DNA of 64,000 bases from Pegea sp. RAD2-039 (Eukaryota; Chordata; Thaliacea; Salpida; Salpidae). The DNA is taken from contig JAQGEQ010000127.1 in assembly GCA_034620365.1 (NCBI GenBank), forward strand, positions 35,883 to 99,882, given 5' to 3'. Shown one piece after another: positions 1-64,000 of the stretch; the first letter of the stretch is position 1; each line of letters starts with the position of its first letter. A program made the position numbers and the translations under genes. The notes beneath the pieces are model-generated. The model was not told the origin of the DNA. It ran no database searches and saw only the letters and a program-made list of their open reading frames with translations.

Positions 1-193
1 ATATGTACATTATAAAACTATTTGTTTATTTTTTTAACTATATAAAAGATTAATTATTCATCTTTAATAAAATAATAATGGTCATATTGAAATTAAATCA
101 GCTTAAAATCAAATATTTGTTGAACTTTCAATACTTTTAAAACAAAATAATTTAAGTAGAAGTAAAATATGTAAACTGGGAAATATTTTTCAG

Positions 194-3100
194 TTGACTG
201 ATTTGGAAGATGGTGATGATGATTTGAAACCTTCCAGCGTGAGTTTCTGTTTCTTCTAGATTCAGTTTGTCCGTGATTCTAATTTAAAAGTCTTCGTCCG
301 TTTGTTAAATTGATTGTATTAATGTTTGTGAAAATAATTTAACTTCTTTTGCTGCTTCACTTGCATTTGTATAATTTGAGTATCATTCGCTTTTATTCTA
401 TAAAATACTAATTATTCGAGCTTTTCATAGACTAAACAATTATAACAATTATACAGAGACACAAAATATAAAACTCAAATAAACTCAAATAAAATATATC
501 AAACATATACAAAAAATCAGTTTTCTTTCTAGCTATGATGTGTTAACGAAAAACATATCTTAAGTTTAGATTACTTTAAATTAAGGTTCAATGTCAGTAT
601 TTTATTTAAGGTGGTTTTCCGATTCCAGCATTAGTTTAAATTGTTTAAACTATTAGTTTTAAAGATATGTTTAAGCTACTAAAAAAATTTGAAACTGAAG
701 GTTGTAGTTTAAAGTCAACAAGATTGTAATCAAGTTAATTATTTTATGAAACAAAATTGTAATTTATTATTTTGATAAATGATAAAACTTGAAAATACTT
801 TTAATAAACCACTAACTTATTCCAAAAAAGTAGTAAAAAATATTTGAGTAGTTTAAAAATGATTGTCAATACATATTTTCTTTAGTTATTAGAGTTACTC
901 AAGGAATGTGACAGTGACAGCTCTTCAATCTCCTCATGGGTTAGTTTCTGTGATTAATTTATCATCACCCATTTTGTTTATTAAATCTTATATGTACTTT
1001 TTGTTTCTAAGAACTTTTTTCAAGTTATGATAATTGAATTAAATACTTGGTTTTGTATAAAAATATCAAAATTTTTTTGCTACTTTCAAAAGATAAAACA
1101 TAAAATTGTATTTTTTAGGAAACCGATTGCTCAGAAACCAACAATAATTTGGTGAATCCAGTTTTGGTAAATATTAATTTGATCGTAAACCTAATTTATT
1201 TGCCTTTAAATGTAAATTTGACTTTATAACTTACTGAAAATATTTATTTATGATTTTAGATTGAAAACGATGAAATGAAAAGCAAAGTCACTTCGATAAT
1301 TTCAGAACCTAATACGGTTAGTGAAAAATTACCATTTCTATTTGTTTCTTAGATCTAAAAACTAAAATATTGTAGATTTTGATGTTAAAAAAGTTATTGA
1401 AATAATTATTACAGATCTAAATACAAGTTACTGATTTAATTTTTCATTAAATCTATTGATAATATAGAAGATAAACTTATAAAAACTGATTTGATTGCTT
1501 TCAGACAAAGAGTAAACCATTTTAGTTTCTTTTCAAGAACTTACTAAATTGTCATTATCATACTACAGATTATTTAATATTTCATTCATTAATAGTTTAG
1601 AAATGAAAAAGTTTATGATTTAACTTCAATTCATTTTTAATTTAATCAAACTAATTTTCATTTTTATTAACAGTTTTGGTATAAAATCGAATATAATTTA
1701 AAATTTAATTGCTTGTACCTATGTTGCTATTTTTTTGGATATTTGTATTATATTAAAATAAAAACATATTAATTATTCTTTCATTGTTTTCAGGACCAAA
1801 GCATAGGTGATAATAGCAATATTCAAAATGTTGAAAGCAAACCAGTTAGTTTTGATTTAATGTTGATATTATAATGGTTTTACTTCACAAGTTTTTTTTG
1901 ATTTAAATATAAATTCTCTGTAATATTACTACAAAAAATTAAAGTAATAAATTTGTTATAACTACTTTAGAAATGTTTTATAAATTACGTTTTCAACATA
2001 AAATTAATATTATTTTTGCTCTCAACTTTATTTATATTTCAACCATTTTTTTCAGGATCAAAATATCCCATATGAAGAACCTAAGAATATAAATGTTGAA
2101 AGCAAACCGGTAAGTTTGGTTATTTGGTTTTTGTTTATCAGATACAAATGTGTAACTTTTTAGAAATTATTGATAACAAGTTAATGTTTATATAAAAATG
2201 AGTCTTCTCAATTATAAATTTAAGTTGTTCAATGCAGGAAACGGCTTTCGAGATTTTCAAGAGAAATTTGTTGAGAATAAGAGCTGTAAGTAAAAACTTA
2301 TACGTGATTTTGAATATAACGTAAAAAATTTAAAACAATTAATTTCTATCTCTCCATAAACTTTTAAAATCTCTGAATTTCATTTTAATGAATTTAAATT
2401 CTTTTTTATAGTCATGAATTCCGTTAAATAAAGTAAAATTAACTATTTCACATAGACAAAATTAAATCTTAAAACTTGAAAAATGATAAACTTGAAAATA
2501 CCTTATTCAAACCATTAACTTATTACAGAAAAGTAGTAAAGTAAATTTGAACAATTTTCATATAGTTTTTAACAAATGTTTTCTTTAGGAACAAAAAGCT
2601 AAAAAGGAAAGTCAAAGTGACAGGAGTTCAATCTCTTCATTGGTTAGTTTCTGTGATTAATTTATCATCAGTCGTTTTGTTTATAAATTCTGATGTATAG
2701 TTTTTGTTAGTCACAACTTTGGTTCAAGTTATATAAATTAGATTAAATAATTGTTGTTTTCATGAATTGATCAAATATTTTGGTGTTTTTGCTAATTTAT
2801 AAGAAAAATAACTCTAAAAAAATATGTGTTAGTTAACACTAATACCTGATGTTAAATAGAACATAAAAATGTAAAACAATTAATTTCTATCTCTCAATAA
2901 AATTTATTACCTCTGAATTTTGTTTTAATAAATTTAAAATCATTTTTTTAGTCATGAATTAAGTTAAATAAAATAAAATTAACTACTTTACAAAAACAAA
3001 ATTAAATCTTATAACTTGAAAAATGATAAAATATAAAAATACTTTATTGAAACAACTAACTTATTACAGAAAATTAGTAAAATAAATTTGAATAATTTTC

Positions 3101-6100
3101 ATATAGTTTTTAATAAATATTTTCTTTAGGAATCAAATGCTAGCAAAAAAAGTCAAAGTGACATCTGGTCAATCTCCTCATTGGTTAGTTTCTGTGATTA
3201 ATTTATTATCAGTCATTTTACTTATTAATTCTTAAAAAGGGTTTTTTTAGTTATAACTATATTTCAGGTTAAATAAATTTAATTAGATAATAGTTGTTTC
3301 CATGAAAACATCAAATAAGTTTTTTTTGTTACTTTCAAATAATAAAAGATAAACTTGTCTTTTATAGAAAGCCGATAGCGAAGAAACCAGCAATAATTTG
3401 GTGAATCCAGGTTTGGTAAGTACTAATTTGATCCTAAACATAATTTCTTTTATTTTAAATATAAATTTGCCTTATTAAAACTTACTGAAAATATTTATTT
3501 ATGATTTTAGATTGAAAAAGATAAAATGAGAAGCAAAGTCACTGCGCTAATTTCAGAACCGGATACAGTAAGTGAAAATTGATTATTTCTTTTTGTTCTT
3601 TTGACCAAATCCAAGATTATTGTAAATTTTAATAATAAAATTAATTTAGAGTTAGCTATTAAGGATATAAATAAAAGTTACTAATTCATTAAATTTATTT
3701 ATAATATAGAAGATAATCTTATAGAAACTGGTTTAATAGATTTTAGACAAAGAGTAAAACCATTTTAGTTTCGTTTCAAAAACTTACTAGATTGTCATTA
3801 TCATACAATAGAATATTAAATTTTTCATTCAATTAATAGTTTAAAAATGATTTATTGATTTTATACTTTTTGATTTAGCTTCAGTTTGTTGTTAAATTAA
3901 TCAAACTAATTTTTATTTTCCTTTAAAGTTTTGACATAAAAGAAAACATAACGTAATAATTATTTGTTTGTATTTCTGTTGCAGATTTATTTGCTGTTTT
4001 TACTATATTAAAATTCTAACTGATTAATTATTATTTTATTTTTTTCAGAAACATGGTATAGATGATAATAACAATAATCAAAATGTTGAAAGCAAACCAG
4101 TTAGTTGTGATTTAGTGTTGATATTATAATATTTTTACTTTACAAGTTTTTTCTGATTTAAATATTAACTCTCTGTAAAATTCTTGTAAAAAAATTAAAC
4201 TAATACAGTTATTGTCACTTCATTAGAAAACTTTTATAAATTACGACTTCAACATAAAATCAATCTTATTTTTTCTCTCAATTTCATTTAAATGTTAATT
4301 ATTTTTTTCAGGATCAAAATATCCCAGATGACAAACCTAAGAGTATTATTATTGAAAGCAAACCGGTAAGTTTGGTTATTCAGCTTTTCTTTGTCAGTTA
4401 CATAAATGACTCTTTATAATTATTATTGACAAGTTATTCTTTGCATCAAAATTTGATGCTTCACAAGATAAATTGTAAATTTAAGTTGTTCAATACAAGA
4501 AAACGTATTTGGAACTTATAAAAAGATAACTCGAAAAAGTTATCTGTAAATTAACACTATTACATTATGTTAAATATAACGTACAAAATTTACATTAATT
4601 AATTTCTACCTCTCTATAAACGATTAATTTCTCTGATTTTAGTTTTAATGGAGTTTAAATCATTCTTTTAGTCATGAATTAAGTTAAATAAAATCAAATT
4701 AACTACCTTACAAAAACAAAATTAAATCGTATAACATTAAAAAGAAAAAAAAACTAGAAAACACCTTTTTAAAACCAGTAACGATTTTCATAATAGTAGT
4801 AAAATAAATTTGAACAGTTTTCATATAGTTTTTAACAAATATTTTCTTTAGAAATCAAACGCTATCAAGAAATGTGACAGCGACAAGTGTTCAATCTCCT
4901 CATTGGTTAGTTTCTGTGATTAATTTATCATCAGTCATTTTGTTTATTAATTATTGTATATAGTCTTTGTTAGTCATAATTTTATTTCAAGTTATATAAA
5001 TTTAATTAAATAATAGTTGTTTTCATGAGAAAAATAAACAATTTTTTAATTTTTGCTATTTTTAAATAATAAAAGATAAACTTGTATTTTGTAGAAAACC
5101 GATTGCGGAGAAACCAGCAATAATTTGGTGAATCTAGTTTTGGTAAATATTAATTTGATCTAAAACCTAATTTGTTTTGTTTTAAATATAAATTTGCCTT
5201 CTTAAAACTTAGTTCGAATATTTATTTATGATTTTAGATTGAAAACGATGAAATAAAAAGCAAAGTCACTTCGATAATTTCAGAACCTAATACAGTTAGT
5301 GAAAATGATTGTTTCTATTTGTTGTTCTATTTAAAAATATATTTTCCTGTTTTTATAAACAGGTTTAATATAAAAAAATTATTAATGAAAATTTAGTTAT
5401 TTGTACTATATTAAATCAAAGTTGATTAATTAATTCTTTATTTTTTCAGAAACAAAGCATAGTTGATAATAGCAATATTCAAAATGTTGAAAGCAAACCA
5501 GTTAGTCGTGATTTAATGTTGATATTATAATGGTTTTATTTGAAAAGTTTTTTTCTGATTTAAATAATAATTCTATTCAATATTTCTGTGAAAACATTAC
5601 ACTAATAAAATTATTGTCACTACCTTAGACAAATTTTTTAAACTACAACTTGAATATAGAATTGATATTATTTTTTCAGTCAACTTCATTTGAACCTTAA
5701 TTATTTTATTCAGGATCAAAATATCCCAGATGAAGAACCTAAGAATATAAATGTCGAAAGCAGACCGGTAAGTTTGGTTTCGTTTATCAGTTACATATAT
5801 GATTGTTTATAATTATTATTAACAAGTTAATGTTTATAGTGAAAATGATTTTTCTTAAATTAAATTGTAAAATTAAGTTGTTCAATGCAGAAAAACAAGG
5901 TTGAAACTGGGAAGAAAGATGCCATTAAAAAATTATCTGTAAGTTAAGACGAATACCTGATGCTAAATATAAATTAAAGAATATTGAAGCAATTAATTTC
6001 TATTTAACAAAATTTTAATTTCTCTGAATTTTATTTTATTAAAATAAGAATCTTTAATTCTATAAAATGAATTAAGTAAAATATTAAATTTAAAAAACAA

Positions 6101-6367
6101 TTTGCAGAAGAAGAAGAGATTTAGAAACCTTTTGATTCGAGTTTTTACTTGTGGATGCGTAAGAAAATGTAAACTGAAAGTTTATCTTTTATTTGATTTA
6201 CTTATTTTATTTCTCAGTAATTTCGAAAACCTTACTTTTGTGATATATTTTAGCAATTTATAAAACACTTTAAAACATTCTATAATCTATTTGCTTTTAT
6301 CATTTAATTTTAATTGAAAATAAAACTTTTGTTTGTTTATTTTATTTTTCATTTTCAGAAGCTGTAG
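194..6367 (+). CDS. Microexon gene, left-arm copy (3' part; 5' end outside window)
   Basis: Unrecognised acidic and lysine-rich protein encoded by short exons, all in phase 0. Exons: 194-238, 886-939, 1119-1166, 1260-1316, 1794-1844, 2056-2109, 2238-2285, 2589-2642, 3130-3183, 3368-3415, 3511-3567, 4049-4099, 4312-4365, 4852-4905, 5095-5142, 5238-5294, 5450-5500, 5714-5767, 5891-5938, 6108-6158 and 6359-6367. All are 45-57 bases except the 9-base last exon (Lys-Leu-stop). Every splice donor is GTAAGT, GTTAGT or close to it. Exons form a repeating order of six types of 54, 48, 57, 51, 54 and 48 bases. Examples are exons ending in VESKP, and exons beginning with IEND or DQNIP. Block 2 has lost its sixth exon: the sequence near 4500 has a stop. 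All listed exons are open. The first six exons seen in the right-arm copy lie outside this window. No known domain was recognised. Confidence 0.8.
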
Positions 6368-7169
6368 TTGAATGATGGAACTGAATTGGAAATATGTTTT
6401 CTACATCTGCTGATAAACAAATTTCATTTATTTTGAGAAGTTTTGTCGAGTTAACTGCTGACGTAAATGTGACAATATTCATTCTTGTACCGTTTACATT
6501 CGATTATAAACACTATTCAAATCTTAAACATTATTTGTCGAAGCGTATCAGAATAAACAAAAATCTTTCTTAGACTTTTCTTGGTTTTTGTTTTTGGTTT
6601 CAAAAGTATACAAAAATTTCATCAGACTTTTTTTAATATAACTTTTCCTCAGATTCTAGATAACTCTGACACCTATCAAAGTATTTATAGATGTTACATA
6701 ATTAAGGAGTAATTAGTTAATAATTAATGAGCGCAATCAATGTTCCCATCTTTTCAATCTAACATAATCTTGTTTATAAAACTTGTAAAGGTTTTCTTTA
6801 AAGAATTGACTTTTCAGCCAATGACATAATCAGGTCGCTGGATTCATTTATTTTTGATATCTAAATAAATACAAACTCTACTTAATATTACTAATGTATC
6901 AAAAAACTACGGTCAGATAAACTTCTAGTATTTGATACAAGTATTTGAAGAAAAGTCCAGCTTTTATGTCTATCCCTGTCAGAGTACTTACCTTCTTGTC
7001 TACGAAGAACTTGTATTAATATTTATGTATTACTAAAAAACAAGTTTTATGAATTTAGAATTTTTATCTAAATTTGAAAAAATGTCTATAAAAATGTAAT
7101 TATTATAGAATGTTTTTAATTTTACTAGAAAAATTGATACATGAATAAATTGTAAGTTACCAAAATAAA
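6368..7169. other. Intergenic DNA within left arm
   Basis: AT-rich sequence between the microexon gene's stop codon and the tRNA-Asp gene. No ORF or RNA gene is visible, but it is well matched to 10355-11165 in the other arm. Possible 3' untranslated sequence of the microexon gene lies at its start. Confidence 0.6.
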
Positions 7170-7241
7170 CTCCCCGTCGGGGAATCGAACCCCGGTCTCC
7201 CGCGTGACAGGCGGGGATACTCACCACTATACTAACGAGGA
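7170..7241 (-). tRNA. tRNA-Asp (GTC), left arm
   Basis: A 72-base cloverleaf on the minus strand with anticodon GTC (complement at 7206-7208). The seven-pair acceptor stem starts TCCTCGT and is followed by discriminator G. The TTCGATT T-loop (B box) is standard. A TTTT run for Pol III termination lies just beyond the 3' end. No intron. It is sequence-matched to the copy at 10283-10354. Confidence 0.95.
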
Positions 7242-7250
7242 AACCGAACA

Positions 7251-7324
7251 TGGCCAGTACGGGGATGGAACCCGCGACATTCGCGTTATTAGCACGACGC
7301 TCTAACCAACTGAGCTAACCGGCC
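7251..7324 (-). tRNA. tRNA-Ile (AAT)
   Basis: A 74-base cloverleaf on the minus strand with anticodon AAT (complement at 7288-7290), acceptor stem GGCCGGT paired to ACTGGCC, discriminator A and a GGTTAGCTCAG A-box. One oddity is that the T-loop reads TTCCATC, with C where a purine is normal at position 57 in the B box. This could weaken transcription. It begins 10 bases from the tRNA-Asp gene and has no partner in the right arm. Confidence 0.88.
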
Positions 7325-8025
7325 ACGATAATCATTTAGAATTTGTAATTTATTCCAAATATGTTTACTTAATTTGAAACTTATTCTTTCCAAATATAAA
7401 TATATTTATCATATTTATATTTCATATAATCCCTAGCCATGTGATCCATATGAAGGTAGCTAATATAGTATTTATAATTGTATTATTATTGATATAACTT
7501 TATTTATATAAATCTAGTTATCTAGTAGCTTTGAAAGCGTATCAAAAATGCTTTAGTCGCTCAAGTGATATCGCCAAACATTTGATTAAAGAGTTAATAA
7601 TGTATAAATGAACGTAGCTAAGACTTCTAAATTGTATCTATATGAATAAAGTAAGTGTCTATCAGGAGTAATCTCCTATTTTTTTTTCAATCAAACATAG
7701 ATTTAATGCTAGTAATTGATAATATAGAAACTATTTATCAAAAAATAATGAAGTGAATAAAAGCGATTTTTGATTCGGTGGTAATTGAGATATGTACGTG
7801 AAACTTAGCTTTTATTATTTATTAATTATTTAATCTATATAAGCAATGATAGAAACTTTGTAACTTTTTCATTATGAAAGTAAATGTTTATTCAATAAAA
7901 TTTTAAAAATTCTTATGGAACTTAATTTCAATTTAATAAAATTTTATATTTAGAGCAGCTTAACGTTTGAAAATATTTGCTTAATACAAAAATTACTCGA
8001 AAAATTCAAATTAAAGTTGAAAAAG
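7325..8025. other. Left-only segment and resumption of arm homology
   Basis: Bases up to about 7817 have no counterpart in the right arm. Together with the tRNA-Ile they are either an insertion on the left or a deletion on the right. From 7818 the inverted match resumes. No coding potential was seen. Confidence 0.5.
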
Positions 8026-8859
8026 AAAACAGTAGAAACATGCGATGCATGTAGAGTATTTTTCTACAGCTGGTGGAATTACAGAGAAACATTTGTTTGT
8101 GAAAGTTCAGGGGTATTTCCAATAAATTCATTCAATAGAAGCATATGCTGCTCATACTACCGAATAAAAAAGTAACTTAGTAATGGATTGAATGAGGGCT
8201 AGCAGAAAAAACAATTAGTGCTTCCGAAAAGATAAATCGAAAGGGAGAAGCAAGAAGAAAGTCGATCCCAAACATGTAAGTTGAATTTATTTTGGTTAAA
8301 ATCAAACTGATACTTTATTTTTCATGTTCAGTATTTGCTAGAAGAAATGAACCGTTTGTTAAGCGGTGAGTTTCCCAAACACCTTATTAGCAATTTATTG
8401 TTACTGTTGCTAGTAATATTAGTCAATCTATGAATACTTCCCTGATCAAACCATCACTGTGTTTTGCTGCAGTGAGATTCTTGATGAGCAAACCTTTCAT
8501 TTAGTTTTTGTACATACAACTGCTTCAGCGTCGCTTCTGTTTTTACATAAATCTGACAGCACTAAAAGTACACATTGTGGGTTGCGCGCTTAACAGGGTA
8601 AATTGAAAATTCCTTTTACTTTTACCTTAGTTTTGTTTAATTTTATTTATTCAACCAGGTGGATGCAATCTGTAAGTTTGCTGCCATGAATTTCAACTTT
8701 ATATTCAGAAAGTTTCATGAAACTAATGCTGCAATAGTAGCTATTAACTTAAAAATAAAACGTCTACAATTAGATCTAAAACTTACTACCATAATTCATA
8801 AACATCGTCTTGCGGAAAGTAAAAAAACATATATTCAAAAAGCTGAAGAAAACTTTTAA
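8026..8859 (+). pseudogene. Decayed nuclear hormone receptor-like gene
   Basis: A frame from about 8035 reads TCDACRVFF, then RETFVCES, CPIN-like FPINS, FNRS and CCSYYRIKK. This is the order of the second half of a nuclear-receptor zinc-finger DNA-binding domain: Cys-x2-Cys, RVFF, then Cys and CxYCRxKKC. Two cysteines are replaced and a stop stands where the KKC cysteine is expected. Further stops and frame changes follow. A plausible donor (GTAAGT) occurs near 8276. At 8659-8859 an open stretch reads AAIVAINL, RLQLDLK, then HKHRLAESKKTYIQKAEENF. This resembles helices 7-9 of a receptor ligand-binding domain. The first zinc finger is missing. It lies in the palindrome loop. The family assignment is an inference from these motifs; the loss of function is clear. 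Confidence 0.5.
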
Positions 8860-9477
8860 CATTTCAAAGAAATCATTTTTAACTTTTTGCCAAAATATAA
8901 GTATAGTCATAAGGCTTTATCTAATATCAATATAATATCGATTTATATAAACAGAAATAGCAAAGAAATCACTTTATAGGTATTTTACAAAATTGTTAAC
9001 AATAAAACTGTCTCTTTATCAGTTCTTAAATTGAAAAAATAATATTGAAATGATTACAGTTTGAACAAAATGAATGAATAAGTAACAAGTCTGTTTTCAT
9101 GATTTTTATTTCGGTTGATTTGGTTTACATTTGCAAGACTATAAATATATGAACAACCCAAAGATGAAAGCATGTGTGTTGAAAACTTTTCTTATATTGA
9201 AAGTTATATTTTTTACTTTATCGTTTGTTTGCTAGTTTTGTACTGAACATGTTTTAGTTATTTGATGTGAATTCATAATATTTATTTATAACTTAAGTTA
9301 ACAAAGATAATACTACTTCTTAGCTGAACCTAAATCTTAATGCCTGGTGTAAGTTGTAAAGTAGAATATTGTCAGAACTTTTTGAAAATAGTATATATAC
9401 TATTTTTGTCTAATAAATTATTCAACTACAGCCTGATTTTTAGCAGCTCCTGATTCTGTATATTAATCAGCTAGAAA
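8860..9477. other. AT-rich loop sequence
   Basis: No gene is visible. A TATA-like string, TATATATAC, occurs at about 9391, roughly 85 bases before the ORF at 9478 and could belong to its promoter. Confidence 0.35.
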
Positions 9478-9846
9478 ATGAACAATTTTGAAATGAATAA
9501 ATATTCTGAATGTGTGAAAGTTTTAGTTGTTGGAGGAAAAACGTCTTTGATATTGCAAGGTAGTCTATTTGATTACATTTTTACGAGACCGACTGGAAAT
9601 GAGCTTATAGAACTTCACCTTAAGTACCAAGATAAAGATTTTGATGGATTTGATTGTTTCTCTGATTCACTTGTGAAAGATAATATTTTGTCAGCAGGAT
9701 TTGTTTACTGGAAATACGAAATATCTGGATTAGTAAAGGTTTACAAATTGAAAGATTTTAAAGCCAGCAGTAACTCACGTGATCTTACTATACTGAGAAT
9801 ATTCTTTCAAATTGGAACAAAGTTTTCTTTCACAACTTTTCTTTGA
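9478..9846 (+). CDS. Hypothetical protein in palindrome loop
   Basis: A 122-codon ORF from an ATG. It is unusually long for this AT-rich background and uses less extreme codons than chance ORFs nearby. The product is soluble-looking and mixed alpha/beta in composition: VKVLVVGGKTSLILQ near the start, a DKDFDGFDCF stretch in the middle and a hydrophobic end. I recognise no domain. A second open stretch in another frame starts just before its stop and runs to 10073, but it lacks an ATG. The two may be parts of one gene joined by splicing or separated by a frameshift. The ORF lies outside both arms, so it is single copy here. It may also be a fragment of an older gene. Confidence 0.35.
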   Translation: MNNFEMNKYSECVKVLVVGGKTSLILQGSLFDYIFTRPTGNELIELHLKYQDKDFDGFDCFSDSLVKDNILSAGFVYWKYEISGLVKVYKLKDFKASSNSRDLTILRIFFQIGTKFSFTTFL

Positions 9847-10282
9847 AAAAGGACAAATCTGTAGAAAGCCATTTTGTTGCTTTAGAGTTATTAAAACATT
9901 GTCTGTTGATTGCTGAAAAATTCAAACCAACTAAAACCATAATGAAATACAAAACATCTGCGTTCTCATTTTTTATAGTACAGATCTTGGATGTATTTGG
10001 CAATATGTACGGAACTAAACTCTTCTATATAAGTGGCATATTTGTTAGATTAATCAAAAACCTTGTTTTTTAACTTTAATTTGACTTTTTCGAGTAATTT
10101 TTATATTAAAAAACATTTTCAAACGTTAAGCTGCTCTAAATATAAAATTCTATTAAATTGAAATTAAGTTCAATAAAAAGTTTTAAAATTTTTTTGAATA
10201 AACATTTACTTTCATAATGAAAAATTTACAAAGTTTCTATCATTGCTTATATAAATGAAATAATTAATGAAAAAAATCTGTG

Positions 10283-10354
10283 TCCTCGTTAGTATAGTGG
10301 TGAGTATCCCCGCCTGTCACGCGGGAGACCGGGGTTCGATTCCCCGACGGGGAG
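10283..10354 (+). tRNA. tRNA-Asp (GTC), right arm
   Basis: A 72-base cloverleaf on the plus strand, inverted partner of the gene at 7170-7241, with the same anticodon GTC, the same TTCGATT T-loop and a TTTT run shortly downstream. Both copies keep all stems, so both could be functional. No tRNA-Ile accompanies it. Confidence 0.95.
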
Positions 10355-11165
10355 TTTATTTTGGTACCTTACAATTTATTCATTTGTCAATTTTTTAGTA
10401 AAATTAAAAACATTTTTTAACTTTTTATAATAAATACATTTTTATAGACATTTTTACAAATTTAGATAAAAATTCTAAATTCATAAAACTTGTTTTTTAG
10501 TAATACATAAATATTAATACAAGTTCCTCGTAGACAAGAAGGTAAGTACTCTGACAGGGATAGACATAAAAGCTGGACTTTTCTTCAAATACTTGAATCA
10601 AATACTAGAAGTTTATCTGATCGTAGTTTTTTGATACATTAGTAATATTAAGTAGAGTTTGTATTTATTTAGATATCAAAAATAAATGAATCCAGCGACC
10701 TGATTGTGTCATTGGCTGAAACGTCAATTCTTTAAAGAAAACCTTTACAAGTTTTATAAACAAGATTATGTTAGATTGAAAAGATGAGAACATTGATTGC
10801 ACTCATTAAATATTAATTAATTACTCCTTAATTATGTAACATCTATAAATAATTTGAGAGCTGTCAGAGTTATCTAGAATCTGAGGAAAAGTTATATTAA
10901 AAAAAGTCTGATGAAATTTTTGTATACTTTTGAAACCAAAAACAAAAACCAAGAAAAGTCTAAGAAAGATTTTTGTTTATTCTGATACGCTTCGACAAAT
11001 AATGTTTAAGATTTGAATAGTGTTTACAATCAAATGTAAACGGTACAAGAACGACTATTATCACATTTACGTCCGCAATTAACTCGACAAAACTTCTCAA
11101 AATAAATGAAGTTTGTTTATCAGCAGATGTACAAAACATATTTCCAATTCAGTTCCATCATTCAA
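10355..11165. other. Intergenic DNA within right arm
   Basis: Mirror of 6368-7169. AT-rich, with no ORF or RNA gene. It would include the 3' untranslated region of the minus-strand microexon gene that ends at 11166. Confidence 0.6.
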
Positions 11166-14100
11166 CTACAGCTTCTGAAAATGAAAAATAAAATAAATGA
11201 ACAAAAGTTTTATTTTTCAATTAAAATTAAATGATAAAAGCAAATAGATTATAGAATGTTTTTTATATTGGTAAATTATAACACAAAAGTTAGGTTTTCA
11301 AATAAATAAGAAATAAAATAAGTAAATCATATAAAAGATAAAATTTCAGTTTACATTTTCTTACGCATCCACAAGTAAAAACTCGAATCAAAAGGTTTCT
11401 AAATCTCTTCTTCTTCTGCAAATTGTTTTTTAAATTAAATACTTTATTTAATTCATGTTATAGAACTAAAGATTCCTAATTTAATAAAATAAAATTCAGA
11501 GAAATTAAAATTTTGTTAAATAGAAATTAATTGCTTCAATATTCTTTAATTAATATTTAGCATCATGTATTAGTCTTAACTTACAGATAATTTTTTGATG
11601 GCATCTTTTTTCCCGGTTTCAACCTTGTTTTTCTGCATTGAACAACATAATTTTACAATTTAATTTAAGAAAAATCATTTTCACTATAAGCACTAACTTA
11701 TTAATAATAATTATAAACCATGATATATGTAACTGATAAACGAAATCAAACTTACCGGTCTGCTTTCGACATTTATATTCTTAGGTTCTTCATCTGGGAT
11801 ATTTTGATCCTGAATAAAAAAATTAAGGTTTAATTGAAGTTGACTGAAATAATAATATCAATTCTATATTCAAGTTGTAGTTTAAAAAATTTGTCTAAAG
11901 TAGTGACAATAATTTTATTAGTGTTATGTTTTCACAGAAATATTAAACAGAATTATTATTTAAATCAGAAAAAAACTTTTCAAATAAAACCATTATAATA
12001 TCAACATTAAATCACAACTAACTGGTTTGCTTTCAACATTTTGAATATTGCTATTATCAACTATGCTTTGTTTCTGAAAAAAATAAAGAATTAATTAATC
12101 AACTTTACTTTTAATATAGTACAAATAACTAAATTTTCATTAATAAATTTTTTATATTAAACCTGTTTATAAAAACAGGAAGATATATTTTTGAATAGAA
12201 CAACAAATAGAAACAATCATTTTCACTAACTGTATTAGGTTCTGAAATTATCGAAGTGACTTTGCTTTCTATTTCATCGTTTTCAATCTAAAATCATAAA
12301 TAAATATTTTCAGTAAGTTTTAAGAAGGCAAAATTATATTTAAAACAAAATAAATTAGGTTTAAGATCAAATTATTATTTACCAAAACTAGATTCACCAA
12401 ATTATTGCTGGTTTCTCCGCAATCGGTTTTCTACAAAAAAATGTTATCTTTTATCTTTTGAAAGTTGTAAATGTTAAAAGATTGTTTATTTTTCTCCTGA
12501 AGATATCTATTATTTAATTAAATTTATATAACTTGAAGTAAAATTATTACTAACAAAAACTATATACAATAATTAATAAACAAAATGGCTGATGATGAAA
12601 TAATCACAAAAACTAACCAATGAGGAGATTGAACACTTGTCACTGTCACATCTCTTGATAGCATTTGATTTCTAAGGAAAACATTTGTTAAAAACTGTAA
12701 GAAAACTGTTCAAATTTATTTTACTACTATTATGAAAATCGTTAGTGGTTTTAAAAAGTTGTTTTCTAGTTTAATTTTCGTTTTAATGTTATACAATTTA
12801 ATTTTGTTTTTGTAAGGTAGTTAATTTGATTATATTTAACTTAATTCATGACTAAAAGAATGATTTAAACTCCATTAAAACTAAAATCAGAGAAATTAAT
12901 CGTTTATAGAGAGGTAGAAATTAATTACTGTAAATTTTGTACGTTATATTTAACATAATGTTTTAGTGTTAATTTACAGATAACTTTTTCGAGTTATCTT
13001 TTTATAAGCTCCAAATACGTTTTCTTGCATTAAACAACTTAAATTTACAATTTATCTTGAGAAGCATCAAATTTTGATACAAACAATAACTTGTCAATAA
13101 TAATTATAAAGAGTCATTTATGTAACTGACAAAGAAAAGCTGAATAACCAAACTTACCGGTTTGCTTTCAATAATAATATTCTTAGGTTTTTCATCTGGG
13201 ATATTTTGATCCTGAAAAAAATGATTAACATTTAAATGAAATTGAGAGAAAAAATAAGATTGATTTTATGTTGAAGTCGTAATTTATAAAAGTTGTCTAA
13301 TGTAGTGACAAAAATTTTATTAGTTTGATTTTTTTACAAGAAATTTACAGAGAGTTAATATTTAAATCAGAAAAAACTTGTAAAGTAAAACTATTATAAT
13401 ATTAACATTAAATCACAACTAACTGGTTTGCTTTCAACATTTTGAATATTGTTATTATCATCTATACCATGTTTCTGAAAAAAATAAAATAATAATTAAT
13501 CAGTTATAATTTTAATATAGTAAAACCAGCAAATAAATCTGCAACAGAGATACAAACAAATAATTATTACGTTTTGTTTTCTTTTATGTCAAAACTTTAA
13601 AGGAATATAAAAATTAGTTTGATTAATTTAACAACAAACTGAAGCTAAATCAAAAAGTTTAAAATCAATAAATCATTTTTAAACTATTAATTGAATGAAA
13701 AATTTAATATTCTATTGTATGATAATGACAATCTAGTAAGTTTTTGAAACGAAACTAAAATGGTTTTACTCTTTGTCTAAAAGCTATTAAACCAGTTTCT
13801 ATAAGTTTATCTTCTATATTATAAATAAATTTAATGAATCAGTAACTTTTATTTATATCCTTAATAGCTAACTCTAAATTAATTTTATTCTTAAATTTAC
13901 AATAATCTTGGTTTTGGTCAAAAGAACAAAAAGAAATAATCAATTTTCACTTACTGTATCCGGTTCTGAAATTATCGCAGTGACTTTGCTTTTCATTTCA
14001 TCTTTTTCAATCTAAAATTATAAATAAATATTTTCAGTAAGTTTTAATAAGGCAAATTTATATTTAAAATAAAAGAAATTAGGTTTAGGATCAAATTAGT

Positions 14101-17100
14101 ACTTACCAAAACTGGATTCACCAAATTATTGCTGGTTTCTTCGCTATCGGCTTTCTAAAAAAGACAAGTTTATCTTTTATTATTTGAAAGTAACAAAAAC
14201 AACTTATTTGATGTTTTCATAGAAACAACTATTATCTAATTAAATTTATTTAACCTGAAATATAGTTATAACTAAAAAAAACCTTTTTAAGAATTAATAA
14301 GCAAAATGACTGATAATAAATTAATCACAGAAACTAACCAATGAGGAGATTGACCAGATGTCACTTTGACTTTTCTTGCTAGCATTTGATTCCTAAAGAA
14401 AATATTTGTTAAAAACTATATGAAAATTATTCAAATTTACATTACTAATTTTCTGTAATAAGTTAGTTGTTTCAATAAAGTATTTTTATGTTTTATCATT
14501 TTTCAAGTTATAAGATTTAATTTTGTTTTTGTAAAGTGGTTAATTTGATTTTACTTAACTTAATTCATGAATAAAAATGATTTTAAAATTATTAAAACAA
14601 AATTCAGAGGTAATAAATTTTATTGGGAGTTAGAAATTAATTGCTTTACATTTTTATGTTCTATTTAACATCAGGTATTAGTGTTAACTAACACATATTT
14701 TTTTAGAGTTATTTTTCTTATAAATTAGCAAAAACACCAAAATATTTGATCGTTTCATGAAAACAACAATTATTTAATCAAATTTATATAACTTGAACCA
14801 AAGTTGTGACTAACAAAAACTATACATCAGAATTTATAAACAAAATGACTGATGATAAATTAATCACAGAAACTAACCAATGAGGAGATTGAACTCCTGT
14901 CACTTTGACTTTCCTTTTTAGCTTTTTGTTCCTAAAGAAAGAATTTGTTAAAATCTATATGAAAATTGTTCAAATTTACTTTACTACTTTTCTCTAATAA
15001 GTTAATGGTTTGAATAAGGTATTTTCAAGTTTATCATTTTTCAAGTTATAAGATTTAATTTTGTCTATGTAAAATAGTTAATTTTACTTTATTTAACGTA
15101 ATTATTGACTATAAAAAAAGATTTTAAATTCATTAAAATGAAATTCAGAGATTTTAAAAGTTTATGGAGAGATAGAAAATAATTGCTTTAAATTTTTTAC
15201 GTTATATTCAAAATCACGTATAAGTTTTTACTTACAGCTCTTATTCTCAAAAAATTTCTCTTGAAAATCTCGAAAGCTGTTTCCTGCATTGAACAACTTA
15301 AATTTATAATTGAGAAGACTCATTTTTATATAAACATTAACTTGTTATCAATAATTTCTCAAAAGTTACACATTTATATCTGATAAACAACAACCAAATA
15401 ACCAAACTTACCGGTTTGCTTTCAACATTTATATTCTTAGGTTCTTCATATGGGATATTTTGATGCTGAAAAAAATGATTGAAATTTAAATAAAGTTGAG
15501 AGCAAAAATAATATTAATTTTATGTTGAAAACGTAATTTATAAAACATTTCTAAAGTAGTTATAACAAATTTATTACTTTAATTTTTTCAGTAATATTAC
15601 AGAGAATTTATCTTTAAATCAAAAAAAAACTTGTGAAGTAAAACCATTTCATTATCAATATTAAATCAAAACTAACTGGTTTGCTTTCAACATTTTGAAT
15701 ATTGCTATTATCACCTATGCTTTGTTCCTGAAAACAATGAAAGAAAAATTAGTCTGTTTTTATTCTAATATAGTAAAAACAGCAAATGAAATAGCAACAA
15801 AGGTACAAGCTATTAAATTGTTATTTTCTTTTATATCAAAAATGTTAATAATAATGAAAATTAGTTTGATTAAATTAAAAATGAATTGAAGTTAAATCAT
15901 AAATTTTTTATTTCTAAACTATTAATGAATGAAATATTAAATAATCTGTAGTATGATAATGACAATCTAGTGAGTTTTTGAATAGAAGCTATAATGGTTT
16001 GCTCTTTGTCTGAAAGCAATCAAATCAGCTTCTATAAGATTATCTTCTATATTATCAATAAACTTAATGAAAAATTAAATCAGTAGCTTGTATTTAGATC
16101 TGTAATAATTATTTCAATAACTTGTTTAACATTAAAATTTACAATGTTTTAGTTTTTAGATCAAAGAAACAAATAGAAATGGTAATTTTTCACTAACTGT
16201 ATCAGGTTCTGAAATTATCGCTGTGACTTTGCTTTTCATTTTATCGTTTTCAATCTAAAATCATAAATAAATATTTTCAGTAAGTTTTAATAAGGCAAAT
16301 TTACATTTAAAGGAAAATAAATTAGGTTTACGATCAAATTAGTATTTACCAAAACTGGATTCACCAAATTATTGTTGGTTTCTGAGCAATCGGTTTCCTA
16401 GAAATTACAACTTTATGTTTTATCTTTTAAAAGTAGCAAAAAAGTTTTGATATCATTGTATACAAAACCAAGTATTTAATTCAGTTATCATAACTTGAAA
16501 AAAAGTTCTTAGAAACAAAAAGTACATATAAGATTTAATAAACAAAATGGGTGATGATAAATTAATCACAGAAACTAACCCATGAGGAGATTGAAGAGCT
16601 GTCACTGTCACATTCCTTGAGTAACTCTAATAACTATAGAAAATATGTATTGACAACCATTTTTAAACTACTCAAATATTTTTTACTACTTTTTTGTAAT
16701 AAGTTAGTGGTTTAATTAAAGTATTTTCAAGTTTTATCATTTATCAAAATAATAAATTACAATTTTGTTTTGTAAAATAATTAATTTGATTACAATCTTG
16801 TTGACTTTAAACTACAACCTTCAGTTTCAAATTTTTTTAGCAGCTTAAACATAACTTTAAAACTAATAGTTTAAACAATTTAAGCTAATGCTAAAATCGG
16901 AAAACCACCTTAAATAAAAGACTGACATTGAACCTTAATTTAAAGTAATCTAAACTTAAGATATGTTTTTCGTTAACACATCATAGCTAGAAAGAAAACT
17001 GATTTTTTGTATAACTGTGATATATTTTATTTGAGTGTATTTGAGTTTTATATTTTGTGTCTCTGTATAATTGTTATAATTGTTTAGTCTATGAAAAGCT

Positions 17101-18750
17101 CGAATAATTAGTATTTTATAGAATAAAAGCGAATGATACTCAAATTATACAAATGCAAGTGAAGCAGCAAAAGAAGTTAAATTTGTTTCACAAACATTAA
17201 TACAATCAATTTAACAAACGGATAAAAACTTTTAAATTAGAATCACAGACAAACTGAATCTAGAAGAAACAGAAACTCACGCTGGAAGGTTTCAAATCAT
17301 CACCACCATCTTCCAAATCAGTCAACTGAAAAATATTTCCCAGTTTTACATATTTTACTTCTACTTAAATTATTTTGTTTTAAAAGTATTGAAAGTTCAA
17401 CAAATATTTGATTTTAATCTGATTTAATTTCAATATGACCATTATTATTTTATTAAAGATGAATAATTAATCTTTTATATAGTTAAAAAAATAAACAAAT
17501 AGTTTTATAATGTACATATTTTATATCAACGGTTAAAATTTACCATTTCTTTTTCTTCTTCAATAACTTCAACAACTGATGAGGTTTCCTATAAGAAATA
17601 GAGTTAAACAAAAACTGTAATAACTTATTCAGTCAACTGTTATCATTTATTAATTTGCATTAAGTATGAATAAGGATGAATCAAATACTTTCTGATAAAA
17701 TACTAAAATTATATTTACCAATCAGTCTTAAAACTACTACAAAAGACAAGCAAGTGTTATCAATAAGGAAAATGTTTATTTAACTCACTGTATTGAAGTC
17801 TATAGCATTTTCAACAATATCCCCAACAACAACTTTGTTAACAGCTGAAAATATTTTTAATTTTGTATTAATACTTAAAATTCTACTTTTTAATTGAAAA
17901 CATAAACAAAACTATGACCAAAAAGTAACAAGTTTCAGAAAAATCAGATTAAATTTATTATTTTTAGAACAAACATTTTGTCTGTTACACTTACTTAGGT
18001 ACTTCATGTATTCCAACTAAAAATAAAATCATAAGTTATTTTTACTTAATAACAGAATCTTTTAATTAAAAAATAAATTCTGCAAGGGTTTATTGAATCA
18101 AATATAATTAAATGAGCTTGAAAAAGTAAATACTTGATATATTATTAGGTGTTTTTAACATAATAATTGAAATAAATCATTTTACCAACAAACATTTCCA
18201 TTGTTGCAGGTTAAAAATATTTTGTTGAATTGTACCTAAAAATTTTTATATGTTAATATATGAGGTTAGAATCAATTAATTAATTCTCTAACCTTTAAAT
18301 TTCGTTTGTTCAAAATTACCTTTAAATAAAAATGTAGTTTTAAAAACTTATTATCAGTTGCATTAAGACATTTAAGTTAAAATATAATCATTTAAAACAA
18401 AAGTAAACTTACCAAACAATGATATTTCAAACAATACTAATTTTGGCTGAAATATAAAAAATTAGTTAATTTGAACAAAGCAAGCTTGTTATCAATTTTA
18501 GAATAGTTATTTGAAAGTGATATTAATAAAGTTAACAATTTTATTTACTTACCAGTTTAAAATAGATATCGTTTAAATGTAGGTGATTCACTTCATATAA
18601 GTGAACTTCCATAGTATGATCTAATATCAAAATAATAATATTTAAATATGAACTACAAAGTGTTAATGTTATTTATGATTTATTACAAAGTTAAAAAAGA
18701 AAGTAATAGATTGAAAAATACTTACTAAGTAAGTCTAGTCGCTTATCCAT
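11166..18750 (-). CDS. Microexon gene, right-arm copy, complete 28-exon model
   Basis: Spliced model on the minus strand: 18726-18750 (ATG), 18553-18620, 18413-18446, 18186-18235, 17995-18016, 17789-17844, 17544-17588, 17281-17325, 16580-16633, 16350-16397, 16198-16254, 15677-15727, 15412-15465, 15236-15283, 14878-14931, 14339-14392, 14107-14154, 13955-14011, 13424-13474, 13158-13211, 12618-12671, 12383-12430, 12231-12287, 12023-12073, 11756-11809, 11585-11632, 11365-11415 and 11166-11174. The sum is 1,347 bases, or 448 residues. The first six exons change phase but join without a stop. From the seventh on, every exon is phase 0. The protein begins MDKRLDLLNHTMEVHLY and has no clear signal peptide. 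The middle is a threefold repeat of six exon types rich in Asp, Glu, Lys and Ser. The end is basic with a CGC motif. The architecture recalls microexon genes of some parasites and aphid effectors, but the sequence is not recognised. Confidence 0.75.
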
Positions 18751-19979
18751 CTCGAAAAATAAATATTTCTATCTGGTGAAAAGATATTTTTAAATAGCAA
18801 GACGTAAAATTGCTTTTGACAACTACTTTTTAATTATACACTTTTAAGATTAACTTAGTTAGCGATGAAAGCTATTAATTATATCCTAGTATTTTCGCAT
18901 ATTTTAAAATAACAACAAACTAAAACTGCTTAATAACATTCGAAAGTAACCAAATAAACAATTTGAGATTACTAACAACTTTGTTTGCGATCTCAAAATA
19001 TCTAACCTAAACATTAAAAATTAAATAGAATAATTGCATAATTTCTACTTTAAAATTGATATAAAGTATAAATCGATACTAAGTTATTCAGTAACTTTCT
19101 AAATTAATAATTTAATCAAGAATATTTCATAATTCTCAAATATAATTAAAAACTTTGAAAGATTTACTTATTTATTTTAATTTAATTAAGTTTTAAAAGA
19201 TCGATGTACAAACCTCAATAAAGTAGACAATTAAAAGAAAAACTTTTTTACAAGTGAGTTATGAAATATTGGTTATTACGTCATAGATGCTAATATCGTT
19301 GTCAAAATAATTCAAGTTAGCTCGTTATTAACATTAAAAGAATTAGTTATCTTGATTAATTGAATATTTCTTTTATCTTTCATTATTATCAAATCATTTT
19401 AAACAACTCATTAACCAAAACTCAAAAACACTTTTGTAAAAATATTTGATTAAATAACCTAACGTGATCAGCTACAATTTTTCCATAATAATAATTAGCA
19501 AAGACAAAACTAACAATGAACTTACAAACAGTTAGCTGAAGAACTTACTTCTAATCTTAAGATCGCTGGTTCTTAAACTTTTCATAATCAGTCTCTAGGC
19601 TTTCTTGAAATACTTTTAATATAAATAAATTAGCATAAACCGGCAAGATTTTGATAAAATTGTGATAGTTTATAACTATAAGACATCTAAGACTACGTTT
19701 TATAAATATGCATCTACCATTCTATCAAAGTAGGTGTTTAATTGCGTGCTGCTAGGAGCAGAGTTGGTTTGTAAAGACAAGTTTTTCTATAGTTGATGCT
19801 ACTCAGCTTAAAGAAAACTCTAAAAATAAATTTGTTTGTTTCTAAATTAAAGTGATCTACTTGTTTTTGTCATTTATTTAAATATGACTTTGGAATTAAA
19901 TAAACTGAATAGATGATTATGAATTAAATTAAATTGTAATAATTAAATAAATTAAAAAAAAATTAAAACAAAGAAATTA
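18751..19979 (-). promoter_or_regulatory. 5' region of microexon gene with possible leader exon
   Basis: A good donor (GTAAGTTC, exon end at 19549) and an acceptor at 18773-18775 would join a leader exon to 22 untranslated bases before the ATG at 18750. A TATA-like string, TATTTATAAAAC, reads on the minus strand at 19697-19708, about 150 bases upstream of that donor. The leader would contain a short upstream ORF beginning MKSLRTSD that ends soon after the join. This is inference from signals only; no transcript evidence is available. The rest of the stretch shows no other gene. Confidence 0.35.
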
Positions 19980-20150
19980 AGATCCGAAGATGGAAAGTGA
20001 ATACTAAAATACTTCCAGTTGTAATTGGTGCATTAGGAATAACATCAAAAGAATTTGAAAAGTTCACTAAAAATACTTTGAAAAAATCAAGGAGCTGAAA
20101 TTCAAATTGGGAACAGCGCACATACTACGTACAAGTTTTGATGCTTAATT
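19980..20150 (+). mobile_element. LINE C-terminal remnant
   Basis: The translation reads KILPVVIGALG (20006-20038), then after a frame change IQIG and GTAHILRTSFDA followed by a stop near 20148. This is the characteristic tail, after the reverse transcriptase, of a common family of animal non-LTR elements (PVVIGALG, then GTAHILR). It is short and frameshifted, so dead. Confidence 0.55.
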
Positions 20151-20965
20151 AAATTTAGAACTTTTCTGACTTCTTTTTTACTTGTAACCTAATTTCACTG
20201 TTTGATATCACCCAGAAAACTACGTATCTTAACCAAATCTTTACTGTTATTAAATATTTCCCATCTTTACCTTTTTTGATTATTAGTAAATGTTCGACTT
20301 TTCAATTTGACGTTAATTTTGAGTTTAATTTCGATAATATATAAATTTCAAGCAGAATTTGAATAATTTAATTATTCAACATTTCTTAGTTATAAAAAAT
20401 AATCTAATAAATATTTAGTTATTAAAATAATTTAAGAAATTAAACTGAATTATAAAATAAAGTAATAAAACTGAAAAGAAATTATTGAAGAATAAGTTAG
20501 AATGTTAAAATCTAAAAATCAATTAAATAAGAACAAAATTTTCAAGTTTAAAAGTTTTAAATTGATTGTAATCAGATATCGACCCTGAAAAACTATTGGT
20601 AATTGTAGCAGCATATCGAAGATTTAATATTTAAAGACATTATCTTTAAAAGACTTTTTTTTGGATCACATTTTTATTTTCAAAAATTTATTTTCTTCGA
20701 ATGATGAAAACATGATAAAGAATTTATTTAAAAAGTCAATATTTAGATCTAACTAGAACTTTTTAACATCTTCTTTATTTACAAAATAAGAATATAAGAT
20801 TGTTATAAATAGTAATGAAAATCGGTTTTAGAGATTTTTAAAGTGCTCGTTGATAGTGATTAAGCGTGGCAGAAAGAAGAAACTTTAAAAAAGCAAAAAG
20901 CTCAGATACTATTTACTCTAACATATAATTAAGTTGTTAAGATAAATGCGCGAAAATATATCAGA
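20151..20965. other. AT-rich intergenic stretch
   Basis: No coding, RNA or repeat feature could be supported. Confidence 0.4.
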
Positions 20966-20969
20966 CAAA

Positions 20970-21970
20970 AAGATAAATCATTTCTTTCTTCGTGGACGAT
21001 TTCGGCCTTTTTTATTTTGGCATCAATTAATTGCTGCGCTCTTCGCTTTAGATCAGCTCTTGTAGGAGCTGCTGTGTCATCATCACTATCTTCCTCATCT
21101 GAGGATATTCAACTATTATAAATTTGTTGGCGAGTTTGTTCCGCAAACCTTCTAATGTATCAATTTTAGTTGTTGTTGGTAAAACAATTCTGGTGTTGTA
21201 AGAAGGAAGTTTTGTTTCAATCGAACTTTGAAACTGAAAAAAGTTTGAAAATAAAAGTTTTTCAAAAGTTAAATTCGAACCTCATTATCTCCATTTGACG
21301 TAGAATTGAAGGTATTTCAGTGCCGTCAAGATCTTCTAGAGGTTTCAATAACTTCTCTTCAGAAGAAGATAAAAGATTAAGGACACATGCGTAATATTTT
21401 CCTTTTTTAGCTCTTCAAGATGGTTTTGTGTCTCTCCTTGAGAACGGAATCTCGTTACAACCTCCTGAAATAAAATTTGTGAGTTTTAAATCAACTCTTA
21501 TGAAATAAAACCTGAATCCCTGAGACTCCAGTCGCTTCCTTAATACACAAAAACGCTTCTTCATAAGATGAAATCTTCTTCTCTTTATCTTCTTCAGTCA
21601 TTTGATGTTTAGATGGATCTCCAAGCGTCTCTTGTTCTTGAGCTTGTGCTCTTTGAAGCTAGAAAATATTTTATGAATAGAAACAGAAAAGTAGTAAATT
21701 TCTAACCCTGCGTTCGACTCTTTCAGCTTGAGCTTTCTTCTATTCAGCGAGAGCTTTCAACTGATTCAGGGCAACTTTTCGTTCCCTGCGTTCTCTAAAC
21801 ACAAAAAGCACCTTCATCCACCAAACACAAGATTTGTTTGTAAGACAAGTTATTGACTTGGTGTTGGTGGCCGAGGAGTTTTTACAAGTCAAGGTGCTAG
21901 AAGCAAGTGAGTCTTCAGCATCTTCAACCACTAAAATACTTTGTTGACTTATAAATACAAATGTTATCAA
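20970..21970 (-). pseudogene. Outer dynein arm docking-type coiled-coil pseudogene
   Basis: Minus-strand exon-like blocks: about 21707-21797, 21512-21658, 21281-21464 and 20970-21233. They have usable splice sites and a coiled-coil sequence. The second block ends SSYEEAF, CIKEATGVSGIQ, and the third begins EVVTRFRSQGETQNHLEEL. The pattern AFxxIKxATGVSxxxEVVxRFxxQxET followed by a heptad-rich segment is typical of the CCDC63/CCDC114/ODAD docking proteins of motile cilia. The first block has an in-frame TAG within ALAE-stop-KKAQAERVERR. The third and last blocks need frame changes to continue; the last reads SDEEDSDDDTAAPTRADLK in a second frame. It is therefore broken. It sits just beyond the 3' end of the LINE at 22.1 kb. 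The exact paralogue is uncertain. Confidence 0.5.
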
Positions 21971-22114
21971 GTTGAGATAGTTTTACTCAATTCGAAATAT
22001 GTTCTCACCTCAGAAAAAAGCTGTATATCCATATAATCATAAGTAGACAAGACTTTATTTGATGATGGGTGTATTTGGCGAATAGATGCGGCTGCAACCA
22101 ACAACAGAAATGTC

Positions 22115-22925
22115 TTTATTTATTTATTTATTTATTTATTACAATAAATGTGAAGGAGGGTGCCTAAAGAGAGCACCTCTCGCTAACACACATTCTCACA
22201 AATTAGATCTATTTGACGTGTAAACGAAAAAGTATATGACAATGAAGAATTGCACAGAATCATAGTATTGTAAAAGAGAAAAATTCACAGTTTAGAAATG
22301 GCAATGTTGGCGATATTATAACAATTCAGCTTTTTCTTGAACAGCATAAGTGATTTTGACATGACAATCTCTGATGGCAGATTGTTCCATGTACTGATTG
22401 TGCGGTATGAGAAAAAACTTAATCTGGTTAACGTAGCTGGTGGAGTGGGCTTATTAAGATGTAATTTATGTCTTCTAAGTTGATATAACTTGAGGGAGGG
22501 ACTAATGGAGAAAAAGTCATCAAACTGAAGATCAATTAGGTTGTGAATAATTTTAAAAATCAGAATAAGGTCGTATTTAATTCTTCGGATTTCCAAAGTA
22601 TCTAGATTGAAGAAGCTGAGACGATGCTTATAACTCTCGTATTTAATATTAAGTTTCCTGCAAACCAATCTCGTAAATTTTGCCTGAACAGATTCGATTT
22701 TTCTGATATCACCAACTTGATATGGCATCCATGCACTGACATTGTATTCAAGAATAGGGCGTATGTACAGTTTGAAAAGGTTCACGTAAAACCATGGATT
22801 TTTAGAATTAAAAGTCTTTATGATGAGGTGGACAAGCCTGATAGATTTTCCAAAGATTCTGGAAACATAACTGTGCCATTTGAAGTCAGATGTCAGAGTA
22901 ATGCCGAGGTCTATGACTTTATCCA
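22115..22925 (-). mobile_element. 5'-truncated LINE with RT C-terminal domain
   Basis: The minus-strand ORF of 213 codons (22285-22926) ends in a stop. It carries the region C-terminal to the RT catalytic core of a CR1/Jockey-like element: DLGITLTSDFKWHSYV, then RPILEYNVSAWMPY, a central FNLDTLEIRRIKYDL, FFSYRTISTWNNLPSEIV and the end KLNCYNIANIAISKL. After the stop come about 170 bases of 3' untranslated region with a hairpin, then an AAAT repeat tail ending at 22115. The 5' truncation falls inside an RME-8 exon at about 22926. The ORF is uninterrupted, so the insertion is fairly young. A near-identical 3' end lies at 60976-61167. Confidence 0.88.
22154..22181 (-). promoter_or_regulatory. 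LINE 3' UTR hairpin
   Basis: GGTGC and GCACC arms surround a short CTCTTTAG-type loop, placed about 35 bases before the AAAT tail. The same hairpin is present in the second copy at 61107-61131. Such 3' stem-loops commonly serve as recognition sites for the element's own reverse transcriptase; that role is inferred here. Confidence 0.55.
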
Positions 22926-24217
22926 ATCAAAACTGATGATAAATACCTCTAGAACAATTGGGACATGATTTTTACTCCAGTGATACTTTCGTGAATTAAA
23001 TCTTTTAATGTTATGATAAGAATCTGAAGTGGTTTTACAATGTCTCTGTAATAAAAACGATGAGTTGAAATTTTATGATGATAAAGCAAAAGCTGCAGGT
23101 TTAGAAGTTAATTATTAAATTCAATTGTGAGCTGGTTCAATTGCTTCAAAAGATTTCGAAAAGCTGTGTTTACAAAATCGCTGTCAGCAAAAAGTACTAT
23201 TTTTAGGTTCCACATTTGTACATTTAAGATGAATTTAGGATGAAAATGTACTTACTAGTGTCTCAGTGATCACATTCTCTCTGTATTCACATGAAAGTCT
23301 CATGGTTTCGTTCTTCTCACCAGTTTTACGCAAGGATATTATAAACTTATTAATTTTTGGTTTACTATCAGATAAGATGCCAGCAAAGTCATTATAGGAC
23401 CACTAAAAAAATGAAATTTAAAAAGTCATTAAAATAAACCCAAATTAAAAAATATGTTAAAGAAGGTTGATCTATTCATTACTTAATTTTTATTTGTTTA
23501 AATGCATTAATTAAATATTGTTACATTAAATCTAAATTACAATGTGAAAATTCAACTAAAACTACCTCTAAAAATTCATACACTCCAACATTTTAAAATG
23601 AATTATTAGAATTAAAAAGAAGTTTTATAAAAATTATCTATACGTTGATACTATATTTAAAAAGTTATGTAAATATGTTTATATAAATCAAATAACCAAA
23701 GAAATATCAGAAAACTGAAGGTACTTGGTTAGTTCTTTCTAAAGAACTTGGGTTATATGTAGTAACAGCTTTTGTTCCAACTGCAAATAACCTTTTATAT
23801 CTGAAAACAAAATATATTAAAAAATCTGAAATTTATTTATTTACTTAACGTTAACACATGGCTGCAGATAACAAAACAAATTAGTTTTTAAGGTAATCAC
23901 AGAACCATATGACTATAATGAAAGGTCACAAGTACCATAGTTTAACATCAATAAGGTAAAAAATAGGAACACTGCAGAGGCATGGATATATATTTAACAA
24001 ATATTTACAAAAGTATTAACAAGATAAGTATTGTTTATATATATAAATAGTCTATAAAATTGTAAATAATAACTTCTTTAATTATGATGTTAAGTTTTAC
24101 ACCATAAACAATAAAGTCTTATAAACTGATATAAACAAATAATTACTTTCTTCTCCATGAATTTTTGGTTGCATAGTAACAAGCTATATCAACATTATCA
24201 GCAATAATTTGTGACAT
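22926..24217 (-). pseudogene. RME-8/DNAJC13-like gene, 5' four exons, truncated by LINE
   Basis: The minus-strand model has four exons: 24147-24217 (ATG), 23725-23800, 23256-23402 and about 22926-23045. Phases are compatible and no stop occurs across roughly 138 codons. The encoded sequence begins MSQIIADNVDIACYYATKNS, then [29 protein letters not shown], a KFIISLRKTGEKNETM strand, and HWSKNHVPIVLEV. This is the conserved N-terminal PH-like region of the endosomal J-protein RME-8. A complete RME-8 exceeds 2,000 residues and acts with Hsc70 and retromer on endosomes. Here the gene stops inside exon 4 where the LINE begins, and no J domain follows within the window. It could be a partial duplicate of a full gene elsewhere, or a gene killed by the insertion. 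Confidence 0.72.
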
Positions 24218-25385
24218 AATCCACTAACTTTCTTTTTGTCTTCAATTTATCTAAATGCCCCTAACATATATACACTAAAAAATAAAATCATTAAAATGGT
24301 TATTGATGAAATAAAACTTAAATAATAGTTTTTAGTTTTTTATGAATGCTTATAAACTAATATAATTGGAATATAAACAAGGCTTTGATCTATCAGTTTT
24401 AAAGTCATGAAATGATAAAACTAAATAATAAATAAAACAAAATTGGTCCAATGAAAATGAATAAATAAATTTGAAAAATTTTTCTATAAAATTATTATCA
24501 AAATATAATCTTATATCATTCTATATTCTAAAGTTAAAAGTATAGATTTTAATAAAGAAAAAGGAAAAATTAGTAAACATAAAAGTTTATATAATTCCTT
24601 TTAATATATAAAATGCTAAAATTTTCAGTATAAATACAAATTGAATTAAAAATGACCAAATTATTAATGATACAATGATACATTTAAAATTATTTGTTTT
24701 GTATAAACTACAAAAAACTCATATTTTTATAATTAGTCTTAAATTTACACAATTGTTAAGTATAGAACAAATAAATAGAGATAAAATCACAAAAAAAATT
24801 TAACATATAACTCATTAGACATAAATTATTTCCCAAAATCAATTTATTGAAAAGATAAACTACTTCAAAGTAATATTTGATTTAAAGTTGTTGTTAAAAA
24901 GTTTATATACAAATATTAATAAACAAATTTCTCAATAGACCTGTAAATGAAAGAAAACTGTTTCAACAAAATAACAAAAACCAAAAAGTAAAAAAAAAAA
25001 TTAAGAAAAAATTTGATATTTATTTAAAACATTTAATCATACAATAAGTTAAATAAGTAACAAAATATTTAATAAATAAGAATGAAATACTTTAATTAAT
25101 TAAATTTACTTTAAACATTTTTAAAATTTAATAATTAAGGCACAATGATTAAGTTAATAATTTATTTTGAAAACTAAAATGTTAAATTACTAAAAATATT
25201 TCAAAATAGATTATTGAATAACTATTTCAAAAATATTTTTAATAATTTTAATAACATGTTAACTATTACAAACGTTTTTTGGTTAAGATATACTATTTAA
25301 TACGAAAAATAAATTTTATTCGACGAATTTTATTTCAATAAAGCTTTTAAAACAAATTTTATAACATTTGTTAATAACTAAATAA
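24218..25385. other. AT-rich intergenic stretch
   Basis: Very AT-rich with many short homopolymer runs. No gene or repeat family could be supported. It would contain the promoter of the RME-8-like gene if that were ever active. Confidence 0.4.
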
Positions 25386-25777
25386 CGAAAAAAATTCAAC
25401 AAAATTTTAACTTGTTTATAATTATTCAAAATAATGTAAACAAAAGTTTAAAAAAACTTAGACTAAAATGGGCATTTTCATTTGTGGAAATATTTTGATG
25501 TAAGAATAGTTTTAAGTATTGAATTATTATTAACTGCTTATAGTGACTTTTGATTGAATTGAAAATTATAAAATTCATCAAGTATAGTCAGAATAAAAAT
25601 TCATGTAAGATGTAAAAACCACATAAATAGTTTGAAGCAACTTTTTTAGAATGTAATCCTAGTAATTTAACTTTATAGAAGCTACTATAGACCAAAACCA
25701 GTACTAAAAAAACTTTTTGTAAGTATATAAAAATCTATTGATACTAATAAACACCTTTGAGTATAATGAAAGCTTTA

Positions 25778-26202
25778 GCTTGCTAGAAGAATATTGTGAT
25801 TTCAAATTTTGTTACTCTTGGAATGGTTTGTATTGCCCGTACGTTTATTGTCATCTATGATAACATAGAGGTTAGTGATTACATTATTAAAAGATTGAAG
25901 TATGATAGAAACTAAAATGGTTTCGTTGCTAAAAATAAAGTTAAAGAAGAAATGAATTTAAAAGAAAATGGAAGAAGTTTTAAAATGGTAGAAAATTTCA
26001 TTACAAAACAAATTAAGGTAGACGCAGAAGTCAATTAACAGTTGTTTGAAATAAAGAAATCGAGTGAAGAAGATGAAAAAGTGGAAGGAAAAGACAAGAA
26101 GGAAGAACTTACTGAAACATGGAGTACTGAAATTTAAGATTTTAAAGAAATTGTGGAAGACAAAGCCGTTGACAACGATGATAAAATTTTTAAGAATAAC
26201 CT
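25778..26202 (+). pseudogene. Spacer coding remnant, unit 1
   Basis: The translation reads NFVTLGMVCIARTFIVIYDN, then EVSDYIIKRLKYDR, VKEEMNLKENGRSFKMVEN, TKQIKVDAEVN, a stop, QLFEIKKSSEEDEKVEGKD and KKEELTETWSTEI, then another stop. A further stop follows KYDRN. The stops sit at the same places in most later copies, so the gene died before the array amplified. The protein would have been acidic and lysine-rich. I do not recognise it. Confidence 0.5.
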
Positions 26203-28100
26203 AAATTATGAATGAACAAATGAAACATGTTAAATGAACAAATTAATTAATTAACTTTAGAGCACTTTAAAGAAATTTTCTGTATCTAAAATATCAGAAA
26301 CATTATTTTAAGTAATTATCTTAAAAATATAAAATTGGGTTTTTATGTAAATGGTTCATTATTTTATTATTATTGGTTCATTTAACGGCAAATATTTATT
26401 TTTCAGCAAGTTTTTATCAATGTCTTTAATTGAAAAAATTGTAAAGAGATTAATATTTAAAAACTATTTTGAATTTTTGTTGAAAAAGAATTTATTTTAA
26501 CGATTTCTTTCAAGATTTTCAAAAGTATTAAATTGCTTTAGTAGGAAACTTCGATCATTATTAATCTATGAATATCAATGTCTTTAATTGAAAAAATTTA
26601 AAATTGCACGACAAAATAGTTAATAATTTCAAAATTCTATTTCCTTAACTTTTGAAGTTTTTAACCGAAAATAAATTAATTATTATAGTTATACTAATTA
26701 TATAAACCTTTATATTAAAGAAATAGAAATATTCTTAAATTGAATCAAAGTAAACACTTATCTCTGGCATGTTTTATTTTAAAAACCTTTAATAAATTGT
26801 ATGAACTGAACGTCGACTTTTAATTTAGTAGAAGGAATTTCCCGAAACTTATGTTTTATTTAATAAAAATCGAATATTTTTAAAACACATTTTATAAACT
26901 CTTTTAATATTTTTCTTTGAAAATTGATATTGATAGCATTTGTTTTAACCTTTCACGGATGAATAGGAATCATTCGTGCACAAAATCAATTGTTAATATG
27001 AACATTTTTGGTTACAATCGAAGTTTCGTTCTTCATTGTTTTGTAAGGATTGAAATCTCATTTCCTCCCAGACTAAAATACACAATTTACTATATTCTTT
27101 ATTTTTTATATTTAGTTTCATGTCTGAGTCACTCGCGTTGTTCAAGCAGAAGTTGAACGGTTATAATATTACCAACACTGCTATTTCTAAACTGTAAATT
27201 TTTCCTTTTATTAATATTATTATAATTCTAATTTATAACAGATTGTATAAATTCTTTTTATTGCTTTTTATTCGAAGTTTGATATTAATAGCATTTGTTA
27301 AACTTTCACAGATGAATAAGAATCATTCGTGCACAAAATCGATTGTTAAAATAGTTCAACTTTGTACAGAGATATCAGACTTCTAAGGTTACTTATTGAT
27401 TGATGATAGCAAGTTTACAAGCAATGCTACTCGTCTAAATTACTTTTTCTATAAAGTGGTTTTTGGTATCAACATGTAAAAAGCCAATTAAAATTAATTG
27501 ATTGAATAATTATTAATAAATAATTCACATTTTTGAATAAATAATGAAATTTTGCATCATTGTTATTCATCGCGAATTTCTGGTTGCAATCGAAGCTCTT
27601 GTGCCTCATCCTTTTCATAATGATTAAAGTCTCATTTCTTCCCAGACTAAGATACACAATTTACTATATTCTTTACATACTTGATAAAAACAAAATTCAA
27701 ATATAGAATTTCGTTTGTAGAATTTAGAATAATATTTTAACAATGAAAATTCAACACTTTCTTATATTTAAGGTAACTATAAAGAAATTGTGTTTATTGA
27801 GAAAGCAAAAAAGTGTAGAATGGAATATTTAATTACTTGAAATATCTGAAGCATGAAACTTCCAGGAGTATTTAATAGTCTTTGTAAGATTGATCACAAC
27901 CATTAAAAACGTTTTTATGATCTTACATGAAATAAGATCTAACAAAAGAAATTCTATTTTTTGTTCCAGTTTACCTTTATTAAGAAACCCTTTTTTTAAC
28001 TATTACAAAGTAGAATAATAAGAAAGAAAAAAGATAATTTCACTATTAAAAGTAAGCATAGTCTGATCATTGTTGTAAAAAGAAAGTAGCTAAAAGTATT
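26203..28100. repeat. Spacer of array unit 1
   Basis: AT-rich spacer shared with the other units. At 27115-27200 it holds a LINE-type C-terminus: a GTTCAAGCAGAAGTTGAACG block and a YNITNTAISKL-like end before a stop. This is a divergent relative of the element at 22.1 kb. The sequence around 26930-27100 resembles the preceding part of that ORF with stops. No functional gene was seen. Confidence 0.5.
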
Positions 28101-28208
28101 TCAATTTCTTTCGATTTTAGATAGTCTTATTGGTGGGACTTGATTTTAAACTTTATTTTGAAAGACTTCAACTTAAACATTTAAAAGATTTTGCAGGATT
28201 TAATAGAA

Positions 28209-29719
28209 ATGAAGTCTATTGTATTAGCTTTAGTAACAGTTTTGATTTATGCTGTGAATACTGCAGGTGAAAATGTTCGAATAATTTATCATTAATAATG
28301 TTTGAAAATTTATTTCATTATTATAATACCCGCAAAGTATTATGCTTGATAAGAGAACCTCTTGCAAACATATTTTCTAACAAATAGTATAATAATACTG
28401 ATACTAGAAGTCTTTTAAATATTTATTAATACACATTCTGAATTTTTAATAACGACTTCAAAGTAAATATTTCTTAATTTAGATGGAATCAAATGTGTAG
28501 AGTATCTTGCTCTGAAATCAGAAAATACAGAAGAAGTAAATATAATTACAAGCGACGAAGCTGACTGTCCTGAATCCACATCCTGCTTCTTTGTTATATT
28601 TAAATCCCTTTCCGGTAAGAACAAAGAATATACAATCCAAAAATTTAAAATAATCAAACTTTAATTTCAATTCTAATTTTACTATTTGATAACTTTTAAA
28701 AAGCGTTTTAAAAACTTACTTATGAGTGAGTATAAGTTTGGTAAACATAATTTTCATCTCAATTGCAGGCGCAATTACAAACTATTTAGCACACTGTGTC
28801 GATTATACTCACGGTGATTGGAGCGATCCGTCCTTTTGTGAAGCAGAAGACTTAGAAACTTGCTCACAAAGCATCTGTTCTGAAGATCTTTGTAATAATA
28901 TTTCAATAATTCAGCCACCAACAACTCAGCCACCAACAACTCAGCCACCAACAACTGAGTCACCAACAACTCAGCCACCAACAACTCAGCCACCAACAAC
29001 TCAGCCACCAACAACTCAGCCACCAACAACTCAGCCACCAACAACTCAGTCTCCAACAACTGTGGTTGAAACAACAGCTGAAACAACAACTTATACTACA
29101 CCATCTTCAAGTATTACCTTCAATCTAATTGTTTAAAGACAAGTTAATTTCATTCTAATCTGTTTTTAAGAATGTCCACCTCTTGGTAAAGATAGAACAG
29201 TTGACTTCAATTGCTCAAGATTTTATGATGATTCATCTAAATGTGGACGTCGCCGAGCATGGTCTTGTGATTATTCTAGTTGGAGAGTTAATGTGTTGGA
29301 AGTGTTTTTAAAAGAATTTGCAGACAAAATGTAAATTTACAACTTTTTTTAAAAATTGTAAACTTTTTTATGTTTTATATAACAAAATTTTTAGTCCTGA
29401 AGATAGTGATTTTAAACTTCCTAAATGTGATAATGATGATGGCATCAGTTGTGAATCATCAGAAAAATGTTGTTACATCTCCTACAGTGGATGTCAAATC
29501 TGTCATTGCATCGACCATGATTACATTGGTAATTGATGAGTATTAATTTTTGAAATAGTTTCTACTTATTATCAATTGTTTACTAAAAGTGTATTAATGA
29601 TTTTAGATCAAACATATGTACAAAATATTTGGAAGCGAGATCAGCAATTATGGAGGAAGCTGTATAAGTTATACATCGAAGTTTATCCTGGAGAATCTGA
29701 CTATTTTAATACTTGTTAA
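28209..29719 (+). CDS. Secreted Ly6-like, mucin-repeat protein, copy 1 (intact)
   Basis: Six exons: 28209-28266, 28483-28614, 28769-29110, 29171-29330, 29395-29528 and 29607-29719, totalling 939 bases and 312 residues. Exon 1 encodes a signal peptide, MKSIVLALVTVLIYAVNTA. Exons 2 and 3 form an eight-cysteine module ending CSQSICSEDLCNN. That ending and spacing resemble Ly6/uPAR three-finger domains, though the N-terminal CxxC is absent. Ten PTTQ units (28912-29061) follow as a likely O-glycosylated mucin-like stalk. Exons 4-6 give a second cysteine-rich region: CPPLGKDRTVDFNCS, CGRRRAWSCDY, ESSEKCCYISYSGCQICHC, and a tryptophan- and tyrosine-rich end closing in NTC. The intron after exon 3 uses donor GTATTA in TCAAGTATTA. 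If retained, it yields a short form ending SITFNLIV. A splice acceptor 13 bases before the ATG suggests an untranslated leader exon upstream. The function is unknown; it was probably secreted or at the cell surface. Confidence 0.78.
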
Positions 29720-32700
29720 ACAAACGAAATCTTCCACAATATATTTCTTACATTAGTTATTTACTAACAATTGTAAATATTTCAAAAACTTTATACTTAG
29801 TAAAAGTGCTAACTGTTGTAACTTGTATATTTTAATTAAAAAATGTTTGACTAAATTCAGAAGAACATTAAAAAATAAAACTAATATCCACTAATAGAGA
29901 AATATTTTGTTGGTAATTTTTGTTCCGTAAAAGTTAGAGGTTTTACGAAAGTTCTTTCAATTTATTTGTTTTATTCAATGAAGCATAAGCTTCAATCTAT
30001 TGAAGCATAAGCAAAAAAAAGTAATTAACAAAAATTATTAAATTAAGTGAAAAAAGAAGCTGGCAGCATTATACATCACTTGTTAACAAAATTGTCCAAA
30101 TGTTATTTATTTCAAAGGATACCAATATTTTAAAATAAATAAATGACGCAAAAAAGATTAAACAAAATTTTAACTTGTTTATGATTTTCAAATTAATGTA
30201 GATTAATAAAACTCAAACTAAAATAGGCGTTTTCATGTTTGGAAATATTTTGATGTAAGATTAGTTTTATTTACTTGTTTATTAGTAACTGCTTAAAGTT
30301 ACTTTTGATTGAACTGAAAATTATAAAATTCATCGAGTGTAATTATAATAAAAAATTAATTTTAGATGAAAAAACCTCATAAATAGTTTAAAGAAACATT
30401 TTTGGAATGTAACTCTAGTAATTTAACTTTATAGAAGCTAAGATAGATCAAAACCAGGAATAAACAACATTTTCTAAATACATAAAAATTTACTGATACT
30501 AATTAACAATTTTGAATATAATGAAAGTTTTAGCTTGCTAAAAGAATTTTATGCTTTCAAATTTTGTTACTCTTGGAATGGTTTGTATTGCCCGTACGTT
30601 TATTGTCATCTATGATAACATAGAGGTTAGTGATCACATTATTAAAAGATTGAAGTATGATAGACACTAAAATGGTTTCGTTGTTAAAAATAAAGTTAAA
30701 AAAGAAATGAATTTAAAAGAAATTTGAAGAAGTTTTAAAATGGTAGAAAATTCCATTACAAAACAAATTAAGGTAGACGCAGAAGTCAATTAACAGTTGT
30801 TTGAAATAAAGAAATTAAGCGAAGAAGATGAAAAAGTGGAAGGAAAAGACAAGAAAGAAGAACTAACTGAAACATGGAGTATTGAAATTGAAGATTTTAC
30901 AGAAATTGTGGAAGACAAAACCGTCGTCAACGATGATAAGATTTTTTTAAAATAACCTAATTTAGTCTCAAATTTAATAAGTAATTAATCAATTTTCTTC
31001 GTTATAATTTATATTATAAAAACATTTTATTCAATTTAGAATAAAAACTAGTGAAGCCACAGCAGCAAAACATGTAAAGATAATCATTTACTAGATTTAT
31101 CACATATTTTATAATTGTATTGAACATAACAAATTAATTAATTAACTTTAGAGCACTTTAAAGAAATTTTCTGTATCTAAAATATCAAAAACATTCTTTT
31201 AAGTAATTATTTTAAAAATAAAAACTTTTGAGTTTTTATGCAATTGGTTCATTATTTCATTATTATTGGCTCATTTAACGGCAAGAATTTATTTTTCAGC
31301 AAGTTTTTAACAATGCTTTAATTGAAAAAATTGTAAAGAAATTAATATTTAAAAACTATTTTGAATTTTTTCTAGAAAAAGAATTTATTTTGACGATTTC
31401 TTTCAAGATTTTCAAAAGTATTAAATTACTTTAGTAGGAACCTTCGATCATTATTAATCTATGAATCTGAATGTCTTTGCTGTTTTATAAATCTAATTTA
31501 TCATTTAAATTGAATATCTTACTTAATTATAATTTGTAATTTGATAATGACTTATGATATTACTTTGAAATTCTGAACTATTCTGAATTAGCTTTCTAAA
31601 ATGAAGATCGAAAATATTTATGTATTTATTCTGTTTCATTTAAATAGTATTTTCAGAGTTACCGTTTTATGTCTATTTCTAAAAGTTTTAAAAATGTTTA
31701 AAAAATTTAGTTGTAAGAATGATGTTTAAAGATTTATTGTAAATGGTTTCATCTAACTGTATGGTACAAAACATTGTTATGATTTGATAGTAAAGTTGCT
31801 AATATTTATATTATTTCTCAATATCGCAAAATATATCAAAACACAATTGAAAACAAAATTTACTTAAAACAGATTTTCACTGTTACCAGCATGTCATTAA
31901 AGGTTTCAAACGAATAAAAATAAATGAATATAAATTTTTTTAACTTTAAAATACTCTTAAAGAAAAAGAACCAAACCAAAAAAAGTCTTGAGCTTTAATA
32001 ACAACAGGGATTAATTCTATGCTGATGCAAAGCAAAGACTCGTTGACAATTGTTTAATGAAAATAATCTTGGTGTAGTTATATGGCATCATTTTGAAAAG
32101 AAAAATAATTATTACTGAATGTTTAGATGTAGCAAATGTATCAAAAGTTATAAGTTGTTACAAACTAGTATAAAAAGATTACACTAAATCATATTAGGTT
32201 GAAAAATTGTTGATGGATGTCGTGTTAATTACCCTCAAATATGAGAGATTTAATTGCTGTTGTTGATTTATTATAAGAAAGAAAGATTTATTCAGTTTGA
32301 TGTTAAAGAAAAACATTTTATTTTGACATTTATGGTTGAAACCACGCATCTTCTATGTTTAAATAATTCTCTACAAGCAAAAATAATTCATTCAGTTATT
32401 TGGAGCAGTATCTACTTTTATACAAACTTTGCAAGATATAAATTACTCAAAGTATCGGTTTGTAATTTGTCAAATGCTTTTTAGCATCTTAATGAACCAC
32501 TTGAACCTTGTAAGTGAATTATATCTAGAAATTTTATTTTATGAATTTATTTATTCGAGCTTAATAAGTTTAAAATTTGTCAACAAAAAGTTTATAACTT
32601 CAAAAGTTGATTTCCTTAACCTTTGAAGTTTTAAACCGAAAATAAGTCACGTATTATAGTTATACCAATTATATAAACTTATATATTATAGAAATATTAA

Positions 32701-33490
32701 TATTCTTAAATTGAATCAAAGTAAAAACTTGTCTCTGGCACGTTTTATGTTATAAGTCTTTAATAACTTGTATGAACTGAACATTGAGTTTTAATTTATT
32801 AGAAGAAATTTTCCGAAATTTATGTTATATTTAATAAAAGTCGAATAATTTTAAAACACATTTTATAAATTCGTTTAACATTTTTTATTTGAAAATTGAT
32901 GATTGATTATCAATGATTCATTGTTCACAGATGAACAGGAATTATTCATGCACGATATCAATTGTTAATACATTTGTGGTTACAATCGAAGTTCTTGTTC
33001 CTCATCCTTTTCACAATGATTAAAGTCTCATTTCTTCCCAGACTAAATTACACAGTTTAATATATTCTTTACATACTTGATGAAAGCAAATTTCAAATAT
33101 AGAATTTTGTTTGTAGAATTTAGAATAACATTTTAACAATGAAAATTCAACACTTTCTTATATTTAAGCTAACTATAAAGAAACTGTTTTTATTGGGAAA
33201 GCAAAAAAATGTAGAATGGAATATTTAATTACTTGAAATATTTGAAGCATGAAACTTCCAGGAGTATTTAATAGTGTTTGTAAGATTGATCATAACCATT
33301 ACAAACGTTTTTATGATCTTACATGAAATAAGATCTAACAAAAGAAATTCTATTTTTTGTTCTATTTTACCTTTATTAAGAAACTCTTTTTTTAACTATT
33401 ACAAAGTAGAATAATAAAAAAGAAAAAAGATAATTTCACTATTAAAAGTAAGCATAGTCTGATCATTGTTGTAAAAAGAAAGTAGCTAAA
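29720..33490. repeat. Spacer of array unit 2
   Basis: Starts with the shared 3' flank of gene copy 1, including a small palindrome, GCTTCAATCTATTGAAGC, at about 29990 that recurs after copies 2-4. It contains the coding remnant listed at 30533-30955. The remainder is AT-rich and matches the other spacers. Open stretches around 32254-32626 are chance or decayed and have a close match at 38252-38624. Confidence 0.55.
30533..30955 (+). pseudogene. Spacer coding remnant, unit 2
   Basis: Same remnant as at 25778, with the shared stops after KYDR and after AEVN, but reading EIEDF where units 1, 3 and 5 have a stop. It has further private changes. Not recognised. Confidence 0.5.
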
Positions 33491-35690
33491 AGTACTTCAA
33501 TTTCTTTCGATTTTAGATAGTCTTACCGGTTGAACTTGATTTTAAACTTTATTTTGAAAGACTTCAACTTAAACATTTAAAAGATTTTGCAGGATTTAAT
33601 TGAAATGAAGTCTATTGTATTAGCTTTAGTAACAGTTTTGATTTATGCTGTGAATACTGCAGGTGAAAATATTCGAATATTTTATTGTTAATAATGTTTG
33701 AAAATTTATTTCTTTTTTATAATAAACGCAAAGTAGTATGCTTGAAAAGAGAAACTCTTACTAACATATATTCTCACAAATAGTATAATAATACTGATAA
33801 TAGAAGTCTTTTTAATATTTATTAATATACATTCTGAATTTTTAATAACGACTTCAAAGTAAATATTTCTTAATTTAGATGGAATCAAATGTGTGGACTA
33901 TCTTGCTGAAAGACCAGAAAATACAGAAGAAGTAAATATATATGAAAACGATGAAGCTGACTGTCCTGAATCCACATCTTGCTACTTTATTATATTTAAA
34001 TCCCTTTCCGGTAAGAACAAAGAATATACAATCCAAAAGTTGCAAAATATACAAACTTTAATTTCAATTCTAATTTTATTATTTGATAACATTTAAAAAA
34101 GCGTTTTAAAAGCCTACTTATGAGTGAGTATAAGTTTGGTAAACATAATTTTTTATCTCAATTGCAGACCCAAATACAATCTTTTCATCATATTGTGTCA
34201 ATATTAGTCCCGGTAGTTTTAGCGATCCGTCCCTTTGTGAAGGTGAAACCATAGAAACTTGCTCACAAAACTTCTGTTCTGAAGATCTTTGTAATAATAT
34301 TTCAACAACTCAGCCACCAACAACTCAGCTACCAACAACTCAGCCACCAACAACTAAGCTACCAACAACTGAGCTACCAACAACTCAGCTACCAACAACT
34401 CAGTCACCAACAACTGTGGTTGAAACAACAGCTGAAACAACAACTTATACTTCACCATCTTCAAGTATTACATTCAATCTAATTGTTTAAAGACAAGTTA
34501 ATTTCATTCTAATCTGTTTTTAAGAATGTCCACCTCTTGGTAAAGATAGAACAGTTGACTTCAATTGTTCAAGATTTTATGATGATTCATCTAAATGTGG
34601 ACGTCGCCGAGCATAGTCTTGTGATTATTCTAGTTGGAGAGTTAATATGATGGAAGTATTTTTAAAAGAATTTGCAGACAAAATGTAAATTTACAACTTT
34701 TTTTCAAATTTTTAACTTTTTTATTTTATATAACAAAATTTTTAGTCCTGAAGATAGTGATTTTAAACTTCCTAAATGTGATAATGATAATGGCATCAGT
34801 TGTGAATCATCAGAAAAATGTTGTTACATCTCCTACAGTGGATGTCAAATCTGTCATTGCATCGACCATGATTACATTGGTAATTGATGAGTATTAATAT
34901 TTGAAATAGTTTCTACTTATTATCAATTGTTTACTAAAAGTGTATTAATGATTTTAGATCAAACATATGTACAAAATATTTGGAAGCGAGATCAGCAATT
35001 ATGGAGGAAGCTATATAAGTTATACATCGAAGTTTATCCTGGAGAATCTGACTATTTTAATACTTGTTAAACAAACGAAATCTTCCACAATATATTTCTT
35101 ACATTAGTTATTTACTAACAATTGTAAATATTTCAAAAACTTTATACTTAGTAAAAGTGCTAACTGTTATAACTTGTATTTTATAATTAAAAAAAGTTTG
35201 ACTAAATTCAGAAGAACATTAAAAAATAAAACTAAGATCCACTAATAGAGAAATGTTTTGTTGGTAATTTTTGTTCCGTAAAAGTTAGAGGTTTTACGAA
35301 AGTTCTTTCAATTTATTTGTTTTATTCAATGAAGCATAAGCTTCAATCTATTGAAGCATAAGCAAAAAAAAGTAATTAACAAAAAATATTAAATTAAGTG
35401 AAAAAAGAAGCTGGCAGCATTATACATCACTTGTTAACAAAATTGTCCAAATGTTATTTATTTCAAAGGATACCAATATTTTAAAATAAATAAATGACGA
35501 AAAAAAATTCAACAAAATTTTAACTTGTTTATGATTTTCAAATTAATGTAGTTTAATAAAACTCAAACTAAAATAGGCGTTTTTATCTTTGGAAATATTT
35601 TGATGTAAGATTAGTTTTAATTACTTGTTTATTAGTAACTGCTTAAAGTTACTTTTGATTGAATTGAAAATTATAAAATTCTTCAAGTGT
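32890..35690 (+). repeat. Near-identical segment, first copy
   Basis: Aligned at an offset of 5,998 with 38888-41688, with only isolated differences (for example at 33449 and 33692). Outside this segment divergence between the units rises. It covers the whole of gene copy 2, including its nonsense codon. Confidence 0.8.
33605..35070 (+). pseudogene. Secreted Ly6-like, mucin-repeat gene, copy 2 (nonsense codon)
   Basis: Exons as in copy 1: 33605-33662, 33879-34010, 34168-34464, 34525-34684, 34746-34879 and 34958-35070. All splice sites are kept. A TAG at 34614-34616 replaces the Trp codon of RRRAWS in exon 4. The product would stop after 192 residues, removing most of the second cysteine module. 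Exons 5 and 6 remain open, and otherwise the reading frame would encode 297 residues. The mucin tract has only seven units (34311-34415). The Ly6-like part has diverged from copy 1: it reads CVNISPGSFSDPSLCEGET where copy 1 has CVDYTHGDWSDPSFCEAED. The truncated form still keeps signal peptide, Ly6-like module and stalk, so it may be a working short protein. Confidence 0.7.
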
Positions 35691-38600
35691 AATTAAAGTA
35701 AAAAATTAATTTTAGATGAAAAAACCTCATAAATAGTTAAATAAAACATTTTTGGAATGTAACTCTAGTAATTTAACTTTATAGAAGCTAAGATAGATCA
35801 AAACCAAGAATAAACAACATTTTCTAAATACATAAAATTTACTGGTACTAAAAAACACTTTTGAATATAATGAAAGTTTATGCTTGCTAAAAGAATATTA
35901 TGCTTTCAAATTTTGTTACTCTTAGAATGGTTTGTATTGCCCGTACTTTTATTGTCATCTATGATAACATAGAGGTTAGTGATTACATTATTAAAAGATT
36001 GAAGTATGATAGACACCAAAATGGTTTCGTTGCTAAAACTAAAGTTAAAGAAGAAATGTATTAAAAAGAAAATGGAAGAAGTTTTAAAATGGTAGAAAAT
36101 TCCATTACAAAACAATTTAAGGTAGACGCAGAAGTCAATTAACAGTTGTTTGAAATAAAGAAATCAAGCGAAGAAGATGAAAAAGTGGAAAGAAAAGAAG
36201 AGAAAGAAGAACTAACTGAAACATGGAGTACTGAAATTTAAGATTTTAAAGAAATTGCGGAAGACAAAACCATTGACAGCGATGATAAAAATTTGTACAT
36301 CAATTTGAGTGGAGGTGATGTTTGAGAGAATCTGTTTTGGAAATTTTGAAGATCAAAATGAAATTTGGAGTTTGATTTGTAATAGCAAATCAAATAGTTG
36401 TAGGCAAATAATAAGAGCAAAGAGCAGAATACTATCAGACAGAAGAAAGAAAAAAAGTAAAAACTAATAGATCAGTTTTAAAATCTGAAAGAAAAAATGA
36501 TAAATTTAGGAAGACAAAAATGGTTCCAATTGTTCAAGAAGATGTGATTTTGAAAGACATAAGAGATATCAGGAAGAAAGAATACTGTTTTTAAAAAGTT
36601 GACCTCAAAATTTGTGATAAGAAAGATATATGTGTTGAAAGAACTAATAGTTCAGTTATATTAGTAGATGTGGAAAAGTATGAATAGGAAAGCGATGTAA
36701 GCTGTCAAAAAATGAAAGAAAGATCTTAATAATTTAACAAAAGATCAAATTGAATTCAAGTATTCTGAAAGTTTTATTAAATTTTCTATTTATATTCTAA
36801 ATTTAAAATTTGGGGCTTTCGTACAATATGCTTCTAAACATTACAATCAATTAACGTTTATTACTTGAAAAACAAATATCTTAGAAGAAAGTTGTTCTCA
36901 AGAAAAAAACAATCACAAAATTAAATTCCTTTATAAGGTAATAAACTAAATTTGTCTCAAATTTAGTAACTTATTAATCAATTTTCTTCGTTATAGTTTC
37001 TATTATAAAAACATTTTATTCAATTTAGAATAAGAACTAGTGAAGTCACAGAAGCAAAACATGTAAAGATAATCATTTACTAGATTTATCACATATTTTA
37101 TAATTGTATTGAACAGAACAAATAAATTAATTAACTTTAGACCACTTTAAAGAAATTTTCTGTATCTAAAATATCAAAATCATTCTTTTAAGTAATTATC
37201 TTAAAAATAAAAACTTTTGGATTTTTATGTAATTGGTTCATTATTTCATTATTATTGGTTGATTTAACGGCAAGAATTTATTTTTCAGCAAGTTCTTATC
37301 AATGTCTTTAGTTGAAAAAATTGCAATGAAATTAATATTTAAAAAATATTTTGAATTTTTGTTGAAAAAGAATTCATTTTGACGATTTCTTTCAAGATTT
37401 TCAAAAGTATTAAATTGCTTTAGTAGGAACCTTCGATCATTCTTAATCTATGAATATGAATGTCTTTGCTGTTTTATAAATCTAATTTATCATTTAAATT
37501 GATCTAAATTTAAATCTTACTTAATTATAACTTATAATTTGATAATGACTTATGATATTACATTGAAATTCTGATTTATTTTCAATTAACTCTCTAAAAT
37601 GAAGATTAAAAAGATAGTTAAATATTTATTCTCTTTCATTTAAATAGTATTTTCAGAGTTACCGTTTTATGTCTATTTCTAAAAGTTTTAAAAATGTTGA
37701 AAAAATTTAGTTGTAAGAATGATGTTTAAATATTTATTGTAAATGGTTTCATCTAATTGTATGGTACAAAATATTGTTATGATTTGATAGTAAAGTTGCT
37801 AATATTTATATTATTTTTCAATTCGCAAAACATATCAAAACACATTTGAAAACAAACTTTACTTAAAACAGATTTTCACTGTTACCAGCATGTCATTAAA
37901 GGTTTCAAATGAATAAAAATAAATGAATATAAATTCTTTTAACTTTAAAATACTCCCAAAGAAATAAAAACAAACCAAATAAGTCTAGAGCTTTAATAAC
38001 AAAAGGGATTAAGTCTATGCTGATGCAAAGCAAAGACTCGTTAACAATTGTTTAATGAAAATAATCTTGGTTTAGTTATATGGCATCATTTTGAAAAGAA
38101 AAATAATTATTACTGAAGGTTTATATGTAGCAAATGTATCAGAAGTTATAAGTTGTTACAAACTAGTATAAAAAGATTACACTAAATCATATTAAGTTGA
38201 AAAATTGTTGATGGATGTCGTGCTAATTACCCTCAAATATGAGAGATCTAATTGCTGTTGTTAATTTATTTTAAGAAAGAAAGATTTATTCAGCTTGATG
38301 TTAAAGAAAAACATTTCATTTTGACATTTATGGTTGAAACCACGCATCTTCTATGTTTAAATAATTCTGTACAAGCAGAAATAATTTATTCAGTTATTTG
38401 GAGCAGTATCTACTTTTATACAAACTTTGCAAGATAAAAATTACTCAAAGTATCGGTTTGTAATTTGTCAAATGCTTTTTAGCATCTTAATGAACCACTT
38501 GAATCTTGTAAGTGAATTATATCTAGAAATTTTATTTTATGAATTTATTTATTCGAGCTTAATAAGTTCAAAATTTGTCAACAAAAAGTTTATAATTTCA

Positions 38601-39480
38601 AAACTTTATATTCTTAACCTTTGAAGTTTTTAACCGAAAATAAGTCACGTATTATAGTTATACCAATTATATAAACTTACATATTATAGAAATATTAATA
38701 TTCTTAAATTGAATCAAAGTAAAAACTTGTCTCTGGCACGTTTTATGTTATAAGTCTTTAATAACTTGTATGAACTGAACATTGAGTTTTAATTTATTAG
38801 AAGGAATTTTCCGAAGTTTATGTTATATTTAATAAAAGTCGAATAATTTTAAAACACATTTTATAAATTCGTTTAACATTTTTTATTTGAAAATTGATGA
38901 TTGATTATCAATGATTCATTGTTCACAGATGAACAGGAATTATTCATGCACGATATCAATTGTTAATACATTTGTGGTTACAATCGAAGTTCTTGTTCCT
39001 CATCCTTTTCACAATGATTAAAGTCTCATTTCTTCCCAGACTAAATTACACAGTTTAATATATTCTTTACATACTTGATGAAAGCAAATTTCAAATATAG
39101 AATTTTGTTTGTAGAATTTAGAATAACATTTTAACAATGAAAATTCAACACTTTCTTATATTTAAGCTAACTATAAAGAAACTGTTTTTATTGGGAAAGC
39201 AAAAAAATGTAGAATGGAATATTTAATTACTTGAAATATTTGAAGCATGAAACTTCCAGGAGTATTTAATAGTGTTTGTAAGATTGATCATAACCATTAC
39301 AAACGTTTTTATGATCTTACATGAAATAAGATCTAACAAAAGAAATTCTATTTTTTGTTCTATTTTACCTTTATTAAGAAACTCTTTTTTTAACTATTAC
39401 AAAGTAGAATAATAAAAAAGAAAAAAGATAATTTCACTATTAAAAGTAATCATAGTCTGATCATTGTTGTAAAAAGAAAG
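35071..39480. repeat. Spacer of array unit 3
   Basis: Shared spacer sequence plus about 650 bases found in no other unit (36290-36935). The remainder matches the unit 2 spacer. No functional gene was seen. Confidence 0.55.
35882..36935 (+). pseudogene. Spacer coding remnant, unit 3, with extra 3' part
   Basis: The common remnant (to about 36290) continues here into sequence lacking from the other units. The continuation reads NLYINLSGGDV, then in shifting frames NFEDQNEIWSLICNSKSNS, VPIVQEDVILKDIRDIRKKE and VDLKICDKKDICVERTNSSV. It appears to be the rest of the ancestral gene, or at least a longer version, with many stops. The protein type is not recognised. This unit shows that the shorter remnants elsewhere are 3'-truncated. 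Confidence 0.45.
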
Positions 39481-41688
39481 TAGCTAAAAGTACTTCAATT
39501 TCTTTCGATTTTAGATAGTCTTACCGGTTGAACTTGATTTTAAACTTTATTTTGAAAGACTTCAACTTAAACATTTAAAAGATTTTGCAGGATTTAATTG
39601 AAATGAAGTCTATTGTATTAGCTTTAGTAACAGTTTTGATTTATGCTGTGAATACTGCAGGTGAAAATATTCGAATATTTTATTGTTAATAATTTTTGAA
39701 AATTTATTTCTTTTTTATAATAAACGCAAAGTAGTATGCTTGAAAAGAGAAACTCTTACTAACATATATTCTCACAAATAGTATAATAATACTGATAATA
39801 GAAGTCTTTTTAATATTTATTAATATACATTCTGAATTTTTAATAACGACTTCAAAGTAAATATTTCTTAATTTAGATGGAATCAAATGTGTGGACTATC
39901 TTGCTGAAAGACCAGAAAATACAGAAGAAGTAAATATATATGAAAACGATGAAGCTGACTGTCCTGAATCCACATCTTGCTACTTTATTATATTTAAATC
40001 CCTTTCCGGTAAGAACAAAGAATATACAATCCAAAAGTTGCAAAATATACAAACTTTAATTTCAATTCTAATTTTATTATTTGATAACATTTAAAAAAGC
40101 GTTTTAAAAGCCTACTTATGAGTGAGTATAAGTTTGGTAAACATAATTTTTTATCTCAATTGCAGACCCAAATACAATCTTTTCATCATATTGTGTCAAT
40201 ATTAGTCCCGGTAGTTTTAGCGATCCGTCCCTTTGTGAAGGTGAAACCATAGAAACTTGCTCACAAAACTTCTGTTCTGAAGATCTTTGTAATAATATTT
40301 CAACAACTCAGCCACCAACAACTCAGCTACCAACAACTCAGCCACCAACAACTAAGCTACCAACAACTGAGCTACCAACAACTCAGCTACCAACAACTCA
40401 GTCACCAACAACTGTGGTTGAAACAACAGCTGAAACAACAACTTATACTTCACCATCTTCAAGTATTACATTCAATCTAATTGTTTAAAGACAAGTTAAT
40501 TTCATTCTAATCTGTTTTTAAGAATGTCCACCTCTTGGTAAAGATAGAACAGTTGACTTCAATTGTTCAAGATTTTATGATGATTCATCTAAATGTGGAC
40601 GTCGCCGAGCATAGTCTTGTGATTATTCTAGTTGGAGAGTTAATATGATGGAAGTATTTTTAAAAGAATTTGCAGACAAAATGTAAATTTACAACTTTTT
40701 TTCAAATTTTTAACTTTTTTATTTTATATAACAAAATTTTTAGTCCTGAAGATAGTGATTTTAAACTTCCTAAATGTGATAATGATAATGGCATCAGTTG
40801 TGAATCATCAGAAAAATGTTGTTACATCTCCTACAGTGGATGTCAAATCTGTCATTGCATCGACCATGATTACATTGGTAATTGATGAGTATTAATATTT
40901 GAAATAGTTTCTACTTATTATCAATTGTTTACTAAAAGTGTATTAATGATTTTAGATCAAACATATGTACAAAATATTTGGAAGCGAGATCAGCAATTAT
41001 GGAGGAAGCTATATAAGTTATACATCGAAGTTTATCCTGGAGAATCTGACTATTTTAATACTTGTTAAACAAACGAAATCTTCCACAATATATTTCTTAC
41101 ATTAGTTATTTACTAACAATTGTAAATATTTCAAAAACTTTATACTTAGTAAAAGTGCTAACTGTTATAACTTGTATTTTATAATTAAAAAAAGTTTGAC
41201 TAAATTCAGAAGAACATTAAAAAATAAAACTAAGATCCACTAATAGAGAAATGTTTTGTTGGTAATTTTTGTTCCGTAAAAGTTAGAGGTTTTACGAAAG
41301 TTCTTTCAATTTATTTGTTTTATTCAATGAAGCATAAGCTTCAATCTATTGAAGCATAAGCAAAAAAAAGTAATTAACAAAAAATATTAAATTAAGTGAA
41401 AAAAGAAGCTGGCAGCATTATACATCACTTGTTAACAAAATTGTCCAAATGTTATTTATTTCAAAGGATACCAATATTTTAAAATAAATAAATGACGAAA
41501 AAAAATTCAACAAAATTTTAACTTGTTTATGATTTTCAAATTAATGTAGTTTAATAAAACTCAAACTAAAATAGGCGTTTTTATCTTTGGAAATATTTTG
41601 ATGTAAGATTAGTTTTAATTACTTGTTTATTAGTAACTGCTTAAAGTTACTTTTGATTGAATTGAAAATTATAAAATTCTTCAAGTGT
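38888..41688 (+). repeat. Near-identical segment, second copy
   Basis: Partner of 32890-35690. The match ends sharply near 41688, where AATTATAATA replaces AATTAAAGTA. A recent duplication, a conversion tract or an assembly duplicate could each explain it. Confidence 0.8.
39603..41068 (+). pseudogene. Secreted Ly6-like, mucin-repeat gene, copy 3 (nonsense codon)
   Basis: Almost base-for-base the same as copy 2, shifted by 5,998. Exons: 39603-39660, 39877-40008, 40166-40462, 40523-40682, 40744-40877 and 40956-41068. It carries the same TAG in exon 4 (40612-40614) and the same seven mucin units. The shared stop means it arose before the duplication or was copied by gene conversion. The predicted product is 192 residues: signal peptide, Ly6-like module, short stalk, then a cut at RRRA. 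Confidence 0.7.
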
Positions 41689-41879
41689 AATTATAATAAA
41701 AAATTAATTTTAGATGAAAAAACCTCATAAATAGTCTAAAGCAACCTTTTTAGAATGTAACTCTAGTAATTTAACTTTATAGAAGCTAAGATAGATCAAA
41801 ACCAGGAATAAACAACATTTTGTAAATACATAAAAATTTAGTGATACTAATAAACACTTTTGGATATAATGAAAATTTT

Positions 41880-42300
41880 AGTTCGCTAAAAGAATATTGT
41901 GATTTCAAATTTATTACTCTTGGAATGGTTTGTATTGCCTGTGCTTTTATTGTCATCTATGATAACATAGAGGTTAGTGATCACATTATTAAAAGATTGA
42001 AGCATGGTAGAAACTAAAATGGTTTCGTTGCTAAAAATAAAGTTAAAGAAGAAATGAATTTAAAAGAAAATGGAAGAAGTTTTAAAATGGTAGAAAATTC
42101 CATTACAAAACAAATTAAGGTAGACGCAGAAGTCAATTAACAGTTGTTTGAAATAAAGAAATCAAGTGAAGAAGATGAAAAAGTGGAAGGAAAAGACAAG
42201 AAGGAAGAACTTACTGAAACATGGAGCATTGAAATTGAAGATTTTACAGAAATTGTGGAAGACAAAACCATTGACAACGATGATAAAAATTTTTAAAAAT
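41880..42300 (+). pseudogene. Spacer coding remnant, unit 4
   Basis: Same remnant as at 25778. It keeps the stops after RN and AEVN but reads EIEDFTEIVEDK without the third stop. It ends at a stop soon after DDKNF. Confidence 0.5.
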
Positions 42301-43539
42301 AACCTAAATTTGTCTCAAATTTAATAAGTAATTAATCAATTTTCTTCGTTATAATTTATATTATAAAAACATTTTATTCAATTAGAATAAGAACTAGTGA
42401 AGTCACAGCAACAAAACATGTAAAGATAATCATTTAATAGATTTATCACATATTTTATAATTGTATTGAACGGAACAAATTAATTAATTAGTTTTAGAGC
42501 ACTTTAAAGAAGTTTTCTGTATCTAAAATATCAAAAACATTCTTTTAAGTAATTATCCTAAAAATAAAAACTTTTGTGTTTTTATGTAATTGGCAAGAAT
42601 TTATTTTTCAGCAAGTTTTTATCAATGTCTTTAATTGAAAAAATTGTAAAGAAATTAATATTTAAAACCTATTTTGAATTTTTCTAGAAAAAGAATTCAT
42701 TTTGACGATTTCTTTCAAGATTTTCAAAAGTACTAAATTACTTTAGTAGGAACCTTCGATCATTATTAATCTATGAATATGAATGTCTTTGCTGTTTGAT
42801 AAATCTAATTTATCATTTAAATTGAATATCTTACTTAATTATAATTTGTAATTTGATAATGACTTATGATATTACTTTGAAATTCTGATTTATTTTCAGT
42901 TAGCTCTCTAAAATGAAGATTAAAAAGATAGTTAAATATTTATTCTCTTTCATTTAAATAGTATTTTCAAAGTTACCGTTTTATGTCTATTTCTAAAGGT
43001 TTTTTTTCTTCAAAATGTTAAATAAATTTAGTTGTAAGAATGATGTTTAAATATTTATTGTAAATGATTTCATCTAATTGCATGTTACAAAATTTTGTTT
43101 ATGAGTTGATAGTAAAGTTGCTAATATTTATATTATTTCTTAATTCACAAAATATAAAAAAAACAACTGAAAAAACTTTACTTAAAACAGATTTTCACTG
43201 TTACCAGCATGTCATTAAAGGTTTCAAACGAATATTAATTTATGAATATAAATTCTTTTTAGTTTAAAATACTCCCAAAAAAATAGAACCAAACCAAATA
43301 AGTCTAAAGCTTTAATAACAAAAGGGATTAACTCTATGCTGATGCAAAGCAAAGACTCGTTAACAATTGTTTAATGAAAATAATCTTGGTTTAGTTATAT
43401 GTCATCATTTTGAAAAGAAAAATAATTATTACTGAAGGTTTAGATGTAGCAAATGTATCAGAAGTTATAATGTTGTTACAAACTAGTATAAAAAGATTAC
43501 ACTAAATCATATTAAGTTGAAAAATTGTTGATAACATTA

Positions 43540-43660
43540 ATGGTGAAACAATCAACTTGGAACAAACTACAACGAGTTTAGAAGAGTCTAGAAGAAAGAA
43601 ACTGGTTTATAGTATTCTGAGCTACATGATAGACTCAGATGAAAAAGATTGAACTTTCCT
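43540..43660 (+). other. Possible terminal-exon remnant
   Basis: An open stretch reads DNINGETINLEQTTTSL, then ESRRKKLVYSILSYMIDSDE and a stop. It is repeated at 50845-50968 with very few changes but is absent from units 1-3. No start codon or acceptor could be assigned with confidence. Confidence 0.3.
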
Positions 43661-44070
43661 TAAATGGTACAATTTGTACCATTCTTTGTGATTTAAACTG
43701 TAAAAACTTTATATTGATATTTTATTGACATTTATGGTTAAAACCACATATTTTATTTTATGAATTTATTTATTTGAGCTTAATAAGTTTAAAATTTGTC
43801 AACAAAAAGTTAATAATTTCAAAACTTTATATCCTTAACCTTTGAAGTTTTTAACCGAAAATAAATCACTTATTAAAGTTATACTAATTATGTATACTTA
43901 TATATTATAGAAATATAAATATTCTTAAATTGAATCAAAGTAAAAACTTATCTTTGGCATGTTTTATTTTAAAAACCTTTAATAAGTTTTATGAACTGAA
44001 CATCGAGTTTTAATCTAGTAGAGGGAGTTTCCCAAAATAATATTTAATAATCGATTTAATGGTCGAATAA

Positions 44071-45137
44071 TTTCAAAACACATTTTATAAATTCTTTTAA
44101 TATTTTTCTTTGAAAATTGATATTGATAGCATTTGTTTTAACCTTTCACGGATGAATAGATATTATTCAAGCACAAAACCAATTGTTAATATGAACATTT
44201 TTGGTTACAATCGAAGTTTCTGTTCTTCATTATTTTATAAGGAATAAAATCTCATTTCCTCCCAGATTAAAATACACAGTTTAATATATTCTTTATTAAT
44301 TATATTTAGTTTCATGTCAGAATCACTCGCGTTGTTCAAGCAGAAGTTGAACGGTTATAATATTACCAACATTGCCGTTTCTAAACTGTGAATTTTTCCT
44401 TTTTTTAATATTATTATAATTCTAATTTCAAAACACATTTTATAAATTCTTTTAATATTTTTCTTTGAAAATTGATATTGAGAGCATTTGTTTTAACCTT
44501 TCACGGATGAATAGATATTATTCAAGCACAAAACCAATTGTTAATATGAACATTTTTGGTTACAATCGAAGTTTCTGTTCTTCATTATTTTATAAGGAAT
44601 AAAATCTCATTTCCTCCCAGATTAAAATACACAGTTTAATATATTCTTTATTAATTATATTTAGTTTCATGTCAGAATCACTCACGTTGTTCAAGCAGAA
44701 GTTGAACGGTTATAATATTACCAACATTGCCATTTCTAAACTGTAAATTTTTCCTTTTTTTTAATATTATTATAATTCTAATTTCAAAACACATTTTATA
44801 AATTCTTTTAATGTTTTTCTTTGAAAATTGATATTGAGAGCATTTGTTTTAACCTTTCACGGATGAATAGATATTATTCAAGCACAAAACCAATTGTTAA
44901 TATGAACATTTTTGGTTACAATCGAAGTTTCTGTTCTTCATTGTTTTATAAGGAGTAAAATCTCATTTCCTCCCAGATTAAAATACACAGTTTAATATAT
45001 TTATTATATTTAGTTTCATGTCAGAATCACTCGCGTTGTTCAAGCAGAAGTTGAACGGTTATAATATTACCAACATTGCCGTTTCTAAACTGTAAGTTTT
45101 TCCTTTTTTTAATATTATTATAATTCTAATTTAAAAC
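44071..45137 (+). repeat. Triplicated LINE-tail block
   Basis: Three tandem copies with starts at 44071, 44426 and 44782 and a fourth partial start near 45130, so the period is about 350-356 bases. Each copy encodes a decayed LINE C-terminus: an ESLALFKQKLNGYNITNIAV-like end with SKL and a stop. A more degraded part precedes it. Only one copy is present in the unit 1 spacer (near 27.1 kb). Confidence 0.75.
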
Positions 45138-45919
45138 ACATTTTATAAATTCTTTTAATATTTTTTATTCAAAGTTTGATATCAATAGCATTTGTTTAAA
45201 CTTTCACAGATGAATAGAAATTATTCGAGCACAAAACCAATTGTTAATATGTTAAATAGTTCAATTTAGTACAGAGATATCAGACTTCTAAGGTTACTTA
45301 TTGATTGATGATAGCAAGTTTACAAGCAATGCTACTCGTCTAAACTTCTTTTTTTATAAAGTGACTTTTGGTATCAACATATAAAAAGGTAATTAAAATT
45401 AATTGATTGAATAATTATTAAAAAATAATCAACATTTTTGAATAAATAGTGAAATTTTGCATCATTGTTATTCATCGCGAAATTCTGGTTGCAATCGAAG
45501 TTTTTGTTACTCATCCTTTTCATAATGATTAAAGTCTCATTTCTTCCCAGACTAAGATACACAATTAAATATATCTTTTACATACTTGATAAAACAAATT
45601 CAAACTATAAAATTACTCAGAATCAGAAAATACATAATATCTTTAAAAAGTTAGAAACTTAAGAAGTAAAATAAATTATACAGAATTTCATTTGTAGAGT
45701 TTGGAATAACATTTTAACAATCAAACCTTACAACTTTGTTATGTTTAAGATAACTATAAAGAATTTGCGTTTGTTGAGAAAATAAAAAAATCAAATATTT
45801 ATTTACTTGAAATATTTGAAACCAAAAAATTCCAGTAGTACTTACTACTCTTTGTAAAATTAGACAAAAATGTTTAACTATTACAAAGCAGAATATTAAA
45901 AAAGAAAAAAAGTATTTTC

Positions 45920-46746
45920 ACTATAAAAAGTAAGCATGGTCTAATCATTGTTGTAAAAAGAAAGTAGCTAAAAGTATGAATCTAGTATGAATATTTACAG
46001 TGATACAAATTCAGTAATGTTCAGTAAAATCAATTCATCAAAAAGATTTAATTCATGTTTGCTGTAGTAAAAAACCAACTCCATATAATCAGTTGTTTAA
46101 GAAAAGATATTTATCAGAAGTTACCTAACATAAAAACCTACGAATCTGACAGCGTGTTTGAAATATTTAGCCATTTACAAAGTATTTTGTATTTGCTACA
46201 AAAGTTGTGAATTTTTATCTACAGCCATGCGTTCTACCTCAAGGAAATGAATAAAAAAAAAGTCAGACAACCAAAAATTCTGATCATGTGTTATTTGTAG
46301 AACTAACAATGCTAGATGAAACCTAACTTAAAGCGTAGAAGAAATTGGTTGCGTGTATTTAGAACTTTAAAACATAAAAGTATTAAAGTAAAAATGATCA
46401 GTAAATTTTTTCAAATTTTCATATAAGAAGTGCATCTAAAAGCAGCAGTTTAATATTTTGTTTCAGAATTTTAATTTTGAAATTAGTTAAAATACTTTGA
46501 AGTAATTGTGAAAGTTATGAATACAAATTATTTTTCATAAGACTTGTGAAATTAATTTATAAAGAGTGCTTTCTAATAAATACAAGGCTTCTGTTCTAAC
46601 CACAACTTACTAATTAGATAAAAAAAGTTTCTTTTATTTCAATTTCTTTCGATTTTAGATAGTCTTATTGGTAGGACTTGATTTCAAACTTTATTTTGAA
46701 AGACTTCAACTTAAACATTTAAAATATTTTGCAGGATTTAATAGAA
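45920..46746 (+). other. Upstream region of gene copy 4 with extra block
   Basis: Compared with units 1-3, about 650 bases (roughly 45976-46632) lie between AAAAGTA and TTTCAATTTCTTTCG. The equivalent block is present before gene 5 (about 52150-52800). It is either an insertion in the ancestor of units 4 and 5 or a deletion in 1-3. No ORF was recognised. Confidence 0.5.
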
Positions 46747-48359
46747 ATGAAGTCTATTGTATTAGCTTTAGTAACAGTTTTGATTTATGCTGTGAATACT
46801 GCAGGTGAAAATATTCGAAAAATTTATTTTTAATAATGTTTGAAAATTGATTTCTTCTTTAAAATAAACGCAAAGTAGTATGCTTGAAAAGAGAACCTCT
46901 TACTAACATATATTCTAACAAAAAGTATAATAATACTGAAAATAGAAGTCTTTTTAATATTTATTAATATACATTCTGAATATTTAATAACGACATCAAA
47001 CTAAATATTCTTTAATTTAGATGGAATCAAATGTGTAGAGTATTACGCTAATAAACCAGAATATACAGAAGAAGTATCTATATATGCAAACAATGAAGTC
47101 GACTGTCCTGAATCCACATCTTGCTACTTAACAACATATAAATACTTTACTGGTAAGAACAAAGAATATACAATCCAAAAATTTTAAAATAAACAAACTT
47201 TAACTCTAAGTTTACTATTTGATAACTTTAAAAAAGCGTTTTAAAATATTAATATTTATTTCTAGGACTTAGTTTAGTGAGTAGAAGTTTGCTGATCAAA
47301 CGCAATTTTTTTATCTCAATTGCAGCACCATATACATTTTATATGGCATTCTGTGTCAGGACAGACGATTCTACCGGCAATCCGTCCTTTTGTGAAAAAG
47401 AAGACTTAGAAACTTGCTCGCAAAGCATCTGTTATGAAGATCTTTGTAATAATATTTCAATAATTCAGCCACCAACAACTCAGCTACCAACAACTCAGCT
47501 ACCAATAACTCAGTCACCAACAACTCAGCTACCAACAACTCAGCTACCAACAACTCAGCTACCAATAACTCAGCCACCAACAACTGAGCCAACAACAACT
47601 CAGCTACCAACAACTCAGCTACCAATAACTCAGCCACCAACAACTGAGCCAACAACAACTCAGCTACCAACAACTCAGCCACCAACAACTCAGTCTCCAA
47701 CAACTGTGGTTGAAACAACAGCTGAAACAACAACTTTTACTTCACCATCTTCAAGTATTACCTTTAATCTAATTGTTTAAAGACAAGTTAATTTCATTCT
47801 AATCTGTTTTTAAGAATGTCCACCTATTGGTAAAGATAGAACAGTTGACTTCAATTGTTCAAGACTTTATGATGATTCATCTAAATGTAGACGTCGCCGA
47901 GCATGGTCTTGTGATTATTCTAGTTGGAGAGTTAATATGTTGGAATTGTTTTTAAAAGAATTTGCAGACAAAATGTAAATTTACAACTTATTTTCAAAAT
48001 TTTAACTTTTTTATTTTATATAACAAAATTTTTAGCCCTGAAGATAGTGATTTTAAACTTCCTAAATGTGATAATGATGATGGCATCAGTTGTGAATCAT
48101 CAGAAAAATGTTGTTACATCTCCTACAGTGGATGTCAAATTTGTCATTGCATCGACCATGATTACATTGGTAATTGACGAGTATTATTTTTGAAATATTT
48201 TTTACTTTTTATCAATTGTTTACTAAAAGTGTATTAATGATTTTAGATGAAACATATGTACAAAATATTTGGAAGCGAGATCAGCAATTATGGAGGAAGC
48301 TTTATAAGTTATACATCGAAGTTTATCCTGGAGAATCTGATTATTTTAATACTTGTTAA
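46747..48359 (+). CDS. Secreted Ly6-like, mucin-repeat protein, copy 4 (intact)
   Basis: Exons: 46747-46804, 47021-47152, 47326-47754, 47815-47974, 48036-48169 and 48247-48359; 1,026 bases, 341 residues, no interruption. It has the same signal peptide as copy 1. The Ly6-like module is the most divergent: YYANKPEYTEEVSIYANNEV and CVRTDDSTGNPSFCEKED. All eight cysteines are kept. The mucin tract has 16 units (47466-47705) with mixed QLPTT, QLPIT and EPTTT variants, so it has aged rather than been recently homogenised. Exon 4 has CRRRRAWS and an intact Trp. Exons 5 and 6 match copy 1 closely. The pattern of a variable first module and stalk with a conserved tail is worth noting. The function is unknown; a secreted or surface role is inferred. 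Confidence 0.78.
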
Positions 48360-49169
48360 ACAAGCGAGACCTTCCACAATATATTTCTTACATTAGTTAC
48401 TTACTAACAATTGTAAATATATCAAAACTTTATACTTTATAAAAGTGCTAACTGTTGTAACTTGTATATTATAATTAAAAAATGTTTGACTAAATTCAGA
48501 AGAACATTAAAAAATAAAACTAATATCCACTAATAGAGAAATGTTTTGTTGGTAATTTTTGATCCTTAAAAGTTAGAGGTTTAACGAAAGTTCTTTCAAT
48601 TTATTTGTTTTATTCAATGAAGCATAAGCTTCAATCTATTGAAGCATAAGCAAAAAAAAGTAATTAACAAAAAATATTAAATTAAGTGAAAAAAGAAGCT
48701 GGCAGCATTATACATCACTTGTTAACAAAATTGTCGAAATGTTATTTATTTCAAAGGATACTAATATTTTTAAATAAATAAATGACGAAAAAAAATTCAA
48801 CAAAATTTTAACTTGTTTATGATTTTCAAATTAATGTAGTTTAATAAAACTCAAACTAAAATGGGCGTTTTCATCTTTGGAAATATTTTGATGTAAAATT
48901 AGTTTTAATTACTTATTTATTATTAACTGCTTAAAGTTACTTTTGATTGAATTGAAAATTGTAAAATTCATCAAGTATAATCATAATAAATATTAATTTT
49001 AGATGAAAAAACCTCATAAATAGTTTAAACCAACATTTTTAGAATGAAATCGTATTAATTTAACTTTATAGAAGCTAAGATAGATCAAAACCAAGAATAA
49101 ACAACATTTTCTAAATACATAAAAATTTAGTGATACTAATAAACACTTTTGAATATAATAAAAGTTTTA

Positions 49170-49590
49170 GTTTGCTAAAAGAATATTGTGATTTCAAATT
49201 TTGTTACTCTTGGAATGGTTTGTATTGCCCGTACGTTTATTGTATTCTATAATAACATAGAGGTTAGTGATTACATTATTAAAATATTGAAGTATGATAG
49301 ACACTAAAATGATTTCGTTGCTAAAAATAAAGTTAAAAAAGAAATGAATTTAAAAGAAAATGGAAGAAGTTTTAAAATGGTAGAAAATTCCATTACAAAA
49401 CAAATTAAGGTAGACACAGAAGTCAATTAACAGTTGTTTGAAATAAAGAAATCAAGCGAAGAAGATGAAAAAGTGGAAGGAAAAGACGAGAAAGAAGAAC
49501 TTACTGAAACATGGAGTATTGAAATTTAAGATTTTAAAGAAATTGTGGAAGACAAAACCATTGACAACGATGATAAAAGTTTTTAAAAAT
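49170..49590 (+). pseudogene. Spacer coding remnant, unit 5
   Basis: Same remnant as at 25778, with all three shared stops (after DR, after EVN and after SIEI). Not recognised. Confidence 0.5.
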
Positions 49591-50844
49591 AACCTAAATT
49601 TGTCTCAAATTTAATAAGTAATTAATCAATTTTCTTCGTTATAGTTTCTATTATAAAAACATTTTATTCAATTTAGAATAAAAACTAGTGAAGTCACAGC
49701 AGCAAAACATGTAAAGATAATCATTTAATAGATTTATCACATATTTTATAATTGTATTGAACGGAACAAATTAATTAATTAACTTTAGAGCACTTTAATG
49801 AAATTTTTTGTTTTTAAAATATCAGAAACTTTCTTTTAAGTAATTATCTTAAAAATAAAAACTTGGATTTTTATGTAATTGGTTCATTATTTCATTATTA
49901 TTTGCTCATTTAACGGCAAGAATTTATTTTTAGCAAGTTTTCTATCAATGTCTTTAATTGAAAAAACTGTAAAGAAATTAATATTTAAAAACTATTTTGA
50001 ATTTTTTCTAGAAAAAGAATTTATTTTGACGATTTCTTTCAAGATTTTCAAAAGTATTAAATTACTTTAGTAGGAACCTTCGATCATTATTAATCTATGA
50101 ATATGAATGTCTTTGCTGTTTTATAACTCTAATTTATCATTTAAATTGAATATCTTACTTAATTATAATTTGTAATTTGATTATGAATTATGATATTACT
50201 TGGAAATTCTGAACTATTCTGAATTAGCTTTCTAAAATGAAGATTAAAAATATTTATGTATTTATTCTCTTTCATTTAAATAATATTTTCAGAGTTACTG
50301 TTTTATGTCTATTTCTAAAAGTTTTAAAAATATTTAAAAAATTTAGTTGTAAGAATGATGTTTAAAGATTTATTGTAAATGGTTTCATCTAATTGTATGG
50401 TACAAAATATTGTTATGATTTGATAGTAAAGTTGCTAATATTTATATTATTTTTCAATTCGCAAAACCTATCAAAACACATTTGAAAACAAACTTTACTT
50501 AAAACAGATTTTCACTGTTACCAGCATGTCATTAAAGGTTTCAAATGAATAAAAATTTATGAATATAAATTCTTTTAACTTTAAAATACTCCCAAAGAAA
50601 TAAAAACAAACCAAATAAGTCTAGAGCTTTAATAACAAAAGGGATTAATTCTATGCTGATGCAAAGCAAAGACTCGTTGACAATTGTTTAATGAAAATAA
50701 TCTTGGTGTAGTTATATGGCATCATTTTGAAAAGAAAAATAATTATTACTGAAGGTTTAGATGTAGCAAATGTATCAGAAGTTATAATGTTGTTACAAAC
50801 TAGTATAAAAAGATTACACTAAATCATATTAAGTTGAAAAATTG

Positions 50845-50968
50845 TTGATAACATTAATGGTGAAACAATCAACTTGGAACAAACTACAACGAGTTTAGAA
50901 GAGTCTAGAAGAAAGAAACTGGTTTATAGTATTCTGAGCTACATGATAGACTCAGATGATAAAGATTG
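50845..50968 (+). other. Possible terminal-exon remnant, second copy
   Basis: Near-identical to 43540-43660, ending DSDDKD and a stop. The open frame has survived in both copies. Confidence 0.3.
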
Positions 50969-52917
50969 AACTTTCCTTAAATGGTACAATTTGTACCATT
51001 CTTTGTGATTTAAACTGTAAAAACTTTATATTGATATTTTATTGACATTTATGGTTAAAACCACAAATTTTATTTTATGAATTTATTTATTTGAGCTTAA
51101 TAAGTTTAAAATTTGTCAACAAAAAAGTTAGTAATTTCAACAAATTTATTTCCCTAACTTTTGAAGTTTTTAGTCGAAAATAAATTAAGTATTATAGTTA
51201 TACTAATTATGTATACTTATATATTATAGAAATATAAATATTCTTAAATTGAATCAAAGTAAAAACTTGTCTCTGGTACGTTTTATTTTAAAAACCTTTA
51301 ATAACTTGTATGAACTGAACATTGAGTTTTAATTAAGTAGAAGGAATTTCCCGAAATAATATTTAATAATCGATTTAATGGTCGAATAATTTCAGAACAC
51401 ATTTTATAAATTCTTTTAATATTTCTTATTTGAAATTTGATATTAATAGCATTTGTTTAAACTTTCACAGATGAATAGAAATTATTCGAGCACAAAACCA
51501 ATTGTTAATATGTTAAATAGTTCAATTTAGTACAGAGATATTAGACTTCTAAGGTTACTTATTGATTAAAGTTAGAAAGTTTACAAGAAATGCTACTCGT
51601 CTAAACTTCTTTTTTTCTAAAGTGGTTTTTGGTACAAACATGTAAAAAGCCAATTAAAATTAATTGATTGAATAATTATTAATAAATAATCAACATTTTT
51701 GAATAAATAATGAAATTTTGCATCATTGTTATTCATCGCGAATTTCTGGTTACAATCGAAGTTTTTGTTCCTCATCCTTTTCATAATGATTAAAGTCTCA
51801 TTTCTTCCCAGACTAAGATATATAATTTAATATATTTTTTACATACTTGATAAAAGCAAAATTCAAATATAGAATTTCGTTTGTAGAATTTAGAATAACA
51901 TTTTAACAATGAAAAATCAACACTTTATGTTATTCAAAATAACTATAAAGGAATTTTGTTTATTGAGAAAGCAAAAAAGTATAGAATGGAATATTTATTT
52001 ACTTGAAAATTCATTGTTCTATTTTATCTTTATTGAGAAAGTCTTTTTTTAACTATTACAAAGCAGAATATTAAAAAAGAAAAAAGACATTTTCACTATA
52101 AAAAGTAAGCATGGTCTAATCATTGTTGTAAAAATAAAGTATCTAAAAGTATGAATCTAGTATTAATATTTACAGTGATAGAAATTCAGTTATGTTCGGT
52201 AAAATCAACTCATCAAAAAGATTTAATTCATGTTTGCTGTAGTTAAAGACCAGCTCCATATAATCAGTTGTTTAAGAAAATATATTTATCAGAAGTTACC
52301 TAACATAAAAACCTACAAATCTGACAGCGTGTTTGAAATATTTAGCTTGCTTAAGTATTTTGTATTTGCTAAAAAAGTTATATGATTTTTTATCTACAGC
52401 CATGCGTTCTACCTCAAGGAAATGAATAAAAAAAGTCAGACAATCAAAACTCTGATTATGTGTTAAAATCTTTTATTTGTAGAACTAACAATGCTAGATG
52501 AAACCTAACTTAAAGCGTAGAAGAAACTGGTTGCGTGTATTTAGAACTTTAAAACATAAAAGTATTAAAGTAAAAATGATCAGTAAATTTCTTCAAAGTT
52601 TCATATAAGAAATGCATCTAAAAGCAGCAGTTTAATATTTTGTTTCAGAATTTTAATTTTGAAATTAGTTAAAATACTTTGAAGTAATTGGGAAGTTTTG
52701 GAATCTAATATTTTTTCATAAAATTTTTATAATCAGTTTATTTCTAATAAATACAAGGCTTCTGTTCTAACCATAACTTACTAATTAGATAAAAAAAAGT
52801 TTTTTTATTTCAATTTCTTTCGATTTTAGATAGTCTTATTGGTGGGACTAGATTTTAAACTTTATTTCGAGAGACTTCAACTTAAACATTTAAAAGATTT
52901 TGCAGGATTTAATAGAA

Positions 52918-55323
52918 ATGAAGTCTATTGTATTAGCTTTGGTTACAGTTTTGATTTATGCTGTGAATACTGCAGGTGAAAATGTTCGAATAATTTATTG
53001 TTAATAATGTTTGAAAATTTATTTCTTTTTTATAATAAACGCAAAGTAGTATGCTTGAAAAGAGAACCTCTTACTAACATATATTCTCACAAATAGTATA
53101 ATAATACTGATACTAGAAGTCTTTTTAATATTTATTAATATACATTCTGAATATTTAATAACGACTTCAAAGTAAATATTTCTTAATTTAGATGGAATCA
53201 AATGTGTAGACTATCTTGCTCTGAAATCAGAAAATACAGAAGAAGTAAATATAATTTCAAACGATGAAGTCGACTGTCCTGAATCCACATCTTGCTACTT
53301 TGCTATATTCAAATACTTTTCCGGTAAAAACAAAGAGTATACAATCCAAAAATTTTAAAATAATCAAACTTTAATTTCAATTCTAATTTTACTATTTGAT
53401 AACTTTTAAAAAGCGTTTTAAAAACTTACTTATGAGTGAGTATAAGTTTGGTAAACACAATTTTCATCTCAATTGCAGGCGCAAATACAAACTATATAGC
53501 ACACTGTGTCGATAATAATCACGGTGATTGGAGCGATCCGTCCTTTTGTGAAGCAGAAGACTTAGAAACTTGCTCACAAAGCTTTTGTTCTGAAGATCTT
53601 TGTAATAATATTTCAATAATTCAGCCACCAACAACTCAGCCAAAAACAACTCAGCCACCAACAACTCAGCCACCAACAACTCAGCCATCAACAACTCAGC
53701 TACCAACAACTCAGCTACCAACAACTCAGCCATCAACAACTCAGCCACCAACAACTCAGCCACCAACAACTCAGCCACCAACAACTGAGTCACCAACAAC
53801 TCAGCCACCAACAACTCAGCCACCAACAACTCAGCTACCAACAACTCAGCTACCAACAACTCAGCCACCAACAACTCAGCCAGCAACAACTCAGCTACCA
53901 ACAACTCAGCTACCAACAACTCAGCTACCAACAACTCAGCCACCAACAACTCAGCTACCAACAACTCAGCTACCAACAACTCAGCTACCAACAACTCAGC
54001 TACCAACAACTCAGCCACCAACAACTCAGCTACCAACGACTCAGCTACCAACAACTCAGCCACCAACAACTCAGTCTCCAACAACTGAGTCACCAACAAC
54101 TCAGCCACCAACAACTCAGCTACCAACAACTCAGCTACCAACAACTCAGCCACCAACAACTCAGCCACCAACAACTCAGCCACCAACAACTCAGCTACCA
54201 ACAACTCAACTACCAACTACTCAGCCACCAACAACTCAGCCACCAACAACTCAGCTACCAACAACTCAGCTACCAACAACTCAGCCACCAACAACTCAGC
54301 CACCAACAACTCAGCTACCAACAACTCAGCCACCAACAACTCAGGCACCAACAACTCAGCTACCAACAACTCAGCCACCAACAACTCAGCTACCAACAAC
54401 TCAGCCACCAACAACTCAGCCACCAACAACTCAGCCACCAACAACTCAGCTACCAACAACTCAGCTACCAACTACTCAGCCACCAACAACTCAGCCACCA
54501 ACAACTCAGCCACCAACAACTCAGCTACCAACAACTCAGCCACCAACAACTCAGCCACCAACAACTCAGCCACCAACAACTCAGCTACCAACAACTCAGC
54601 TACCAACAACTCAGCTACCAACAACTCAGCTACCAACAACTCAGCCACCAACAACTCAGCTACCAACGACTCAGCTACCAACAACTCAGCCACCAACAAC
54701 TCAGTCTCCAACAACTGAGTCACCAACAACTCAGCCACCAACAACTCAGCTACCAACAACTCAGCCACCAACAACTCAGCCACCAACAACTCAGCACCAA
54801 CAACTCAGCCACCAACAACTCAGCACCAACAACTCAGCCACCAACAACTCAGCTACCAACAACTCAGCCACCAACAACTCAGCCACCAACAACTCAGCCA
54901 CCAACAACTCAGCTACCAACAACTCAGCTACCAACTACTCAGCCACCAACAACTCAGCCACCAACAACTCAGCCACCAACAACTCAGCTACCAACAACTC
55001 AGCCACCAACAACTCAGCCACCAACAACTCAGCCACCAACAACTCAGTCTCCAACAACTGTGGTTGAAACAACAGCTGAAACAACAACTTATACTTCACC
55101 ATCTTCAAGTATTACCTTTAATCTAATTGTTTAAAGACAAGTTAATTTCATTCTAATATGTTTTTAAGAATGTCCAGCTCTTAGTAAAGATAGAATAGTT
55201 GACTTCAATTGTTCAAGATTTTATGATGATTCATCTAAATGTGGACGTCGCAGAGCATGGTCTTGTGATTATTCTAGTTGGAGAGTTAATATGTTGGAAT
55301 CTAACTATTTTAATACTTGTTAA
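52918..55323 (+). pseudogene. Secreted Ly6-like, mucin-repeat gene, copy 5 (expanded, frameshifted, 3' deleted)
   Basis: Exons: 52918-52975, 53192-53323, 53479-55108 and 55169-55323. Signal peptide and all eight cysteines of the Ly6-like module are intact. The mucin tract is expanded to 96 units. Two of these are 14 bases instead of 15, so the frame changes first from PTTQ to a HQQLS reading and then to NNSAT. It ends SVSNNCG and a stop at 55067, before exon 4. Exon 4 itself is joined within a Leu-Glu codon pair to the last codons of exon 6 (ESNYFNTC and stop). An in-frame deletion has thus removed the rest of exon 4, exon 5 and most of exon 6. As it stands the gene would give a long, repeat-dominated secreted protein without the second cysteine module. 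An assembly error in the repeat is an alternative cause of the frameshift. Confidence 0.7.
53622..55059 (+). repeat. 96-unit 15-bp coding minisatellite
   Basis: Units are CAGCCACCAACAACT or a variant with CTA, TCA, TCT, AAA or GCA at the second codon. The length of 1,438 bases is 96 units with two 14-base units, near 54793 and 54829. Longer-range order is visible: a block containing TCTCCAACAACTGAGTCA occurs near 54071 and again about 630 bases (42 units) later. Segments of the array have therefore been duplicated as blocks. Confidence 0.92.
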
Positions 55324-56640
55324 ACAAGCGAAATCTTCCACAATATATTACTTACAGTAGTTATTTACTAACAATTATAAATATATCAAAACCTTATACT
55401 TTATGAAAGTGCTAACTGTTGCAACTTGTAGATTGTCTTTATAATTAAAAAATGTTTGATTAAACTCATAAGAACATTACTGTAGTAATCTAAAGTAAAT
55501 TAGCAGAAATGAAATAACTTTTAGAAAGAAAACTAAACATTAGAAATTAAAAGTAAGTTCCACTAATAGAGAAATGTTTTGTTGGTAATTTTTGTTCCGA
55601 AAAAGCTCAAGTTAATACTATTTTTTTCATTTTATTTGTTTTATTCAATGCATGGTTGGAGATGACAAACTATTCAGCTGTTATAGAAGACTGTAAAAAA
55701 CTGCTGAAGGATGTTGTAAAAGTCTTTAGTATAGTTAATGTAGAAAAAAGAACTCTATTGAAGCATAGGCAATTAAAAGTAAATAACAAAAAATATCAAA
55801 TTAAGTGAAAAAAGAAGCTGGCAACATTATACATAACTTGTTAACAAAATTGTCTAAATGTTATTTATTTCAAACGATGTTAAATTTGTATATCTTGAAA
55901 GATTTGTGAATTTGGTGAGAAGCAACTGAACTAGTTTCGAATAAATAATTTCTTATAATAAGGATGCATCTATATTAATTTTTCAAATTAAATAAAAGTC
56001 AATATTAGTAGTAAGCAAAACTGATTTAACAGATTTTTATACGAATATTATTACATAAAGATTTTAAGCCAGATTTTCAGTTATTAGTAGCAGTTGGTCA
56101 ACAAGAATTGTTTTGGAATACTTTTCACATAATCTTTCCTTAAATAGAAAAACATTTTAAAATATTTTATAGATTGCTCAACAGTAATGTAGTTATCGAC
56201 AATTATTTGGGCAGAACATTATTTGCTCATTTGACAAAGTTGAAATTTGACTTTTAATACCTGAAACACTGAATTAAATCCTGCAAAAGGCTTCTAAACT
56301 AAATAAAGGTAAATAGTTTCAGCTTTTTTATCTATTAGCTTGTTTGAATATGAACACAAACTATTAGAAATCCTGTCTATAGAAAAAATTATTAAGATCA
56401 AATGAATAGTTCAATAATTAGATTATAAAGTTCTTCACTGTCAAAGATGCACAGAAGACATGTAATTGAGTACATCAGAGTTTCATTCTAATTTTAGTGT
56501 TCGTTATTCTAAAATCAAGAATGTAAAAATACAAATAATATTCAATAAAAGAAAAACTTTCTAAACAATCACCTCTAGTATACTGCAAATTGCATCTTTC
56601 AAGTAAGACAAAGTACAAGTCTAAAACAAAAATCGGTGTA
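55324..56640. other. 3' flank of array and AT-rich stretch
   Basis: Shared unit flank to about 55860, except for about 110 bases near 55645-55755 absent from the other units. These read NYSAVIEDCKKLLKDVVKVF, then VNVEKRTLLKHRQLK and a stop. This short open stretch starts at an ATG at 55659. It may be a fragment of an unknown gene. The remainder is AT-rich with no feature. Confidence 0.4.
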
Positions 56641-56739
56641 AACCGCGCTTAAACACCATCGCTATGTGTATTTCAGAGAAAATTGTAGAATCCTTAACTC
56701 TAATGGATAGATTAAAATCATCAACACTACTACCTCTCT

Positions 56740-57290
56740 GTCTTGCTTCAAAATGAAGGTTAAGATGTACAATAGCGCACTGGAAGCTCTTGGAGTGAAG
56801 ACTTATGACAGCAAAGACTGCTTCGAAGAATAGAAGCGTCAAGCGCATGTAAAGCACCAAAAAAATCTAGCAACTTTGAGATTTTGCAGAAAGCTAGAAA
56901 AGCATTTGTAGAGCTGCAAGAAAATGTGTCTATGAGCTTTGGCTGTGCAAAATTGAAGCTGCAGCAGCAATGGGTGACACCAAATCCGTTTATGATGGTG
57001 TTAGATGTGCAATTAGACCCACAAAACGTCTAGCAGCCCCCTGCAATCAACCGCAGAAGAAATCTTGTACAATAAACACGAACCAAAAGGGAGGTATGTG
57101 GAGCATTTTTAACTCGTTTACTCACTGCAAAACACCGTGATGAACACTGTACTGGATAAAATGTAACGACTACTAATCATACAAGATCTTGATTGTGAAC
57201 CAACAAGAGAAGAACCCAGCAAAGCCATTTCATCAATGGGAAGCAATAGGTAGCGATGGTATAGTACTGGATTTACTAAATGTCAAACTT
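56740..57290 (+). mobile_element. LINE remnant, endonuclease-RT linker and RT start
   Basis: The translation, with frame changes, gives GDTKSVYDGVRCAIRPTKR (56971-57027), KGRYVEHF (57088-57111), CEPTREEPSKAI (about 57195-57230) and GSDGI (57249-57263). This is the order found between the endonuclease and reverse transcriptase of many animal non-LTR elements (YDGIKxAxGPT, then RWVEHF, then GxDGI). It has stops and is dead. It lies upstream of the PROPPIN gene on the same strand. Confidence 0.68.
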
Positions 57291-57779
57291 TTTTGTTCCT
57301 TCTCCACGATATTTCAATTAAATGTTGGAAATAAGGACATACCCCTAAATTTATTTCATGAATTAAAAATTCAATTTTCTAGAGAATTTTTTTTGTTTTG
57401 TTTACAGCTTTGATAAATGTTACACAATGCTGTTAAACAACATATAATTTATTATTTCAAGATCTGTTTACTCATCTATCGGTTGCTCCTGTTTTTTCCT
57501 TGTTTTCTATGTTTATTTTTCGGCAGTCATATTATTTCATGCTTGCTGCAAGAGTTGTGCAATTTGTTATTTGCATCCATCTGACAAATAAAAGTTAATT
57601 AAAATTTATTTTTTTTATTTATATATAACACATTTATATATAAATAAACATATATAAACATTTATATATGACAAATATGAGTTAACTAATATCATTTACT
57701 TAACATTCCAAAAGATTATTGAAAGCATACCTCCTATAGTTTCTTATCTATATATTTTTCTATGGTAATCGCAGAACGT

Positions 57780-58827
57780 ATGAACCGTAGATTATTTACC
57801 GCATAGGTTTCTGCGCATTGCATGTTGTTAGTTCATTCTGTATTCTGACATTTGAGTTTTTCATCGTTATTTACCGGTGTTGTTAACAGAAAGCTTTTGT
57901 AAGTTTTTTATTTAAAGATAATTTCATAATTATATTAAGATTATTAATTTGAAGTGATTAATTCATTTTTTTTTATTTTTAATCTTTTAGTTTCTATAAT
58001 TATATTTGGGATTTTTATTTTAATCTAACTTTTATTCATTAGATGATAGCCATAATAATGAGTAATTTGTTAAAATTTAGTTTTTTATAAACTAAATTTT
58101 GCATTTAATATTATTTATTACTAAAGTTGTTCTTAAGGAAAACTATGCATTGAAAAAATGTTATCTTTCAAAGTACAAGATTTATTTTTAATTTTAGATA
58201 TGAAAGTATCAATAATATTGGTTTATTAATACTTATTGTGATATTATTAAATTGAAAACAATTTTGTCATATATTTCTAGTTTCATTATTAATAAAAGTT
58301 TTGTAATTCGTTTTTTCGTCTTAATTTTCTTTAGTTTAATAATTTTTAAACATTTATACGAACTTTTTTATCATTTGTGTGGATTTTATTTTTTATCAAA
58401 CTATTTTTTAGTTTATAATTATTTTACAAATTATATTTTTGTTAAAATTGTTCTACATTTTATTTTTTCTTTGTAATTGTAAAGAGTAAATTTATTATTT
58501 TTTGTAACTAAAATAGAAATATTTTATTGAATCAAATGTAGTTTTTATGGATATTCATCCTATAAATTTATCATCAAAATTTAAGCTGATATTTCTGGTG
58601 AATATTTTAAGTATTATGAATATTATTAATTTTCAATTTTATCTAAATTAACTATTTTTAAAGATATATTTTACTCTGCAATCTTTTAATACTTAAATTT
58701 GAAGATATTTTTAATTTACTTCAAGTAAAATCTTATATATTATATATATTTAAATATTAAATTAAAATTGTTTGTCAAATAACTTTTTAAATACTTTTTA
58801 GGTTTACAAATTTGATACAAGTTAATA
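57780..58827 (+). promoter_or_regulatory. Possible leader exon and 5' UTR intron of PROPPIN gene
   Basis: A donor, GCTTTTGTAAGTTTTT, with GT at about 57899, and an acceptor ending at 58801 (CTTTTTAG) would leave 26 untranslated bases before the ATG at 58828. Sequence between them is extremely AT-rich with no supported ORF. The start context is TTAATAATG. The leader exon is inferred from splice signals only. Confidence 0.4.
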
Positions 58828-59916
58828 ATGTCTTTAGTTAAAGAAAGTTCTCAAATCTTGTCGCAAAACAAGAAGTATGTTGCTACCTTGGAAACATTAA
58901 AAGATTTAAATAGAGTGGATATGATGATATCTCCAATGAATTTCGACAAAGTACAAATAATCACTCTCCAGTCAGTTACTGATCTATATATGAAGGAAAA
59001 ATCTAATTTGAAGGATGAAGAACAGATTAAGTCTCTCACTAAATGGAGTGCCACAAAAATGCTGCTGAGTCATAGAGAAAATTCGGACATTAAAAAGTCC
59101 ATGTTGATTGTAGTTGGTACAGAATCAGATGGTTATCTTGTAATGGTGAATACAAGTATGGATCCTCTCAATCTTTATGATTATCTTCCATATATTAAAG
59201 TAACAGCAACTGATACTCTCATTACATTGATTACCAAAGATAATTTTAGAATGTATGAGAGATCAAAGAATGAATCCTTGAAATATCTGAGTCAAAAGCA
59301 TGATAAAAGTGGAACTATTTGCTTTCTAGAAAAACAGAAACTCTTAGCGACTTATGGATATCATTGTGACTGTGGGCATGTAGAAGTATTTGATTTAAAA
59401 AGTATGAAAATTCGTATGGTACTTGAAGCCCATAAACATAAAGTGGTGGCTATTTGTGGTGATTCAAACAGTGATATGATTGTTACTGCTTCTGAACGTG
59501 GAACTGTTATTCGAGTATTTTTTGCTTCAACAGGAAAACTCTTTCATGAGTTTAGGAGTTCTTTAGTTGGAGGAACGATTACTGCACTTGCTATTAGTTC
59601 TGATTGTGAAATAGTAGCAGCTGTTTATTCTGATGGTCTTGTTAATTTATTCAAGCTACCAAAGTTTTGCGAACAGGATGCCGAAAAATCTATGATTGTT
59701 GATACTATGAGTAGACTTTTATCAACTTTCATACCATTTGCTGATTATATTAGTCAACTTCCTGTATCTAAGTGGTTTTATACTGAAGCTGATGTAACTG
59801 TGGTTCAGTCGACTGGTAGTGACGTGCGAACTGACCAGGGCGGTGCACCACAACCGCCGGCGGTCCACTGCCTTCAACCAAGCACTGATGCAAAAGGGAG
59901 GCAGGACCATCTTTGA
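58828..59916 (+). CDS. PROPPIN (Atg18/WIPI-type) WD-repeat protein, split by viral-LINE insertion
   Basis: The ORF is 362 codons, intronless. Residues 1-329 are host. WD-type blades include HKHKVVAICGDSNSDMIVTA followed by SERGTVIRVFFASTGKLFHEF. This last stretch is the hallmark before the phosphoinositide-binding motif of PROPPINs, which recruit autophagy factors to PI3P membranes. The expected L/FRRG is FRSS here (242-245), so lipid binding through that motif would be lost. Residues 330-362 are read from antisense viral sequence and end at a chance stop. The last blade lies 1,352 bases downstream (61168-61302) in the same phase. Before the insertion the gene would have had 373 codons, a normal WIPI4/Atg18-type length. 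Whether the chimeric ORF is expressed is unknown. Confidence in the family is fair; confidence in the break is high. Confidence 0.75.
   Translation: MSLVKESSQILSQNKKYVATLETLKDLNRVDMMISPMNFDKVQIITLQSVTDLYMKEKSNLKDEEQIKSLTKWSATKMLLSHRENSDIKKSMLIVVGTESDGYLVMVNTSMDPLNLYDYLPYIKVTATDTLITLITKDNFRMYERSKNESLKYLSQKHDKSGTICFLEKQKLLATYGYHCDCGHVEVFDLKSMKIRMVLEAHKHKVVAICGDSNSDMIVTASERGTVIRVFFASTGKLFHEFRSSLVGGTITALAISSDCEIVAAVYSDGLVNLFKLPKFCEQDAEKSMIVDTMSRLLSTFIPFADYISQLPVSKWFYTEADVTVVQSTGSDVRTDQGGAPQPPAVHCLQPSTDAKGRQDHL
59812..59815 (+). repeat. Candidate target-site duplication, left
   Basis: ACTG here and at 61168-61171 bracket the insertion exactly. The duplication is short, and its main support is that removing 59816-61171 restores the PROPPIN frame. 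Confidence 0.5.
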
Positions 59917-60975
59917 GGCCAGTTCGTCGGATTGTGTCGGACAAATGGTGGTTCTTGCAAAGACCGAATGCGGTTCTTAGTGTCTCAAAGTGGGCCAAAG
60001 TGACCTGGACACTGGCGACCTCACCGGGCTTGCCAATACTAACGAGGGGTTCACCGTCGTTTACGTATACGGTGGAGTTCATCTTGCCAGGACCTAAGGT
60101 ACTGTATCTGCAATGACGGAGCTCAACACCAAACTCAACGGCGGTGAGAAGGTTGTCGCGACATGATGCAAACGGAACAATTGAGACAATGTTCCTATGT
60201 GGGCTCATTGCAAATTGGTCAATGTGGCACATTGTCAGTCTACGGCCAAACGGGCCGATACCAAACTTCCGATGCATCCAAACACCAAGTTTATTGAGCC
60301 AAAATAGATCGAGCAGTGCTTGGTACAACGCCTCTCTGAAAGTGTTGTCAGGCTGTCGTACATAGATAGTATCATGGTTGTAATCCCAGATTTTATGTTG
60401 CGCTGTTTTCCCGCCATTGGTTCGATAACAGACCGTATCATTCTGGATGGTGAAAAATCCATCCTTGACAGGTCCCGATACAACAGATGGCTGGAACGTA
60501 TACATTAACACTGGGCGCCCAAGGCTTAATACAGCATGCATATCTAAGTAATAGTCGATGTCAGACATGATTATGACGTGGCGATCTGATATGGGATCAC
60601 ATCTGTAATCCTGTCGCAGGTCAGCCAAACACCGGAACTCACACAAACCATCAACGTCAGACTCACGTCGTGAGGGTGACATGACGTAGGGGAGATAACC
60701 ACGTGTGGTGACAAAATCAATCATCATGTCGACAGCGCTATTACGCTCTGTGGCTGCGTCACCATGCGAGTGTCCTTTACTTACAGCAACTTCAAATTGC
60801 TCGAGTTGCTGTTGTACCGCCGAACGGTACTGGGCCGCGGCAGGATACGTCCGTCTGTGACGGGATATCATCCGCTGGCGAAGACTCTCAACACGATTGG
60901 CATACCAACTAGATCTACACATTTTGCAAGCAGTCGCACTAAGGAGCCAGGCCCCCGCGCATTGCCATTGCCATG
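59816..60975 (-). pseudogene. Endogenous nodavirus-like replicase fragment
   Basis: The block is much richer in G and C than everything around it. On the minus strand an ORF of 384 codons (59768-60922) is open across it; about the first 369 residues are viral and the last 15 are antisense host sequence. Motifs in order are DIDYY (121-125), YTFQP (141-145), FTIQND (157-162), a Gly-Gly (170-171), IWDY (178-181) and LVSIGKPGE (293-301). They fit the N-terminal capping-type region of protein A of nodaviruses and related positive-strand RNA viruses. No polymerase palm motifs are present, so only the 5' part of the viral gene was captured. The open frame suggests a recent event or retained coding. 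The neighbour on the right is a LINE 3' end. Confidence 0.75.
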
Positions 60976-61167
60976 GCCAACATTGCCATTTCTAAACTGT
61001 GAATTTTTCTATTTTACAATACTATGATTCTGTGCAATTCTTCATTGTCATATACTTTTTCGTTTACATATCAAATAGATCTAATTTGTGAGAATGTGTG
61101 TTAGCGAGAGGTGCTCTCTTTAGGCACCCTCCTTCACATTTATTGTAATAAATAAATAAATAAATAA
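60976..61167 (+). mobile_element. LINE 3' end fused to viral fragment
   Basis: Near-identical to the last 190 bases of the LINE at 22115-22310: it shares ACATTGCCATTTCTAAACTG, the same 3' untranslated region with the GGTGC/GCACC hairpin, and the AAAT tail. It contains only the last codons of the ORF. It is on the plus strand and its tail abuts the resumed PROPPIN frame. The join to viral sequence lies in a GCCATTGCC-rich stretch giving microhomology. Confidence 0.9.
61107..61131 (+). promoter_or_regulatory. LINE 3' UTR hairpin, second copy
   Basis: GGTGC (61110-61114) pairs with GCACC (61124-61128) around TCTCTTTAG. The sequence is identical to the copy at 22154-22181, which supports a shared active source element. 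Confidence 0.55.
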
Positions 61168-61302
61168 ACTGCTGTTCATCTTTTTAAGGAAACAGAATAC
61201 GTTGTTATGGAGCTGGTTAAAAAGAATCAGCAGAAAATATTTTATAAAATTAATTTACGGAATGCGCAAATTGATTCTGTTGATGTCGTTGGCGAATATT
61301 AA
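61168..61302 (+). pseudogene. Displaced 3' end of PROPPIN gene
   Basis: Directly after the AAAT tail an open frame reads TAVHLFKETEYVVMELVK, then IFYKINLRNAQIDSV and DVVGEY, then TAA at 61300-61302. It is in the same phase as codon 329 of the host part upstream and has the length and strand-rich character of a final WD blade. It carries the second ACTG at its first bases. It is now separated from its promoter and start codon by the insertion, unless that block is spliced out. Confidence 0.75.
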
Positions 61303-61555
61303 CATTTATGTGTGATTTAATCGTAGTAAATTTGATTTAAAAAAGTTTCTGCCTCTTAAAATTACTGTCTATCAAATTCTTTATATCTAATTTATTTAGA
61401 TTAGATTTTTATGTTTAAAGCATCAGATAATTACAACAGATTTATAAGGTTAAAAATTATGTAAAGTTTCAAAATTGTTAAGTTTATTTTTATCAAGAAT
61501 GTTTTGAGGTACAAAGATAGTGCAGAGATAACTAAATAGTGAAAAATATATGTAA
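61303..61555. other. Probable 3' UTR and flank of PROPPIN gene
   Basis: AT-rich. No gene. It would have been the 3' untranslated region before the insertion. Confidence 0.35.
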
Positions 61556-61559
61556 GATA

Positions 61560-62650
61560 GATCGACAGGAAAAAGTGAAATAATAAATGAGTCGTAAACA
61601 GTTTTGCAGTCTTCTTGAAGCAAGATGTTCTTTATGTATCGAATTAGTGTGGCATTAGAGTAGCATCATCTGCAAACATAAGTTTATAAATCATGGTGAG
61701 ATAAGATTTACATCTTAGAAGTCTCAAATTGAATGTAAGGTCATTAAGGTAGTACCAAAAGTAGATTGTGTCTTGTTCATTGAGATTTAAGGATGTATGA
61801 TTTCACATCAAACTGAAGAATATTGAGAAGAGAGTTGTTGTATGAACACATCTTTCTTTAAACTGTTTCTGTCACAATAGTGTGAGAAAGTCATTTCCAA
61901 ATTTTACATTCCCTTTTTTGCTAATTGTTGAGCCGCATAATCATGTTAGTAAACTTAAGTAGACATCCAAGAAGTTTGATTATCTTCCCAGGGCTTCTCT
62001 ATTTACAGCATCAAAGACTTTTGTGAGGTGTATGAATGTGTTATATTGGAAAAATAACAACTTTTTAAAGAGATTTATTCTATTATAAAATGTGCCTAAC
62101 AACAAAAGTAACAATAAAAGACCCAAAACACGCAAAATTATAATAATAAACCAGTAGAGCAAAAAAATGAGCATTTAAATAATAATTACGTGATCAATAA
62201 AATATATAGATTGTTCTCCTTTATGCTGCTCACGAAATTGTCATCAGGTTTTCTATGAACAAATACGATATCAGTAGTGCCTCTGTTACTTCTAAACACT
62301 GAGCTTGAAGAAGAACATCTCTTAAGTAAGATTCTTGCAATAAGAGTTGGATACGGTTGGAGCAGTCAGATTTGTCTCATGAATCTAAGTAAAGGTTATC
62401 GTTACATCACCAAGATCTCTAGATAACTTCTAACTATGTTAGCAAAATACAAGCAGCCTAGAGCTTTGTGAAGTTATTCACTAACTTTTTTACAACTCTG
62501 ATGGTTTTCCATCGACATCAGAAGCTCTATCTCATTTTAAGCTGATTGATTGCTTTGGTGATCTCTTTAATAGATAAAGGGCTCATCAAGCTCCAAATTC
62601 ACCTTTCGTTGTGGCATACAGAGAAGATTTTTATCACTTACTGAGCGCTT
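61560..62650 (-). mobile_element. LINE remnant with reverse transcriptase motifs
   Basis: Reading the minus strand from 62650 down: PLSIKEITKAI (about 62560-62600), then FRSNRGTTDIVFVHRK (about 62250-62300), then FIHLTKVFDAVNREAL (about 61990-62040, RT motif A), then MFADDATL (61660-61679, RT motif C in FADD form). Many stops and frameshifts intervene. The motif order and spacing are those of a non-LTR reverse transcriptase of the same broad type as the remnants at 20.0 and 56.9 kb. Confidence 0.7.
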
Positions 62651-64000
62651 ACCGTCGAAAATGTTTGGACCACTTTGATAAGATACAGTTTATAGTTATT
62701 AGTAAACCATTATAAAACTCCACAGAGAGTTCTTAGCCTAAAACGATGAACCATTTACTGTTTTCATAAAATCTTCAGTAGTTGTCAGTGTCTGTGTACA
62801 GTTGGGTTTCTTAAATGATTAATTTTTAAATTTATTAAATGAGAACTTAAATCTCACTTCTTTGCAGCAATCAAAAGAGTGTTCATCATCTGAAAAATAT
62901 TTTCTTTGAAAGAGTAAATCAAAAACCTTCCTGGAAACCTTTTAACAATGATGGTGCTAGAGTTTTACTTCCTTTACTTAACGCATGATTGCAGATAAAA
63001 AAACTTACATCTCTTAACTCGAAAACAAAACATTATGACAACAAAGAAATAGTTTAAAACTCTTATGTTTAAGTAAGATATAACTATAACAACAGTGCAA
63101 AAGCATAGATATATATAAAAATATGTTAAATTTGAATTTGAAAGTAACTTTATATTGAAGTTAGTAAATTTTGTACTACAGGTAATAAGTTTTTAAACAG
63201 TTTTATGCTAAGCTTTGAAATAAAAGTATCTGTGAAAGTAATTTAAAAAACTGTTTTTATTTTGGTAAGCTAGAAAAATTTATAATATATATGAAAATTT
63301 TAACAAAAATCAAACTAGTTACTTTCTATCTTTATTATTTTTGCAAAACATAATTAACTTTAGATGTATTTGCTTTTGTCAAATTATAATAATATATGAA
63401 TTGAAAATATTAATTTATAATAAAGAAATATAATAATGAAGAATAATGATATTACAAAAGACTTTAGCTATTGGTAAACTTGAAAATGAGTTCTAATTAA
63501 ATATTATTATGTAAAAGGTTAATATACATTTTTGATTAAAATTCAAAACTTAGAATTGATTTGTATTTTTATTGAAAAAATTAATTTTAACAATTAGATT
63601 TATTTTACAATAATTCAAAAAACTAGACATTACAAAAAGATAAAAACTGAAATTATAGAAGTATTATAAGGATATATTTATTAAAGTTAATATATATTTA
63701 GGTATATTATCTTCAGCATAAAATTATTAACTTATTCTTTAACTTTATTATGTAATTACTTTAGCCATTCAATGTTTTGAAACTTGTAAAGACTCGAGAT
63801 AATCTTTAGTCAGATTCTAGCCCACAAATTCTAAGCTTTCTCTCCTCAACCAACTTCAAATTCGTTTAACCAATATTCCATCACTAGATTTATTATTCCA
63901 CAAATATCTTTATAAAATCAATCAACCTTATCAACTCTATTATAAAGACCTTTAATACTATGAATATTTTGTATTTAGAACAGCTTTTTGTAATTGTTTA
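62651..64000. other. AT-rich terminal stretch
   Basis: No gene or RNA could be supported. A stretch near 62980 (GATTGCAGATAAAAAAAC) weakly resembles one near 23862 and may be an old dispersed repeat. Confidence 0.35.

What the first reader, a model, noticed from the sequence alone, without database searches (positions are those of the whole stretch)
59812..61171. Virus-LINE chimera inserted in frame-breaking position in a PROPPIN gene
Seen directly: a GC-rich antisense nodavirus-like replicase fragment is joined to a LINE 3' end with AAAT tail and bracketed by ACTG. The host codon phase is identical on both sides, since (61168-58828) minus the insert of 1,356 is divisible by three. Known: LINE reverse transcriptases can switch to other RNAs during target-primed synthesis. 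Inference: this is a single-event endogenisation of an RNA virus with both host junctions and the enzymatic culprit still legible. Such complete records are rare.
Basis: partly seen in the sequence, partly recalled or inferred. Interest (0 to 1): 0.92.

Follow-up and report, generated by a model that had tools for sequence, protein, structure and literature searches.

The report
Virus piece pasted beside jumping gene
A backwards piece of an RNA-virus gene, joined to the tail of a jumping gene, interrupts one copy of a many-copy host gene, and uninterrupted copies elsewhere in the same genome show exactly where it landed; it was likely pasted in by the jumping gene's own copying enzyme in a single event.

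Summary
The finding is real, with one corrected boundary and a revised mechanism. Window 59801-61167 is an insert in a PROPPIN-like gene: an antisense nodavirus-like replicase fragment (59801-60959; Pfam Noda_Vmethyltr E=1.6e-51; nodavirus polymerase 8fm9 E=8e-18), a 16-nt filler, and the last 192 nt of a young LINE ending in a TAAA-repeat tail. 10 of 10 fetched PROPPIN paralogues from the same genome lack the insert; the nearest aligns to the joined flanks over 1,105 bp with 15 mismatches and no gap. The viral sequence was found only at this site, in 7 near-identical copies on 6 contigs: one insertion, later duplicated with its locus. The virus is antisense to the LINE, which plain template switching onto viral plus-strand RNA would not give. 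I favour twin priming, proposed for antisense L1 chimeras (PMC13174262, passages read). Composite virus-retroelement insertions are known (hsEBLN-2/AluSx), so this is a new variant of a known kind.

The parts
58828..59800 (+). 5' part of the interrupted PROPPIN-like gene (324 codons plus one base)
   Evidence: PF21032 E=3e-11; Atg18/WIPI chains in the PDB, best E=1.7e-12
59797..59800 (+). left copy of the 4-bp target-site duplication, ACTG
   Evidence: empty sites in 10 of 10 fetched paralogues
59801..61167 (.). whole insert, 1,367 bp
   Evidence: empty-site comparison; 7 copies in the genome
59801..60959 (-). antisense fragment of a nodavirus-like replicase gene, open in one frame
60356..60790 (-). 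nodavirus capping (Noda_Vmethyltr) domain, profile positions 2-147 of 148
60960..60975 (.). 16-nt filler at the virus-LINE join, repeating nearby LINE sequence; one copy of the insert (C82) has 6 nt less of it
60976..61167 (+). last 192 nt of a young LINE, with a TAAA-repeat tail
   Evidence: 2 mismatches of 192 to the reference copy; family copies
61168..61171 (+). right copy of the target-site duplication, ACTG
61172..61302 (+). 3' part of the PROPPIN-like gene (last 43 codons and stop), cut off from the reading frame by the insert

Best explanation
The insert at 59801-61167 joins a backwards piece of a nodavirus-like replicase gene to the last 192 bases of a LINE between two copies of a 4-base target site, and it was likely made in one LINE integration by twin priming. 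Shown: the three-part anatomy, the empty site, the target duplication, the orientations, and the finding of the viral sequence at this one site only. Inferred: the LINE endonuclease nicked the PROPPIN-like gene, and the bottom-strand end primed on LINE RNA and was copied for 192 nt. The opposite, top-strand end primed on a viral plus-strand RNA and was copied towards the viral 5' end, which would give the antisense orientation. The two cDNAs were then joined through a short filler copied from LINE sequence. Afterwards the interrupted locus was duplicated, giving 7 copies in the assembly. The reading frame of the host gene loses its last 43 codons and gains 38 unrelated ones before a stop; damage to that copy's protein is predicted, not tested.
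For: Empty site: 10 of 10 fetched paralogues, one aligned over 1,105 bp with 15 mismatches and no gap. Single site: the viral sequence gave 7 matches by protein and 7 by family profile, all at this locus, with the same flanks. LINE: 13 of 13 fetched non-chimeric copies have different right flanks; the 40 best of 3793 candidates are 98-100% identical over about 2.3 kb; reverse transcriptase domain E=4.8e-39. Orientation: virus on the minus strand, LINE on the plus strand; antisense partners are attributed to twin priming in PMC13174262 (passages read). Filler: a 10-base match to the first 30 nt of the LINE part, equalled by 0 of 1143 viral 16-mers.
Against: 0 of 7 LINE copies whose left end was visible (one of them ambiguous) has an inverted arm of the same young family; inverted LINE pieces near L009 are only 85-88% identical, so older. 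In human L1, 5'-inverted copies nearly always have microhomology at the left junction (28 of 605 without), which cannot be tested here for want of a close virus, and short duplications were tied to 5'-truncated, not inverted, copies (PMC2912911, passages read). Target duplications of other copies of this LINE, judged by eye, are short or unclear.
Confidence: 0.55

Rival explanations
1. Template switching: the LINE reverse transcriptase copied 192 nt of LINE RNA, jumped to a viral minus-strand RNA and went on, in one event.
For: One target duplication around the whole insert; slippage-like filler at the join; this needs no second priming.
Against: Needs minus-strand RNA, which is scarcer and held in replication complexes in plus-strand RNA viruses (recalled). 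The right viral edge seems internal to the gene rather than at a viral end: in 10 relatives examined of 33, the equivalent point lies roughly 69-97 residues from the start (offsets that ignore gaps, corrected by eye for one), against about 56 viral codons here.
Confidence: 0.25
2. Viral cDNA made separately was captured by end joining while the 5' end of a LINE insertion was being repaired.
For: Templated filler of the kind left by end joining (interpretation recalled); either orientation is possible.
Against: Needs a second, independent source of viral cDNA at the same moment; no other viral fragment was found in the genome.
Confidence: 0.13
3. Two successive insertions: first the LINE end, later the viral piece at its left edge.
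For: None direct; the inner join has filler.
Against: One target duplication encloses both parts; 10 of 10 fetched paralogues lack both; the chimera's LINE part begins where virus and filler end.
Confidence: 0.05
4. Assembly or contamination artefact joining viral cDNA to host sequence.
For: The window ends at a contig end and the locus lies in repeats, where assemblers err.
Against: 7 copies on 6 contigs carry both junctions and differ by one substitution (C86, second copy), 6 nt of filler (C82) and 8 nt of tail (C252). No raw reads were available.
Confidence: 0.02

Closest known systems
hsEBLN-2 bornavirus insertion followed by AluSx within one direct repeat (PMC2912400; passages read)
   Same: RNA virus and retroelement in one composite insertion, attributed to LINE machinery
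   Different: There a viral mRNA copy with poly(A), a negative-strand virus, a vertebrate and an Alu partner; here an internal antisense replicase fragment of a nodavirus-like virus joined to a LINE's own tail
eBxnv-1, nodavirus-like element in a Bel/Pao LTR retrotransposon of Bursaphelenchus xylophilus (PMC5177903; parts 1 and 2 of 4 read)
   Same: Nodavirus replicase sequence captured by a retrotransposon; present in some strains and absent in others
   Different: LTR element and presumed copy-choice; here a LINE, a target duplication, an empty site and a readable inner join
Antisense LINE-1 chimeras with 5S rRNA, tRNA, U5 or mRNA (PMC13174262; abstract and passages read)
   Same: Partner RNA upstream of and antisense to a LINE 3' end; twin priming proposed
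   Different: Mammalian L1 with cellular RNAs; the words virus and viral do not occur in that text

Membership tests
Non-retroviral endogenous viral element | Viral sequence within host DNA with host sequence on both sides | tested here: met
   PROPPIN flanks on both sides in 7 of 7 copies; empty sites
Nodavirus-like replicase | Nodavirus capping domain | tested here: met
   PF19222 174.4 bits against a cut-off of 30
Nodavirus-like replicase | RNA polymerase domain | not testable with these tools
   that part of the gene is not in the insert; the match to 8fm9 covers chain residues 91-356 of 1011
LINE insertion by target-primed reverse transcription | Target-site duplication | tested here: met
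   ACTG on both sides, once in empty sites; only 4 bp
LINE insertion by target-primed reverse transcription | LINE 3' end with tail at the right junction, 5'-truncated family copies elsewhere | tested here: met
LINE insertion by target-primed reverse transcription | Endonuclease cleavage motif shared with other copies | not tested
   no logo of target sites was made
Twin-priming chimera | Upstream segment in opposite orientation to the LINE 3' end | tested here: met
Twin-priming chimera | Microhomology between target end and template at the left junction | not testable with these tools
   no close viral relative; the three best are 35-41% identical in protein
Twin-priming chimera | Same LINE family makes 5' inversions elsewhere | tested here: inconclusive
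   0 of 7 copies with a visible left end; small sample
PROPPIN (WIPI/Atg18) | Family profile match | tested here: met
   PF21032 43.5 bits against a cut-off of 30
PROPPIN (WIPI/Atg18) | FRRG lipid-binding motif (recalled, not from a call) | tested here: not met
   reads FRSS in the window copy and in P0037-P0039, FRSC in the diverged homologue on C3; hence called PROPPIN-like

The most novel reading that the evidence does not exclude
A LINE captured a plus-strand RNA virus by twin priming inside a rapidly amplifying gene array, and transcription of the host gene now runs through up to 7 antisense copies of viral replicase, so that one accident created and multiplied a ready-made source of antiviral small RNA.
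Probability: 0.07. Interest if true: 0.85.

Novelty: new variant of a known kind. Interest (0 to 1): 0.56.

Why it matters
How RNA viruses that have no reverse transcriptase enter germlines is usually inferred from worn remains. Here the likely agent (a young LINE), both host junctions, the inner join and the unoccupied site are all present in one genome, with the nearest empty copy about 1.4% diverged (15 of 1,105). The orientation argues that a virus-LINE join can arise by twin priming and not only by template switching. The many-copy PROPPIN-like family offers natural controls: empty paralogues for the site and duplicated copies for dating.

Tried and rejected
Searches that found nothing: a protein search with the viral fragment, none of 3457 candidates at E<=1e-3, probably because full-length replicases fall outside its length limits; a scan of viral contigs, none of 12 pattern matches confirmed. 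The phage collection gave one partial noda-like record, 22% of the query covered.

Considered and rejected: the chimera as a mobile composite element (7 of 7 copies have the same flanks); the ACTG at 59812 as the target duplication; the right viral edge as the viral genome's 5' end (an internal break looks likelier from 10 relatives examined of 33; not decisive, since a shorter start at the fragment's first ATG is possible). Amplification driven by the viral piece: unlikely, since many more paralogues without it are also amplified.

Host not named: nematode cuticle collagen gave no match, but its control genomes were silent too, so this is uninformative. COX1 was not found. Nuclear-receptor domains are present (13 matches), which suggests an animal (recalled link). 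The 18S search never ran.

Literature: eight searches of open-licence papers listed no antisense LINE-RNA-virus chimera; from the listings I opened PMC5177903 (parts 1-2 of 4), PMC13174262 (abstract, passages), PMC10057545, PMC2912911 and PMC2912400 (passages only).

Full report
What is there. Window 58828-61302 holds a PROPPIN-like gene (PF21032 E=3e-11; Atg18 and WIPI chains) interrupted by 1,367 bp of foreign DNA in three parts. 59801-60959 is open in one minus-strand frame from end to end. It matches the nodavirus capping domain (Noda_Vmethyltr E=1.6e-51, domain at 60356-60790) and a solved nodavirus polymerase (8fm9, chain residues 91-356 of 1011, E=8e-18). 60960-60975 is a filler. 60976-61167 is the last 192 nt of a LINE, with a TAAA-repeat tail.

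Not chance. Of 2000 mononucleotide shuffles of the viral part none keeps an open frame. GC is 0.504 in the viral part, 0.328 in the host gene and 0.297 in the LINE part. A search with another noda-like replicase gave 36 proteins, that replicase among them; 33 of 36 match the fragment at E<=1e-3 in a comparison against those 36 alone, the three best at 35-41% identity. The source virus was thus noda-like, and no near relative was found.

The empty site. The genome carries a large PROPPIN-like family: the 40 DNA places scored, of 137 candidates, are 91% identical or more, 6 of them insert-bearing; a protein search gave 129 matching stretches, some of them fragments, decayed copies or pieces of one gene. 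I fetched the site from 10 paralogues, five at about 98% and five at about 92%; 10 of 10 lack both viral and LINE parts. The one read in full (C272) aligns to the joined window flanks over 1,105 bp with 15 mismatches and no gap. That fixes the target duplication as ACTG, 59797-59800 and 61168-61171; a fifth base, A, could belong to either tail or target. Three outside proteins of the family (92, 77 and 63% identical) also read through the site.

One event, then duplication. The composite was found 7 times, on 6 contigs, with the same PROPPIN flanks. The viral sequence was found nowhere else in the genome by protein (7 matches) or by family profile (7 matches). Two copies lie 13,287 bp apart on one short contig, and the contigs share kilobases of flank, mostly at 99-100%. 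The copies differ by one substitution, 6 nt of filler and 8 nt of tail. I cannot say how many of the 7 are separate array members and how many are alternative assemblies of one; two on one contig is the safe minimum.

The LINE. 13 of 13 fetched non-chimeric copies have different right flanks. The 40 copies scored, the best of 3793 candidates, are 98-100% identical over about 2.3 kb. The ORF carries a reverse transcriptase domain (E=4.8e-39). Of 14 copies looked at, 7 show a left end, at different points (one, L038, ambiguous). The piece in the insert differs from the reference at two adjacent bases of 192; at one of these another copy (1 of 14) agrees with it. The LINE is therefore young.

Effect on the host gene. 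Without the insert the frame reads 367 residues; as found it has 324 host residues, 38 unrelated ones and a stop at 59914, losing 43. Phase is kept because insert plus duplication is 1,371 bp. Loss of function is a prediction; many paralogues with a frame open through the matched part remain.

Mechanism. The viral piece is antisense to the LINE. A catalogue of mammalian L1 chimeras attributes same-orientation partners to template switching or RNA ligation and opposite-orientation partners to twin priming (PMC13174262, passages read). Twin priming lets the viral plus strand, usually the abundant one (recalled), be the template. The filler repeats nearby LINE sequence (10-base match; 0 of 1143 viral 16-mers do as well), as expected where two ends are joined, though reverse-transcriptase slippage could do the same. 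Against: no inverted arm of the same young family in the 7 copies with a visible left end; inverted pieces near L009 are 85-88% identical, so older. In human L1, inverted copies nearly always show left-junction microhomology (28 of 605 without), and short duplications went with truncated copies (PMC2912911, passages read). The microhomology cannot be tested here without a close virus. I give twin priming 0.55, minus-strand template switching 0.25, separate cDNA capture 0.13, two successive insertions 0.05 and artefact 0.02.

Comparison with the known. A nodavirus sequence captured by a retrotransposon is known (eBxnv-1 in an LTR element, PMC5177903). A virus and a retroelement inside one direct repeat is known (hsEBLN-2 with AluSx, PMC2912400). 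LINE-driven integration of a plus-strand virus's RNA is reported in cultured cells (PMC10057545, passages read). Eight searches of open-licence papers listed no antisense LINE-RNA-virus chimera. I file it as a new variant of a known kind.

Novel reading. The insert is antisense to the virus with respect to host-gene transcription, so transcripts would carry antisense viral sequence. There is no expression or small-RNA evidence, and paralogues without the insert are amplified too; hence a low probability.

Host. Not named. Nuclear-receptor domains (13 matches) suggest an animal; that link is recalled.

Noticed in passing
window 58828-59800 and genome-wide: A PROPPIN-like gene family is strongly amplified (129 matching stretches, some fragments), and the copies read here have FRSS where the lipid-binding FRRG motif (recalled) is expected.
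   Followed up: partly
window 1-17519: A large palindrome with arms of about 7.2 kb at 95% identity around a 3-kb centre (1-7247 against 10277-17519); tRNA-Asp and tRNA-Ile genes lie at the inner ends.
   Followed up: no
window 25000-55250: Array of repeats spaced about 4.7-7.3 kb with PTTQ-repeat, mucin-like reading frames built of 15-nt units.
   Followed up: no
window 22119-22918, minus strand: Another copy of the same LINE, truncated to about 800 bp, 99.4% identical to the reference.
   Followed up: partly
L048 (G000:C199:14660-15060): One PROPPIN-like paralogue departs from the others after GTTAAAAAGAT, so its 3' end has unrelated sequence.
   Followed up: no
L007 (G000:C82) and L006 (G000:C252): The filler and the LINE tail have already changed length by 6 and 8 nt between duplicated copies.
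   Followed up: yes
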